Positions 1-64,000 of a stretch of DNA of 64,000 nt are shown piece by piece (the stretch's first letter is position 1; each line of letters opens with the position of its first letter). The notes under the pieces were generated by a model. That model was not told the DNA's origin. It searched no databases and worked only from the letters and a program-made list of their open reading frames with translations. The stretch covers positions 2,728,001-2,792,000 of the forward strand of contig JBCAMK010000001.1 in NCBI GenBank assembly GCA_038503065.1. The letters are read 5' to 3'. Source of the stretch: Paragyromitra xinjiangensis (lineage: Eukaryota > Ascomycota > Pezizomycetes > Pezizales > Discinaceae). Made by a program: the position numbers and the translations under genes.

Positions 1-1250
1 TATAAAAGAATACAAACAGCGCACCGAATAGACAGACATTTGCTTCTTTTCGGTTTTTTCGAGGTTTCCCAAAAGGTTTTGGCCTTGAGAATAGATTAGA
101 TAGATTACCCATTGACTACACGAGCTTCGGCTCCAGGGTAAGATCAGCCAAGGGAGAGAGGGCTATGTGCTTCCCTATTCCCCGCTTCCTCCATGCTTTT
201 ATTTGCGCTTTGCAGGGAAGGCTACGGTGGCCTAGTCTAATTAATACTAGGCTCACTTGAAATATTATTTCAGAGGATAACTAGCCACTCTACTTAAAAA
301 AATCCATGTTAAAGTTAGTGAGAGTATCTAGCTCTGATCCCAGGAAGCATTATCCAGAATATTTATTAACCAACAACAATATCGATACAGCAAAGAAATA
401 ACCAGCGAGACTCTATGAGCTATATTCGACTCTCAGCTAGACAACCAAATCAAAACTTCTAGCCAACCGCAGTTATGCCCTTCTCGCTACTGAATGAGTT
501 GTTAACTAATACAATATCAGCCCACCACCTACGCGACCCCCAAGTATATATAAGATCTTGTGTGTGGTGTAATAAATGTTACATTATATTATTTTGGAAA
601 AAACTTCTATCCATTCACCGAGATATGCAGAGATCAGACGGTTATCGTGTATGATAATCGAATGCCATAACCCAATTGGTTGCATGCGCTTAAAGAACTA
701 TCTACTTGTAAAGGCACAGCAGATATTCCACCACCTTTGGTTGCATATGCCTCACCTGCATTTGTGATATAAGTTCTCGCCCTAAATTTGAAGAATGGTG
801 CAAGTTAGACGATGCACGCAAAGAGCCCCGTTATCCCTGTCCACCCCTCATAGATTAAGCCAACAATTGCAACTACTCGACGACACTTTTTTTAGTTAAG
901 ATTTTCCCTCTAAATCCCTTACCTAAATCGCAAGAAAAAACAGTAATTAATTGCCTTGCCCTGTGATATTACCATTCTATTCTGTATCACATAAAGATGC
1001 CTGCATACCAGGTGCTCCAGAGAAAAGTAAAACACTTGGAACAGTCCCTGGAACATTACTGGCGGGATCATCCACGGGCGGCTGCATGTACAGTAAAACC
1101 TATCGTAATTCCAGCCCATCATATTTCCATATCTATCATATTTCCAGCCAGCAGCTACCGCAAAGTTTTTCCTATGGATATCTTGCTGACAAGCCCTTGG
1201 GTTAGGGTTGTCGAGACTCTAAGCGCCGCCCAGAAACGTATTCAAGTTCT

Positions 1251-1444
1251 ATACCGTATAAACTCGGTCATAACGAAGTGGCCTGGACTGAGACTGCATG
1301 ATAGAATAAATATCTCGGTCGACTTCAGGCTTAGTTACAGCCAGTAAATAAGCAACTCAAGCCCTTACTCGCAGCCATTCAGAGTGTGGGTATGTCTTGC
1401 AGTCTCAGCCCAGGCCACTTTGTTATGACCGAATTTATACGGTA
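1251..1444. repeat. Imperfect inverted repeat, about 48-bp arms
   Basis: Left arm 1251-1298 pairs with right arm 1398-1444. The arms share a GGTCATAACRAAGTGGCCTG core; most differences are transitions. It may be a remnant of a terminal-inverted-repeat transposon. Confidence 0.7.
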
Positions 1445-1520
1445 CCTATCATAACTCCAGCCAAACTCCGGGAACAGCCAACTAGAATTATGATAGGTTT
1501 TAATGTATTGTACTCGTAAA

Positions 1521-1617
1521 TGACTGACGTTTGTGCACCAGGCTGGGCCCGTGCCCCATACACTTCCTATGATTTTGTATGGTATGCAGGCCCAACCCGG
1601 TGTACAAACGCCAGTCA
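1521..1617. repeat. Hairpin-forming inverted repeat, 40-bp arms
   Basis: Left arm 1521-1560 and right arm 1578-1617 are reverse complements with a handful of mismatches (mostly transitions) around a 17-base loop. It sits next to another inverted repeat, so this block looks like decayed transposon DNA. Confidence 0.75.
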
Positions 1618-2089
1618 ATTGCAGGTGTTATCTTAGCACATGCATGAACTGCTAGGCTCCTACTGCCTATAGCTGCTGCGCACTGTAGGCAACCCGCGCA
1701 GTATGGGCTGGGCACGAGACCAATAAACCACCTACTTTTACGCACCACTTGTACCAAACTAGGTGTTCGTCAGGAGTCTCTTACCTGTTACCCAAAAGGG
1801 GGGAACACACCCGGGCTGAGACGGTATGAAGAGAGCTGTGTCCTAGGTAGCTAGTTGGTCTAAGGCATCAAGGCTTAATTACAACCAGTTAATAGGTATC
1901 AATCTAAATAAAGCAGACGGTCAGAATTATGGCGCCTCAGCCAGGAACAGTACTAAATTTTGTTCTACTGTCAGCCTCGATGTGCTTCTTCTTGGCGAGA
2001 TACCTATATATGTAGTGATTAAACCAGCACCACTAGGGTCTAGCCCCAAATGGCTTAGATCATCACTACATGTAAGTTTCAAAAACTTA

Positions 2090-2924
2090 TCCCATAGACC
2101 GTAGCAACGCGATTTGGAGACAGATCTGTCCCCAAACTCAAAGCCCCATTTTATTTCCTCTATAGTTTTTTAGCCACCATAGATTGTCACTACAAGGAAA
2201 ATAAAAGTTTGTAGAGAATAAGCAGTAGTACCAGGTAGTATAGAGTCATTCTTGCCAGTCCCTTTACCCATAATCCTGTGATTTGGTGAGGTTGGTTAGG
2301 TTTTCTCACCAAAAGTAGGCTGGGGCAACCACATTTTGATTTCTCATGCAATTGAGGTATAATAGCCGAATAAAATACATGAGCTTTAAGAACTCACTTA
2401 AGTAAATAAAAATATATGGTGGCTTATTCCTCCTACTGTTACTTGTAGTGGTGCAATTTTTCGAAAAGTTGGATTTTGTGATCAAGATGCCCTAAGCGAC
2501 CCTCTTTTGTATGGGTGTAACCACCACTTCTGCTAATTTATCTACTATTTTCACTTGAATGGAGTGTATCTTTCATCACTCAACCATCCTCACATTATCT
2601 AGCTCCAAAATTTGCGAGGAGCTCTCTACCTAGGTCACAAGAAAGTATACTGCCTAAGATGTAGATAATTCAGGTTATCTCATGTGGTGAATCAAATGTC
2701 ATACTTTAGAGCTGAATTACCACTGATCAGGTTATATCTGGGCATATTTATCTCTTTTTGCCAGCTCAAAGAATAGAAAAAATCAGAAATAGGTAGCTCC
2801 TTCTATCCTTCATCATTCCAGATTTTTTTATAATTTTGTAGTTTTATTTTTCTCTCTCCAAGGCTGGTTGCCACACACTGTATTTGGGGACATATCTGTC
2901 CCCGATTCATTACGGTGCATGGGA
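2090..2924. mobile_element. TA-flanked, non-autonomous TIR DNA transposon, about 835 bp
   Basis: The left end (TCCCATAGACCGTA...) and the right end read as reverse complement (TCCCATGCACCGTA...) match over roughly 45-50 bp. Each arm contains a near-palindromic GGGGACAGATNTGTCCCC block (about 2113-2138 and 2881-2905). TA dinucleotides flank both ends (2088-2089, 2925-2926), as for Tc1/mariner-type insertions. The interior is AT-rich with no transposase ORF that I can see, so this is probably a MITE-like derivative. Confidence 0.65.
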
Positions 2925-5900
2925 TAATGTGATAGTAGCGCAGGTATAGGTACGCCTTTCGAATTATGATCATTATATCTTAATTACTTATCTTGCCCAT
3001 AGAGATACATAGCTACATGTAATGTCTCGAATAGAACAACCAGCTGAGCTGCATATATCTAGAAGCAGTCTAGCAACTCGCAGGAAATTGACAAAGAGTC
3101 TATAGTAGCACGTACACGAAGATTCTTCATTGTCACATTGTTTCATTCGAGATGTTGGTTGCCGCCTAAATACCTCTTGTCAAAATCAAAATACGGCCTT
3201 ACCGGGTATGAGCATATATGTGTATCTGTCTTTTCCCGCAGGCCCCCTTTGGCATGGTTTATAGATCTTCATTCATAATATTTCTATATCTAGGGGGAAA
3301 ACACCCAAGAACTAAACATGGAAGATACAAAACACTCTAGTCAAAAAACTAGCTTATCTCAAAAATCTAGCATGCCTCCATAGACCGCCACGATTTCAAT
3401 TGTTACGGTTCCCAAAACACAATCTGAATATAAACACCAAAACCATTAGTCGATCCTTAGTAGCACAAAACAACGGTATATATGTAGCTTTAAGGCAAGA
3501 TATTTATCTCAAGTAGCTTAGAGCTCATAATACAACAAATTTATAACGGCACCGGCGTTCTTCGAGAACTCTTCTTTGGTGTTATATAGCTGGAAAAAAT
3601 AGGAAAATAACGAAAAAGAGGGAAAAAGCCCAGGACTTACATGATCATGGTTTAGCTGTATTAAAGTTGCTTAGCCGCTTGACCCCGCTTGACCAGGTTC
3701 GCTGCCTTGGTTCGAATTCGTTTGCTCTTTCGTGTTTGGAGCTTTGGCCGCGAGGGGTGCCTGATGGGCCCTCACTTCACAACCGCCGATCCATTTCCCG
3801 GTTGTGTCTTCATAGCCCATACCACAGGTGCACGTTTCTTTGCTGCTACAGGCTGGAGGGCCACAATCATCTAGATTGGTATTCGATTTTGGTGATTGAG
3901 AAAACATTTGTTTATAAATTTGGATGAGGTAGCAAAATTTGATGTAATCCCCAAGGGCTTTGTTGTTACTAAAAAGCTTTCCTGCTAGAAATATTCTGAG
4001 CTTTATATGATTTTCATTATTCTTGAGTCTGTAGGCTAAAAGGCTGTAGATTCTTAGTGACCATGAGGCTCGAGTCGTACGTTCCTTCAACTTCCTTCCA
4101 ACAAGTTCTACCATAGGTATGTGGCACGCGCCGTAAAGCGAGAAAGCCTTACCAGCCGGGGTATCATCGTGTGTGTTGATGAATTGTCTCCCTGGGCGAG
4201 AAAAATCAAAGGGAAAAGAAAATTATAGTGCCTGATGAAGATGAGAGGTTGGAGATCTCAAACTGTACAACCATGTAGGATCAGGCACGCATGCGCACAG
4301 GAAGATACTTCTCAAACTTCATATGTATGCTGACCAGTCAGAAATTCAGACTTTACTTAATTAATCCTCCAATTGATCGAAGCCTGTTACCTTTATGTTT
4401 TCGATTACTGCCCCAAGTACAAGGCTCTGGCTCATAATCTCTTTGGGGATTAATATTACCACGGGATAGAAGAGCAGGGATCTACCTAAAAATCGGGTTT
4501 CATTGATTCTCCTCAGAATCATGAAGAATGAGTTACCGGAACCTGTCCACAAACCATCAATGCTGCCCTGCTACTTATCACCCACATCTTTATTTTGTGA
4601 AACTAGTCTTCATTATGGTTCAGTTACTCGGTCATCGAGGTAGAATCACTAAACCAATGGCTTTACAGCTGTACAGCCGCGCATTGAGCTTGAGTCTTTA
4701 CACCCCAACAACCAATACCTACTGCTAGAAGAATGTAATGCAAATAATGACGTGCTAAACGAGACCTTACTACTTCGTATGGCCTTTTGCAGGAATTACA
4801 GACCAATCCGTCGGCGACTGAGCTTGCAATTAGGATGCAGCTATACGCGTTTGTCTCACTGAAAACTGATGTCGTAACCATTAGCTATCGGCTATGCAAG
4901 CCCCAACTACCGATCCGTCCTATGCCCGAACTTTCTAGTACCCGCTGAAAAAGTAACAAACATTGTCCTGAGGTGAAGGGTTATGGACGGGAAAGGGATC
5001 ACAACACTTCGGACGGGTCGCCCGATGAACCTACAAAACCCATAGCCCTCGAATACATGAATACTTGGTCTAATACTAAATACATCCATGCCGGGCGCGA
5101 GTAAGCCCTAGAATAAGTGCTTTTAATTAAGAGTAAAGCTCGGGCTAAGGCTTAAGATCGAACGGTGAAGGTTATCCCGTTTCCTAGAAGCACTCTCGTC
5201 TAGAGTAGAAGCGCATCTCTAGAAGCGCATCTCTAGAAGCACATCTCTAGAAGCACATCTCTAGAAGCACATCGCCTGATTCCAGGGGCTTGGCGAGGAG
5301 TTCTTGGGAGGTCGGATGATCCCGCACTCCTAGCTCAACTCCTCACCCCGCTATCCCTTACGTGCCAGATGGTGATCCATGCAGTGGGGCTGTGTATGCT
5401 ACTTACACCCCAAAAAACTACACCTAGAACTTCTGAGAATTGCGTAAGTAAATCTGAGGACTCCTCGGATAAACGTTAGTAGTAGTGTATGGGATAAGGA
5501 AGGAGACCAGGCTGAGACTGTTGCAGCATAACTACAACTGGTAAATAGGTAAATCCCAAAAGTTCCTATAATCTCCCACAGCCTCGGGCCGGCCATTCCT
5601 CATAACCGAGATAACGCGGCACTATGAGTGTCTATCATACGCATAATCTCAGGAGATCTCCGAACTAACCAATATCTGCATGAATTCAACTAGTTGAGGG
5701 GACAGCAAAGCAGCATGAGTCGCAGTGAACTGCACGCCAAAAGAATTTCAACCAGTAGAGAATAAAATTACTAGGTCTTGAGGTCGAGTTAGATCAAAGT
5801 CAACCCTGGCTATGCGAATCACTTCGTCTCGACAAGTATTGGCTCCTCGCTCGCCATTCTCCCCAATTTTATTGGTATGTACCTCATGCATACTGGAGTA

Positions 5901-6076
5901 GAAATGTTTGAGATCGCAGGTACTCATGGTTCATGTAACACCAATCAAAATTGGGACCAGGCTATCTTAGGCATAAGAAATTAAAAACTGACTAACGGTC
6001 GGCTGAATTCGTAATAGTTGATAAAACCATAGCACCTCCTCCTTTAAACCACCACCTATTCTATTATCTATGAACA
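2925..6076. other. Intergenic, AT-rich; no gene recognised
   Basis: No supported gene. A 147-codon minus-strand frame at 3671-4114 has a Cys-rich stretch (CGPPACSSKETCTCG) in its second half and could be an exon remnant, but nothing around it supports a gene. A 14-bp tandem repeat lies at 5207-5273. Confidence 0.5.
5207..5273. repeat. 14-bp minisatellite, about 4.8 units
   Basis: Units of AGAAGCRCATCTCT are repeated head to tail. The first two units carry G and the following ones carry A at one position, a CpG to CpA type change. Confidence 0.9.
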
Positions 6077-9000
6077 ATGGCTTCTCCATCAATCTTTCCT
6101 ACATGCCCCAAGCGAGCACCTCCTATATACAGCAGCGCCTGGTGGAGGTTTGCACGCCAGTACTGGCTACCAGCGCTGGTACTGGTTTTCGTTTGTGGGC
6201 CACTTTTACACACTTTCCCTCTTCATCGCTATTATCCGCTTGACCGCTACCATAATCGTGGCAGAAGTGAATATCATGCTTCCCCGGTTGCTATGCGTCG
6301 CCTTCAAGAAGGCATCGCCAAATGCAATTCCTACAATCAAACTCAACCTAGCAACCCAGAGCACCGCTCTCTGTTACGAAAAAATCCTCGGGTTTCTTTG
6401 ACCGCAAATGAAACTTTTATCATACGCAATGCAATATTATTTGATGGCATTAAATGGACTGAGGATGTTGTAGATGTGTTTATATCCGATGGCATAATCC
6501 AAGCAGTCAATAAATCCATTCACCCAGATACACTAGTTAATTACGAAATCGACTATGAAATCGATGCAATGGGCGGTTTTCTAACACCAGGTCTTGTTGA
6601 CATGCATTCCCACAGTACCTTGTACCCGCTACCTGCCACAAAGGACTACATAGAACTTTTTGACCTCATGTCTGAAGGCACCGAATTTGTCCAAGTCATG
6701 GACTCAATTTTTCCCTCTGATCGTGAGCACAAGATTTCCGGTCCTCTATACCAACCACTCGAACAACTGCTGACCTTGGCTGGATATCTCCATAGCAATG
6801 GTACCTATAATCGCCTCCGGAGGTGTTACCACGTCTTTGATTCTTCCGGGCTCCACCAACATTATCGGGGGTCAAGGGCTAGCCATCAAAAATCGAGTTC
6901 CTAAGTCTCTCTCAGTGGTAGATATGCAAGTAGAATATCGAGTTAAGCGGCCACAAAAACATCTAAAAATGGCGTGTGGCTATAACCCAAAAGCATTTCA
7001 TAGAGATTTCCACAAAAGACCAGGTTCAAGAATGGGGATTGTATGTCATTCTCGCTCACTCTCTAACTGTTTTTTTTTTCATCAGGCTGATCGGCTGGAT
7101 TTGCACTATGGATATCACAGGCTTGGTGGTGGCGTGATCATTTTAGACAAGCCAAACAGCTAAAAGAAAAACAAGAATTGTGGTGTGAAAATGTTCTGAA
7201 CAATAGTTCCTATGACATTGAGGAATTAAAGTCATACCCCGAGGATGATAAATTAGAAATGGCTGTCGGTAAAGCAAACCGGGCTGCCTTATAAAACCTG
7301 AATTCCTAATCGAAGCGAATACAGGGGCTCTACGCAAACCTCGCACCGTCAAAATTCACGTCCATTGTAGTGCTTCTCAAGACATTGAAACTCTCCTTCG
7401 GATAGCGGAAGAATTCGACTTTCGGGTTGATGCGATACACCATGGGAACGACGCTCATCTCATCCCTACAATCATAAAGAGACCGATTAAAGAGAAGTAA
7501 GCAGCTTTTCCTGGAATAGCAGCGATATATTGTCAACTGTGCCCAATACCGAAACTTTGAGAAAGGATCATCAACTAAGTTGCACCTGTAATGCATTAGC
7601 CAGGTAACTTTAGCAATTTGGGCCTTTTATGGATTGAGCGTGATGGAGAGTAAGTCACAAATTTCTATATACCTTCGTGTAAAGGGGCTTCTCATTTCTG
7701 GAAAGACTACAGAACCTCCGCATATGGCGGAAAAATTCTTGCGGAAAACGACATCCCCATCGCCTACAAGTCTGACCATCCTTGGGTAAATGCTAAACAC
7801 TTGATGTGAGCTTAATCCCATCGCCTACTGAAGTAACTACACTATAAACTGATTGCCGTTCAACTGCTCCCGCAAGATACGAGGCAGCAATAGGCCATTC
7901 AGTTGGTCTAGAAGAACAAATAGCTCTGAGAGCCGTCACTTCCACCCCGGCAAAAGCAATTGGACTTGATCATCGTATAGGTTATGTTCGTCCAGGCTAC
8001 GATGCCGATCTTGTACTATGGGACTCACATCCTTTGCAAATCGGTGCTACACCTATCGACGTTTGGATTGATGGTGTCGCATTATATAACGTGACTAAAG
8101 CAACCCACCGTACCATCAACAAGGAGAAACCTAAAGCAAGGCGTTACACCACCACGCAGGAGCGTTCTGGCTGCGAAAAAGGCGCCAAGTTGATGGTGGT
8201 AACTGGATTACGAGAGTCCTTCCTAAAAATACCAGGACAAGACCTGCCACATCCCCAAAATGGAAAACAGTTTCAAATGGTTATCGAGAAAGGCAAAATC
8301 AGTTGCATCGGGCTCAACTGTTCAAAAGACGTGGAGGCTGCTATCAAAATTGGTGCAAAAGTACTAAAGCTAGAAGATGGCTACTTAGTTCCAGTAAGCA
8401 CAAGCTCTGCAGCTGGTGAGAGAAGAAAAAATCTAAAAGAATTTAGGGCGCAATAGCAGTAAGTAAGGCTCTTGGACTTTCAGAGATAGACTTCGAAATT
8501 TCGACACAAGATGGAGCATTTGCCCCAGCAAACCCATTTTCGCCAACGTCAATCCCATATGCTAAATACGGTATCAGCTTCGGTGGCAAACATATGGATT
8601 ACGCACGCCGAGGAGGTGTTTTGACTTCAATAACTGCTCCAAATAACCTAGGACTCGCATCTGGCCCACCAACACCAATGAGGGGTGTGAGTACATTCTT
8701 CAGAACTGGTGGAAGAAACGGTGAAGATCCACCACTTCTCATTCGAAAGCTTACAAAGTTTTATCCCCGGCTAATGATATATTTCTTGTTAAGTCTTGGA
8801 TAAATCCGCGATGCCCAAAGGTATGTTTAATCATAACCCAATTTTCTCGCGAAGCTCAACTAAGAAGTGTTCTAGAAGAGGTAGCCCTACATATCGTTAT
8901 CGGACACGCTAGCCAACGTTAGATACCATCCCTCCCCAAGAGCTAAAGACCGAATGCTTACCGATCCTAGAAAACGGCGACCGTCCAATATCTGTCCAGA

Positions 9001-9857
9001 TTGCCTCATTACGAGCAAGTCTAATAGACAACAGTGGATTTGGCAACCCGTTTGGTTATGTTTATTCCGGGAAACTCCCATTGGTGATAGAAACAGATAA
9101 TGAAGTAAACCCTAGAGTAGTTTCCCTTCCTACTAGATGTCCTACTAACTAGTTTGGCAGGGTGTTATCGCCCAAATGATCAAGCTAAAAAACGAATTTC
9201 CCAACCTAAGATTAGTGATACATGGCGGCGCGGAGGCATGGAAGGTTGGTGCCAGCAATATTGATTGTCGGATTTCAGACTAACACTAAGTAGTTAGATA
9301 AAGAACTTGCAGCATCTAATGTTCCGGTGATCTTGGCTCCATGGAGATGTACGCCGTGGACATGGGAAGAAAAGAATTGGTATCATTTATCTACAGCTGA
9401 TATACAATGCAACTTCCTAATCCAATTAGATTAAAGCTAACTCAGCTTATTTTCAGCTTACCTGGGCCACCACATACCCAAAGTGGGATCGAAATTCTAC
9501 ATAAGGCCGGCGTAAAGCTTGGTATTGCGATGAAAGGTACGTGTCTCAATATTTCTCCCCTAAGACATATTTTGCCTAAGTTTCATAGACGATGCTCTAC
9601 TTTCCAGGCTCTGGATTGAGGCTGGTTGGGCAAAGCGATGGGGCAACATGACTGAACAGGAGGCTGCCAACCTCATCAGTTACAACATCGAAGATATACT
9701 AGGCTTAAAAAAATCCATGGATCCTGCCAGTAATTTCGTGTTATTTGAAGGCAACCCCCTCAAGTTCGGTGCTAGAATAGCAGTTATTTTCGAACAGCAG
9801 AATGACAATGGAGAAGTCGTAGATTGTTGGCCCGACCTTGAGGGCTCCTGGCCATGA
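6077..9857 (+). CDS. Membrane-anchored two-part amidohydrolase (CE9/imidazolonepropionase-like)
   Basis: Predicted metal-dependent amidohydrolase of a large fungal family annotated as imidazolonepropionase-like or CE9; its real substrate is unknown. An N-terminal hydrophobic segment (about residues 30-48) suggests a type II membrane anchor. The first part shows the metal motif VDMHSHS, then IIASGGVTTSLILPGS, VKIHVHC, IHHGNDAHLIP, YKSDHPW and the family C-terminal motif GYDADLVLWDSHPL. A second, diverged amidohydrolase-like half follows (GLASGPPTPMRG, LVIHGGAEAW, ending EVVDCWPDLEGSWP). Exons join in frame across introns read at 6723-6795, 7041-7120, 7269-7324, 7497-7599, 7650-7684, 7806-7876, 8416-8456, 8918-8970, 9105-9160, 9245-9293, 9380-9456 and 9537-9588. 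The junctions around 8710-8865 I could not resolve, and the 35- and 41-bp introns are very short. Probably intact; a young pseudogene is not excluded. Confidence 0.8.
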
Positions 9858-12631
9858 CTGGATTAGGGCATGGACCCATATTCAGTCTAACTATGCCATT
9901 TCCTTTTGGTCCCTATCCCCTTTTTTAATATATTTCCCACATTTTGCAAAGTGGAACAACCAATTTTACAATACTTTATTTTCTTATCTTTTCATTTTCC
10001 TTCCTTCAACTATACAACCCAGTTTACAACACACAGCAGCCCCCGCGCAAGACTTCACATCCCATTCGAGATTTGGTTCCTTATTTTTTTCCTTCTTCTT
10101 TACTGTACACCCCGCGCACTAGTCTGACTAACCCAAGCCCTTGCAACAATGGAAAACGCAAATAAGGAGACGGGAAAGTCTGTTTGTTAGGGCATGATTT
10201 ATCAAATAGTTCTATATTCCGGGCAATTGCTGCCGAAAAAAATGCAGTTTATCGCCCCGAAATTCCTCTACGCTTTTTAAGGGTCCAAGGGGAGGATTCA
10301 AGCAAAATTGCAAGCAGAGCGCTCTGGCATAACATACACACAGGAGTGAAGCCGAGTGATAATCTATGCAGGAGAAACGCATGATCACACATCACCGCGC
10401 TATCCTATACAGTGGTGAAGCTACTACGCAAGTGAGCCCCTGCAAGGCTTTAGTAGCCTTCCCACTAACATGTGGATAGAGATACGACACTACCCCTTAT
10501 AGAAAGGGAGGTCTAGCCTAACTGGGTTTACCCTTTAGAAAAAGTCAACAGAATTAGAAACGGCCCAACGTAAGGGACATCCCTATGGCAGGTATCCATG
10601 TAAGGAAGCTATACTGCCTACATGTATTTCAGCATATCCCGAGCTCCATAAGCAGCTTTTGCCATTTCCGAGGAGCGTGACGCCCGTTTCCGCATTAATC
10701 GATATGTTCGTGACGTCGACACGATGACCTAGCCACCCTCCCTTTTATGCTCCTAGATATCATTCCCTTGTAAATTCAAGCTAAAAATCCTCCACAATGT
10801 AGCTATAACCAGTGATCCAGGCCCTAAACCAGCTATCCCTTAGTCTGGTAAAAAATTCTGACCCCCTGTGTGCTGTAGCTCAACACAGTGTTAACTAAAA
10901 CCTCACCAATAAGAATCACAAGATAAGTTTCCCTAGCGGGGGGGTCAGCTTTACCAGACTAAGGGATACTCAACAGGGTGGCACCAAAAAAGGCCATTCA
11001 CCCCGTCACACCACATCACTCGCAACCGCGTACCACAAATATAGGATAGCACGGCACAGCGCACCCACAGCCAAGTGGTCAAGGCGTTTTCGTCCACTGC
11101 CCCGCTCAGATCTAGAACTGCTTACGTATGTGTCTTACCACCACCCTGAAGGGATGCATGTGCATACGCCGATAAAAAGAAAAACAAAAAGCTTAGCCCG
11201 AGAGATAACCCTCCGAGCCGCGGGCGTTTGGGACTGATGCGTCGGAAGTCGTGTTCGATTTGGTAGTCTCTGGGCACAGAGACACAGCCTGTAATTCACA
11301 AGATGTATGCCACTGGTTCGTGCGGGGTTTATGCTCGATTCTCCTGGTGTTGCCCGTCAGTGCTGCGTTTGGGCATTTGATGCGTCCTAAGAACCTCAAT
11401 ATTTACATATCGACAAATCCATTCACCAGCCCAGCCACTTACTTTGATTCATAAAGAGTAAGCGTGGAATTTGGTGAGACCATGGCCATAGTGTCGATTC
11501 AAAATGGGAAAACGTTCAGGGTGCCATGTTTGTATGTCGGATACCACAACCAACCACGCTCTGGCCATGCCCACCAAACATAGGAAATCCACCCCTTTCG
11601 GATCCCTTAGCTAGACAGAGCAACCTTCAGATTCTGAGTTATAACCCCACAGAAAATCCGGGAACATTTAGATCTTTTTTTAATACCTTAACTAACATAA
11701 CGTATATCGAGAGATCTTTGGCATGGAGCTTGTTGTAGTGATCGACAACGCGGCCAGGCGTTCGGACCTAGACGGACGGTCTTGGTGTCATCCGACTATA
11801 GTTGACTGCAGACTGCTTAGCAGACGGGTTAAGGCGACAATGAGGCTCTAATCTTCGCTAGATTTCTTTGTAGGCAGGAGCGCCAGCCTCTTTTCCTTTA
11901 AAGTGAGTGCAACTCACCATTGAACATCTAAAAAGATGCATTATCTAGATATTGGGTTTAGCAATGGAGAATATTTGTAGAGGAGCTGCTGCTAGTGTTG
12001 CCGATTTATTTTTCAATTTTGCGCCACATTGCTCAGCCCGTTGGACGACCATTTGGACGGACTGGCTTGGCTGGAAATCTGTCAGTCGGACTGCAGTCCG
12101 CCAAGGACTAAACGGCGCCGTCGACTGTGGTCGGACTGGTCGATTGGCCGCGCTGGCACTGATCGATAGTGGTATTGTGGTGGGTGGGTGGCCATGGTCG
12201 GAGCACAGTTAGTTGTGGTATCCGGCATACGAACCCATTAGAAACATGGTATCCTGAACATTTTCCCACTAAAATTTTTCACTAAAAATTCCAGAAGGTT
12301 TCACTCCCACTGTGACATATTCTAGCATTGGTATCCACAGAGAAGCTCATCCAAATGCCCATCCAAGTGCCCATTCAACACCAGTAGACTAACGTAATGT
12401 ATGAGTGTATAAACCATTTACAACTAGCCCAAGTCCATTGCATCTAAACCGAGTCTACACCCAACATAATACGCACTCAATCTTCCCCGACCCCATAACT
12501 AAAAAAACAATATTAGGACAGTGATACCACCTCACTCCAAGCCCCGGATAAACTCCACAGAAAAAAACCAATCCACCTCGAAAAAACATAATAAACGATC
12601 GTAACGAACGTAAAAGTCCCTCTCAAACAAC
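9858..12631. other. Intergenic; contains one MITE, no gene recognised
   Basis: I see no supported gene. Frames here are short and of biased composition; 9900-10130 is pyrimidine-rich downstream DNA of the amidohydrolase gene. A TA-flanked MITE lies at 10836-10966. Confidence 0.5.
10836..10966. mobile_element. 131-bp MITE with TA target duplication
   Basis: Terminal inverted repeats begin TCCCTTAGTCTGGTAAA. About 18 bp match perfectly, then a CTGACCCCC block recurs after a small indel. TA flanks both ends (10834-10835 and 10967-10968). There is no coding capacity. The TCCC-start ends resemble those of the 835-bp element at 2090-2924, so both may be mobilised by the same Tc1/mariner-type transposase. 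Confidence 0.8.
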
Positions 12632-14149
12632 CTAAACCACAGCCAACACCAACAAGAGGCCACCCAACAACAGTCCATACTGGACCACCATTCTGCCTGC
12701 TGCAGCCCTGACCTGCGGGGTACCAACAACATTTACGTCGTCGACAACACAGACACTTTTACACTTCTTTGAGTGATGCCCCCGCTTCACTTTGTCGTTG
12801 CTTTCGGGGTAGCCTGAAATAGGGCCAGAGGTGTTGAAGACCATTTCAACCCATGAGATATCGAGGTAGGCGGATTGACCGACTGTCATGTTCCCAGACC
12901 AGACACCGCCATCAGACCACATATTCTTACCACCAGTCAGCATCAATATTCATCTCGCTACCCTAGGCATAACGCAGGGCGAAGAGAAACAAAAAAGCAC
13001 ATACCAAGACCAAATAACTCGGAATCGTCGGTACTCCATACTTCTTATCCAAATAATGATCCCCATCCACAAACCAGCTACTCCGTCCCTCAACCCAATC
13101 AATCCGATGCGTATGCCACTGATCCCACCTGATATCCGTAGTGGTCCTCTTCCGCTTCGAATCCGGATCATACTGTCCATCTAGTTTCGCTCCCGTCGCC
13201 ATATCAACTGACGTCGAAGCTCCCGGTATCTCATTTCCAGCATCATCAACCACTGGCTGATTCGAGTATCGAATTTCCTCCGGCTTATCTCGTGTTAGGA
13301 TCTCAATGTCGGATTCATTCTGATTGTTCTGGAAAATAAAGAGACCGGCGACGGCGCCAGCTGCACCATGTACACGTGCGCGGATGCGGAAGGAGGCGTA
13401 GAAGACGTTTTTTTGTCTATCTATGTTAGTCGTAGTCTCGGGGTAAGTACCAAAAGGGGATGTGTAGGAAAGAGAGACATGGGGAGTGGGGGGGTCGAGG
13501 AAGATGCATAAACGGGATAGATAGACATACTGTGATTCAACCTCTGCTGAGGAATGGAATGTTGAAAATCTATGTGTTCGGAATACGATTTTCGATGATG
13601 CATTTTGATCAAGGTCGTCATTCGCTGTTCCCATCCCAGTCCGTCAGCAAAATCACCTGATTGCCTCTCCAAGAATGAACACATCATTCCCGAGCCCCCA
13701 CTTTTGGCTAAAAAAATAAAAAATAGATAGAAACTCCATTGGACCGAGACAAACTCACAAACATAAACATTTGCCAAACTATTTTGCATCCTCACTGGGA
13801 AATCACTAGTTGGCAATTTCCCCCAGTTCATCGTCGCCCAATAGTCAGTCCAGTCATCCGACTGAATCCATCCGTTCTGCTGGAGCCCATAGTCTGAGTT
13901 ATTGACGTAGTCATTCTCAGTGGGTATGAGATCTGACGATGGTGGTAGTCCAGATGGTAGTGGTGGGATAGGTTCCACGTCATCTATTGAGCGAAAGTCG
14001 TGGAATAGGTGGTTGGTGAAGTACTCCTCTGTTGAGGTCTCATAACAATCACAAGAAGGGGCTGCTGCTGCCGAGGCTGTTGATGATTGTGCTGTTGCGC
14101 CTTGAAGCAAGGAGGCAAGAGCTGCGAGAAGCGAGAGTTGGGTGCGCAT
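12632..14149 (-). CDS. GH16 family glycoside hydrolase, GPI-anchored
   Basis: Four exons (14149-13759, 13624-13531, 13416-13005, 12925-12632) join in frame to 396 residues. All introns are GT-AG (134, 114 and 79 bp). The first 20 residues form a signal peptide. The catalytic GH16 signature ExDxE appears as ESDIE in QNESDIEILTRD near residue 197. The fold-conserved stretches WDQWHTHRIDW and MWSDGGVWSG follow. The last 20 residues are hydrophobic, as in a GPI attachment signal. GH16 enzymes of this type hydrolyse or transglycosylate beta-1,3/1,4-glucans in the fungal or plant cell wall; the exact substrate cannot be read from the sequence. The start codon is the ATG directly before the signal peptide; open frame upstream of it lacks a signal peptide. 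Confidence 0.88.
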
Positions 14150-17100
14150 CGAACGAGTGGTGGTGAGATAAACGCTATGAAAAAAATTAAAGAAATAAAG
14201 AACGAACTCTGTAATGCAATAGACCCAAAAGATGGACAACGAAAAATCAAGTAGTGAATGACGAAGGAAGAAAAAAAGGCCAAGAAGTCAAGCAAATAGG
14301 GTAGTAGATAAAGTAGTCAAACCATGGACATGATCTCCAACAAAGGCCACAGCCCCATCGACTAAACTGCTCTGCATCCAAGACACAGAAACGGGGATAA
14401 AGGGACGATTCGCCCACTTTTCCATCCAGGGGCCAAGCATTCTATTCTGGACCAGCGTCCTATGAATAGCGAGCCTATCCACGCTCTTTCTTGGCGCCCG
14501 TTCCCCACGTTGTCGTGGTTCCTGGATCACCAGCTAGCCGAGAGGGGTATAAATACGAGATTGGAAGACCCAGGTTACGCGTCCAATTCCATGGTGGGAC
14601 GAAATCTAATCACACCAATCCAACAAGCAAGTCCTGCGAGCCGCCGGAGCTCTATTACTGTTAACGGCAAAACCGGATATTCATCTAGAAATCATACATC
14701 GTGAATGTGATGTGGTCGTTCCTCCTCCTACTAGATTTCTCGGAGTTAAGCCCACGTTGAGCACGTAGAACAGTCAATTGCGGCGGAGAAGGAATCACGT
14801 ATAGGTATGTCACTCCCTCAGCCTCACGATCAATAAATACCGCGGAGAGACCTAAAGGCGCAGAACTACTTCTGCCCCATAAACGTAGTAATCGTCCGAC
14901 AGTATCATTTCTCGGCTCACTTTCACCCCTTGAAAATTGCTCACCCGAGTGTTTGAGGTCGACATTTCGAACAAGGGCTAACTCTCAGCCCCTCTTCGCT
15001 TGTGTCGGTGCTGCCACTGAATTAGGTAAAACAGAGCAGCCGCAGCGTCAATTTGCTGGCTCGTTTCATCCCTGTTGCGGTGAATTCCGCAGAGCCTCAT
15101 AGACGATAGGGGACCGGCAACGGGCGTTCCGATTCGCATCGGCAAAGCTTGGTATTTGGGATCTGTCATAATATTTTTCTTTCCGGACGCCCGCAAGACA
15201 TGCTGTGATTACTTCAAGGGTCAGGGCTTCGATTTTGTCCCCGTTCTTGATTCTACAACCTCAGTGCAGAACACGTACCTCATAGGATGGGACGGCATCC
15301 TTTTGTTATAGCAAGGCCGGCAGCATCGGCAGGAGGTTCTCTAGCGCAATAGCTAGCAATTGCTACCGTGATATCCGGGTCTTTCAGCTTGAAGAGAGAC
15401 GGAGCACGGCCTACGTATCCAAGCTACAGAAGGTCGGGTGCGCTGGGCATAGCCCGCGATTTCGATATAGACAAGCTTTATGCAATAAAATTCTTATCTA
15501 GAACCTAAATAGATCCTTGAAAGCTATATCAGTGCTATGGTACAGCTTATCGCTCCAAGCAAGAAGTAATACGACGTCTCTCCATCGATTAGACAGCTTA
15601 AGTGTAGCAACCCAGAAAGTAGAAATATCGATAAGTCATAGGAGTGGTGAGATGCTCCTTGCGGAGTGGGGTATTCGTGATCAAATTTCCCGTGCCATAG
15701 CCTATCCTAGATAAACGACCCCCCACCAGCAACCGATCGGATGATCCTGACTAGCCCTCAGCCTAGGCGTTGCGTGTGGGTATATATCGTATTTTTGATA
15801 CGGTACAATACTTGTAAAATACGGTACTTCATTGTAGAATACGTATTTTACCAATCCCTAGTTGCAAGCTCCTACGCCCTGCCAGGCTGTAAAATATCCT
15901 GGAAAATACCTCAAGACCGCCGCCATTTTCCCTTAGGTGTCCGGGGTGGACCTATAGTCGTTGCAGTGAAGGGCCAGATCAGTATTTTCAACAAACAGAT
16001 ACGCTTGAGAATCAAGAAAGAGGGGGAACGATATCGAGGTACGTACCTCTAGTTGAACTAAGGACATAAGCACAGCAATCTTGTGCAATCCTCTTTGCCC
16101 CCGCACTCGCTACTAGTTGATAAAAATATCTAGGGGTCCCGGAAGGCAATTTTACTGCACTTTTAACTCTAGAGATTCTTAGGAAATACTTTACTCGGTT
16201 TGGTCTTTCGTTTGCTCATCGATCTCGACCTCGCGAGGGTTTCTCCTCTCTGGTAAAGATAACAAGGTCTGATACCTCCCTAGTCTACCAACATATCCAT
16301 CTTTAAATTCATGGAGGGTGTGATTAGATGTCCTTAATATCTCAGGAGAGATTACGGCGCTCTTAAAGGTTAAATAACGATGAAGCGATAGTGAAGTTAT
16401 ATCTCTGCAATCGTCTAGTTGTCAGCTGACAAGTAGGGCCCTATTATGGGGAGGACGTTTCACAGCCAGGGCACTATTTTCGAATATCGAATCCCCGACA
16501 GCCTTTCGAATATGTCCTTTAACGAATGAAAACTTCCGTGGGGTGCTCTCCCTTGGCCATCGCCGGTAATAACACATGACTTTTCGTTCTAGTTTCACGG
16601 ATACTAAGACCAAATCCCCTGAGGAATCCACCACTCCGTGTCATAGCTATCCCATTAGCTAAAAGATATTGTTGGACGATTTTGGGTTTCTGAATGGCAT
16701 GGCTCTCGCCTAAAGCCTAGTTGTGGACGATATACCACGGTATAGGGTGGCGGTTCGTTATAAGGCATGACTATTCGTGGCGGGACTAGCTTCATCATAT
16801 CTTGAGGCGGGTCACTTAATTTTGATGTTGACTATATTGCATCTGGGTTGAGCAATTTCTATCTCAACATCTAACTTCAGAGAGCTCCGACACCCGAGGC
16901 GGGTAAAGGCTTAGATCTGCTCAGTAGAGCCCTAATTGGCTCTCGTACACCAAAGCTTTTTACTATCAAGCTACAAGTTCTCGGTACTTTTTTACCCCGT
17001 TGCCACCGATAATCATAAAATATCACTCGCACTACCACTTCCCTACCACAGTAACGAAATTTCTTGATCTGTTTTGCGAATCATACAATTTAGGTACTAC

Positions 17101-17594
17101 TAAGTTCAGTTCTGATTCCAATCCTATTGCCCCGTTTCAAAGGAAGCGACAAAGGTACTAAGGGGTTAAAATTCGCTTCAGCTCCCCGAAAACATCTCCA
17201 AACCACGGAACTCTAAAAGTCTATATACCCTTTATGGAATTCGTAGAGAATAGGATTAAATCCAACACCCGAAAATATTAGCAGAACCTTCGAGGTAGGA
17301 TGGCTATGATCCAAATATGGTCAAGTTTTTGTGGCTCTTGGCCCTTCCAAGGCCAGATTTTGCCAGATTTAGGGCAACCCGCCCAGGAAATACCTTCCGG
17401 AAAGCGCCATTCTCGCTAAATAGAATGAGACTCTCAACCGAGACCCCTTTACTGTACAAGACAAAGTCACTTAAACCCCGCATAAGTCAAACGGGAACTC
17501 AGAAAAATGTAACAGCAAGCATATACACCCACAACCTAGTTCTCAAAACGAAAAAAACTCCAAGCCCAAAACCACATTGATACCCAAAAATATG
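14150..17594. other. Intergenic; no gene recognised
   Basis: No supported gene in about 3.4 kb. Around 15780-15855 there are repeated TAAAATACGGTAC-like words and a short hairpin (GTAAAATACG...CGTATTTTAC). Frames are short and show no domain. Confidence 0.5.
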
Positions 17595-18746
17595 TCAGCT
17601 ATCTCTAGACACGCCCACCCCAATCTCCTTTTCCCACACCTCCCACAAAATCCCTTCCCCTTCCTTCCCTTTCATTTTCCCCTTAAATGACTCTAAGCTT
17701 AACGGCGCAACCTTCTTGATCTGCGCGGCAACATCACACTGCATTTGTTTCAGCGGGTCGCACGACTTACTATGCTCGACCCTCTTACACCCATTAAACT
17801 GCTCCCACGAGTCGTAATCGAGATGGTTGATCTTGATCCCTCGGAGCTCATGTACTAACTGTTCGAGGCAGCGCGATTCCACGGTGCTAGGGTCGAACGA
17901 TAGAATGCCTATTTTTGTGAACGCCTTGTAGAGTGAGCCGAGGATCAAACTATCGCATTTATCATCTTTGCTGGCATGGTGACATTGTAGACGGCCCGAA
18001 GTGTATCTGGAGAATGTTGCGTTGCAAATAGCGATGATAGACTGTACGATATTTTCCCGTTGCTTGATCATTGCATCTATGGGGGCTGTCAGGATAGTTA
18101 ATACGCGGAGTGGTATCAATGGCGACTTACCGAGGATAGCTTCGGGGGTGTATAGGTCGAACGAGAGCTGATGCCAGGATTCGGATGTTCCTTCTCGTGA
18201 TGCCCACACCACGGACTTTTCTCCCTTGTTCCCGTTATTCGAGAATGCTATCTTTGGTACATACATCTTTGTCAACGTTTCAAACCCTTCCCTCGCCTCA
18301 AAGACCCATGCGATGAATAGCCACTCTGTCACTGCCGGGACCGTGGCATAACTACGTCTCCACGGCGCAATCCATATATCTACCCATGGCTTTACGGCAG
18401 GCACGCAGTCATATTTATCACATAGGATAGCTAGCTTCATCAGCTGTTTGAAGGTCACTGTTTTGGGCACCTTTGAGGTTTGCAGGTGGATTGCATTCAG
18501 GATTACAGCGAGGGCCACGGGGTCATCATCAGAGAGGGTTTGTACGTAGGGGTCTCCGGTGGATTGAGAGTGACGAAGAGATGCAGCTTCTGAGAAGGAG
18601 GATGATGGTCCGAGCATGGCGGAGAAGACGGGGGATGCGGTGCAGAGGATCGCAGAGGAGACGAGGAAGCGTATTGGTGACTTTTCATCTTTGTGGATGA
18701 GTGAGATGAGGACGTCTCCAATGGGAGAGATGGTGATTGATGCCAT
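17595..18746 (-). CDS. BTB/POZ domain protein
   Basis: The N-terminal 130 residues read as a fungal BTB/POZ domain: FLVSSAILCTASPVFSAML followed by DDDPVALAVILNAIHLQ and LMKLAILCDKYDC, which are the usual helix and strand landmarks. The rest is a fungal-specific region without a domain I recognise. A 45-bp segment at 18086-18130 starts GTAAGT and ends CAG and is probably an intron; since 45 is a multiple of three the frame stays open either way, giving 383 residues unspliced or 368 spliced. BTB domains mediate dimerisation or cullin-3 binding; the role here is unknown. Confidence 0.78.
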   Translation of the reverse strand: MASITISPIGDVLISLIHKDEKSPIRFLVSSAILCTASPVFSAMLGPSSSFSEAASLRHSQSTGDPYVQTLSDDDPVALAVILNAIHLQTSKVPKTVTFKQLMKLAILCDKYDCVPAVKPWVDIWIAPWRRSYATVPAVTEWLFIAWVFEAREGFETLTKMYVPKIAFSNNGNKGEKSVVWASREGTSESWHQLSFDLYTPEAILGKSPLIPLRVLTILTAPIDAMIKQRENIVQSIIAICNATFSRYTSGRLQCHHASKDDKCDSLILGSLYKAFTKIGILSFDPSTVESRCLEQLVHELRGIKINHLDYDSWEQFNGCKRVEHSKSCDPLKQMQCDVAAQIKKVAPLSLESFKGKMKGKEGEGILWEVWEKEIGVGVSRDS

Positions 18747-19724
18747 TAAGGAGTTAGGTGGTGTTGGGTGAGCTAAGTATTGTAAGTTTCTTGCGAGATG
18801 TTGGAATGGGGTATCACACCTTGGGTTAGAAGTCAGCTACTCTAGTTTGGTTTCCAGCCGTGATAAAGACTTGTTTTGTTTCATGCGTGGCTGGTGAAGG
18901 TTGAGGATTGGTTCTGAAGAGGCGAAAGATGTTTGGTCGGTTTTAAAGTTATTATATTGTCCCTAGGATCTAAGCCCCAAGCTTAGATGTGCATGTAATT
19001 ATCATATGTGACCTTCTCTCAGATTAACCATTTTTAGAGGTTAACGGGTTGGAACCTCTCTCCACATTTGGGCGGGCACCACTCAGGAGCAGAACCAGCC
19101 CTCCCTTCTACGTTCTTTTCCTGGATCGCGGGTGTTGCCTAGGACATGATCGCTCGTGCATCGCATGCACCTTGAGATGTCATCTGGCGGGACTCATCTG
19201 TTTATCAAACTGCAATCTGGCTAAAAGATGGCGGTGTCTGCCCAGGCAGGCCAGGCAGCAGTTGTTGAGGTCGGAGTCAGCATCGTGAGTGCGGCTGAGT
19301 TAATCACAGGAGATAAGATCGCGGGATAAGATGGTCAACAAGCAGGTCTAGGGGTTTTTCATCGTTAATCACTCATGTTGCTGATCGACGGACGGACTCT
19401 TCGTGAATCATGGTGGTTATCGGTACCTACTTAAACCACAACAGAAACCGCATCGAAACTCACAATGAAGCAGCGAGCTTGGAATAGAATAGAGGACAAT
19501 GATTTTAGATATTATGTTGTACAAAATACTCGGAATTGTGTGACCCGGTGACTGTCACCACCCCAGCTTAGGTAATTCATTCTTGGCGTATCCAATATCG
19601 TCATCGTCATCGCCTGCTTGTTTCTTGCCCCTGTTTCTCAGCTCAACAGCTTCATCTCCATTCACTTCATCATACCCAACATCACAAAGACCCTTCGATC
19701 GTTAACCCACAGTAATCAATAAAT
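18747..19724. other. Divergent intergenic region between BTB and SNARE genes
   Basis: About 1 kb between divergently transcribed genes, so it should contain both promoters. I cannot point to a specific motif. Confidence 0.4.
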
Positions 19725-20563
19725 ATGTCTTCTTCGTCTTCCTCAGGGCCCCTCCTTTAGTGAGTCATATCCCCCCTCACTCACCCCACATCCCATAGTC
19801 ATCGTAACCGCTGCTAACCGCTATCTAGCTCCTGTATCGCCCACGGCACCACAATCCTCTCCGAGCACTCCCCTCCCAGTGCTGCGTCCACCAACGCCTC
19901 TTCCCTCGCCTCCCTTATTCTCCCAAAGATCACCCATGCAACCGCCCAGAAACTAACCTACACTCACTCCGCCCACAACATCCACTACATCGCAACAGCA
20001 TCCTCCCCAACTATCCCCCAGGGTCTTACATTCCTTGTTATCTCCTCTGCCACCTTTGGCCGCAAAGTTCCTTTCGGTTATCTTCTTGAGATCCAGCGTC
20101 TCTTCACATCCCGATACCCCGCGTCCACAATCGGTGATGCACCCCCCTATGGTTGTGCAGAATTCAATGCAACGCTTAAGTCCACGATGCACCAGTTCTC
20201 CCAAGGCGGAGAGAACGAGGACGTCGTGCAGAAGGCGCAGAGGGAGATAGAGAGTGCGAGGGGGATTATGACGGAGAATATTGAAAGGGTACTCGAGAGG
20301 GGAGAGAGGATTGATTTGCTAGTTGATAAGACTGCTGGCTTGCAGACTGGGGCTATGGAGTTTAGAGTGAGGAGTAGAGGCCTAAGGAGGAGGATGTGGT
20401 GGAAAAATACAAAGCTGATGATTCTTTTGGTGTTTGTGGTTATTTTCTTGGTTTATCTCTTTGTGGGGATGGGGTGTGGGTTGCCTGGTGAGCACCAATA
20501 TTCCTATTCACGTAACCTTTTGCTGATGATTTTTCTACAGGCTGGCAACGCTGCGTTGGTTAA
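19725..20563 (+). CDS. VAMP7/Nyv1-like longin v-SNARE
   Basis: Three exons (19725-19759, 19829-20487, 20541-20563) join to 238 residues; introns of 69 and 53 bp have GTGAGT/TAG and GTGAGC/CAG borders. The N-terminus is a longin domain (YSCIAHGTTIL through LLEIQRLF). The SNARE motif follows with RGIMTENIERVLERGERIDLLVDKT, where the central Arg of the zero layer is present. MWWKN then leads into a single C-terminal membrane span (LMILLVFVVIFLVYLFVG) and a short tail. The order longin, R-SNARE, TM anchor is that of VAMP7, which acts in vacuolar and endosomal fusion. The short first exon encodes MSSSSSSGPLLY and makes the start unambiguous. Confidence 0.92.
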
Positions 20564-23440
20564 ATTACCAATTAAATAAACAAAAAACTTTGGGAGGGCA
20601 GGGCAATATTGGATATCCATAAAAGGAACTGGAGTTTTCTAGCGGGTGCACCCCTAATGCAAACAAGCGAGCTGAACTTTTAGGACAAAAAAATTAAGTT
20701 TGAAAAATATACCGTGAGAGCAGTAGCTATTACTAGGTGTTTATGGCCTCGGGGAGGCCTGTCTAGCCATCTGGCTTTTTCTTATTTCGATTATATCACC
20801 CTATTCTTGTCTTATCTCTTTTTATGTACTCCGTGTTTTTTTACTGTGGCTTTGCTTTACTTTGTCGGTGTGATCGGAACCGGTGTCTTTCTCTAGGGTT
20901 GTGTTTTTAGTATTCTTTGTCTTCCTTCGCTAGAGGAGCGGATGATGTAACAATATATGCATGGGTTTCCTTTTGCTTCTTTTCAAGTTATGGTTCCTGA
21001 CTCTTGTTTTGTGCAGGGAATGGGGTGCTCTACCGATAGCGAGTTATCGCCATATGAGACAGTGGTGAGTGGATCATTGCATGAGGGTGCTGCTTATCAC
21101 TATGTGATGTCATTATGGTTGGCGTGCAGGCGTCTCCACCGTCGAGGGCAAGGTAAATCGAGTGATGTCCTATGAATCTAAATTACGACTATCAATGCAA
21201 TGCATGGTCTAACCCGATATCCCGGGACTGTCATTATCCAAGCTGCATGCCAATTCAGCACCCGGCGGGCGGGATTAATCTGCATACGCCGCTTGATCGA
21301 GGATTTCGTTTCCTTCATGCTTCTGCAGATGCTGTCACCCGTTGGTTGCTCCGTGAGGTGATTGCGAGGTCTGGACAGGTCTTTTTGTGGAATGTAACCG
21401 TTCACGGGCGGGATGACTGTCGGGTATGTGCAGGAAGTGGGATTAGTTGTATATCGAGCTATGAGTTTAATGGGAGGAAGCGATAGAGGTAGGAACCGCA
21501 TCTAGGTTGGGTTGCATGTATCTAGCCTGGTCGCATGGGATAAGCCTTAGGTGGAATAAATCAAACAGAGATGCTTAGGTTATGCTTCACGGTGAACTGA
21601 AGGAAGACGAGACCTAATCCAAATCCGATGTTTAGCACCACAAAATCTCACTCGACTCGCCCACAGGTATTGAAAATTGCAGGGGAAGCGCTTCCGAAAA
21701 CCTACTGATCGCCCCACCTTCTACTCCGACTTTGTTTACTACGTGTAGTTGGGTTGGGCCAATTAATCCGGTAATACCGGCGGCAATAAATCACGGACCG
21801 GGGCGGATATCGGCATATTTATTAGTATTATATGCGGTACTCACGGAATTATCCGTAATGGAGCGCATACTCGGGAGATGCAGATTCATTTGTACCTGCA
21901 GACTCCCAGGGAATACTCAATATATGTGGATATCTCTCGATTCAAGGGTGCATGAGATGCCTCCCGCGACAGGCCACAACACCCGTATCGAGTGAAACCG
22001 CTGTTTTGGTGACTACCGTTGATGATAAGTTTGCCAGCTAGGAAACAGACTTCATTCGTTTGCAGATCTGTTTAGTGAGGCTGATTCCAACTCTATTCAC
22101 ATTCCCGCCAACCAAGTGCGATAACATTCACTCAAGACATTCACACGTCATTCCGATTGCGCACTTCCAACACCAAGATCAAAATTTCAAGCGCAACTAA
22201 CCGTCCTCCCGAAACTCAACCTCATCTTCCATGGCTGATGAAGGGTCCGATCAACAAATCTCCAACCCCGGGAGTTTCAACATACCCCCCTAATATACAC
22301 GGACAACGACAACTCAACACGGGCTGCCGCGCGCTGAGGCGCATAGTTTTGTTAAAGACTAATTTGTTCTGCAGGGGAAATCTCTGGCCCTGGACCTTGG
22401 GTGGAATTCGCTTAGGAACTCGTTTAGGCGGAATATGCTAGCGCTCGGGATTAGTTCGGTACAACGTGCCTCGGTTTGAACCGATCCCGAGTAATAGTGT
22501 TTGGGTAGTGACCGATCGCGGGTGCCATGGTCTTGGTGGTTTCAAGGGTCCTAGGAGGGTAATTTTGTAATCATTGTTACTGTCTGCAATAATTGTCTCT
22601 AGAAATTGTGCTAATTACCTGCGATATTATCAGGATCCTCGGTTCGCAGAAGCTCGCACTAGAAGTGCTCTGGTTTATCCGAACATGGGATATACAAGGA
22701 GACCGCCAAGGGCTTCCTGTGTGTTCTGGAGATGCTTGGGATGTCATCAGAACCGAACAAAGTAGCGCAGGGGCTACCGGTACCGGTACCTTTCCGTCTC
22801 GTTGAAACGAAGCCCGTCTCAGGATTGACTTGGCATCGCGAATACCACTAGATTGTGCGAGAAAAATCTTGGTATGTTTATCTCGTCCTATAAGCGAGTG
22901 TTTGCTGGAGTCGAAGTGTTTGATATAAGGAAAGGTTTATCGGAAGATTGGTAGTCGGGTCAATTCGTGTTCATTAGTAGGCTGGGTCCCGAAAGGGTAG
23001 GGATTATGAACTTCCTCTTCAGTTCACCCGTTCATGGCACTTCATCAATTCATATCCATGGGTGGTCTAGTGTGGTCCCTAATAACAAATAATTCAGAGC
23101 ATGCACGCTATGGCCCTTGGCTACATCGCTATGGAATATGTTTTCGCGAGAGTAGGGAGGATTATGTTTGTATTAAGGACGCCCTTTGCTCCTTAGTGAT
23201 TCCGTTTCTCTCACCATTGGACTAGATCCTTCACACTCTCTTGTCGTTCTTTCACTCCGCCAGCTTTTTTGCATTCTTTTTTGTGGCTTGACGCCCATAC
23301 AGGTTCTTTTTTTATTGTGTCTTGAACATTTGATAAACTTGTTAAACTCGTTCCAAGTTTCTGTTTTCTTTCCTGAACGTCAATCAACTAAAATCACAAT
23401 CTTTATTCGCTGAGCGTTTCACTCTTTTACAAAAGTCGAC
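20564..23440. other. Intergenic; no gene recognised
   Basis: No supported gene in about 2.9 kb. The last few hundred bases before 23441 are pyrimidine-rich (TTCTTTTT-type runs) as in many fungal promoters and probably belong to the LPMO gene. Confidence 0.5.
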
Positions 23441-24776
23441 ATGAAGTACTCTGTTCTTTCCATCCTTGGCTCTGCCAGTCTTGCTCTCGGCCACGGTCTT
23501 GTCTCACAGCTCGAGATCGGTGGTACATTGTATGATAACTACTCACCTTACGTCGACCCGTATAAGAACCCGAAGCCCGAGAGAATTGGCTGGACTACCC
23601 CCAGCAATGGCCCCGTTGTGGTAAATCCCGCTACTGTCCTCCAAAGCGATTCATATACTAAAATATCCTCTATAGGACGTAACTACAGCTGGAATCGCCT
23701 GCAACACTGGTTCTACCGCCGGAGCTATCAGTGCCGATGCCACTGCTGGATCAGAGATTACATTCTTCTGGACTGTGTGGCCCGAGAGCCATAAAGGCCC
23801 CACTATGACCTACCTTGCAAAGTGTCCTGATACCGACTGTACAACCGCTGACCCCACTGCACTGGACTGGTTCAAGATCAACGATGCTGGGTTGAACTCT
23901 GATGGGACCTGGGCTTCTGATACCCTTATTGCGAATAACAACACATGGACTGTTACTATCCCATCTGATATCGCATCTGGGCCGTATTTGCTGCGTCATG
24001 AATTGCTTGCTCTTCATGCTGCCGGTGACGCGAATGGTGCTCAGTTCTATCCTATGTGTGCCAATCTTCAGGTTACTGGTTCTGGTAGCGCTGTTCCCGA
24101 GGATACTGTCAAGTTTCCTGGTGCTTATAAGCCGACTGATCCTGGGTATGTTATCATCTGCGGGGTTTATGTTGGGGGGTTGGACTAACTTGCGGAAAGT
24201 ATCTTGATCAACATCTACTACCCGGTTCCTACCAGCTACATCATTCCCGGCCCTGCAGTCTACGTCCCCGGCGGAAGCAGCGCTTCATCCGCCGCCGTTG
24301 CTCCTACCATCGCTACCACCTCCGTCATCGCCACCTCACCTGCCACCAGCACCGAAGCCGATGCCACCTTCACCTCAGACGTAGCCTCCTCCACCCTCTC
24401 TGGTATCCCAACCTTCCCCTCCCTCTCCGGAACCGCCCCTGCCACCTTCCCCACCATGATCCCATCAATCATCCCTCCCTACGCCAACACCACCATCACC
24501 AGAACCCACACCCGCACCCCCGGCGGAAACACCCCCAGCCAGACCGTCCAACCTAGCTTCACCTTCGCTCCCGTCGAGGCATCCGAGACCCCTACTCAAG
24601 CTCCTGCAACTACCGTTGCCCCGGAGAAGACGGTCACACATACTCACACTGCTACTGTTGAAAAGACTGTTATCTTGACTTTTACCGCTTCGGCTGTTGA
24701 GACTGTTACTGTTCATGCGGAACCTGCTGAGTGTACTGCTGTGGGTAGACATAGACGTGGGACTTATTATATGTAG
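23441..24776 (+). CDS. AA9 lytic polysaccharide monooxygenase
   Basis: Three exons (23441-23620, 23676-24145, 24200-24776) join to 408 residues; introns of 55 and 54 bp have GT-AG borders. A 17-residue signal peptide ends just before His-18, the mature N-terminal His of the copper histidine brace (HGLVSQ). The second copper His lies in SHKGP or RHELLALH regions typical of AA9, and the axial Tyr in QFYPMC. The Cys pair-forming CNTGSTAG motif is present. These enzymes cleave cellulose or related beta-glucans oxidatively outside the cell. After the catalytic domain comes a roughly 170-residue Ser/Thr/Pro-rich tail, likely O-glycosylated, with TVTHTHTATVEKTV repeats and no CBM1. The tail ends without a clear GPI signal. 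Confidence 0.92.
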
Positions 24777-25242
24777 GTTGTTTGTAAGGGGGGGTATGAT
24801 TATGCGGGGTGTAATTGTGATGATTTGAATGGCTAGTCTATTCGTGGGTTTATTTCTATTTCTTGTATATATCCAATAACTAGGTCTGGTTGCATCTGAG
24901 AATATAATTGCATCTTGCTTTGTTTAGAAAAGCCGTTGAGTGGTTTGAGTGGTGATGTGTTATTAGAGAGACTTTCGAGTTTCATCCATGGTTTATCACT
25001 CGTTGAATCCTTCGTTAGTGGGATATCGCCTCTAATCACTTGAAGACAATTATCCCGGTCGCTTGATCTTTCCCGCACCACTCTTTCAGTCAACTTTTGA
25101 ACACGTCTGTATAATATCTCCCCATTTCAGAGTAGAAATTCTAGTGTATTATCCCGGGTAGCGTTTTCGTTAAACATGACATGCGAAAACCCCTCTCACC
25201 AGCACATCCTCTACCAAGTTTCTCCCCCCCAGAAGCTGCAAA
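24777..25242. other. Intergenic spacer
   Basis: Terminator region of the LPMO gene and promoter of the next gene; no specific element recognised. Confidence 0.4.
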
Positions 25243-26669
25243 ATGACTCGACTCGACGGCTTCAAAATCGAAAACTACCCACCTCCCTCCTACCGTTCAC
25301 AGGATAGGGCTGGACAAGAAAGTGAGGATGAAGACAGGCAAGACCAAAGCTGCAGTAACGAGCTCAATGCGAATGCAGCTTCCCAAGCTCGAGCCCGTGC
25401 ATGGCAAAGGGACTCACCCGCTCCTTTTGTAGCCTCGGGTTTCTCTTCGGCGCCCTCGCATCTAGCTCCTCTCCATCCAGCTCCATATCGACCATCTTCA
25501 CGATCAATCCCTCTCCAACCTGTGCGGGTTGCCCACAGTTCTCATCAGCTAGATGAGGCTGATAACAGCCCAGACGGAACACCACCCAAAGACCCATTCG
25601 CAGACCCAGAAGACTTGGTCTCTAACGCTGAATCCAACCCCCCGGTTGGTGGGCCGAGAAATTGGAGAAACACCGAAAACTCTTCGGAATCCTCCTTGTG
25701 AATACCCCATTCCTTATCATGTTCATCATGGACATTATCGGTACTTACGTTATTCCCAAATCTGCCTTCTACGGCTCTGTAATACGTTCACAAGCGTTCG
25801 TAGTAGTCTACGTTTCTCTCGGCGGCGGCACAGCCGTATTGAACCTAATGTGGTTCTGTAACAACCGTCTCGGCTACGCTAGACGGGGGGCATATTACGA
25901 CGAGTACACGCCACAACCGCCAGCCCGAGGAAGTTGGGCGCACGTGAGACGCTACATCATATTCTTCTTCGCAGTAATCTGTGTTTGTTGCTGGCCAATG
26001 ATCGAAGTATGGGGATTGCAGAGGAATATCAAACCCACATATCCATCCTGCAAGCAGCGGGGGTTTAATAGTAGTATCCTACTCCAGGTAGTAGGCGGAC
26101 GAACCAACCGTTTCAATAAGCAGTGGGCATCGAATAACGCAACCATCACGTCTGACGATGAGAGTTTTGGCTTACGGTTATCACCGACGATCCGGCCGGT
26201 GAGTATTCGTGATGTGTTTTACTTCCTTCCCTCGGTGGCTTTGACTACGCCGAGTCTCTTCCCGCGTGTTAGGGGTAATGAGGTGGTTATGCGGTTGGCG
26301 GATAAAACATACAAATTTGAGTACACGGTGCCGAAAATACCGAATACCCCGCTTGTGCGGAATGGCACGTTCTCGGATGATCCTGGCTATTATCTTTCTT
26401 TCCCGGATCTGTCGTCGCCGATGCATAGCACGACGAAGGGGAATTGGACATATGTGAATACGCGGCCGTGGGTGGAGTTGGTGGATGATGAGAGGACGGT
26501 GTTGAAGACGGTAGAGAATCATGGCGGGGATGATGTGAATACGATGATGAGGATGTGTGGGGCTTGGAGTTTGGATGAAATGATGGAGGATGAACGGAGG
26601 ATGGAAACGGTTTTGGTTGGATTGGCGAGGATGATGATTGAGTTCGCGAAATGGGGGTTGGATTATTAG
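25243..26669 (+). CDS. Integral membrane protein of unknown function, frame broken at a C6 run
   Basis: I do not recognise the family. The first part (25243 on) is hydrophilic and Pro/Ser/Asp-rich and runs to about residue 130. The second part (to 26669) has membrane spans LVNTPFLIMFIMDIIGTYV, AFVVVYVSLGGGTAVLNLMWF and YIIFFFAVICVCCWPMI, then a roughly 200-residue extramembrane domain with NxS/T sites. The two halves are in different frames. The only place they can join is between 25632 and 25660, which contains a run of six C (25638-25643). No plausible intron spans it. The simplest reading is one gene with a one-base indel (sequencing error or mutation). Fungal genomes carry many such three-TM proteins. 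Confidence 0.65.
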
Positions 26670-26912
26670 GGAGTACTTGGGGGGTTTTGAGTTATGTTAT
26701 TGTAATGTAGAAATTCATCAGAAGGGTGATGGACAAGTTGAAGAGATCAAAACCCAACCTGCGAACCATTTTCCATGAAGCAGATAAGATTCACGATAAG
26801 ATAAGATCCCACCGTTCCCAAGCTCCGAAGCACCAAGACGACAAGCTCCTCACCCCATCATATTCACATTCATCAATATCACAAGAAACACCGGCTAGGA
26901 TATCCATAACCC
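26670..26912. other. Intergenic spacer
   Basis: Short A/C-rich leader in front of the DLH/SnoaL-like gene. Frame 26726-27007 is open but out of frame with the gene and probably not coding. Confidence 0.4.
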
Positions 26913-28065
26913 ATGGAGAAACCAATCCTCATCATCGCCACCGACATCACATACTTCAACATCACCCCATGGGAGCAAGAAGGCTACGACATCACCCATA
27001 TCACTAAAGCATCCCAACGTGACTTCGAGGACATAACCGACAATATCGAACCAGACACAAAATACGCCATCATTGGTATAGCCTCATACATAGGGTTGCC
27101 CCCCCACATACGACATCGGCTGACACATACTCACGACACCAGCATTCGGCGATGCCGCCACCTGTGCACTCTCCCTAGCAGCTAGCTCGATCCACTCTCT
27201 TAAAGCCGTGATAGCATACTATCCTACCGCGCTTCCCGCTGGGTTCAATATCCACCCCTCTATCAATGTTCTTCTGCACCTTCCGATCTCTACTCCTTTC
27301 TCCCCGGGCTCACGTCCACCACATGTGGCGGTCCGTACATACCCTGATGTCCTCCCCGGGTTCGCGGAGACGAGCTATCAGAGCTATGACCGTGTGAGTG
27401 CTAGTCTAGCATACAGCCGCACGCTTGATCTCCTTCGACGTACAATTGGCCCTGCAATAGATCTTGAGGAGATCTGGAGCGAGCACATGTTGTATGAGTT
27501 TGTTGAGAAGGATGTGGATAGGACTATGGCAACCATGACCGACGAACCGTATGTCAATCATATCCCCACGTGTACTGGTGGGGTTGGCTATAAGAATCTC
27601 TATCACTTCTATAAACACCATTTCATCCCGAAGAACCCGTCATCGTTCCGGATGAAACTTATATCGCGAACGGTTAGTGCGGATAGGATTGTGGATGAGA
27701 TGGTTGCCACGTTCACACATGATTGCGTGATAGATTGGATGTTGCCTGGGGTGGAGCCAACGGGGAAACGGGTGGAGGTTGCGATGGTTAGTGTTGTATG
27801 TGTGAGAGGTGGGAAGCTTTATCACGAGCATATTTACTGGTATGTCATTTTCTTGTATTGCTCTTATCAGGTCGTTCGTGATCCAATTAAATGGGCTGTG
27901 GTTAATTTCGAATGCTTTAGGGATCAAGCAACAGTTCTAGTGCAAATAGGACTGCTAGATCCCACAAACTTGCCTGTCCTCGGTGCTGAGAGTGCGAAAA
28001 AAGTCGTGGATGAAGACTCCGTGAAGAGCAACAAACTTATTCCGGAATGGAAAACACCAAAATGA
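26913..28065 (+). CDS. DLH/SnoaL-like protein (carboxymethylenebutenolidase-related)
   Basis: Three exons (26913-27075, 27143-27839, 27921-28065) join to 334 residues with 67- and 81-bp introns. The N-terminal part (KPILIIATD..., FGDAATCALSLAA, KAVIAYYPT, INVLLHLP, PGFAE) follows a reduced dienelactone-hydrolase-like alpha/beta fold. The C-terminal part (MATMTDEPYVNHIPTCTGG, LYHFYKHHFIPKNP, SRTVSADRIVDEM, GGKLYHEHIYWDQA) is a SnoaL-like cone domain. This fusion is widespread in ascomycetes, usually labelled carboxymethylenebutenolidase or dienelactone hydrolase. A clear Cys-His-Asp triad is not evident in the short N-terminal part, so catalytic activity is doubtful. The substrate is unknown. 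Confidence 0.82.
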
Positions 28066-30259
28066 ATGGGATTAATCGCCCACTTTCTTATATCGGAGTT
28101 CCTTGGAGCTAGAAATTCTAGCCATATTTTAATAGAGTGGGCGCTAGTTCATTTGGCTTTTGCAGACAAGAATATAGCAGGTAGTTACATTGATAGGCTT
28201 ATTAGTCTGTAACAAGTCGCGGAAGGGATATCGAGTTAGCTCCTGTGGTGGATGATCTAGGTTCGTCTGATAGCCTACGAGTCCTGGTTCAATGGCATAT
28301 ATTCTCTGTGGGCTACCCCGCCTTCAATCTAAGCGTATTTGATCGCAGTAAGAAGATGCCCCACGCTATATGGGATTTTGTGTTTCTTTACAACTCTCTG
28401 GGATATAGACTAGGCTGTAATCATCATTCTTCCGCGGGAATGTTTGCTGCTGGTTATTTTGTCCGTAACGCCAGCGAGCATTTCTTGGGATAACTACGCG
28501 GGTGCCAACTCAGCAAATTTTGTCTTAGATGACCTATGTTTAAGCTCGGCGTTACTAATGACTTGTGTTATTTTCGGCAATGAGGTTATTCCAATATAAG
28601 GGAGCTAGCAGCCCCTCGAAACGCGATGAGCGGGGAAGATGGGGATGATCAATTAGAGAGATCAGTTGTAATTGAAAGTTCAATTTAGCGGTCTGCACGG
28701 ACAATTTATGTCAGACACATCGAGTGCCACAGTCACCGCTTGGGGATCTTTCTGAGAGACGTTTATACAAATGTTCCAACACGTGGTTTGAGTTTGATAT
28801 CTTCAATATATGAAAAACTGCTGCGAGGCGGAGAGTAGGAAGTTTGGCTGGTTCGCGTGTGGCTCCCTGATGAAGAACGGGGTATACCTAGTTGATGGTG
28901 ACAGCAATGATAGTGTGGACTTTAGTGACTAACAGCTGGATGGTTAGCGGGCTGCCATCCTGTCTTGCCAATAGAAAGATCTTAAAATAGGTTCGTATGT
29001 AGAAATCAAACTTGCTTCTCCAGCAACTCGCTAAACTCAGTTCAACTAAGAGCTAAAGTGATTATAGATGCAGAAACGTTAATGGATCTCAAGTATTACT
29101 TCAGCATGTCAACCCCAACGCCTGAGGCGATCCATTCAGCCTATTGCATATCCAACAACGTCTTTGGGCGCTATGGGCGTTTCAGGCCCTCAAAGTTCTC
29201 GCCAGTCAGCCCTGTCTTTTCAAGCTGTTTTCTGGGCCACATGGCTTCTAAGTCTGCTCGCGAATTTTTAAACCTCCCGGCTGGTTGCAAAAACTTGGGC
29301 GCGTTTACCGCCCGACGTGAATGGAGGTGCCCGCCGCCCAACCAATCTAGCCATTAAAGCGGTAAGGCTGTCGATGTTTAGAGTGAGCTAGCAAGACATC
29401 ATACCATTAATACCGTGGTGTAAGGAATTAGGGCCATAGACTTTATCTAGAAAATTTCCGCCTCATTTGGAGTTCTACTCACGAGGCTGCCGAGCTGGAC
29501 GATATACGGTATGAGCACCTGTCATGGAACCGCAGGGAAACTAGCTGTCGACGAATTCCAGTTCGTTATCAAATATTTGCGACCAGACCAAACCATTCAC
29601 GAGGGCTGGCACAATTCGTCCGTGCGCTAGGACGGCATCTGCAGGGAGGGATATGAAAAAGCATGGATGCCGCTAGTCAGGGTTTGCCCGAACAGTTCAT
29701 GTGTTCAGAGTGAAGACAATTGTATTTTAGTGATCAAATACTTAGAGAGCCTTCCGAAACTACCGTAGCCCGCTGAAAGCCCAATTGAAAGCCTCGTTTC
29801 TCTGCTGCTAGACGTCGGGGGTGCTGCCGTAATTAGGGCTGGGGTTATCGCCTAACATCATGGTTATCGTTCTGGAAGATCTACTATTCTCCGACGTTGT
29901 CTAACATGATCGGTGATTCAATAAATATTACGGCCACTCAGGAACGGAGCTCCTACCTGCAGGGCTGGAAGGCTTCTCCACTTTCGAACAACGTTATCCG
30001 ATGTTGAACACCATTTCTAGGGATCTGTGCACGGGTGCAGCCAATTATTTACCCCAGACAATTCCGATTACGGCCCCCTTGTCAGTGGACAGTCACGAAC
30101 AAACGTCATCCGGCAACGCCATTTCGACAGCTCATCTCGACATTTGTCTTGCGAATTCTATTACCCGTTTAATTCCACCCTTTGTCAGCTCCTTAGAGTC
30201 ATAAATTCGCCTAACATCATGGCGAGTTCCTCCTCTCATCTTCACAACATACAGCAGCT
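28066..30259. other. Intergenic; no gene recognised
   Basis: About 2.2 kb with only short, unconvincing frames and no repeat that I could identify. Confidence 0.5.
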
Positions 30260-31165
30260 ATGTCGGACTCAGACCCTGAATCAAGATCAACAACACCACC
30301 AACCCCCATGATAACGCTGAATGGTTTCTCGGATGAAAACCCACAGTTCACACTATACGCACACCATACTGGTCCTAATGGTTAGAATTCACGCTCCTCG
30401 CTTATGTGAGTTGGGGCTAAGCTGGCTGACAAACCCCTGAATCATGTAGGTTTTAAGGTTGCTGAGGTCCTCTCTGAATTGAATTTAACCTACCGCCTGG
30501 TTCAGCTCGAATTTGGCCCTGGTAGGAATGGCATGAAGACTCCTGAATATGAGAAAATAAATCCAAACGGCCGGATACCAGCGATCGTAGACCATGGAAA
30601 CAACGATTTGACAATATGGGAGAGTGGGGCAATCATTCTGTATCTGGTGAAAAAATACGATACACCAGGATATCGATTGTGGGCGGAAAGTGTAGAAGAC
30701 CAAAGTAAGATCGAAAACTGGGTGAGTTTACCACCCCTCGATGAGCAGGTAAAGGGTGTAGAGAATGAGCTAGCTGACGGGTTTTTTTTGAAGCTGTTCT
30801 ATCAAGTCTCTGGACAAGGTCCATATATCGGCCAAGCCATGTGGTTTCTTCACTACCACTCTGAAATTGTGCCCTCTGCACAGGAGCGTTACGTCGCGGA
30901 AACGCGCAGGGTTCTTGGCATAGTCGAAAGGCAGCTCCTTCTGCCAGGCTCAAATGGCTGGCTTGTCTTGGGCCGAATCACAGTCGCGGATATCGCATTC
31001 CTGCACTGGTATCTGCACGCGCATAGGGTGGGGGTTGAGATCAAAGATGAATACCCCGTTGTATGGGGGTGGATCCAGAGAATGAAAAAGAGGCCTGGAG
31101 TACAGAGAGGAATGAAAGGTGCACGGTTCCCAAGTGGGCAGGCAGGCGAAGGGGGTAGTGCTTGA
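30260..31165 (+). CDS. Glutathione S-transferase, Ure2p-like/theta type
   Basis: Three exons (30260-30380, 30450-30721, 30794-31165) join to 254 residues. The second intron (72 bp, GTGAGT...AAG) keeps the frame open but interrupts a conserved helix, so it should be removed. The thioredoxin-fold domain shows FTLYAHHTGPNGFKVAEVL, NPNGRIPAIVD and the GSH-binding ESGAIILYL; the alpha-helical domain shows VSGQGPYIGQAMWF and ITVADIAFLHW. This is the pattern of fungal Ure2p/GTT-type transferases that conjugate glutathione to electrophiles or reduce peroxides. It is a cytosolic protein with no signal peptide. Confidence 0.9.
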
Positions 31166-34100
31166 TGGATGTCGTGAAGAGGAAGATCTTCAGTAAGGCT
31201 ATCTAAAATGTAACCTTGGTATAAGGTGCACGTAAGCAGCAGAAAAATGTCTGAAGGTATTTAAGTTCTGCTTACATTGGCAGAATCATCAAAACAATGG
31301 TCAACCTATCCACGCATATGGATGCGGCGAGTATTTAGCTGGAGGATACAATCGCTGCAGGATACTCTGTAGGTTTTAGACAAGCACCTAGATTTAAGCC
31401 GGCGTTTGGGCGATAGATTGCCCTCCCAGACTTGAATTCTGTGCAAATGCTTTGGCACGGAGACGAGCCAGTTCGCTTCTCGTTAGACTAACACTAAGAT
31501 CTGTGAAGTGCTTCCTAGAGATGGTGGGTTCTAGGAAAAGGAATGAGGAGTAGGGATCTCGAATTGATGAGGAGAGATCAACATGGTGATTTTTCGATTG
31601 CCCAATTTGAGCCATTTGGTAACTTGAAAGTGGAGACTTTTTAGGTAGGTTAGATCTACGTAGATGTACAACCCGGGATCATATGACAGGTAGATTGACA
31701 CGTGAGCATTAAAACATGTACAAGAGCAGTTTTTACAACTTATGGTATCGGACATCATCCCTATTCTTAATTCATCGCGCATCTCAACTTCCTTAAGACT
31801 TCTAGCCCATCAACTATCTAACTGACTTAACTTACTGCTGCAACGATGATTGCGCGACGTGCAAACTTCTATTCTACACCCCCCATCAGTAATGCGATTT
31901 CACGAGTGATACAATCCCTTCAATACTAAAACCTGTCCTAGGAAGGCTTTTACAGAGATTACACGCATTTATTCGATCGCTTGAGGCATTGGAAATATCG
32001 TATGGCTAGTTTTCAGGCTAGAAAATGGTGAGAGACCCCCTATCCAGAGAAAAGAAACGTCAACTACGAGATAACTTCGATTGCGCGATTCCTGTATACG
32101 TTAGATAGCATCCTATACCTTATACTTATGAGTTCCCTTTCCCGCTAGCCCTGACGGCCCATATCTTCGACCTAGCTATCCTCTAGATCGCAGCTCCTCA
32201 TACACCGAAGTTCAATACCTTGGGCTTTAGTCACTTGATTTTTTCGGAGGGTCTGTAGCCTAAACTTGCCAATTATAGTAGGGGTAATAGGCCTTTCTAA
32301 GCCTCTGCTTATGGATTCCCAGCTGTAAAACACAAGAATTTGCGGGGAGATGTGCTGAATATGCTAAGCTGAGCTGTTTTAAATTCGCTGACTGAAGTCT
32401 GTGAAAATACTCGACTACGATCCAGGGGATACTTGCTACAAAAATATTTTTCAAAAGGGACTACTACTCTCAGTTTCAAGCGATCTTCCACTGGGGGAAA
32501 AAATAAATAATACTAAAGTATAAAACTATTGGTTCATGATCTGGGAACTTTAGCTAACTAGTAAAGTGGAGTGGACTAATCAAGCGCGGCGATAAATCTA
32601 TCTAATTGTGAAACAAAATAGTCCTAATCCACCAAAGCTCTCTGAATCGAGTCCTTATACCATCTTGAATGGCTTGAAGCCTAAATAATGTAATCTCTGC
32701 CTTTGCTATCGCTGGAAACGTTTGATAAATCCTGACGGCTGAAATGGTATTGGCCAGCATGGTGTCCCTTCTAAGTCGGGTTCAAAACCCATGACCTACT
32801 CCTTTGAGATGAGGTATTTGGAAACTGGTTAGAACCTTCTGTAGGGTATCCCCTACTGCTCCGCCCTGCTCGAGTGAGACGGGCCCTTCTAGAAACGGGT
32901 GGTCTAAGATATCATCAACCATCAAAGGATTTGCCGTCATCTAGGAAAGGTTAGACCTGTAGGTTTTAGCCCAGGTTAAATCCCATCCTAGACGCTGTGC
33001 TAAATAAGGGCGGAGCCGTCAATTCAGCAGATCGAAAACATGGTGATAAATTCTGTTATTGTGGAAGTTGTAGAAGTTGGGCTGATATTTAAATACCCTC
33101 TCCATCCTACGGGAAACTAAGAATTGTCGTTATTTTCGGGACTACCAAGCCCAAGGAAATCAGCACCAGAAGCTAGATCTAACGATAAGGTCGTAGGTAA
33201 AAAGGATAACTTTAGAAGAATGAGATTCTGTCATAACCCAAAAGATTGAATGCGTGTATGAATTATCAATGGTTAATCAACCGAGGAATGAGATTACTGA
33301 TGTGCCCGAGGTGCCAATATGCCCTGTCAGCAAGGCTTGAGGTTGGAATACCAATTAGAGCGAGAGATGAATCCTGTATTTTACTAGTAGATAGACGGCG
33401 AAAATTTGGTATATTCATAAAATCTTGGGATGTAGATTAGATGATGTTGGTGGATTTGGTTTCCGGCCTTGTTAAATAAAAGGTTGTGTAGCCATTGAGC
33501 TTATGGTAGATGAGTCTATAAACAAAAGCTGAACGTTGGGGTCGTAGAGCATAGGTCTCTGATTTAGTGATCGAAGTGGTAGACTGCAGCTCAAAGATAT
33601 AGTAGTGGGTGTAGCGACTGATCTCAAGACTAACAATCTTAGGGTTTAGGGTTTAGGGTTTAGATACCATTCGCCAGTCCATCCATTCATCTAGCCCTTC
33701 CAAAAAATTAAAAGATACGATCTTGGATATCGATTGCGTAGTCTTTCTCCTGCCCCGCCGCAGGTGCTTCGCAACCGTTTCCAAATCACATCTCATGCAA
33801 CCTGACGTTACAATAGACTTTTTTCTCTGACCGTTTCAAAGAACGCCATCTCCTCGGGAGAAATCGAAGTGGGGGGGGAAGACATAAACCGTTGGGAAAG
33901 GTACATATCTCTTCACCCCACTGTTTATGTATGCATGCTCCTTCTTATCCGCCTCATCATGATTTCCCGGGAATATGGTCATATCAAAAACCAGTTTCTC
34001 CCCTCTTTTAAGTCCCGAGATCGTTCTCGAATCGCCATCACATCACATGCATGCGATAAGCCCGGGATGCTGCATGAAATTAACCCTAACCCTTAGCGTA

Positions 34101-34743
34101 TCGGGTGGAACAAGCCAGCCGACCATGGAACTCGAGTCAAGGGAAAGGTTAAGCTGACGGGTGAGCAAGGAATGGACGCAGGAGGTAGGAGTCATAGGGA
34201 AAGTGAGAGGGAGAGGAGGATGTCTGCCTATTAACAAGGGAGATAATTGCTTCGTAAGATGTGATACATGGCTCGAAGCACTGTTCTTGCATAGAAGAGA
34301 GAACACTCTGTCTTCTGTGCTGTCTGCAAAGTACATGTACCTGTGTGGAGTATGCCATGTGGAAGTGAGTCTTCTGCTCCTTCCTTGGGCCCAAGCGCTG
34401 TTCTTGTTGGGGCTCAACAACTGGCTACGTCACCCCTTTGCTACACCAGAACTCCTTCTCTTGTTTCTTCTGTCTTCATCTCCAAACTTCACTCGGCCTC
34501 TTCTTTCTCCTCCTCTAGAAGGATCTTCATTTTCCCCCTCTACCCCTGTCCTTTTCATCTATCTTCATCTCTGTTTTTTGTCTGTCCATCGTCTACTGTT
34601 TGTGGCGATAGAATACCGTTACACTTTAACTTCTTGGTAACTACCTCCGTACCTAGCTAACCCAACCTCAACTAACATCCAGCCGCTAAAGTTCCAACTA
34701 GCTCTGAGCTATCGCTAGCCGTAGCTTTGAACACCTATGAACC
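31166..34743. other. Intergenic; AT-rich, telomere-like repeat, no gene
   Basis: About 3.6 kb without a supported gene. TTTAGGG repeats lie at 33637-33661. The last 300 bp before 34744 are pyrimidine-rich and are probably the promoter and leader of the DDHD gene. Confidence 0.5.
33637..33661 (+). repeat. Interstitial TTTAGGG repeat, 3-4 units
   Basis: TTAGGG followed by TTTAGGG, TTTAGGG and TTTA. This is the plant-type telomere word; filamentous fungi normally use TTAGGG. It may be chance, a repair scar, or a low-complexity repeat. Confidence 0.85.
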
Positions 34744-37581
34744 ATGGCCTCTCATGGTCCATCTCCACCAACACCTCCTCCTCTCCATGCATACTGGTTC
34801 TACTCTTCTCCATTTCCCTTAGATGACCCTCTGGCACCCTTCCCAATCCCGACCGCCGCCACTGCAGCAATCAAATACCCCCCACGACCATTCGCTCGCT
34901 ACGACTCCCTCGCGCTTGAAGCTGCGTACCAGGACCTACTCACTACTCAACGTGCTAGAGAGGCAGAATATGAACGCTCCCAAACTCAATCCTCTGCCGG
35001 CTCTTTTTTCCGGGGAAGATTACCCAAAACAACACGGAGGGGATCTGATGAGACAATAAAGTCTGGAGCAATGCTTAGGGAGGTTGCAAAGGAAGGCCAG
35101 GTAGTGTTTAAGGAAGGAAGTGGGTCGGAGGAAGTGGCGGTTGAGATTACAGATGAGATGGGGGTTGAGATACCCGATAAAACAATTCGGAAATCTTCCT
35201 CCAGTCCGTTACGGGGTCTGTTCTCCTCTTCACCATCTTCACCACCGACTATAGGGCTAGGGACATCTCCAAATGTTAGTCTCGGGACCTCGCCGAATGT
35301 AGGACTTGGAACTTCTCCTAATACCAGGAGTGGTACTACAAGAACGCCGTTTATTCGCTCCCTCACGCAGTCGCGGGCTAGTACTATGCCACCTCAAACC
35401 AGCCGCTCATCTTCGCTATCACGTCGGTCAAGTAAAAAGGCTTCTCCTCCTCCTTCGCCGCCTATCCAGACCGAAATTCCGGTCGGGATTCAGCGTCTCC
35501 ACCAAGTCCTTCTTCCATCTTTTATAATGACGCCGATTTACTGGTCGCCTCTACAAGACGTTGCATCTGTCATGCGCGGAACTTGGTTTTATAGCGACAC
35601 GATGCTTCCAGTTGATGCTGAGACTGCGAATCGGCTGGAAATAGGGTGGGAGGAAGTTAGAGCGTGGACGGAGGAATGGGAGATGGAATTAGCGAGCGCG
35701 GTGGAGGTGGGGAGGGAAGGAGAAGAGAAAGTTAGATGGCAGCTTTGGACGAAAGAAATAGCAGCAAGTCGGCCAGGCACTGCAATGGGAGAGGGGACGG
35801 GAGAGATGAGTGGGTTTGACACCGATGGTGGGATAACAAAGCAGGGGGTTACCGGGGGCGCGGAGACACCTCGCGGAGGAGGAGGGGTAAGGGCTGATGC
35901 GGCGGATTGGGTGCTGTTTGCAAATCAGACGGATGCTTACATCTGTCGGGACACGATGCTGAGCTTTGGGAATAAACGCCCACTAGCCAATATTCGCAAA
36001 GGAAAGGTGATTGGGACGCACGTAGTGCGCGGATTCCAACAGGATGTTTGGGAGAGACTCAACCCATCTACTAAGAAACGGAAAGTTCCTGTGTCGGGTG
36101 CTGCCGCTGCGGGGCGGAAGAGAAGCGCAACATCTACACCCGACTCGAGGGAAAAGAAAGGGTATGGTCCTGTTAGGGCACATACTAGCGCAAACCTAGG
36201 AACGGCTCCAATGGGGAGTGGGCCTATCAGAGAGGAGATGGAAGGTCTTGGCCCCGACGACGAAGACCGGATTCCGGTAACGGATTTGTTCCTCGTGATC
36301 CACGGGATTGGACAAAAGCTCTCTGAGCGCATGGAGAGTTTCCATTTTACACACGCTATCAATAGTTTCAGGCGGCATATCAATGTAGAACTGAGGGATC
36401 CAGTAGTGAGGCCACATTTGAGGGATGGGGGGAAAGTGGGGATGATGGTTCTTCCTGTCAACTGGCGTCATAACCTGTCATTTGAAGGACTTCCTACTAA
36501 TTCCACTCTTCCTCCAAACAATAATGATTTCACACTGGCGGATATTACCCCACCAAGTATTCCTGCCGTGAGGAATCTAATCGGTGACGTGATGCTGGAT
36601 ATTCCGTACTATCTCTCCCATCATAAACAGAAGATGATCCGTGCAGTTGTTAAGGAAGCAAATCGTGTGTGGCGGCTATGGTGCCTAAATAATCCGGGTT
36701 TCGAGAAGAGGGGACGGGTACATATTATTGCACATTCGCTCGGAACTGCGATCGCGATGGATATTTTAAGTCAGCAACCGACGAAACTGGAACGAGAGAA
36801 TGGGTTGACGGTGGGGTGGGGGAAGAAAGCAGGGAAGGACTTGGGGGCGGCAGAGGATAGGTTCGAGTTTGACACGAAGAATGTATTCTTTGTGGGAAGT
36901 CCAGCGGGGTTCTTTTTGTTGCTTAACAGAAGTACGTCTCCGTGTTGATCATACAAAGGAATGAATGCTAATAACTAGTTAGAGACTCTCCTTCCCCGAA
37001 AAGGCAGGAAACCTGACTCCGATGACTCTGGCGAAGGAGTAGCCGGGGAAGCCGGCACCTACGGTTGCATGGCTGCCGACAACATCTACAATGTCCTACA
37101 CCAGTCAGATCCCATCGCCTACCGTCTTAACCCAACTATCGATGTTGACTACGCTGCTTCCCTCCGCACAGCCTACGTCCCCTCCACAGCTACCACCTTC
37201 TTTGACACTCTTTCTTCAACCTTCCGGTCTGTTCTCCCATCCTCCGCCCCTTCCTATGGCGCCCCAGGAACCACCCCCGCGCCTCCGGCAATCGGTAGAC
37301 TTCCAAGTACGATCGAGCTCGAGACGCATGACTTTTCAAGAGAAGAGCTTGCAGAGAAACGTCTATATCTGTTGAATGATAATGGCCAAATCGACTGGTT
37401 CTTACAGGAAGGACAGGGAGCACTTGAGAACCAATATTTGAATATGTTGGGTGCACATAGTTCATATTGGGAGAGCAGGGACTTTGTGAGGTTCTGTGTT
37501 ATCGAGGCTGGGCGACGGGACGGGAGGGGGGGAGTAGTGAAGGGGATGAGTGTGGCGAAAAGGAGAGGATGGGGGAAGTAG
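34744..37581 (+). CDS. DDHD-domain phospholipase A1 (PA-PLA1 family)
   Basis: Two exons (34744-36931, 36983-37581; 51-bp intron GTACGT...TAG with a CTAAT-type branch region) join to 928 residues. The N-terminal third is low complexity and carries a tandem repeat GLGTSPN(V/T) at about residues 171-197. The lipase core has LFLVIHGIGQ near residue 520 and the nucleophile motif AHSLG with Ser near 665, then NVFFVGSPAGFFLL. The DDHD domain lies at the end: NVLHQSDPIAYRLNP and HSSYWESRDFVRF with the conserved Asp and His residues. Homologues (human DDHD1/2, yeast YOR022C) hydrolyse phosphatidic acid or other glycerophospholipids, in cytosol, ER or mitochondria. The length fits the fungal family. 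Confidence 0.9.
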
Positions 37582-38442
37582 TGAACACAAGTGACCGAAG
37601 TGGTGTTCGTCATATCGATGGAGTTGCTAGAGGAGTGCAAAGTACACTTTTGATCCACGGTGGAGTTTTATTATCGTATCGGTTCTTTTCTTGTTTTTTT
37701 GTTTTCTGTCAGAGTTGATGTACGTGACATGGCATGGCGTTTTTACCCTTGTTTGTATGATATTCTTTTCTTGGCTATCGGGGCGTTTGGATTTTGTACT
37801 TTATTGTACTGTACTGGTGCAGTAGCGTAGCGGGTTGGAGTCATGAATGAGCACTCGAGTTCACAACAAGAGTTGTGTTGAAAGCAGAGATCGAGACTTG
37901 ATTGATTGAGGAGCCGCGCTCTATACAGGCCCGGATCTATAGTCAGAGCCCGCATATAATACATGGGAGGCTCTTCACCTTTAGGACGTCCTCCCCACTA
38001 GGGTCTACTAGAGCCTACTATCAATACCGGATTAGGATGCCCATTTCCGGCAAGTTGCATATGGAAGTTTGCATTTGGTTGCTTATTCAATTACTTAGCC
38101 GCGTCATTCTGTTGGATTATTGAGTTCATACCATCAACTACGGGCTTTAGCATTACTTGTTAGTTAATCACTTACTCTCCAGCCTTGTAGTTCTAGAGAC
38201 AGGCTATCTACTACAGTGCCAAAAAGGGGGATGAGATTGGTATAGCATTTTTACAGTATTCTAAAAAATGCTAGATTAATTCTGCAGTGCTACGGGATTT
38301 ATTAGCAAATGCAGCAGCGCTCCGGAATTAATACAGCATTTTCTAAAAATACGGTAGTAGATCCACCCTATTTTTTGGTACTGTAGTGTTGACACTAAGG
38401 TATCTTGGCGTATATAAGCATCTAAGTACAATCTAATAACAT
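37582..38442. other. Intergenic, with a MITE in front of the tRNA
   Basis: Terminator region of the DDHD gene; no gene. A 170-bp TA-flanked MITE lies at 38214-38383. Confidence 0.5.
38214..38383. mobile_element. 170-bp pogo/Fot1-like MITE
   Basis: Terminal inverted repeats start CAGTGCCAAAAA on the left and CAGTACCAAAAA on the right (reverse complement), then share GGG...GGAT. TA flanks both ends (38212-38213, 38384-38385). CAGT-start ends with a TA duplication are typical of pogo/Fot1-Tigger elements. It has no coding capacity and ends 59 bp before the tRNA gene. Confidence 0.8.
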
Positions 38443-38520
38443 GCCTCGCTAGCTCAATCGGTAGAGCGTGAGACTCTTATTGTAATCTCAAGGTTGCGGG
38501 TTCGACCCCCGCGTGGGGCT
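38443..38520 (+). tRNA. tRNA-Lys (CTT) with a 5-nt insertion or mini-intron
   Basis: A full cloverleaf can be folded. The acceptor arms GCCTCGC/GTGGGGC pair with G-T wobbles, the A box is TAGCTCAATCGG, the anticodon stem is TGAGA/TCTCA, and the T arm is GCGGG-TTCGACC-CCCGC. The anticodon loop CTCTTA...A is interrupted after position 37 by five extra bases (TTGTA), the place where eukaryotic tRNA introns sit. The discriminator base is T, as in yeast tRNA-Lys(CTT). A T5 run follows at 38532-38536. Confidence 0.93.
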
Positions 38521-38531
38521 TTGAGTGATTC

Positions 38532-38536
38532 TTTTT
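38532..38536 (+). terminator. Pol III terminator (T5)
   Basis: A run of five T, 11 bases after the tRNA-Lys end, is the standard RNA polymerase III stop. Confidence 0.7.
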
Positions 38537-39051
38537 GTAGGTTTGGTGCTGTGGAATTGTGTTTGTGTTGGTGGTTTGATGTTATTCGAAGCTGAAACTT
38601 TATTCGATTTTTGCCTTTGACTGTATATCTGTCAACTGTCCTGATCTGGGAAGGCTGGTAAGATTGGGGATGGATTGTTAAAAATGCAAGGCCTGCCTTG
38701 ATGGTATAATGCACGAGATGAAACAAAGTAGGGAAGGGAGAAGGAAACAGAAATATGGAGCCAACAGCGAGACTCATTTTTCTTCTTTCCTATTTTCTCT
38801 CTGGTTCTCTGCGCGAAAGAAGAATCAAAAGCACAAAAAATTCCCGACACGGACCCCATCTATTACCTCAGCCATTTGAGATACGGAGGAAGGAACAAAC
38901 CTCTCACATCTAAAACCGATCTCGTTATATACTCCGGGCCACGAAAAATACAGAATAAAAGATACCTAGCGCCACAGAAAGAAAAAAAAACTAACACCGG
39001 TACTCTGTCCTTGGTTGTCCTAGTTGTACCTAACATACATAGTAATTCAAT

Positions 39052-39931
39052 TTATCTAACATATATAGCACTAGCACGAGACCCATTATACTGAGTAACG
39101 CTAGTAGCGCTATTAGGTCCGAACCTGAACTGCACTTTTGGAATATACTCTCCATGGACTGATCTTCTATGCTGGCGAAGGTTATCTTCGCGCTTGAAGC
39201 CTTTCCATCCGGTACGCGTACATCCGGTAAAAGGGCAGTCGAGTAAAGCTCTTGTTTTAGCGTCGGGTCGGTTGTGTGAGTGGATAGTATGGTAATGGCG
39301 ATTAAATCTAACCTTGTTCTTGAATGTCGAAGAGCAAAGTGTGCCATCAGTGCTGAGACATAATATCTTTAGAGATCTTCCGTTCCAGGAACATTGATGA
39401 GGACCTCTGCGGCATGGTGGTTAGTCAGCCCAGTTGCATGGTTTTGTTAGAGAATTTCATAGGGCTCCTAGGCTTACAGGAAATTTCCGCGACAGCGGTT
39501 TGTACATTGGAAATATTGTGGCGGCTTGTTCCCATCGTTTTCGTGTAGGGATTCTGCGTGTATTGTCGGAGTCATAAGAGATTGTAGGTCATGTGGATTG
39601 TAAGACTGTGGCTCTGGTTCATTGGATCTCCAGCTTAGTTCGCTATAATTATCACCACCTTTAGGACTGTCAGCATAAGAACATGCTATGTCAGGCCGCT
39701 GTAATTAAGAAATAATAGATTAAGTTGAGAGATCTAGAATGAAGAACCTTCGCGATATAAACTCTGATCACATTTCTGTCCTAGGCTGGGAGTCTGATAC
39801 AGCTCGAGAGAATATAAAGGTAAAGATGGCTCCAGGTAGGTGGATGAGGTCTCGAATGAGTTAGAGTCTTCAGATATATTATCGTTGAAAAGTTGATCCT
39901 GATCCACAGGGGCGGAAAGCCATTCAGACAT
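39052..39931 (-). CDS. C2H2-type zinc-finger protein
   Basis: Three exons (39931-39748, 39685-39478, 39406-39052) join in frame to 248 residues with 62- and 71-bp introns, both ending at AG after CTGAC/CTAAC branch words. The N-terminal half is acidic and Ser/Pro-rich, as in a transcription activation region. The C-terminal half holds Cys/His clusters: QCTNRC, a degenerate finger with CSSTF...NRHYHTIH, and CPFTGCTRTGWKGFKREDNLRQHRRSVH, a typical fungal C2H2 finger. It is probably a nuclear DNA-binding regulator; the target is unknown. The start is the first ATG after an in-frame stop; another upstream exon is possible. Confidence 0.75.
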
Positions 39932-42869
39932 GTCACCTGTAGGCTCATTTGTGTAGGGTTGCTGGCATTCAAGGTTTTCTTGGGAGTAGGGGAAGTTCCG
40001 ACGTCCAGTTGGAAGAAAGAATGGATGGAGAAACAGCTCCAGCGGTAGAGGTATCCTCTCATGAACAAATCTATTACCCGTTTGGGGTTGTCTCAGCCTG
40101 GCTCGCGGCAAAGTTTAGCCGCGGTGGCTCCGCAGCGTTATGACTTCAGATGAATTCAATTTGGATGCTTATTGAATCTACTATTTTGGGGGAAATAATA
40201 TAATCAAAAATAGGATAGACTACCTGTCAAGTTGGTACATCTCGTTCGTTCAAGTCGCTCCGACTGTGTTAAGAGGTAAGCGCGCACGTAGTAATGTGTA
40301 AAGGGATTAAAATGGAAGGTATTAGAGTAATATGAAATTCAGTGTTTCTGAAAGAATTCCCAATCCGGTCGGTTAGGAGGTAAGTATACGGAGAGGAGGA
40401 TAAGAGAAAGTCCACCCGAAGGATTTATATAGTTTCTCTCAAACCCTGGCCCTAAGGTGATTGCCGGTGGTTTCTCCTTTGGTCCACACCTACCCCATTA
40501 TGCATATTCTAGGTTGAATTCAGGGTCGATGAAAGATATCTCGACCCTGAGCTGACATCTTACTGCATATGCGCGCAGCTTGCTATGGAGATTTTTGACC
40601 TATCCCTGACCAGTTTTCGTTTCCCCAGACTGTCCCCCAGACTGCTCTGGGAATTTTAATTTGACACGGGCTTGGGAATAACTGCCGAAAATTTGTGAAT
40701 ACCATCCAACCTAAGATGGCTTCCCTACACCAATCTCAAGGATCTTGTTCTAGCAAAGGGGGATATGGGGTAGCTGGCATACGTACGTAGAAGGTTAGCA
40801 CGCTCCATTAAGTTATGCGTAACTCAATAGATAAAATAAAACTTAGATGGTGGTCTCTAAGTTGCGGCAGAAGTGATAGTGTCGGAAACTGGTGACTTTT
40901 TGGCTCAGTAGCCAACTTACCTATAGTGTAAGTTTAGTGTTTAGCTCACTATTCCAAGACACTCTCCGCCTGAAGCTGGTTGTTATGGTAGAATATTTGA
41001 CTTACCAGGAATTTTCTCTGCTTTGGGCCACTTACTTTAGATTATTCCCCTAGGAACAAATCAAAACCATTTATCATGGTCATTTGCAAACCTCCCCCCA
41101 AATGATTATCTTTATCCTAATCACAACCATTCATATATATTTTTAAGTAAAGCGGGCGTTCGGTTCAAAGGGGCGGAGCTTTCTAATTCACTCGTCTCGA
41201 TGCCTATGTGCATGTGGGTTTGTTGGTCTACAGTAACTTGCGCGGGGTAGGCCTTTAAACAGGCACTTAAGTATGTGCCGCACTTTACCTCGCGTCACCT
41301 TGAAGACAGGTAGTATAGTGGGTGTAGCAAGTTTAGAGCTCACTGGTCTGTTTCGATTACTCCTAGGGTGACGTGCAACAACAGTGCTCTGCTCTAGGCC
41401 TCCGATTGGCCAAGTTCGGGGTTTTTCTAAAGTTATAGTCAACATCCACAATACATCGGCGGGGAAAGAGACAGGCATGGCGGGAAGGCTATGCTCAAGC
41501 TGCGTGCATATGCTGTGTGACAGCGGAGAAGTATTGTTGCCTAGCCTGAGATCAGTGTTGACCCCTAACGGCTTTTGTGATATCTATGGGATACAAGCGA
41601 ATGCTGGAAACTTCGGCCCAGCTAGTTAATTCGGGCGAAATATAAAACGACTGGACTGTATCTCTACCCTTATGTTCACTATCTGTCCGTTTCTCACGCT
41701 ATTGGCACCAAATCCTAACCATAACCAGCCCCTGGCAATTTCTTTTTCCATAACTTTATTCTTCTCTAGATAGCCAAACTTTAATATCTTGCAGAAACTA
41801 GCTTTTTCGAGTGAGTAGTATCTCAGGGGAAAATGAAGTAGTTTGGGATATCGGGTTTATTAGCGGTATCGCATCTAGTAAGAATATTTAACTCGTCAAT
41901 CTAGGTTCACGTCGAAAGACCATAGCGATGCTAGAAATTCTCGCCACCTAAACATAAGTACGACTCACTAGATGAATTTTAGTCAACCAGACTTGCATAC
42001 CGTAAATATCCTCAGCTCTGCCTCTTGAGGGCTTAATGTTGTTTCAATGAATTCTCGTACATCCGAAAAAGCTGTAAGTGGCAGTATAAAATCCTGTATT
42101 TCTAATCATTGGAGATCTGGTTGAGCATCCGTGATGATCGACTGATTTTGGGTGAGAAATTAAGCCTCCTCAACAAGCGTCACCGCCGAGAGTTCTCGTA
42201 CAATAACTCTAATGCTTCAATCTTTTACAGGTTTGGACGCTGGTTTCGATTTCACTGTCTTGCCCTACGCCATCCTACGACCCTCGGAATTATGTGCCCC
42301 AAGTATTTATAAATAACTACCAGCTATCTTATGATGTCACTCATATTAGTGCCTTTTGATGAGCATACATATGCCATTCTCTTCATCGACTATTGTAACG
42401 CACTATAGAGTAAGCAATGGAACTCATCAGTGGCTACCAATTCTCCCTCGTCAAGTGACCGAGTCAGACTGACGTTCACCCTTTCAGTGATGTTCTCGAC
42501 CTTACGCTTGTTCCGCTGGCGTGGACGGGATGGACCCCGATCTTTGTCGAAAGGATAGCTGATGTGAACACTACATATAAATAGAAAATCCATTTTATTT
42601 TACTACGGGAGGAAACTATGCTAAGTGCTCGTTCTGATCCCTTAGGCTCCAGCGCCGGAAGTTTACTTACCTATTAGCCAACTAGAAACAAATGAAACAA
42701 ACAAATGAAACGGTTTTGGAGCTTCAAAGCAGTCCTTCAGATATACATTCTTCCTTTTGTCCAGTTCAACTCCAGATTTAATGACAGGTGCCCATGCCCA
42801 TAAACGCCCAAACCTACTTGCCGTACAGTTCTTGTCCACTAACAACTGAACCATCAGGTGTCTCATGTC
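39932..42869. other. Intergenic; no gene recognised
   Basis: About 2.9 kb. Frames are short with no recognisable product. The part near 39932-40150 may hold an untranslated leader of the zinc-finger gene. Confidence 0.5.
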
Positions 42870-44091
42870 TTATTTCTTTCCGCCATCTGCTCCCTCGGAC
42901 GAGACCAAAGAGAGGTCGAAGAAATTGACTCCCGGGTTCTCCCCGTTATTTGCCAACTTATTACAGTCCTCACATGTCTGATTGCTCCACGGCGTTGGTG
43001 GTAGGGGTCTTGTATAGACCCACCCCTCCAGTGTCCCAAGAACCACCACGGCTATGCCAGCGTCCAATAAAGCTGCACCGACAAATACCCATCCATCTCC
43101 GACGCAATTGCTAATCAGCATCATCATGAGATGAGCCAGTGGCACTATACATGTAGCAATGTTGCACCATGCGTACTTCGCCGGGTTGGGTTTGAGCATT
43201 TCCTGGAGCGAGGGTGGCGGGAGTCGGAGGAAGGAGAGAGAAAGGTATATGTTGAGAACTAGGTTGTGAAGAAAAAGATAGAGTGTTGAGAAGAAGGATG
43301 TAAGTCCCATAGTGCACTTCCCGCTCTCAGTTTTGTGGTACGCACTACCCTTATTAGCAATTCAAATTTGTATGCTTGGGCATCTTCTAAGTCGGAACGT
43401 AAGAAGAGTAGCGGAGAAAGCGACCCACAATGAGGCTAAGATCCAAATCACAAATGAAACTGGAAGCAGCAATCCGACGGTATTGAGGAAGTAGATTTCA
43501 TTAACAGCGGTTCTGCCCCGCGCAGAAACACCCTTTGCCAAATAAAGCTGCAAGCCCCTCATTCCAGTCAATTTAGGAAACGTTGATAGGCTAGCTGTAA
43601 AAGAAGACTAACCTTTTCGTTGAAATATAAATACACCAGAGATTTCAAGGTCAGCCAAAAGATAGCACACAGCACGTAGGTCACGGTGCACGCTGTTTCG
43701 GACGTATCAAGTCCCATATCCAGGCTGATTAGCCCAACGGTAATAGTGAAAACAACAGCAATGCCTGAAATCACTAGAGTGACTATAATGGAAGGCTGTT
43801 AGTACACATGCAGCCACAAAATCATCCGCAGCGCAACCTACGCAGACGGGTTGACTCAGATTTTGCTAAGGGAAACAGGTTCTTGCTCATGAATCCGAAG
43901 CAGATGGTTAAGAGGGTCGTCTCGAGGAGAAGTAGAGCAACGGCGATTATAGCCGGCATGAGGAGGGCTTGAGTCTGTTCGACAATCATGGTAACACAAA
44001 TTATGTTGAAAACTAGGGAAATGGCGTCTCTCAAGATGTCATGAGGAACGAACTAGGGGGTTGCTTGAAGTGAGAGACGACGTTGAACCAT
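42870..44091 (-). CDS. Multi-pass membrane protein, unknown family, probably damaged
   Basis: Consecutive hydrophobic exons read in order on the minus strand: 44091-43842 (DAISLVFNIICVTMIVE..., LLMPAIIAVALLLLETTLL), 43782-43613 (LVISGIAVVFTITVGLI, VTYVLCAIFWLTLKSLVYLYF), 43547-about 43440 (FLNTVGLLLPVSFVIWILASLWVAF) and 43310-42870 (GLTSFFSTLYLFLHNLVL, NIATCIVPLAHLMMMLISN, FVGAALLDAGIAVVVLG). That gives about seven to eight spans and a hydrophilic C-terminus. The topology resembles orphan fungal seven-TM proteins, but I cannot name the family. Two problems suggest damage: an in-frame TAG at 44053-44055 shortly after the only suitable ATG (a CAG would read through), and no canonical donor for the last intron. 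Confidence 0.5.
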
Positions 44092-44689
44092 AATGAGCGC
44101 TAACTCGGATATGGGCGCCGACTAAGATAGTCTGGCTGCGGGAAGACAAGTGATTAAGGGGTACCTATGGGTGGTTTTTATGGTTAGGGCAAATCGGAAT
44201 CAATTTCCATGCCAAGACTATCTCCAGTATCTACAGATGAAAAGATGATAGTTCATGCGAATCTTTGCATTGATGTTTCTCGCGCTAGAAGTAAGTGGAT
44301 GGCGAAGATACATGTAGGTCTCCGAGGTTCTGCCCTAATCATTTTGCCTCTATCATTTTGCCTCGTCAATCTCGTGATTCCCAACTCCGACGTATGGATT
44401 TTGCGATGTTGTGCTTTCTTTCTTTTTTTTTGAGATACCTAGGACGCGGTTGGGAATCTCAGATCTTTGCCCGATTTGTATAACCTGGTAAGTGAGTGGG
44501 TGATGATGCTTAATCTTGTCCCACCTCACACACGAGAGCTCGCCCAGATGACGAACCATACATCAGGCATTTCTGGCTGGTTTGGAGATGACTTCCATTT
44601 CCCCATGATCGAAATGAATCTGCCTAGAAAAAAAAATTCCAAAATAATAAATCATTAAGGTTCGGCGCGTCTATCTCGGCTCTGCCTCC

Positions 44690-45904
44690 TCAAAACGACG
44701 ACCATGAATGATCCTTGCAGCACGTTTTGAGACAACATATGGGTGCATGTAATTTTCGATGGCGCCTCCGTCGTCCTCGCCATTCTACAGCGAAGCCTCC
44801 AACGAATTGTATAAAACCGGTATTAGGCCGGCCACCAGTGGCCACTAAAAACCGTTCGTCAATCTGAAAGAATATATAACAGCTAGTCGCAGATACTAGC
44901 CAGAGCGCAAAAAAACAAGGCATGTTTCTGCTGGTATATAGAGAGATAACATGTGCGAGCAGCAATGTTCCAGCATTAGCACATGCACAGGTATAGTTGA
45001 GGCTTGGATCGGGGTCAGGAGAAATATCTACAATATTTTGGATAGATAGCACTGCCGCGGGTAGTTGCTGAGAAAGCCTCAGGCACCATACCAGTGGAAG
45101 CGGGTTCGAAGCTAGTGTCCTAAATGGGGAAGTTTCGATGTATTGGGCTTAGTTAACTTGCGCAAGTAAGATAGTGACATCAGTAAGGTGGGAGGTTTAT
45201 GGCGATAGATCGAAATAGATGTAGCGCTGATTAGAGGTGCAAGGTTATGCTTAATGGCTGTAGCGATGATAGTCAAGGGAGGAGAGGTCTCAGAATCTAG
45301 ATTCTCCGCGGATGCTGAATTACTTGCCGGTGCTTGGATCTCAACGGTAAATGTAGTTTTCGGGGTGATGACGGTGGCGTTAAGGCGTGGGACACCCTAG
45401 AGGCTGTGGGGCCGTGAATATCCAAAATCGTGTTTTCTAGGGTTTTGGCGGTTAAGCTAGAGACGGTGGATACTCCGGATTTTATTCGATGTTCCGCGGA
45501 TGCTGAGCTGCTAGTGAGGTTGTACTCCTAACGACAGAAGCTATTACGTTCGGAGAGGAATAATTTCCGTGTTGGCGTAGGCCATCCATCAATGTGAATT
45601 AGTGGAAATACATCGCATTTTATTGAAGGGTTAATAAGCGAAAAAAAGATGGCCACCCAGGGAGAGTAGTGACAGTAGGTTCAGCAGGAACAACTGTCAA
45701 ATTTTTGCTCCTAGAGTCATAATAGTGATTTCCTAAAGAGCTATAGTTAAATCCTGTGGGAATGTGGCTACTAGAATAACCGTAATTCAAGCTATAAGCA
45801 GTTATTATAGGTGTGGTATTGGTGAGGATGAGATAATTATCAGGCGCTGCAGCTGCGGTTGTGGTGATGCTCCCGTTAATAGTGGATATGGCGGTAACTG
45901 GAAT
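44690..45904 (-). pseudogene. Ser/Thr-rich secreted or membrane protein, decayed
   Basis: Long open stretches on the minus strand read as real protein but are broken. 45904-45618 gives a Thr/Ser-rich segment (PVTAISTINGSITTTAAAAP... VVPAEPTVTTLPGW) that starts right after an in-frame TGA. 45396-45112 starts after an acceptor-like CTCTAG and gives NATVITPKTTFTVEIQAPA. A one-base shift near 45120 leads into a frame ending at 44690 with two hydrophobic segments (AGTLLLAHVISLY and CFFALWLVSATSCYIFF). It looks like an extracellular Thr-rich region followed by membrane spans, inactivated by stops and shifts. No start codon is evident. It may once have belonged with the neighbouring multi-pass gene. 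Confidence 0.4.
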
Positions 45905-47402
45905 GGGTCACGAGCTCGGCTGTGATCTTCAAGTTATAATCATATCTTTATGGTCTAGCAGACCCCCCGGAAGAGATTAGTAGTTAATAGGAATGGCATT
46001 GGAGCCCACGGGTGTTGCGTATTGAAGGGAATACGAACTGGCTGTGATTGTGCCTACATAAGGGGAGCCAAAATAAGCAACATGGAGATGAGCCCCCAAG
46101 TGACAGATGATTTTCATTTTAGTTACTATGCTCAAGATTGTACTTGATGTGTAAATTACAGCACGACTAAAGCAACTGACGAGAGCGATAGCTTGATATA
46201 GGTTCTTCTACCAACCGTGTTAGTTACCCTAGTCTAGATCGTACAAAACAAAAAGCTTTACACCTAGTTACCCTGTTGCATCAGTACCGCGCTGGTTTAC
46301 TGTCATTGGGGGTGTGGTGTGTTGAAGTTAAGTGATTTTTGTAATATACTACCACGAATTTCGTAACCCAAATTTGAGTGGGAACACACATTCCTGAAAA
46401 CCGGCTCATCATTCTTTCTTATAGTACGAAGCACTGTCAACTGTTAGCATATCGCCAGCGTGCAAGCTCTAACACTAATACCCCATCGAAGCAGCAGCGG
46501 ATGAGCCGTTAAGTCACACGTTTAGAGTAAGCGAACCATAGCTGTAGGAATGATGCCAAGATATAGAGGTGGTTTGCTCCATTTTGAGGGAAGATTGATT
46601 TAGTTGGGTAAAATTAAGGATGAAAGTTGACAGAAAGGAGAGAATACCGCGAGCAAAGCATTAAGGGATGGGGTGGGATAGGATTTTGTGTTCCGTGATG
46701 GTTTGGGCAACAGCTGTGGTTTGTAGCCTTTTTAACTGAAAATGCGCCACCCAGCTGTCCGAGTAGGATACGATCCGGGTCTTTCTGATACTCGGTAGCC
46801 CCGAGATTTCCCGTGCATCTATAACGCAATACCTAACAAGCTTTATCACGTGGGTGGTGCCGTTGATCTCATTCGGTTTGCAAGGCGTCAGGAATCAGAT
46901 ATGCACCAGAGCTTTTCATCTTAGGAATGTGGACGTCGCATGTCTTGTCTGGAGAAGATTCGCGATTTCTCGCTTATGGATTCAAATGTTATGAGTGATC
47001 TTGACACCAATAGGGATGCGCGCAAGATAAAATACGGTCAGCATTTCTAACCTAGCTACTGGTCATCTCCCGGGGCCCCAAGGAAACAATCATTGATAGA
47101 GCTCTCAACCATTCGAGGATTGTAGAGGTCCCAAGCTTCGCCGGCCGGACGAAAATCCTGGCTGTTTGAATCAAGCAAATCCGTCCCCTTGGTCGAACAA
47201 ATTTATCAAGACAAGGGCTATCCTATCATTCCCCAAGTCACTCCATATCCGCAGTGAATATTCTACTTTAATTTTTTCTTCATAAAAGTAAATTCAGATT
47301 GAGGTAAGCCAATCCTTACTTTCCCTGCAGCCATCAGTCTTTAAGGCCAACGTCATAACGGATACTTTTCTTGCTAGGCAGATAGATAGATAGATATTTC
47401 AT
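45905..47402. other. Intergenic; no gene recognised
   Basis: No supported gene. A short GATA microsatellite lies at about 47381-47397. Confidence 0.5.
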
Positions 47403-48383
47403 TTACGCTTTCTTGCTAGGCGAAAGCCACACGTAATCTCGACCATTAAACCACTGCGTATCCTTTATCATCACTTTGCTTGCTTTGACTGTCCGGAAGT
47501 CGTATAACGGCCCAAATTGAACAAGGTGGGTTCCGTCGATCGAATATTTGACATCTTCGTCCCACTGAACCTGCCTGAAACTTTGCCAATCTTTCGGCTC
47601 TCCAGTATCTATCCCAGCCTTCGCGTATCCGAGAAAGATCCGAAAGAGATCAGAGACATACGTGTCGCCACAGACACGGTGCGTAGTGTACTTTGAGCTA
47701 GGGCCATTGATGCACGAGCCCGTAAGGTAGACATTCACACGGAAGTGATTCTGGTGACAATTTTTGTGATGTTTTTCCCAGGTAATGGCCGATAGATTTT
47801 CGAGAGAGGAGAAGATTCTCCAAGATATGGGGACTAGGGGATTGCTGTAAAAAGGGTGAAACGTGATATTGAGCGGCTCACTTTCAGGCACATTAGGGCA
47901 AGGTCTTGGCTGGTCGCTCCACTTGATAATATACCATGTAGCAATGCCTCTATAAGACTGCAAGCTGTATCTTGTGCAGTAATCAGGCAATTCAACAATA
48001 CAATGGGTGTGATTGTCGTACTGTGAGAAAATATCGTCCTCAAAGCAATGAATGGGCCCATTTGTTCCCCAAGTGAGCTTCTCATTCTCTGGGAGTTTTT
48101 CGAAGTGGCTTTGGGTGATGTCCCAGGCTTTCTGGCAGGCATCATCCCTAGCTCTCATGTCATTCTGGATCCGAAATGCACGCAGAGAAGTTAAAATGTC
48201 CGGGATGCAATTCCATTGTTTGTTACTGGCCTTGAGGTAGATCAGCGCAGGATGGCGTCTGGCTTCTAAGGCGTTGAGGGTTCTGTAGTGCTCTATGGCA
48301 CTCTTGTTTGTCAGCCTAATTTGGTCAGATGGGTTGGTCTCGAATATGACAAGCTCTTGAGAGGTGAGAGTTTGTTCTGCCAT
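47403..48383 (-). CDS. Hypothetical intronless protein, 326 aa
   Basis: A single long ATG-started frame of 326 codons with balanced composition and no repeats, so probably a real gene. I do not recognise a domain. The protein is hydrophilic and has no signal peptide or membrane span. The N-terminal 110 residues look helical (SAIEHYRTLNALEARRHPALIYLKA...), and the middle is rich in Trp, His and Cys (WYIIKWSDQPRPCP, WEKHHKNCHQNHFRVNVYL). An expanded fungal-specific family is likely. Confidence 0.65.
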   Translation of the reverse strand: MAEQTLTSQELVIFETNPSDQIRLTNKSAIEHYRTLNALEARRHPALIYLKASNKQWNCIPDILTSLRAFRIQNDMRARDDACQKAWDITQSHFEKLPENEKLTWGTNGPIHCFEDDIFSQYDNHTHCIVELPDYCTRYSLQSYRGIATWYIIKWSDQPRPCPNVPESEPLNITFHPFYSNPLVPISWRIFSSLENLSAITWEKHHKNCHQNHFRVNVYLTGSCINGPSSKYTTHRVCGDTYVSDLFRIFLGYAKAGIDTGEPKDWQSFRQVQWDEDVKYSIDGTHLVQFGPLYDFRTVKASKVMIKDTQWFNGRDYVWLSPSKKA

Positions 48384-49458
48384 TTGACGTGAGGGAAGGG
48401 GTTATCTGCTTAAACTAGCAGTTCAAAAATGCAACGGATGGTGGTTATTGAGATAGAATGGAGAATAGGGAGAAGATAAAGACTACATGTAGGTGAGACC
48501 AGAGAAAACTCAGTTATATCAACGTGGCGTGATGCTATGGCGCTAGAAAATCCGACCGAAGCGCTGGGTTAGTGTATTCTCCGCCTACTATCTTTAGGTT
48601 GAGATGGAAAGTCACCAATTACATATCCAAGCAGCACGTGTTGCAATTTTGGTGACTGATGAAAAGTGCAGTTCAAAAAGTGGAAGCTTAGTGTAACTCC
48701 AGCTAAAACCCCACGATTCATACAGAATGCTTTCTCTATCGTAGCAAGATGCCCGCAGAGTAGATTTTTAACATACCGAGGCTCGAGGGGGCGGGTTGAG
48801 GTGATCCCAACGCATGCAAATCTGGGTGATAGTTGGTGAATGATATGGTTACAACCTTATTGAGTAAGATAGTTCACTCAGCAAATCGCCAGAAAAAGTC
48901 TGTTTGGGCGCGGCACGGGCCAATTGAAGGCACACGACTCGAGGTTAATTTTCAAAGATACTAAACTCTGATACGACCTTACGCAGGACTATTTCCCTTG
49001 CCAATCTACTATCTTCTACGAGGCATGAAACATTGAGGTGTCTTTGGCTACTCATTTTAAGGCTCTCATGGGCTACACCGTACTAACCAGTCCTATTTTC
49101 ACCGCTTGCTGGCAACTTAGAACTAGTATTCAAAAGTATCGGAAATTAGGGCCATTAGGAAGGCAATGACAAACCCGACAGCGAATATAGAGCACAGGTA
49201 ATCTTATTAGTCATGCATCATTACCTTCTCAATATCGGCAATTAGCTTCTAATTCCGGCGCGTAATACAAAAAAGGAAAACCTTCTTGTTAATCATTTTG
49301 TACTCGAACAACGCCCCAAATCTAGGGGACGTCGGGAGAAACTATTTGTACAAACACCTTGAAATTTGTAGTTTGAAATTTGCGCTGCGAACCATGAATC
49401 CGAGCGGTATCACCTCTGTCCGCTGACAATCAATATACTCTTGACAATAGATCCTCCA
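48384..49458. other. Intergenic; no gene recognised
   Basis: About 1.1 kb of AT-rich DNA without convincing frames. Confidence 0.5.
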
Positions 49459-50232
49459 CTATCCGCCATACTTCCCAACTACCACTTTGAATGAACGGCA
49501 ATCGAAGTCACACCTACATGTTAACCATGCCTCTCTTCCTACCATCAACCAGTCACTCTCCCAGATACTTCTCGTGTCGGACACATCCCACCGGATAGGG
49601 GTTGATTCATGCTCTGCAGCAACCCAACGTCTAGCGTTGCCATGCACTCTCACATACCAGCCCAGCTGGTGCAGAGTAAGTCTCCGGTTAGGCTGCGGGC
49701 CACCTTTTAAGTTGTGAAAGCGAAAGAGATCAACCGCTCTCGTGCCAACAGTGACAGTGTGAGTAGTATGGCATTCCTCATGAGGGACTGGGAAGTTTCC
49801 TTCGTGAAAGATGTGGATACGAAGAGAATTACCTCTAGAGAGTATATGCGGCAGATAGAGAGAACCCTGCTGAGAGGGTTTGCAGGTTTGGATTCCCTGT
49901 CGCTGTCGCAGTGACCGAGACAAGTTTCCTTCGGCTACTCTCCCCTTTTTATCCATTGAAACTGATGCCTCTACTACAGTTTTTGTTCGGGATGGCTCTC
50001 CTGCTGACATTTGGTGCCTAGGTATCGAAGGAAGCTTGTCGGGGACAGCATAATTGGAGTGATTGACTTTGGACTCACCGCTGCTCAGAGAAGCGACATC
50101 AACACCAGAGTCCGAGCCACTCTCAATACTTTTCCGCTCGATATCCTCTAGCCCAGGTCCTCGGAATGCTCGTCCAAGACGGTAAGGTGGATAAGGCGGA
50201 TATAGACAACTACGGCGGCTCGTATCTACCAA
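49459..50232 (-). CDS. Hypothetical protein, possible 3' exon
   Basis: Open for 257 codons, ending at 49459. The first in-frame ATG is at 50010, which would give 184 residues. Upstream the frame opens just after an acceptor-like TTTGGTAG, so a further 5' exon is possible. The N-terminal half is Ser-rich and disordered-looking. The C-terminal half is structured and Trp/Arg-rich (RRLTLHQLGWYVRVHGNARRWVAAE, WLTCRCDFDCRSFKVVVG). No known domain recognised. An upstream exon may have been separated by the integrase-like gene or the LTR element. Confidence 0.45.
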   Translation of the reverse strand: MVDTSRRSCLYPPYPPYRLGRAFRGPGLEDIERKSIESGSDSGVDVASLSSGESKVNHSNYAVPDKLPSIPRHQMSAGEPSRTKTVVEASVSMDKKGRVAEGNLSRSLRQRQGIQTCKPSQQGSLYLPHILSRGNSLRIHIFHEGNFPVPHEECHTTHTVTVGTRAVDLFRFHNLKGGPQPNRRLTLHQLGWYVRVHGNARRWVAAEHESTPIRWDVSDTRSIWESDWLMVGREAWLTCRCDFDCRSFKVVVGKYGG

Positions 50233-50310
50233 ATGATAAAATCAAATTTCGTGGGTAGCAGCACCCCACAACAACCCCACCAAATAAAAATAGCAAATAG
50301 GTATATTTAT

Positions 50311-51238
50311 TTATTCTGTATCTGTTTCATACTCAGAACTATCTGATGACACAATATCCTCTCCTCCAAGCTCCACTGCTTGAGTAGCATCAATTCCCGA
50401 AATATGAAGCCTTTTTCTTTCTTTAGGTGGTGACAACAATGACAATATGGGATTGATGTTTCCATTCCCTACATGACGTTTAATATGCAGTCTAAGATTG
50501 CAATACATAACTGTGTGTAACTTTCTTTCATCTTTATCTTTATCCTCATATCTTATAGGATAGTAAAACCCGTTTTGCAAAAATAATCGAGTACACCACA
50601 TCATCGTGGTTTCCGGAAGATATATATCATGATCTGTTTCAACTCATCCTTTTAGCATATAAACGTTAATGTTAGATTGTAACAAAAAAATGAGACTGTT
50701 ACCATAACCATCCAGTCTTTGTTTTAACTCATTTAGTTTTTGTTTGCAAGGCTTTACTCCATAATTCACAACACCATCGGGAGGATAATGATAGTTGTAA
50801 TCTGGTTGACCAGTAGGCAAATTTGGCCTATTGGGTTGATGACGAATTTTGTGATCATTCCAGATTCTCACAAAGTGCTGTAGTCTTATTCGTACAAGTG
50901 GAAGGTAAATAAAAAGTAAAGCAATTTGATCCTCGTCACTACCATCAAATAAATTCTAATGCTGCAGCCAAATAAAATGCTTCTAAATATGTGTTAGTTA
51001 CTAGTAACTAGTTCAGGGTGCAGGTAAATTATTACTTTAAACTCAATTTCCGCACTTTTTGTTAGTTGACTCCACCAGCTTTCAATTCGTACATTTTTTA
51101 CTGATGTACCATACCAAAAAACCTCCGGGAATGTGATAGCTGGATTATTTACTTGATGTAATTCCCAAAAACTCTCAGCAGTCATCATAGTTTCAGTTCC
51201 TCGATCAGCTCGTAAATGATAGGGGAAACAGTTTTGCG
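50311..51238 (-). pseudogene. Integrase-core-like gene, 5' part cut off by the LTR insertion
   Basis: Reading away from the LTR edge, the minus strand gives YHLRADRGTETMMTAESFWELH, then FWYGTSVKNVRIESWWSQLTKS, then RIWNDHKIRHQPNRPNLPTG...YHYPPDGVVNYGV, and a C-terminal acidic piece ending at 50311. The DRGTE and RIESWW blocks hold an Asp and a Glu placed as in the integrase-core-like (DDE-type) domain found in many uncharacterised fungal and animal genes. Frame changes between the blocks could be introns or decay. Its N-terminal part is missing here and should lie beyond the other LTR, past position 64,000. Confidence 0.6.
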
Positions 51239-51640
51239 TTGTGGGCGAGTGCGTAGGAGACTCTGCCAGTTTGACGCAGAGATCTGATATTCGCTGCCTT
51301 TGCGCTGTGAAGAAGAGGCTGCGTCGACGCGGACTTCGATGTCCTATAGCGAGGCACATATATGCGGATTATTAGGCGTGGAATCGAGCGAATAGGAAGG
51401 ATATATTCGATACGAATTAGGCAAGGCAAGAGCCCGCCGCAAAGGAATACGATACAAAAATAGATAGGTAGGTAGATAGATAGATAGGAAAGAATTGAGT
51501 AGTGAATAGGAATAGAATCGACAGGAAATGTTGAACAGTAATAGAAATCCTCCGCTGTCAATACCCCTAACCCTTATACACGTGACCGCGCACGTGACTT
51601 ATCCATCGCTTCCTTCCACCTCCCGCGCGCCCCACCACAA
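51239..51640 (-). repeat. 3' LTR, about 402 bp
   Basis: Ends are TTGTGG...CCACAA (element orientation), a 6-bp inverted terminus including TG...CA. The left edge matches the internal edge of the other copy exactly and then diverges. A purine tract lies directly outside the right edge. Position 51321-51330 carries the GCGTCGACGC palindrome. TAGATAG microsatellite DNA lies at about 51470-51486. Confidence 0.88.
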
Positions 51641-51652
51641 TCCTCCCCTCCT
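51641..51652 (-). promoter_or_regulatory. Polypurine tract
   Basis: Read on the minus strand this is AGGAGGGGAGGA, directly before the 3' LTR start TTGTGG. This is the expected plus-strand primer of reverse transcription. Confidence 0.8.
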
Positions 51653-51806
51653 ACAATGGCCGTCCCCTGGCCATTAACCCCCTTCTAAAACAGAGAAAAC
51701 AAAGGAATCATATGCTAATCTATACGTAGGAAACACGAGAAACAGAACGAAACGAGAAACAGACCAAACCAACCAAAGAAACCTCCCCTCCTAAGACTCC
51801 GCACCC

Positions 51807-53508
51807 CTACCAATTCATCCGCTTCCTCCGTCGCTTCTTCTTCCTTCCGACGCCGTGAAAGCTTCCGCTAGCAGGAGACTGCGTCGACGCGGAGTCTTCT
51901 GCCAAAACGCGAGTTTCCGGAGGAGGCATTTCCTCATTAGCAGCAGCAGGCGGGGCAACGTCAGCAGCAGACGAATCCTTAACAGCAACAGCAGCTGCGG
52001 CGGCGACATCAACAGGCGGATCCTCCAATTCCTTCTCCGAGTCCTCCAATTCGGGCTCTATTTCCTTTTCCACCTCTAATTCCTCCCTAATAGGAGATAC
52101 CACTTCCTCTTCCGACTCCACCTCCACTTCCGACTCCACCTCCACTTCCGATTCCACATCCGAACCAAATCCTGCCAGCGAATAACCTCCACGCAGCAAC
52201 GAATCCTTGCCTTCCTTGGTAATTCGCATGGGAGGTTCCCAAGTGCCCGTATCTCTGGCGTGGAAATAGGAATTCGGACCGAAATCTCGCCTCTCCGCCC
52301 ACTCCTGGACCTTATACCCCTCCCTCATAGCCTCCATCAACTTCCTCCGCACTTTTCTCACCAATTTCCACGCCTTCCGCTCATCTGCCCCCAGCAAGAT
52401 CTCCAACTCCCAACGCACACGAGCCGATTCCCAATCCACCAATCCCAACAGCGCATCTCCGATCCCCCACACCTCGGACCTCTGGCATACTCGCAAAACT
52501 TGTTTTAAAGCGGCTATGGGCGTTAATTTGCCCAGTAGGATTCCGTGGCAGCACGGTCAGCGAGCGGTGCGCTTCAGCGATGTCGGCACGTGAGCCCATT
52601 TCCAGGAATTCCATGGCTTCTCCGTCTCCCTGGATGGCTGTGGGCCAATTATTCACCGTTCTCCGCTGCAGAATTGCCTTATCTTTGGCGCCGGCAGTTG
52701 CTCCGTGAATTAGGTGCGGCAACGAGATTCGAAGGTCTCCAGGTGCGCAAACCACGTTCGTTTCCTTGCCAAATGACGCCTCATCCTCCTGCAAATACGT
52801 CTTAGTGGTCCGGAAAGAATTCCCATCCTTGGCATCTCCGCGCGCCTCCACACGAGCCCACCAATCCGCGAGGTGATTCTGGAAGCCTTCAACGACCGCG
52901 GTACAACCTTCTGGGATTTCCTGATCCAGCGAAAGCGAGGTTTGGATGTGATTCACTCCCACGCCCGTATCTAGAGCCTTCCGAGGATTCAGATCTATAT
53001 GGCGGAATTGCGTATAATCTCCAGGCAGCGAAAACTTAGCGTAGTGAGGAAAGGCCAGCATACGATAGGCGCAGTCCGACCTCGCAGCCAGTACCAGGAC
53101 GTAATATACGGGATCCTGCCTAATTGCCTGCTGTAGTACAGAATGATAGCAATTCCGCAACCAGCCCGTTGAATCACTCCGTTGATGGTGGAGATATAGG
53201 TCGAATTCCTCCGAGATCTTAGCCCAAAGCTCCGTTTCCTCCGTCAACCACCTAAACGCCGGAACCACGCAATTGCCTTTCTCTAGAAACGCATCCCAAG
53301 CCTCCTGACTGCCAAAGCGCGCAAAGATTTCCCCTCTATCAAACTGCGGAAGTTCCCACGGAATTGGCTTCCACAGCAAAGACCCCAAATCGTCCGCCTC
53401 CACTTTAGCCCTCGCTCCTTTCCTAAACCAACCATAAGTCGCTGCCGCAGCGTGAAGATTCCCTATTGAATCCCAGTGCCTGTGGATGTGCTGCAGGCGC
53501 AGCGTCAT
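51807..53508 (-). CDS. Accessory ORF 2: putative 2OG/Fe(II) dioxygenase with acidic and basic tail, one frameshift
   Basis: From the ATG at 53508 the frame encodes a double-stranded beta-helix pattern. The HxD is H170-D172 in QFRHIDLNP; then come NHIQTSLSLDQEIPEGCT and VVEGFQNHLADWW, APGDLRISLPHLIHGATAG with distal H268, and QRRTVNNWP with the 2OG-binding Arg at 282/283. These are the iron- and 2-oxoglutarate-binding residues of the dioxygenase superfamily; no known subfamily could be assigned. Near 52520 the frame shifts by one; the other frame (to 51807) gives a helical region (WGIGDALLGLVDWES...), a Glu/Ser-rich stretch with repeated VESEVE, SASTQ at the palindrome 51881-51890, and a terminal KKKRRRKR nuclear-localisation-like cluster. 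Substrate unknown: DNA, RNA or protein oxidation are all possible. Confidence 0.7.
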
Positions 53509-53887
53509 CAGCAAAAAACGGAAATGCCGTAAAGTCCCTCTGGACGCCAAAATGCCATGGCGGAAACATACCCTTCTGGATGCAGCGTGGTCCAACTACA
53601 TGTCGTCCAGAAGACATGGGGTAGGAGCTCTGGTCATCTGGAAGGCAGCGCTGGAAGCTCTAGCCGTCTGAAAGGCAGCGCTGTAGGCCCTGGTTGTCTG
53701 GACGAGCTCTGGTCATCTGGACGAAGCCTGTCGACCTCTGTACGTCCGGGGGAACCCCTTGCAGGGCCAGCACATTTTGGTAGGTTTGGAATTGCACGCT
53801 TTGCTAGTATGGCTCGAATTCTTTCTATTGATACATCTCCTACTATTCTATGAATCTATCTATCTATATATATGTACAAACATTTAC

Positions 53888-54800
53888 TACCCACAGAGAA
53901 TCGATCAATTGGCGCAGGGAGCGGAAGCTGCAGCAGCGAATTGACCATATGGCGGAAGCGGAGGAAGCGCAGGCAGCGAATCAACCATATGGCGCAGGCG
54001 CAGGCAGTGCAGGAAGCGAATCGACCTATTGGCGCAGGCGCAGGAAGCTCAGGCAGCGAATTGACCTATTGGCGCAGGCAGCGGAAGCTGCTGCAGCTGT
54101 GGCGGAGGCGGCGGAAGCTGCAGCAGCGAATCGACCTATTGGCGCAGGCAGCGGAAGCTGCAGCAGCGAATTGACCATATGGCAGAAGCGGAGGAAGCGG
54201 CGGAAGCTGCAGCAGCGAATCGACCATATGGCGCAGGCGCAGGCGCAGGCAGCGCAGGCAGCGAATCGACCTATTGGCGCAGGCAGCAGAAGCTGCAGCA
54301 GCTGTGGCGGAGGCGGCGGAAGCTCAGGCAGCGAATCGACCTATTGGCGCAGGCAGCGGAGGCTGCTGCAGCGAATTGACCAATTGGCGGAGGCGGAGGA
54401 AGCTCAGGCAGCGGATTGACGACCTCCAGGAGGCGGCGGAAGCTCAGTCAGCCGATCGACCATATGGCGCAGGCAGCGGAGGCTGCTGCAGCGAATTGAC
54501 CATATGGCGGAAGCGGCGGAAGCGCAGGCAGCGAATCGACCTATTGGCGCAGGCAGCGGAAGCTGCTGCAGCGAATTGACCATATGGCGGAAGCGGAGGA
54601 AGCGGCGGAAGCTGCTGCAGCGAATCGGCCATATGGCGGAAGCTCAGGCAGCGGATCGACCATATGGCGGAAGCGGAGGAAGCGGCGGAAGCTGCAGCAG
54701 CGAATCGGCCATATGGCGGAAGCTCAGGCAGCGGATCGACCATATGGCGGAAGCGGAGGAAGCGCAGGCAGCGAATCGGCAACCTGCCAGAGGCTGGCAG
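53888..54800. repeat. Minisatellite, about 21 variable units of roughly 33-70 bp
   Basis: Units carry GAATYGACCTATTGGCGCAGG or GAATYGACCATATGGCGGA followed by AGCGGAAGCTGCWGCA-type tails in variable number. All three plus-strand frames are open over long stretches, and a minus frame is open too, since the unit lacks stops. It separates the two accessory ORFs. A GGCA microsatellite follows at about 54845-54870. Upstream, 53625-53730 has a second, looser repeat (CTCTGGTCATCTGGA). Confidence 0.9.
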
Positions 54801-55260
54801 CGAATTTAGTTGCCTTCTGAGCTCGCTTGGGCGGAAGCAGCGAGGCAGGCAGGCAGGCAGGCAGGCAGTGTGAATCGAACCGAGTCTAGGAGGCATATCA
54901 GCGGGAGTCAAATAAACGGAAGCAAGACGTTACCTAGGAGGTTCTTCGGAAGCAGAGCTTATTGCTCGAGGCCTAAATCTCACGATGTTAGTAGGGAATG
55001 GGTGGGAGAGAATAGGGGGAAGCAGATGGGAAGGAATAGGGGGAGGTGTCTTAGTAGGCGTTGCTTAGGCGACACCTAAGCAAAGCTTGAAGATTTTGAA
55101 AATCGCTAAGTGCCTAGGGTCAGGGTTTTGACTTAGCGAAATAAAAAAAAAAGATCCGGCAGCTATACGCATCGGGAGGGTGTCGGACGCACACAGGTCG
55201 GTTGGTGAAAGCACGGGCTTCAGGAAGGGCGCTCGGGTGTTGGCTGGCGGTAAGAGTTAG
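54801..55260. other. Spacer inside the retrotransposon
   Basis: Between the minisatellite and accessory ORF 1. It holds the GGCA microsatellite and GGGGGAAGCAGATGGGAAGG-like purine-rich DNA; no gene seen. Confidence 0.5.
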
Positions 55261-56583
55261 TCAGAGCGCATCTAGATGCAGCACAGGCGCAGGCAGGCCG
55301 TCAGGAGGGGTTTGAGAGGCAATGCCCCTCTTCCAGAGGGTCAAAATGCCATTATACAATGTTACCCTTCTGGATGCCTTTTTTTTTTTACTGATGGTCA
55401 TCTCCGCGCGGTTCAGGCGCTTGACATACAGGCCAACATACGATGCCAGCCGCTGTAAGTGCTCCCAGCACAGATTATCAAGCCCTGCCTCCACGCCATC
55501 CAACAGATATTTCCCCTGCGAGGCAAGCGGTACCACTTCTGCGCTTCGATATTTGCGCAGATTAGATACCCACGCCTTGGAGAGATATTCTCCACAACCA
55601 CATGCTTCGGACTTATGGATATCCTCTTCCTCTTCCTCTTCCAATTCCACACCTTTCTGCACCTCTTCCGCTTCTTCTTCCGCCACTTCCTTCCCCTTTC
55701 CTTTTTCCAATTGGCGCTGCGTTTGCGCCTCCACAGCCTTACCAACCACCTCATCCTCCTCCGGCACCAAGCGAGTCTGCGTCGACGCGGAGTCCTGATC
55801 TTCCGCCCCACTCTCCACTTCCTCCACTACTCTCTCCAGCGACTTCCCCTTCTTAGCAGCCTTTGGCTTAATCTGCTTCGGCCTAACTTCCACAGGCCAC
55901 GCCAACACCAAATCCTCATCCTGAACCTCCTCTTTCGTTTCCTTCCCCTCTCCTGCCTTCGTTAACCATTCCTTGGCATATGCCACATCTTTAGGCATGA
56001 ATACCAAGGCTTTCTGTTGGCCGGAGGTTCGATCCTGCAGGCGCATTCGATAGCCTGCATCCAGCGCCTTCCAGGCTTGGCTCATTGACCACCCATCTCG
56101 AGCAATTGCCGCTAATTGACGTAGGAAATGCTCTGAGAATTGGCGCAGGCGGTACTCTTGTGGATCGAACTCCTCCTCCCATTGGTCGCCCCACTTCTCA
56201 CAAATCAACTTCCTCGCCCTTTCCTTCCTGCCATCTGTGGCTCTATAACGCTCTTGCGCCGGCGCAATCACGTTATCATAGTCCATCATAGCCCTAAACG
56301 CCGCTTCTCCACCAAACTGATCCCATAGCCCCTCTTTCTCCACATAATCGGCCCAAATCCGCGAGATTCCCTCATCTGATACCTCCCGCGCCTCTGCAAA
56401 CACCTCCAGGGCATCCTTAGCAACGGCGGCTCGAGATACGGGATCTTTGTGCGCTGCCATGGTCTTCTCGATTAGACTGCGCAGGCCATGTTTGGCGCGC
56501 TGCTGCAATACGCTTTCTCTCGTGATTTCGACGATTTCGTTGGTGCCCGTATGGCCTGAGGTTTTCGGCGCTCTGTGTACCAT
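55261..56583 (-). CDS. Accessory ORF 1 of the retrotransposon, 440 aa, unknown function
   Basis: ATG-started, uninterrupted frame in the same orientation as gag and pol. I recognise no domain. Residues 20-220 are helical and charged (VLQQRAKHGLRSLIEKTMAAHKD, YRLRQFSEHFLRQLAAIARDGWSMSQAW). The middle is a long acidic and Lys/Glu-rich segment containing SASTQ at the GCGTCGACGC palindrome (55779-55788). The end has CGCGEYL, WVSNLRKYR, and a basic KKKKASRR cluster that could be a nuclear signal. There is no signal peptide or TM span, so it does not look like an env gene. Its position after integrase suggests a subgenomic or readthrough product. Confidence 0.7.
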   Translation of the reverse strand: MVHRAPKTSGHTGTNEIVEITRESVLQQRAKHGLRSLIEKTMAAHKDPVSRAAVAKDALEVFAEAREVSDEGISRIWADYVEKEGLWDQFGGEAAFRAMMDYDNVIAPAQERYRATDGRKERARKLICEKWGDQWEEEFDPQEYRLRQFSEHFLRQLAAIARDGWSMSQAWKALDAGYRMRLQDRTSGQQKALVFMPKDVAYAKEWLTKAGEGKETKEEVQDEDLVLAWPVEVRPKQIKPKAAKKGKSLERVVEEVESGAEDQDSASTQTRLVPEEDEVVGKAVEAQTQRQLEKGKGKEVAEEEAEEVQKGVELEEEEEEDIHKSEACGCGEYLSKAWVSNLRKYRSAEVVPLASQGKYLLDGVEAGLDNLCWEHLQRLASYVGLYVKRLNRAEMTISKKKKASRRVTLYNGILTLWKRGIASQTPPDGLPAPVLHLDAL

Positions 56584-57380
56584 TTTCTTGACCGTACTTG
56601 GCGACAGCGACTCTGACTTGCTGCTTCTCGTTTTTCTGCCTTCTGGAGTGCTTTGGGGCCAGCCGGCTCATTTATGGGAGTAAACATGGCACGCTGCTGT
56701 TTCATGATGACGTAGTAGAACAAAGAAGTGGTGCCCAACTTGAAAGCTCTGATATATATGCGTCGAGGGCCAGCTTGATAGCTGAGGTCAACTTGATATC
56801 GAGGGATCCAACTGGCAGCGAAGGCTTTCGACGAGATCCTTCCTTTAGGCGAGAGATGTAAGGGATTAGTCCTAGGAAGCAGGTTTGCTTCCCCCTCCCC
56901 TCCTAATAAAGAAGAGGTCATGGCGTTTCTGATACCTCTGCGTCATAGCCCTAAGCCCTATTCCGCCGGCGATTCCCGCAGAGCCCCAACCTTAATTCAA
57001 CTTCGACCACCGCCAAACATAGGAAAATACACTAAATCCGCCAAATACAGGTACAAAAATAGGAAAAATACAGCTAATAGAAACATAGAACTCCGAAGGA
57101 ATTAAACAGGAATTGACTGAGGAATATACGAAGGAATAGACGACTAGATAATACGAAGGAAATACAGGCAAATAGAGACGAATCAACTGACGAATTGACG
57201 AGGAGTATACAAAAGAAACGACGAATAGTAGATAAAGGAATACATGAAGGAAATATATGAAAGAAACGACGAGCTGACGAGGAATAGACGAAGGAATATA
57301 GCAAGAAACGAAGAAACAGCGAATAAGAATCCAAAGAAACGGTACAAAAGAAACTCGTAAGGGACCCCCCTTTAGTGGTA
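56584..57380. other. Spacer between pol and the first accessory ORF
   Basis: 57050-57340 is A/G-rich low-complexity DNA with degenerate GACGAAGGAATA-like words. A 149-codon minus frame (56921-56472) overlaps the next ORF and may be its 5' extension through a frame change. Otherwise I see nothing. Confidence 0.5.
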
Positions 57381-57791
57381 TTAAGGCAACTGCACGTAGA
57401 AGCCCCAGTCTTTCTTAGGCTTCACACGCTTACCACCAACCACAGAAACATCTTCCTCCATTTCCACATCTTCAGCCTCCTCTGGCATTTCCCGCGTCGA
57501 CGCGGACACCTCCGCGTCCTCCTCTCCTAACTCTTCAGCGAATTCCTCTGCGAGATCTTCTGCGATTTCCTCTGCGATTTCTCCTGCGCGTTGAAAGAAG
57601 CGTTTAACACGGTCTGGAGGCGTAGTACCGCCTAAAAGCGTGCCATCGAGCTCCTCCAAAACCACGGTGCCTACAGGAGATATTTCCCGGATTCGAAAGG
57701 GTCCACGCCACCTATTCGCCAGTTTATCACTCCATTGCTTTTCCAGCTTCAGATTATGGAGAAGTACGAGATCACCAACGCTTGGGTCTGC
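57381..57791 (-). CDS. Integrase C-terminal piece, frame-shifted from the core
   Basis: Reads DPSVGDLVLLHNLKLEKQW...NRWRGPFRIREISPVGTVVLEELDG, the usual GPF/Y-type C-terminal integrase module, then an acidic Ala/Glu tail with SASTR at the palindrome (57494-57503) and a Lys-rich end. There is no chromodomain. The shift relative to the integrase core fits a single missing base near 57791. Confidence 0.8.
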   Translation of the reverse strand, partial: ADPSVGDLVLLHNLKLEKQWSDKLANRWRGPFRIREISPVGTVVLEELDGTLLGGTTPPDRVKRFFQRAGEIAEEIAEDLAEEFAEELGEEDAEVSASTREMPEEAEDVEMEEDVSVVGGKRVKPKKDWGFYVQLP

Positions 57792-59536
57792 GAATTAGGC
57801 CGTTTTCTCCTATGGGAGTCGAAATACCGCTTATTCTCCGACCTGCTTTCTTTTAGGCGAATCGCTGCTTCCTCAATATCCTCATCTCGCATCTCCAATT
57901 GCCTGGCCCGAGCTGCCAATAAATCCGCCTTAGAGTGGATATCCTGCCACTCAATACTGCCCCACGAACTCAAGGTTATTTCCACTGGAAGCACACACTG
58001 CCAACCAAAAACGAGCTCAAAAGGCGCCTTTCCTGTGGATCTTCTGACCGTAATTCGATCAGCCCAAAGGACGGAGTGGAGATGATTAGGCCAATCCTTC
58101 GGCTGTTTGGAGATCTTCTGCAAAGCATCCACTATTTGCTGATGCCCACGCTCGACCAGCCCATTTGCCTGCGGATGATATGCAGAAACGACCTTTCTAT
58201 TGATATTATACCGATTGCACAGGCGCTCCGTAAATGCCTTATTCTCTGGCCCTCCATCCACCACAATCTTCCTAGGGCATCCGAATCGTGAAATCACCTC
58301 CTGGAATAGGAAATCCGCCACCTTCTCCGAGCTCCCTCTAGTCAAAGCACGTCCTTCCGCCCATCCTGAGAAATCATCTCTAGCGAGGACTAGATACCGA
58401 TTTCGATCACTTCCAGCAGGCATATGCACGATATCTACACAGACCTTCTCGAATAGCGAAGTGCCAAATGTAGGGTGTAATTCGTCGGGATATCTGGCGG
58501 AGGCTCGAAGTTGGCATTGCTCGCAGGTTCGAACGAATTCCTCCACATCTTTGGCTAATCCACGCCACCAAAAGCGCTGAGATATCTTCTTAAACGTGCC
58601 TTCTCTGCCTCTATGCCCTGATTCGTCGTGGAGACCCTTCAGGATTTGCTGCTTTTCTGGTCCATGGCATATCACTCGCTTTGGCGGCTGATTCTCACGA
58701 CCTCTCCGGAATAGGTGCCCGTCTCGAATTAGGAATTTAGTTGCTTCTCGTCTAAACGCCTTTCGCTGCTTTTCCGAGAGATCTTCCGGCATAGATAGAG
58801 ACTCCAGGAATTCGCCAATCTGCTGCCAACGGCCACTATACTCTCCTTTGGCTAAGCATACAAAGGGGTTAATAGGACCTCGCGTCGACGCGAACTCTCC
58901 CGCGGTTACCCGGCTGGCGAATAGTTGATCATCGAGGAACTCCTCTAATTCCTCCACATCTTCCGCTTCTGCTTCCGCCACATCCTCTTCAGTCCCCTTA
59001 CGCCTCGATAATCCATCTGCTGCAGTATGCTGCTTTCCTGGAACGTGGACGACGTCAGAATCGAAGAGGCGAATCCACGCAATCCAACGAGTGACCATTG
59101 CACCTGGAAGATCATTGGCAGGAAGATTCAGTTGGTGAACCAGCGTACGAGCGTCGATTTCCACACGGAATCTAACTCCATAGAGCCAAAAGCGCATCTT
59201 CTTCAGGGCTTTAAGCAGCCCTTTGCACTCCTTCTTCCCCGCGTCATACTGCCTCTCCGCAGGCGCCCACAACCCGCTCTCATACCTGCAAGGATGCCTT
59301 ATATCTCCCAGTAGTTGCATCAACACTGCGCCCCAGCCTTCTCCTCCGGCATCCACTCCCAAAATCAGCAATCCCGCCAGTGGTCCGTACTGTGGCGTAG
59401 CCAGCGCTGGTGCAGTAGTAAGAGCCTTTTTGATCATTTCCATTGCTTCCTCCTGTTCTTCCGCCCATACGAAACCACACCTTTTCGCTGCAGGAAGAAT
59501 AAGCGGCGCGCGATAATTGCAAATCCTTCGATCCAA
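57749..59536 (-). CDS. RNase H and integrase region of pol
   Basis: RNase H: LILGVDAGGEGWGAVL (Asp), YDAGKKECKGLLKALKKMRFWLYG (Glu) and VEIDARTLVHQLN (Asp). The tether LPGAMVTRWIAWIRLFDSDVVHVPGK is typical of gypsy. Integrase: the zinc-binding HHCC (HDESGHRGREGT...CEQC) and the DDE core with CVDIVHMPAG, VVDGGPENKAF and HPQANGLVERGHQQ. All catalytic residues are present. The frame is lost near KRPNSQT; the C-terminal integrase piece continues in another frame. GCGTCGACGC lies between tether and integrase at 58882-58891, encoding FASTR. Confidence 0.92.
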   Translation of the reverse strand: MDRRICNYRAPLILPAAKRCGFVWAEEQEEAMEMIKKALTTAPALATPQYGPLAGLLILGVDAGGEGWGAVLMQLLGDIRHPCRYESGLWAPAERQYDAGKKECKGLLKALKKMRFWLYGVRFRVEIDARTLVHQLNLPANDLPGAMVTRWIAWIRLFDSDVVHVPGKQHTAADGLSRRKGTEEDVAEAEAEDVEELEEFLDDQLFASRVTAGEFASTRGPINPFVCLAKGEYSGRWQQIGEFLESLSMPEDLSEKQRKAFRREATKFLIRDGHLFRRGRENQPPKRVICHGPEKQQILKGLHDESGHRGREGTFKKISQRFWWRGLAKDVEEFVRTCEQCQLRASARYPDELHPTFGTSLFEKVCVDIVHMPAGSDRNRYLVLARDDFSGWAEGRALTRGSSEKVADFLFQEVISRFGCPRKIVVDGGPENKAFTERLCNRYNINRKVVSAYHPQANGLVERGHQQIVDALQKISKQPKDWPNHLHSVLWADRITVRRSTGKAPFELVFGWQCVLPVEITLSSWGSIEWQDIHSKADLLAARARQLEMRDEDIEEAAIRLKESRSENKRYFDSHRRKRPNSQTQALVISYFSII

Positions 59537-60885
59537 ATCCTATAATAGGTGGCAACTCCTAGAAAAGCTCGGACTTCCGTTACTGAGTCGCAGGCAGGCC
59601 AAAGTACGATCTTTTCCACCTTCTTTGCATCAGGAAACCGCCCTTCTTCCGTACAGACGAATCCCACGATTTTAATTCCAGGCTTGCACCAGGACGACTT
59701 AATTCCCGCCACTGTGGCACCTGCTCTCTCGTAGTCTGCTAGGACTCGGTCCAAATTGACGATATGCTCCTGTACGAATCTCCGAATTCCAGGGCTTATT
59801 TCCTCGTCATCATAGCGCGAGGTTGGTCCTTTTACACCTACGTCGTCGAGAAAGACTCTGCAGCGTTCTGGAATATTATCATGCTGCGCTTTGGAATTGA
59901 TTCGCTGAAATGCCTGCACTGAATTCGTGCCTCCTTGCACCATTCGAGTATACCGAAGCAAGCCTAAAGGTGTCTGAATAGCAGTCATATCTCTGCTTTC
60001 CTCCGCTAAATCCACCTGATCATAGCCGGAGAATAGATCGATAATTGAAGCTATTGCCATTCCAGCGAATTCCTCACTGAATTCGTCAACCCTAGGAGGC
60101 AATGCCGCATCTAATATCGTATGGCTGTTGGCTTTAGTGAAAGAGGCGACTAATCGATGCCCGCCCTGCTTTTTCTTGACTAGAAACCAAGGATTTCGAT
60201 ACGGCCCGCGGCAGCGCTCTAGAGTGCCTCCTGCCATCCGCGCCTTTAGGATTTCAATAACCTCTCCTTCCAGGGCTCTGGGTGTCTTGAAAGGAGCTTC
60301 CTGCCAGGGCACGTGTGGAATCGTCCGAATTACGTGTGGAGGCTCAACTTCCGACTTGAATAAGCCAATTTCTGTGAATTCGAACGCCACGGCAGCTTCC
60401 CTATTGTATAGCATTTCCATCAAAAGCTCTCGCTCCTTCGGCTGAAGATGGCCTATGTCCATTTCCGCTATTCTTTCTTTCGTGAGGCGAGACCCTCGTG
60501 GAACACTGCTGAATTTAGGCGTAAGGATATGATCGAAAGGGCCAACAGGCTTATCCAGCCCTCGTCTCTTTTCTTCCTTCAGGCAATCCTGCTTCCAATT
60601 CGGATTTCCTTCTGCAGCGCCGCCATCACCTTTGACGTTCTGCGGGCGCACCTTCTCCTTCTTATTCTTATACAGCCTCCTGCCGCTTACTCCACTTCCC
60701 GCTCGCTGAATTTCATTCCAAACTGCCATACACCGCCGCATCCGCACCTCTCTTTCCGCACCTCGCAAGACTCCGCGTCGACGCGGAGTCTCCTGCGCTC
60801 TTCCGACCACACCCCTCACTTCCGCCACTTCCACCACTTCCGCCACTTCCTCCGGAGGTTTCCGCCGCCTCTTCTCAGTAAGCAC
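59434..60885 (-). CDS. Reverse transcriptase region of pol
   Basis: Typical Ty3/gypsy RT. After a basic, Lys/Arg-rich linker come ARMAGGTLERCRGPYRNPWFLVKKK, IASIIDLFSGYDQVDL (first catalytic Asp) and the catalytic FLDDVGVKGP (the YxDD-type box), then CTEEGRFPDAKKVEKI and FLGVATYYRIWIEGF at the start of the connection domain. The frame is lost near KGVVSYG. One missing base restores KGV-FVWAEEQEEAM, which begins the RNase H-side frame. The GCGTCGACGC palindrome occurs in the linker at 60775-60784. Confidence 0.9.
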   Translation of the reverse strand: MLTEKRRRKPPEEVAEVVEVAEVRGVVGRAQETPRRRGVLRGAEREVRMRRCMAVWNEIQRAGSGVSGRRLYKNKKEKVRPQNVKGDGGAAEGNPNWKQDCLKEEKRRGLDKPVGPFDHILTPKFSSVPRGSRLTKERIAEMDIGHLQPKERELLMEMLYNREAAVAFEFTEIGLFKSEVEPPHVIRTIPHVPWQEAPFKTPRALEGEVIEILKARMAGGTLERCRGPYRNPWFLVKKKQGGHRLVASFTKANSHTILDAALPPRVDEFSEEFAGMAIASIIDLFSGYDQVDLAEESRDMTAIQTPLGLLRYTRMVQGGTNSVQAFQRINSKAQHDNIPERCRVFLDDVGVKGPTSRYDDEEISPGIRRFVQEHIVNLDRVLADYERAGATVAGIKSSWCKPGIKIVGFVCTEEGRFPDAKKVEKIVLWPACDSVTEVRAFLGVATYYRIWIEGFAIIARRLFFLQRKGVVSYGRKNRRKQWK

Positions 60886-60901
60886 CTCCGCGCTTACTGA
60901 G
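60874..60901 (-). other. Perfect hairpin at the protease stop codon
   Basis: CTCAGTAAGC and GCTTACTGAG form a 10-bp perfect stem with an 8-nt loop. The protease stop TAA lies in the first arm, and RT continues in another frame. It could be a recoding element or coincidence. Confidence 0.6.
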
Positions 60902-61595
60902 ATCTCCCGTTTCCCGAGCTCTGCTCACGCCTCCTTCGCATCCACTGCCCCTTTGCTTCCCTTACTGAAGTGCGCGCATATCCTTCAGGCGGAACTGCCA
61001 TGAATTTGGCCTTCTTTAGGCGATCAGAGGACCAAATAGTGCCCCACATTGAGCCGTCGTCCTTATTCGTCCACTTTAGTAAGGCAGCTCGCTCGAATGG
61101 GCGCCCTAATACGAATTCGCCTTCCATTCCTGGAGATGCAAATATTGGTGTATAAACCACGGCACCTCCCACACTAACGGGCGCTTCGTGAATACAGCAA
61201 GTCAGAGGTGTGGAATCTCCAGTAATTCCGGTCATGGTCCAGTCCACTTGGTCGTCGTATGGCAAATTCAAACTCTCGAACTCCGACCAACCCATTCGAT
61301 TGATTTCTGATCCATTATCTCCCGTTGGCTGCAGCAAAACGCCGTTGATACTGATGGGAATTAGGCCTGACTCAGCAGCGTATTCGACTTGATGCCTAAT
61401 TCTCCGAGTCTGGGAATCGCGTGGAGATGCGTGTGCTTTGGAAACCTTCGCAGCTGGCGCTGGCGGCACGCCCCTGCCGTATAGATATTTCTTGAAGGGA
61501 GGAGAAATAGAGACTAATTCTGAAATACTGATATTGATCGACTTTTCCGTTGCCAGTCTGTGGAAAAGCTCTTCTTCGGAGGGGCGCCTGTGGCA
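60894..61595 (-). CDS. Retropepsin-like protease region of pol
   Basis: This region continues in the same frame as gag, but two stops (TAG AGA TGA) separate them, and an alternative frame across the junction also looks coding. The stretch SPPFKKYLYGRG leads to the protease domain, where the active-site motif reads GDNGSEIN instead of the more common DSG. VLGRPFE further on is a typical flap-end motif. The product should cleave the Gag-Pol precursor. The frame ends in TAA at 60896-60894, and RT continues in another frame. A perfect 10-bp stem with 8-nt loop lies exactly at this stop. Confidence 0.7.
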   Translation of the reverse strand, partial: CHRRPSEEELFHRLATEKSINISISELVSISPPFKKYLYGRGVPPAPAAKVSKAHASPRDSQTRRIRHQVEYAAESGLIPISINGVLLQPTGDNGSEINRMGWSEFESLNLPYDDQVDWTMTGITGDSTPLTCCIHEAPVSVGGAVVYTPIFASPGMEGEFVLGRPFERAALLKWTNKDDGSMWGTIWSSDRLKKAKFMAVPPEGYARTSVREAKGQWMRRRREQSSGNGRSQ

Positions 61596-61601
61596 TCATC
61601 T

Positions 61602-63866
61602 CTAAGGAGCTCTTCGTGGCGCAACGGGCTTCTTTTCCGGCTTCTTCGTAGGCTTATCTTCCTGCATCTCCACTTCCACAGTTTCTACTGGAGGATATGC
61701 TCTAGGCCTGGGTGCCCGAGCATTTGGCAACCCTTCCTGCCTCTCAATTCTTTTCCTCAGATCTTCCACCTTCTCCTTCTTCACTGGCGCCCTGCGCTTC
61801 TCCACACGCGCAGGTTTGACTGCAGAAACGTACCAATTCGCCTCTTCCTCTGATTCCGAATCCGAATCCAGCTCCGACTCCAACTCTTCCTCCACAACCT
61901 CCTCCTCGCTGCTTTCTTCATCTAATTCCCCTAAACGCGCCATTCTGACTTCGAAGCTCGGACCGCGGCTAGGACTGGGCGCAGCCTTAATTCGCCTCAC
62001 GCCTGGCTGTTGCGGCGGCTGCGGAGGTTGCTGCTGCTCTCGGGCTTCCACTTGCTGCAGCATATTCCTTCCCGTACTTCTCTCCCATGGCTCAACCACC
62101 TCTCCTCCGGACCCTTCTCCTCCCCAGTGAATCCTCCCGCCTACAGCCCTGTGCACTAATCCAGCGCGTTCTTTGGCCATCAAAGCAGGGCATTGATTCT
62201 TCAAATGCGCAGGATCTGCACAGAAGATGCAACGTCTTGCCGGAGCGTACTGAAGATTTGACGCATACTGAGGATTCGGAGCGTACTGCTGAGCAGGCTG
62301 CGAATTCCGAAGCGGAATTGCATTTGCTCCCGAAGCAGGTCCTGGCGCGTTATAGGCTTGCGGCGGAGGTGCTCTGGCGCCGACGTTGGCTCTGCTAAAA
62401 CTCTCCATAAATTGCGCCTGTTGGCGTAAAACCATGGCTTCCATACGCTTCGAAATGTCGTCGATTGCGCTCGTGACATCTATATTGTGGGCCTGGCGTT
62501 GAATTGGCTGCACAACTTGCGCAGTCGGCTGCGGCTGCGGCTGCGGCTGCGGCTGCGAACCTCCGAAACTGGCTGATACTGAAGGCTTCGGCTTCGTTTC
62601 CTGCGCTAAAAGCTGATCAAAAAGTGCTTCTGAAGAAAACTCACCTTTCTTCATCAATTCTTCTGTGCGAAGTGTGCCTAAGCAGTAATCCTGAGCTTCT
62701 TTCTTAATTAGGGCATATTTGCCTTGGAAGGAGCTGGGCAAGTTGACGTCCAATTTGAACTTGATTATCAGCTTCCTGGCGAGGTCTAATTGCAGCCCTC
62801 CCAGAAACAGCTGAATCTCTTGATACTCCGAAAGCATGCCTGTGGCCTTTAGGCTGGTGGAAACTGCCGTAAAGGTGCGCACAAAAGGGCGTATATCACC
62901 TGTTTTCTTCTTCTGCGCATTAGTCAGCTCTTCCAGAAACCTTACCGTATACATCTGCTGCTTCGTATCCTGCGCTCTATACTCCTCCAAAATCTCCCTG
63001 CGCAACGCCTGCCAGTCTCCATCTGCATATCCTTGCAAATAACGAATCGTGGCGCCAATAGAGCTGACACAATAGAGAGGGAGCTTCTTCACAGCCGCCT
63101 TCTCCGACTCTCCGAATTCTTCATATAGAAGCTCATAATGCTCTAGGAAATCCGTGGCATCGTTTCCATCGAAATGCGGGGCGCCGTGGGTTCCAGGAAA
63201 GGGCATATGCGTCAACTGCTTCCGAAGACCTTCGATAAGCAAATCTGCAGAGCCGGCAGTAAGTGGCGTGCCTGCTGTTGGCGTGGAATTGACTGTGGAC
63301 CGTGGAGTCGACATGCTTATTGCGATTGATAGGGCGAATACGGTTAATACTGTGAGTGCTGCGAATTCTGCTGTGAATCGTACGAAGTCTGATTCTTTCT
63401 GCTCTTTTCGCGGGGCATTGGGGGGGTATACGTCTCCCGTGGCGTCTGCTGACTTCTTGCAAATTCGGCAGCTGAATCTCCGAGATCCCGTATTAAATGT
63501 ACAGCCTAGCCCTTCCTCAGAAGACTTCCCTGCCACAAATTTTTCTTTGCGCAGTCCGTCGCTCTTAGCAAGCCAACCTCTGCCGCAATAGGCACAGTCT
63601 AATCCGCTGCGGAATTTCTCTGCCGCCTCAATTGCTCTATATCCCGTAACTTCGCAGCCTATTCCGCACAGGGAATTCTCTGCCGAAGAAAACTCTTCTA
63701 GTGTCCTATAGCGTCTCCACAGTCTATTCCGCCGTGGGAATTCTCTGCCGAATAGCCTCTCTAAATCCCGTGCCTTCCGCGTGTGCGTGTTTGTGCGATT
63801 CGCTGCGTGACTGCTTTTCTTCGTGCCTAGGCCTAGCGTATCAATCTCTCTGGTCGAAGGGACCAT
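61602..63866 (-). CDS. Gag polyprotein with long N-terminal extension
   Basis: The frame is open from inside the LTR. An ATG overlaps the LTR end (63866) and a second, at 63314 (MSTPRSTVNS), is where the conserved Gag appears to start. The capsid-like region has ATDFLEHYELLYEEFGESEKAAVKKLPLYC and ITNA/LEELTNAQKKK-type helices, typical of gypsy Gag. A Pro/Gln-rich linker leads to the zinc knuckle CIFCADPAHLKNQC (CX2CX4HX4C), followed by acidic and Lys/Pro-rich tails. The 184-residue extension before 63314 has Cys pairs (CAYC, CRIC) and three imperfect 33-bp repeats in its DNA. Gag packages the element RNA in the cytoplasm. The frame ends with TAG at 61604-61602. Confidence 0.85.
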   Translation of the reverse strand: MVPSTREIDTLGLGTKKSSHAANRTNTHTRKARDLERLFGREFPRRNRLWRRYRTLEEFSSAENSLCGIGCEVTGYRAIEAAEKFRSGLDCAYCGRGWLAKSDGLRKEKFVAGKSSEEGLGCTFNTGSRRFSCRICKKSADATGDVYPPNAPRKEQKESDFVRFTAEFAALTVLTVFALSIAISMSTPRSTVNSTPTAGTPLTAGSADLLIEGLRKQLTHMPFPGTHGAPHFDGNDATDFLEHYELLYEEFGESEKAAVKKLPLYCVSSIGATIRYLQGYADGDWQALRREILEEYRAQDTKQQMYTVRFLEELTNAQKKKTGDIRPFVRTFTAVSTSLKATGMLSEYQEIQLFLGGLQLDLARKLIIKFKLDVNLPSSFQGKYALIKKEAQDYCLGTLRTEELMKKGEFSSEALFDQLLAQETKPKPSVSASFGGSQPQPQPQPQPTAQVVQPIQRQAHNIDVTSAIDDISKRMEAMVLRQQAQFMESFSRANVGARAPPPQAYNAPGPASGANAIPLRNSQPAQQYAPNPQYASNLQYAPARRCIFCADPAHLKNQCPALMAKERAGLVHRAVGGRIHWGGEGSGGEVVEPWERSTGRNMLQQVEAREQQQPPQPPQQPGVRRIKAAPSPSRGPSFEVRMARLGELDEESSEEEVVEEELESELDSDSESEEEANWYVSAVKPARVEKRRAPVKKEKVEDLRKRIERQEGLPNARAPRPRAYPPVETVEVEMQEDKPTKKPEKKPVAPRRAP
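63849..63865 (-). promoter_or_regulatory. Primer-binding-site-like sequence
   Basis: Immediately inside the 5' LTR the minus strand reads TGGTCCCTTCGACCAGA. TGG is the usual start of a tRNA 3'-end complement, but TGGTC...GACCA can also fold on itself. The priming tRNA was not identified; self-priming as in Tf1-like elements is another option. Confidence 0.5.
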
Positions 63867-64000
63867 TGTGGGCGAGTGCGTAGGAGACTCTGCCAGTTTG
63901 ACGCAGAGATCTGATATTCGCTGCCTTCGCGCTGTGAAGAAGAGGCTGCGTCGACGCGGACTTCGATGTCCTATAGCGAGGCACATATATGCGGATTATT
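63866..64000 (-). repeat. 5' LTR, partial (135 bp visible)
   Basis: Identical to 51239-51373 except one C/T difference. The rest of this LTR, the target duplication and the other half of the disrupted host gene lie beyond the window. Confidence 0.92.

Follow-up and report, generated by a model that had tools for sequence, protein, structure and literature searches.

LTR retrotransposons of one Ty3/gypsy-type family in the fungus Paragyromitra xinjiangensis carry a third gene, ORF3. It is an integral part of the element, selection maintains it, and it encodes every ligand residue of an Fe(II)/2-oxoglutarate (2OG) oxygenase. Judged by its sequence, ORF3 probably specifies a functional, element-encoded PhyH-like 2OG oxygenase. 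The gene, located between integrase and the 3' LTR, is predicted to encode a protein of about 1,000 residues, in which an N-terminal region would lead into a divergent PhyH-type Fe(II)/2-oxoglutarate core. Beyond the core would lie a conserved extension towards the C-terminus and an acidic tail, and the protein would finish in a basic cluster resembling a nuclear localization signal (NLS).

The element in the window

The window is a stretch of 64,000 nucleotides of contig JBCAMK010000001.1, and coordinates given without a contig handle refer to it. Its young element, oriented on the minus strand, is an LTR retrotransposon of Ty3/gypsy type, as shown by its LTRs, target-site duplication, primer-binding-site-like sequence, polypurine tract and order of pol domains. 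The 3' LTR (51240..51639, minus strand), bounded by TGTGG...CCACA, is a direct repeat of 63867-64266; this 5' LTR lies inside the window at 63867..64000 (minus strand) and as a whole extends to 64266, past the window end. The two LTRs differ by 2 substitutions in 400. At 51236..51239 is the CpG-centred target-site duplication, which reads ACGC along the element (GCGT on the plus strand), and the same 4 bp stand outside the 5' LTR. One base inside the 5' LTR is a primer-binding-site-like TGGTCCCTTCGACCAG (63850..63865, minus strand), which presumably pairs with a tRNA; ATGGTCCCT is found at this place in all 15 paired copies of the family. At the opposite end the polypurine tract AGGAGGGGAGGA (51641..51652, minus strand), read in the window copy, is separated by one base from the 3' LTR, in agreement with the original prediction, which had placed the ORF next to such a tract.

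Coding regions, all on the minus strand, begin with a gag ORF of 797 aa from stop to stop (61602..63995), with a weak Retrotrans_gag match (E 0.068, under cut-off) and a CCHC motif recognized by eye. The protease region (60894..61595) has a weak Asp_protease_2 match (E 0.16, under cut-off). Reverse transcriptase (59434..60924; RVT_1, 1.6e-10) is followed by RNase H and integrase (57749..59539; RT_RNaseH_2, 7.2e-19; Integrase_H2C2, 1.4e-19; rve, 9.8e-10) and by a putative integrase C-terminal tail (57381..57794), an ORF with a weak SH3_Tf2-1 match (E 0.068, under cut-off). The Pfam order RT-RNaseH-integrase is that of Ty3/gypsy elements, RT and integrase being clear and gag and protease seen only below cut-off.

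Extent and reading frame of ORF3

The ORF originally described had been claimed to run in gag-pol orientation within the LTRs, and it is indeed placed on that strand, between integrase and the 3' LTR. Its reading from 53508 to 52441 (minus strand) contains H170-I-D172, the stretch PGDLRISLPHLIH268 and two consecutive arginines starting at H+14 (R282), at exactly the residue numbers claimed. The codons of the proposed Fe ligands H170, D172 and H268 are at 52999..53001, 52993..52995 and 52705..52707, and that of R282, the proposed 2OG-binding Arg, is at 52663..52665 (all minus strand). The KKKRRRKR cluster reported at the ORF end was likewise recovered by translation near the C-terminus (51819..51842, minus strand), where it may act as an NLS.

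While this is a real coding frame with the ligand residues in place, it is not a stand-alone gene, being only the C-terminal half of an ORF3 of ~1,030-1,090 aa. The methionine at 53508 was rejected as a start; it is an internal residue beside a nested insert. The N-terminal half was found at 55393..56705 (minus strand), with its ATG at 56705 and a frame break at ~56.6-56.8 kb, and by eye it would pass for a separate ORF; its placement follows from the ATG position, from tblastn with the ORF3 of another copy (L002) and from co-linearity with a protein of Peziza (P0003, see below). The PhyH-like dioxygenase core spans 52384..53508 (minus strand), its last ~30 codons lying beyond a second frame break at ~52.4-52.5 kb, and the C-terminal region with the acidic tail spans 51807..52472 (minus strand), in the window copy in a frame different from that of the core. 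As open frames, these parts correspond to 404 aa around the described ORF (52381-53595) and to a continuation in the other frame (51807-52556). The window ORF3 is thus broken by the ~1.9-kb nested insert and by the two frame breaks.

Among 20 loci examined, the window's own included, ORF3 is a single open frame of 1028-1090 aa in seven, some of these lengths being bounded by the end of the examined stretch. The open frame is not a product of chance: it is free of stops over 404 aa here and over at least 1,028 aa in 7/20 loci, its dN/dS is 0.09, and it has homologues with E values of 1.7e-99 and 1.0e-94.

ORF3 belongs to the element and is under purifying selection

We searched the whole genome (48.2 Mb, 22 contigs) for further copies. 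The best candidates were scored (40 of 71 for the LTR, 42 of 59 for ORF3 and 57 of 90 for gag), and copy numbers are therefore lower bounds. After matches had been grouped, with two short fragments (C10:927295 and C10:966037) left out, the ORF3 protein was located at a minimum of 21 loci. Among the 40 LTR matches (best 40 of 71), 30 make 15 pairs, eight are solo LTRs and two, on C10 and C18, adjoin truncated ORF3 copies. All 15 pairs have the termini TGTGG...CCACA, 14 have identical 4-bp duplications, and their spacing is 10.4-13.0 kb from start to start.

Among the matches listed, every one of the 15 LTR pairs encloses an ORF3 locus, and all 19 gag loci of at least 250 aa adjoin one (the gag count disregards a ~95-aa fragment at C15:1604406 and LTR-only matches). 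As originally proposed, ORF3 is a part of the element, and it is present in all the LTR-paired copies listed. Six-frame searches of the genome with the family protein and with two of its relatives from other fungi (P0003 and P0005) yielded no ORF3 relative elsewhere, apart from 31 matches to the nested insert, and the possibility that ORF3 is a host gene was rejected.

The LTR pairs are young: six of 15 are identical, and the two most diverged have 12 substitutions. Comparison of the seven intact ORF3 copies gave dN/dS values of 0.09 for the whole frame, 0.09 for the N-terminal part, 0.07 for the core and 0.23 for the acidic tail. The RNaseH-integrase stretch, compared in eight copies, gave 0.05; codons that are a stop in either copy were skipped, and three of these eight pol sequences hold one stop. 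In the five copies where both could be compared, the value was 0.08 for the core versus 0.04 for pol. Purifying selection acts on ORF3 almost as strongly as on pol.

Three further copies (L016, L017 and L018) are 97.6-98.8% identical in DNA to intact copies, yet contain many small indels; in L017, 34 gap openings stand against 41 mismatches. In two of the three (C17a and C2a), the paired LTRs differ by no more than 1-2 substitutions. These copies reflect either assembly errors or defective elements mobilized in trans.

Relatives of ORF3 and conservation of the proposed ligands

Relatives were sought in a database of 5.8 billion proteins, where each later search scored the ~8,000 candidates sharing most words with the query. 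Among the candidates scored, four come from outside this genome, and they are known as proteins alone: P0003 of Peziza echinospora (1,039 aa), P0002 of Maublancomyces gigas (847 aa), P0005 of Orbilia ellipsospora (471 aa) and a fragment, P0001. Maublancomyces and Peziza, the closest relatives with a name, belong to the Pezizomycetes. The Peziza protein is co-linear with ORF3 over its residues 242 to 1003 at ~34% identity, and the Orbilia protein spans the core and C-terminal part only. Scans of the viral_contigs and genome_contigs collections found no ORF3 relatives, and a scan of viral_contigs with the PhyH protein of this genome found no relatives either.

All four proposed ligands (H, D, H and R) are present in the window copy, in two further copies (L006 and L012) and in the Peziza and Orbilia proteins, so the ligand set that the original prediction had recognized is kept outside the genome as well. 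In these five sequences an LDQE motif follows HxD at +24. The distance from HxD to the distal His is +98 or +99, except in Peziza, where it is +112, and the Arg follows at +13 to +16. The seven intact ORFs of this genome all have H, D and H, and six have R282; in the seventh, L010, R282 is replaced by Trp, the adjacent residue still being Arg. The first His is absent from P0001 and P0002, which have QID and QIN.

Resemblance of the core to PhyH

No Pfam family was matched at cut-off by any family member scanned. The sole weak Pfam match that fits is that of PhyH to the Peziza protein (E 0.0066), whose best score of 17.2 bits stays below the curated cut-off of PF05721 (22 bits); for this reason we call ORF3 PhyH-like and do not file it as a PF05721 member. 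No PhyH match was obtained for the window protein, P0002, P0005 or L006. Beyond this weak match, scans of the window protein and its relatives against Pfam, NCBIfam and PHROGs gave nothing informative, nor did single-protein sequence searches of the PDB.

We then compared profiles. The family profile consisted of four sequences (three after filtering), and the comparison set of 11 PhyH proteins, ten of them plasmid proteins (10 of 20 matches listed) and one a piece from this genome. Aligned by hhalign, the two gave a score of 40.3 (P 9.4e-5, probability 58.8) across 78 columns, the one with the distal His among them. Among 200 column shuffles of the family the highest score was 25.0 and the mean was 14.9; reversed profiles scored 14.5 and 20.9, and five other ORFs of the element 8.6-17.7 against PhyH. 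HxD falls on the HxD of PhyH only in a forced, longer alignment. Taken singly, P0005 scored 21.2, a value that shuffles also reach, and P0003 scored 37.0 in an alignment of no more than 33 columns. As to the original assignment to the 2OG/Fe(II) oxygenases, profile search thus upholds the link with a score higher than any of 200 shuffles gave, while Pfam matches stay below cut-off.

Read column by column in the alignment, all 11 PhyH proteins have H, D and H, with the distal His at +85 to +100; the first Arg stands at +6 to +12 in ten and is lacking in one, and an AL.D-like motif occurs at +20 or +21 in six. Since these spacings are similar to those of ORF3 but unequal, the term PhyH-like again seems the proper one.

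Searched against the PDB, the four-sequence profile gave nine weak matches (E 0.39-2.8). The top two are ribosomal proteins; the remaining seven belong to PrhA, AusE and verruculogen synthase and represent variant forms of some three 2OG oxygenases, which we take to be of PhyH type; all seven are aligned around the distal His. With a profile of the whole ORF3, positions 420-529 matched ribosomal eS1 (E 0.003), presumably of Plasmodium type, and DnaK was matched with E 4; both were judged probably spurious, because the stretch, a linker rich in charged residues, lies outside the 2OG core. Two AlphaFold predictions made from an alignment of five sequences were of very low confidence (pLDDT 32.7 and 36.0); they showed no beta-helix, which at this confidence says nothing for or against the fold.

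The TET/JBP enzymes, to which the original prediction had pointed, do not account for the core, and this identity was rejected. No Pfam match to PF12851 was seen, and against three Tet_JBP-like proteins of this genome hhalign scored 12.7, which is background, the control being thin (three proteins, of which two are almost identical and fall short of the Pfam cut-off). It is PhyH that the core resembles (40.3); PhyH itself scored 28.7 against the same three proteins. For AlkB (PF13532), there was no Pfam match at E <= 1 for the window protein or at E <= 10 for P0002, P0003, L006 and P0005.

Integration at CpG

Insertion sites could be read for 15 full copies and eight solo LTRs (L057-L094). All 23 are CpG-centred, with 4-bp duplications of the form NCGN. 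Both flanking 4-mers are identical in 20 of them; the other three (gcag/gcgg, ACGT/ACAT and GTGT/GCGT) have CG on one side and one CpG transition on the other, and were counted by the side that has CG. The positions around the site are nearly free of preference, save for an excess of G immediately beyond the left edge (15/23). CpG makes up 4.6% of the dinucleotides of the window, and chance therefore cannot explain 23 CpG-centred sites out of 23.

As a control, we took other gypsy elements of the same genome. Edges were readable at three of eight loci (L096-L098, which look like one family), L095, L101 and L102 having no LTR pair and L099 and L100 no clean one. These three copies have 5-bp duplications without a CG centre, read as TTCCA, GTATT and CTAGA.

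PMC6911290 describes LTR elements of 12 plant genomes whose 4-bp duplications had GC-rich central dinucleotides. ZAM of Drosophila, according to PMC2527525, targets CGCGCg, a site bound by the ZAM integrase. ZAM is thus also an LTR element with a CG-containing target, but it is an insect element with a longer one, whereas the ORF3 element, judged by 23 sites, needs only NCGN. Among the papers listed on CpG or CG targets of LTR elements, titles and abstract openings gave no report of such integration in fungi.

Nested insert, base composition and methylation context

The insert that splits ORF3 (53509..55396, ends approximate, strand unassigned) has imperfect terminal inverted repeats CATCAG[T/C]AAAA and internal 40-bp repeats at 53860-54812. 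Neither the C9 copy nor any of the seven open ORF3 frames contains it. The window ORF begins with ~30 residues that are the end of this insert and match 31 other places in the genome. Two solo LTRs (L092 and L093) seem to lie within, or adjacent to, sequences related to the nested element (a 40-bp-repeat-like flank and a CATCAGCA flank), and, given these flanks, the gypsy family and the nested-element family may insert into each other.

The original prediction had considered the CpGs of the element well preserved. This is roughly right: CpG observed/expected is 0.94-1.01 in two ORF3-family copies versus 0.81-0.84 in four copies of other gypsy elements and 0.50 in a fifth, older-looking one. 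The ratio fits escape from methylation, but youth alone could also account for it. Around other gypsy matches at L100 and L102 (C6:1326500 and C20:928500), the ratio is ~0.50, unlike that of the ORF3 family.

Strong RIP on the family was rejected from CpG observed/expected (0.91-1.01), TpA/ApT (0.60-0.68) and (CpA+TpG)/(ApC+GpT) (1.37-1.51), the indices being taken in their usual reading. Against a clean picture, CpG differences are frequent between some copies (20 of 59 substitutions in L008, 36 of 139 in L013).

The genome has DNA_methylase (PF00145) matches at three places and four Tet_JBP matches (L028-L031, on C6, C15, C1 and C12), two of them over cut-off and those on C1 and C12 nearly identical. 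Perhaps these Tet_JBP copies are borne by transposons, as described for Pezizomycetes. Because both kinds of match are present, a conflict based on methylation is plausible in this host.

Discussion

If ORF3 encodes an active oxygenase, its basic KKKRRRKR end suggests that it would work in the nucleus on behalf of the element. There it could oxidize a C-H group, of a methyl or otherwise, in nucleic acid or in a chromatin-associated protein, and such oxidation might blunt host silencing of element DNA or RNA. This substrate step is a guess, which we hold possible but tentative; an anti-silencing role of ORF3 is no more than plausible. A more specific version, in which a PhyH-type oxygenase has turned into a nucleic-acid or chromatin demethylase that shields the element from methylation silencing, in connection with its CpG-restricted integration, we consider unlikely. 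If it were true, the element would insert at the methylatable dinucleotide and bring along an enzyme that keeps it open, and ORF3, as a PhyH-class gene, would play the part that TET/JBP genes have in fungal DNA transposons, and would do so in elements from which TET/JBP genes are reported to be missing.

An active PhyH-like oxygenase could also act on free 2'-O-methylated nucleosides or another small molecule and have nothing to do with silencing. The core resembles PhyH, and relatives of PHYHD1 type act on free 2'-O-methyl nucleosides (PMC12709175), which is why a nucleic-acid substrate cannot be assumed. The NLS-like end and the fused N-terminal region of ~500 aa would, however, suit a macromolecular setting, and the core is very divergent from any characterized PhyH, so that we regard action on a small molecule as unlikely.

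Decidedly unlikely is a PhyH-fold protein without catalysis, serving to bind or scaffold nucleic acid, Gag or chromatin. Loss of the first His in P0001 and P0002, the change of R282 to Trp in L010 and the build of a large protein with acidic tail and basic end would suit such a role, but H, D and H persist in 7/7 intact ORFs and R282 in 6/7, all four residues recur in Peziza and Orbilia, and the core has a dN/dS of 0.07.

A chance HxD...H...R pattern in a protein of some other fold would agree with the lack of a Pfam family at cut-off and with the very low confidence of the structure predictions. We hold this to be improbable, given a profile score beyond 200 shuffles, HxD falling on HxD when forced, the PhyH-like LDQE...C and GD...HG blocks, and weak PDB and Pfam matches that converge on 2OG oxygenases in the same region.

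In elements of this type, env lies downstream of integrase, which is the position of ORF3, but an env-like protein, or a passenger host gene acquired once and dispensable to the element, is exceedingly improbable in view of the presence of ORF3 in 15/15 LTR-paired copies, a dN/dS near that of pol, no host relative outside the family in six-frame searches of the genome, a co-linear protein in Peziza and no Pfam envelope match.

The nearest precedent for the functional PhyH-like oxygenase that we favour is found in Phalaenopsis orchids, where, according to PMC9289625, Ty3/gypsy elements of 25 kb carry an ORF for an ALKBH5-like 2-ODD with RNA demethylase activity in vitro. Common to both is a Ty3/gypsy element with an extra Fe/2OG oxygenase ORF that retains its ligands; the orchid elements differ in being of a plant, of AlkB/ALKBH5 type and 25 kb long, whereas ORF3 is a predicted oxygenase of PhyH-like type in a fungus, fused to ~500 N-terminal residues. 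In fungi, PMC12730594 reports TET/JBP genes from DNA transposons and found none in retrotransposons. These are likewise mobile elements with 2OG oxygenases, Pezizomycetes included, but they are DNA transposons and Helitrons, and the ORF3 element is an LTR element with a PhyH-like core. With PhyH/PHYHD1 proteins (PF05721; PMC12709175), ORF3 shares the layout of HxD, GD...H and Arg and the profile link, and it differs from them by its score below the Pfam cut-off and its long extra regions. LTR retrotransposons of bdelloid rotifers (PMC5408684) also have an enzymatic, non-envelope ORF3; theirs is a GDSL esterase/lipase or a DEDDy exonuclease, not an oxygenase. Among the papers listed that pair oxygenase or PhyH with retrotransposons we found no fungal LTR element with an oxygenase, and for gypsy elements only the orchid case; literature on Morchella gypsy LTR elements gave nothing further of relevance.

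The family described here is a fungal retrotransposon with an apparent 2OG oxygenase of a class other than TET/JBP, under selection and still young. That it integrates at CpG-centred sites is a second feature of the family, both clean and independent, which can be tested with the integrase alone. The question of whether retrotransposons carry oxidative enzymes of counter-silencing thereby becomes testable with a defined protein, and the findings together suggest a mobile element that brings its own means of chemically modifying some target in the host.
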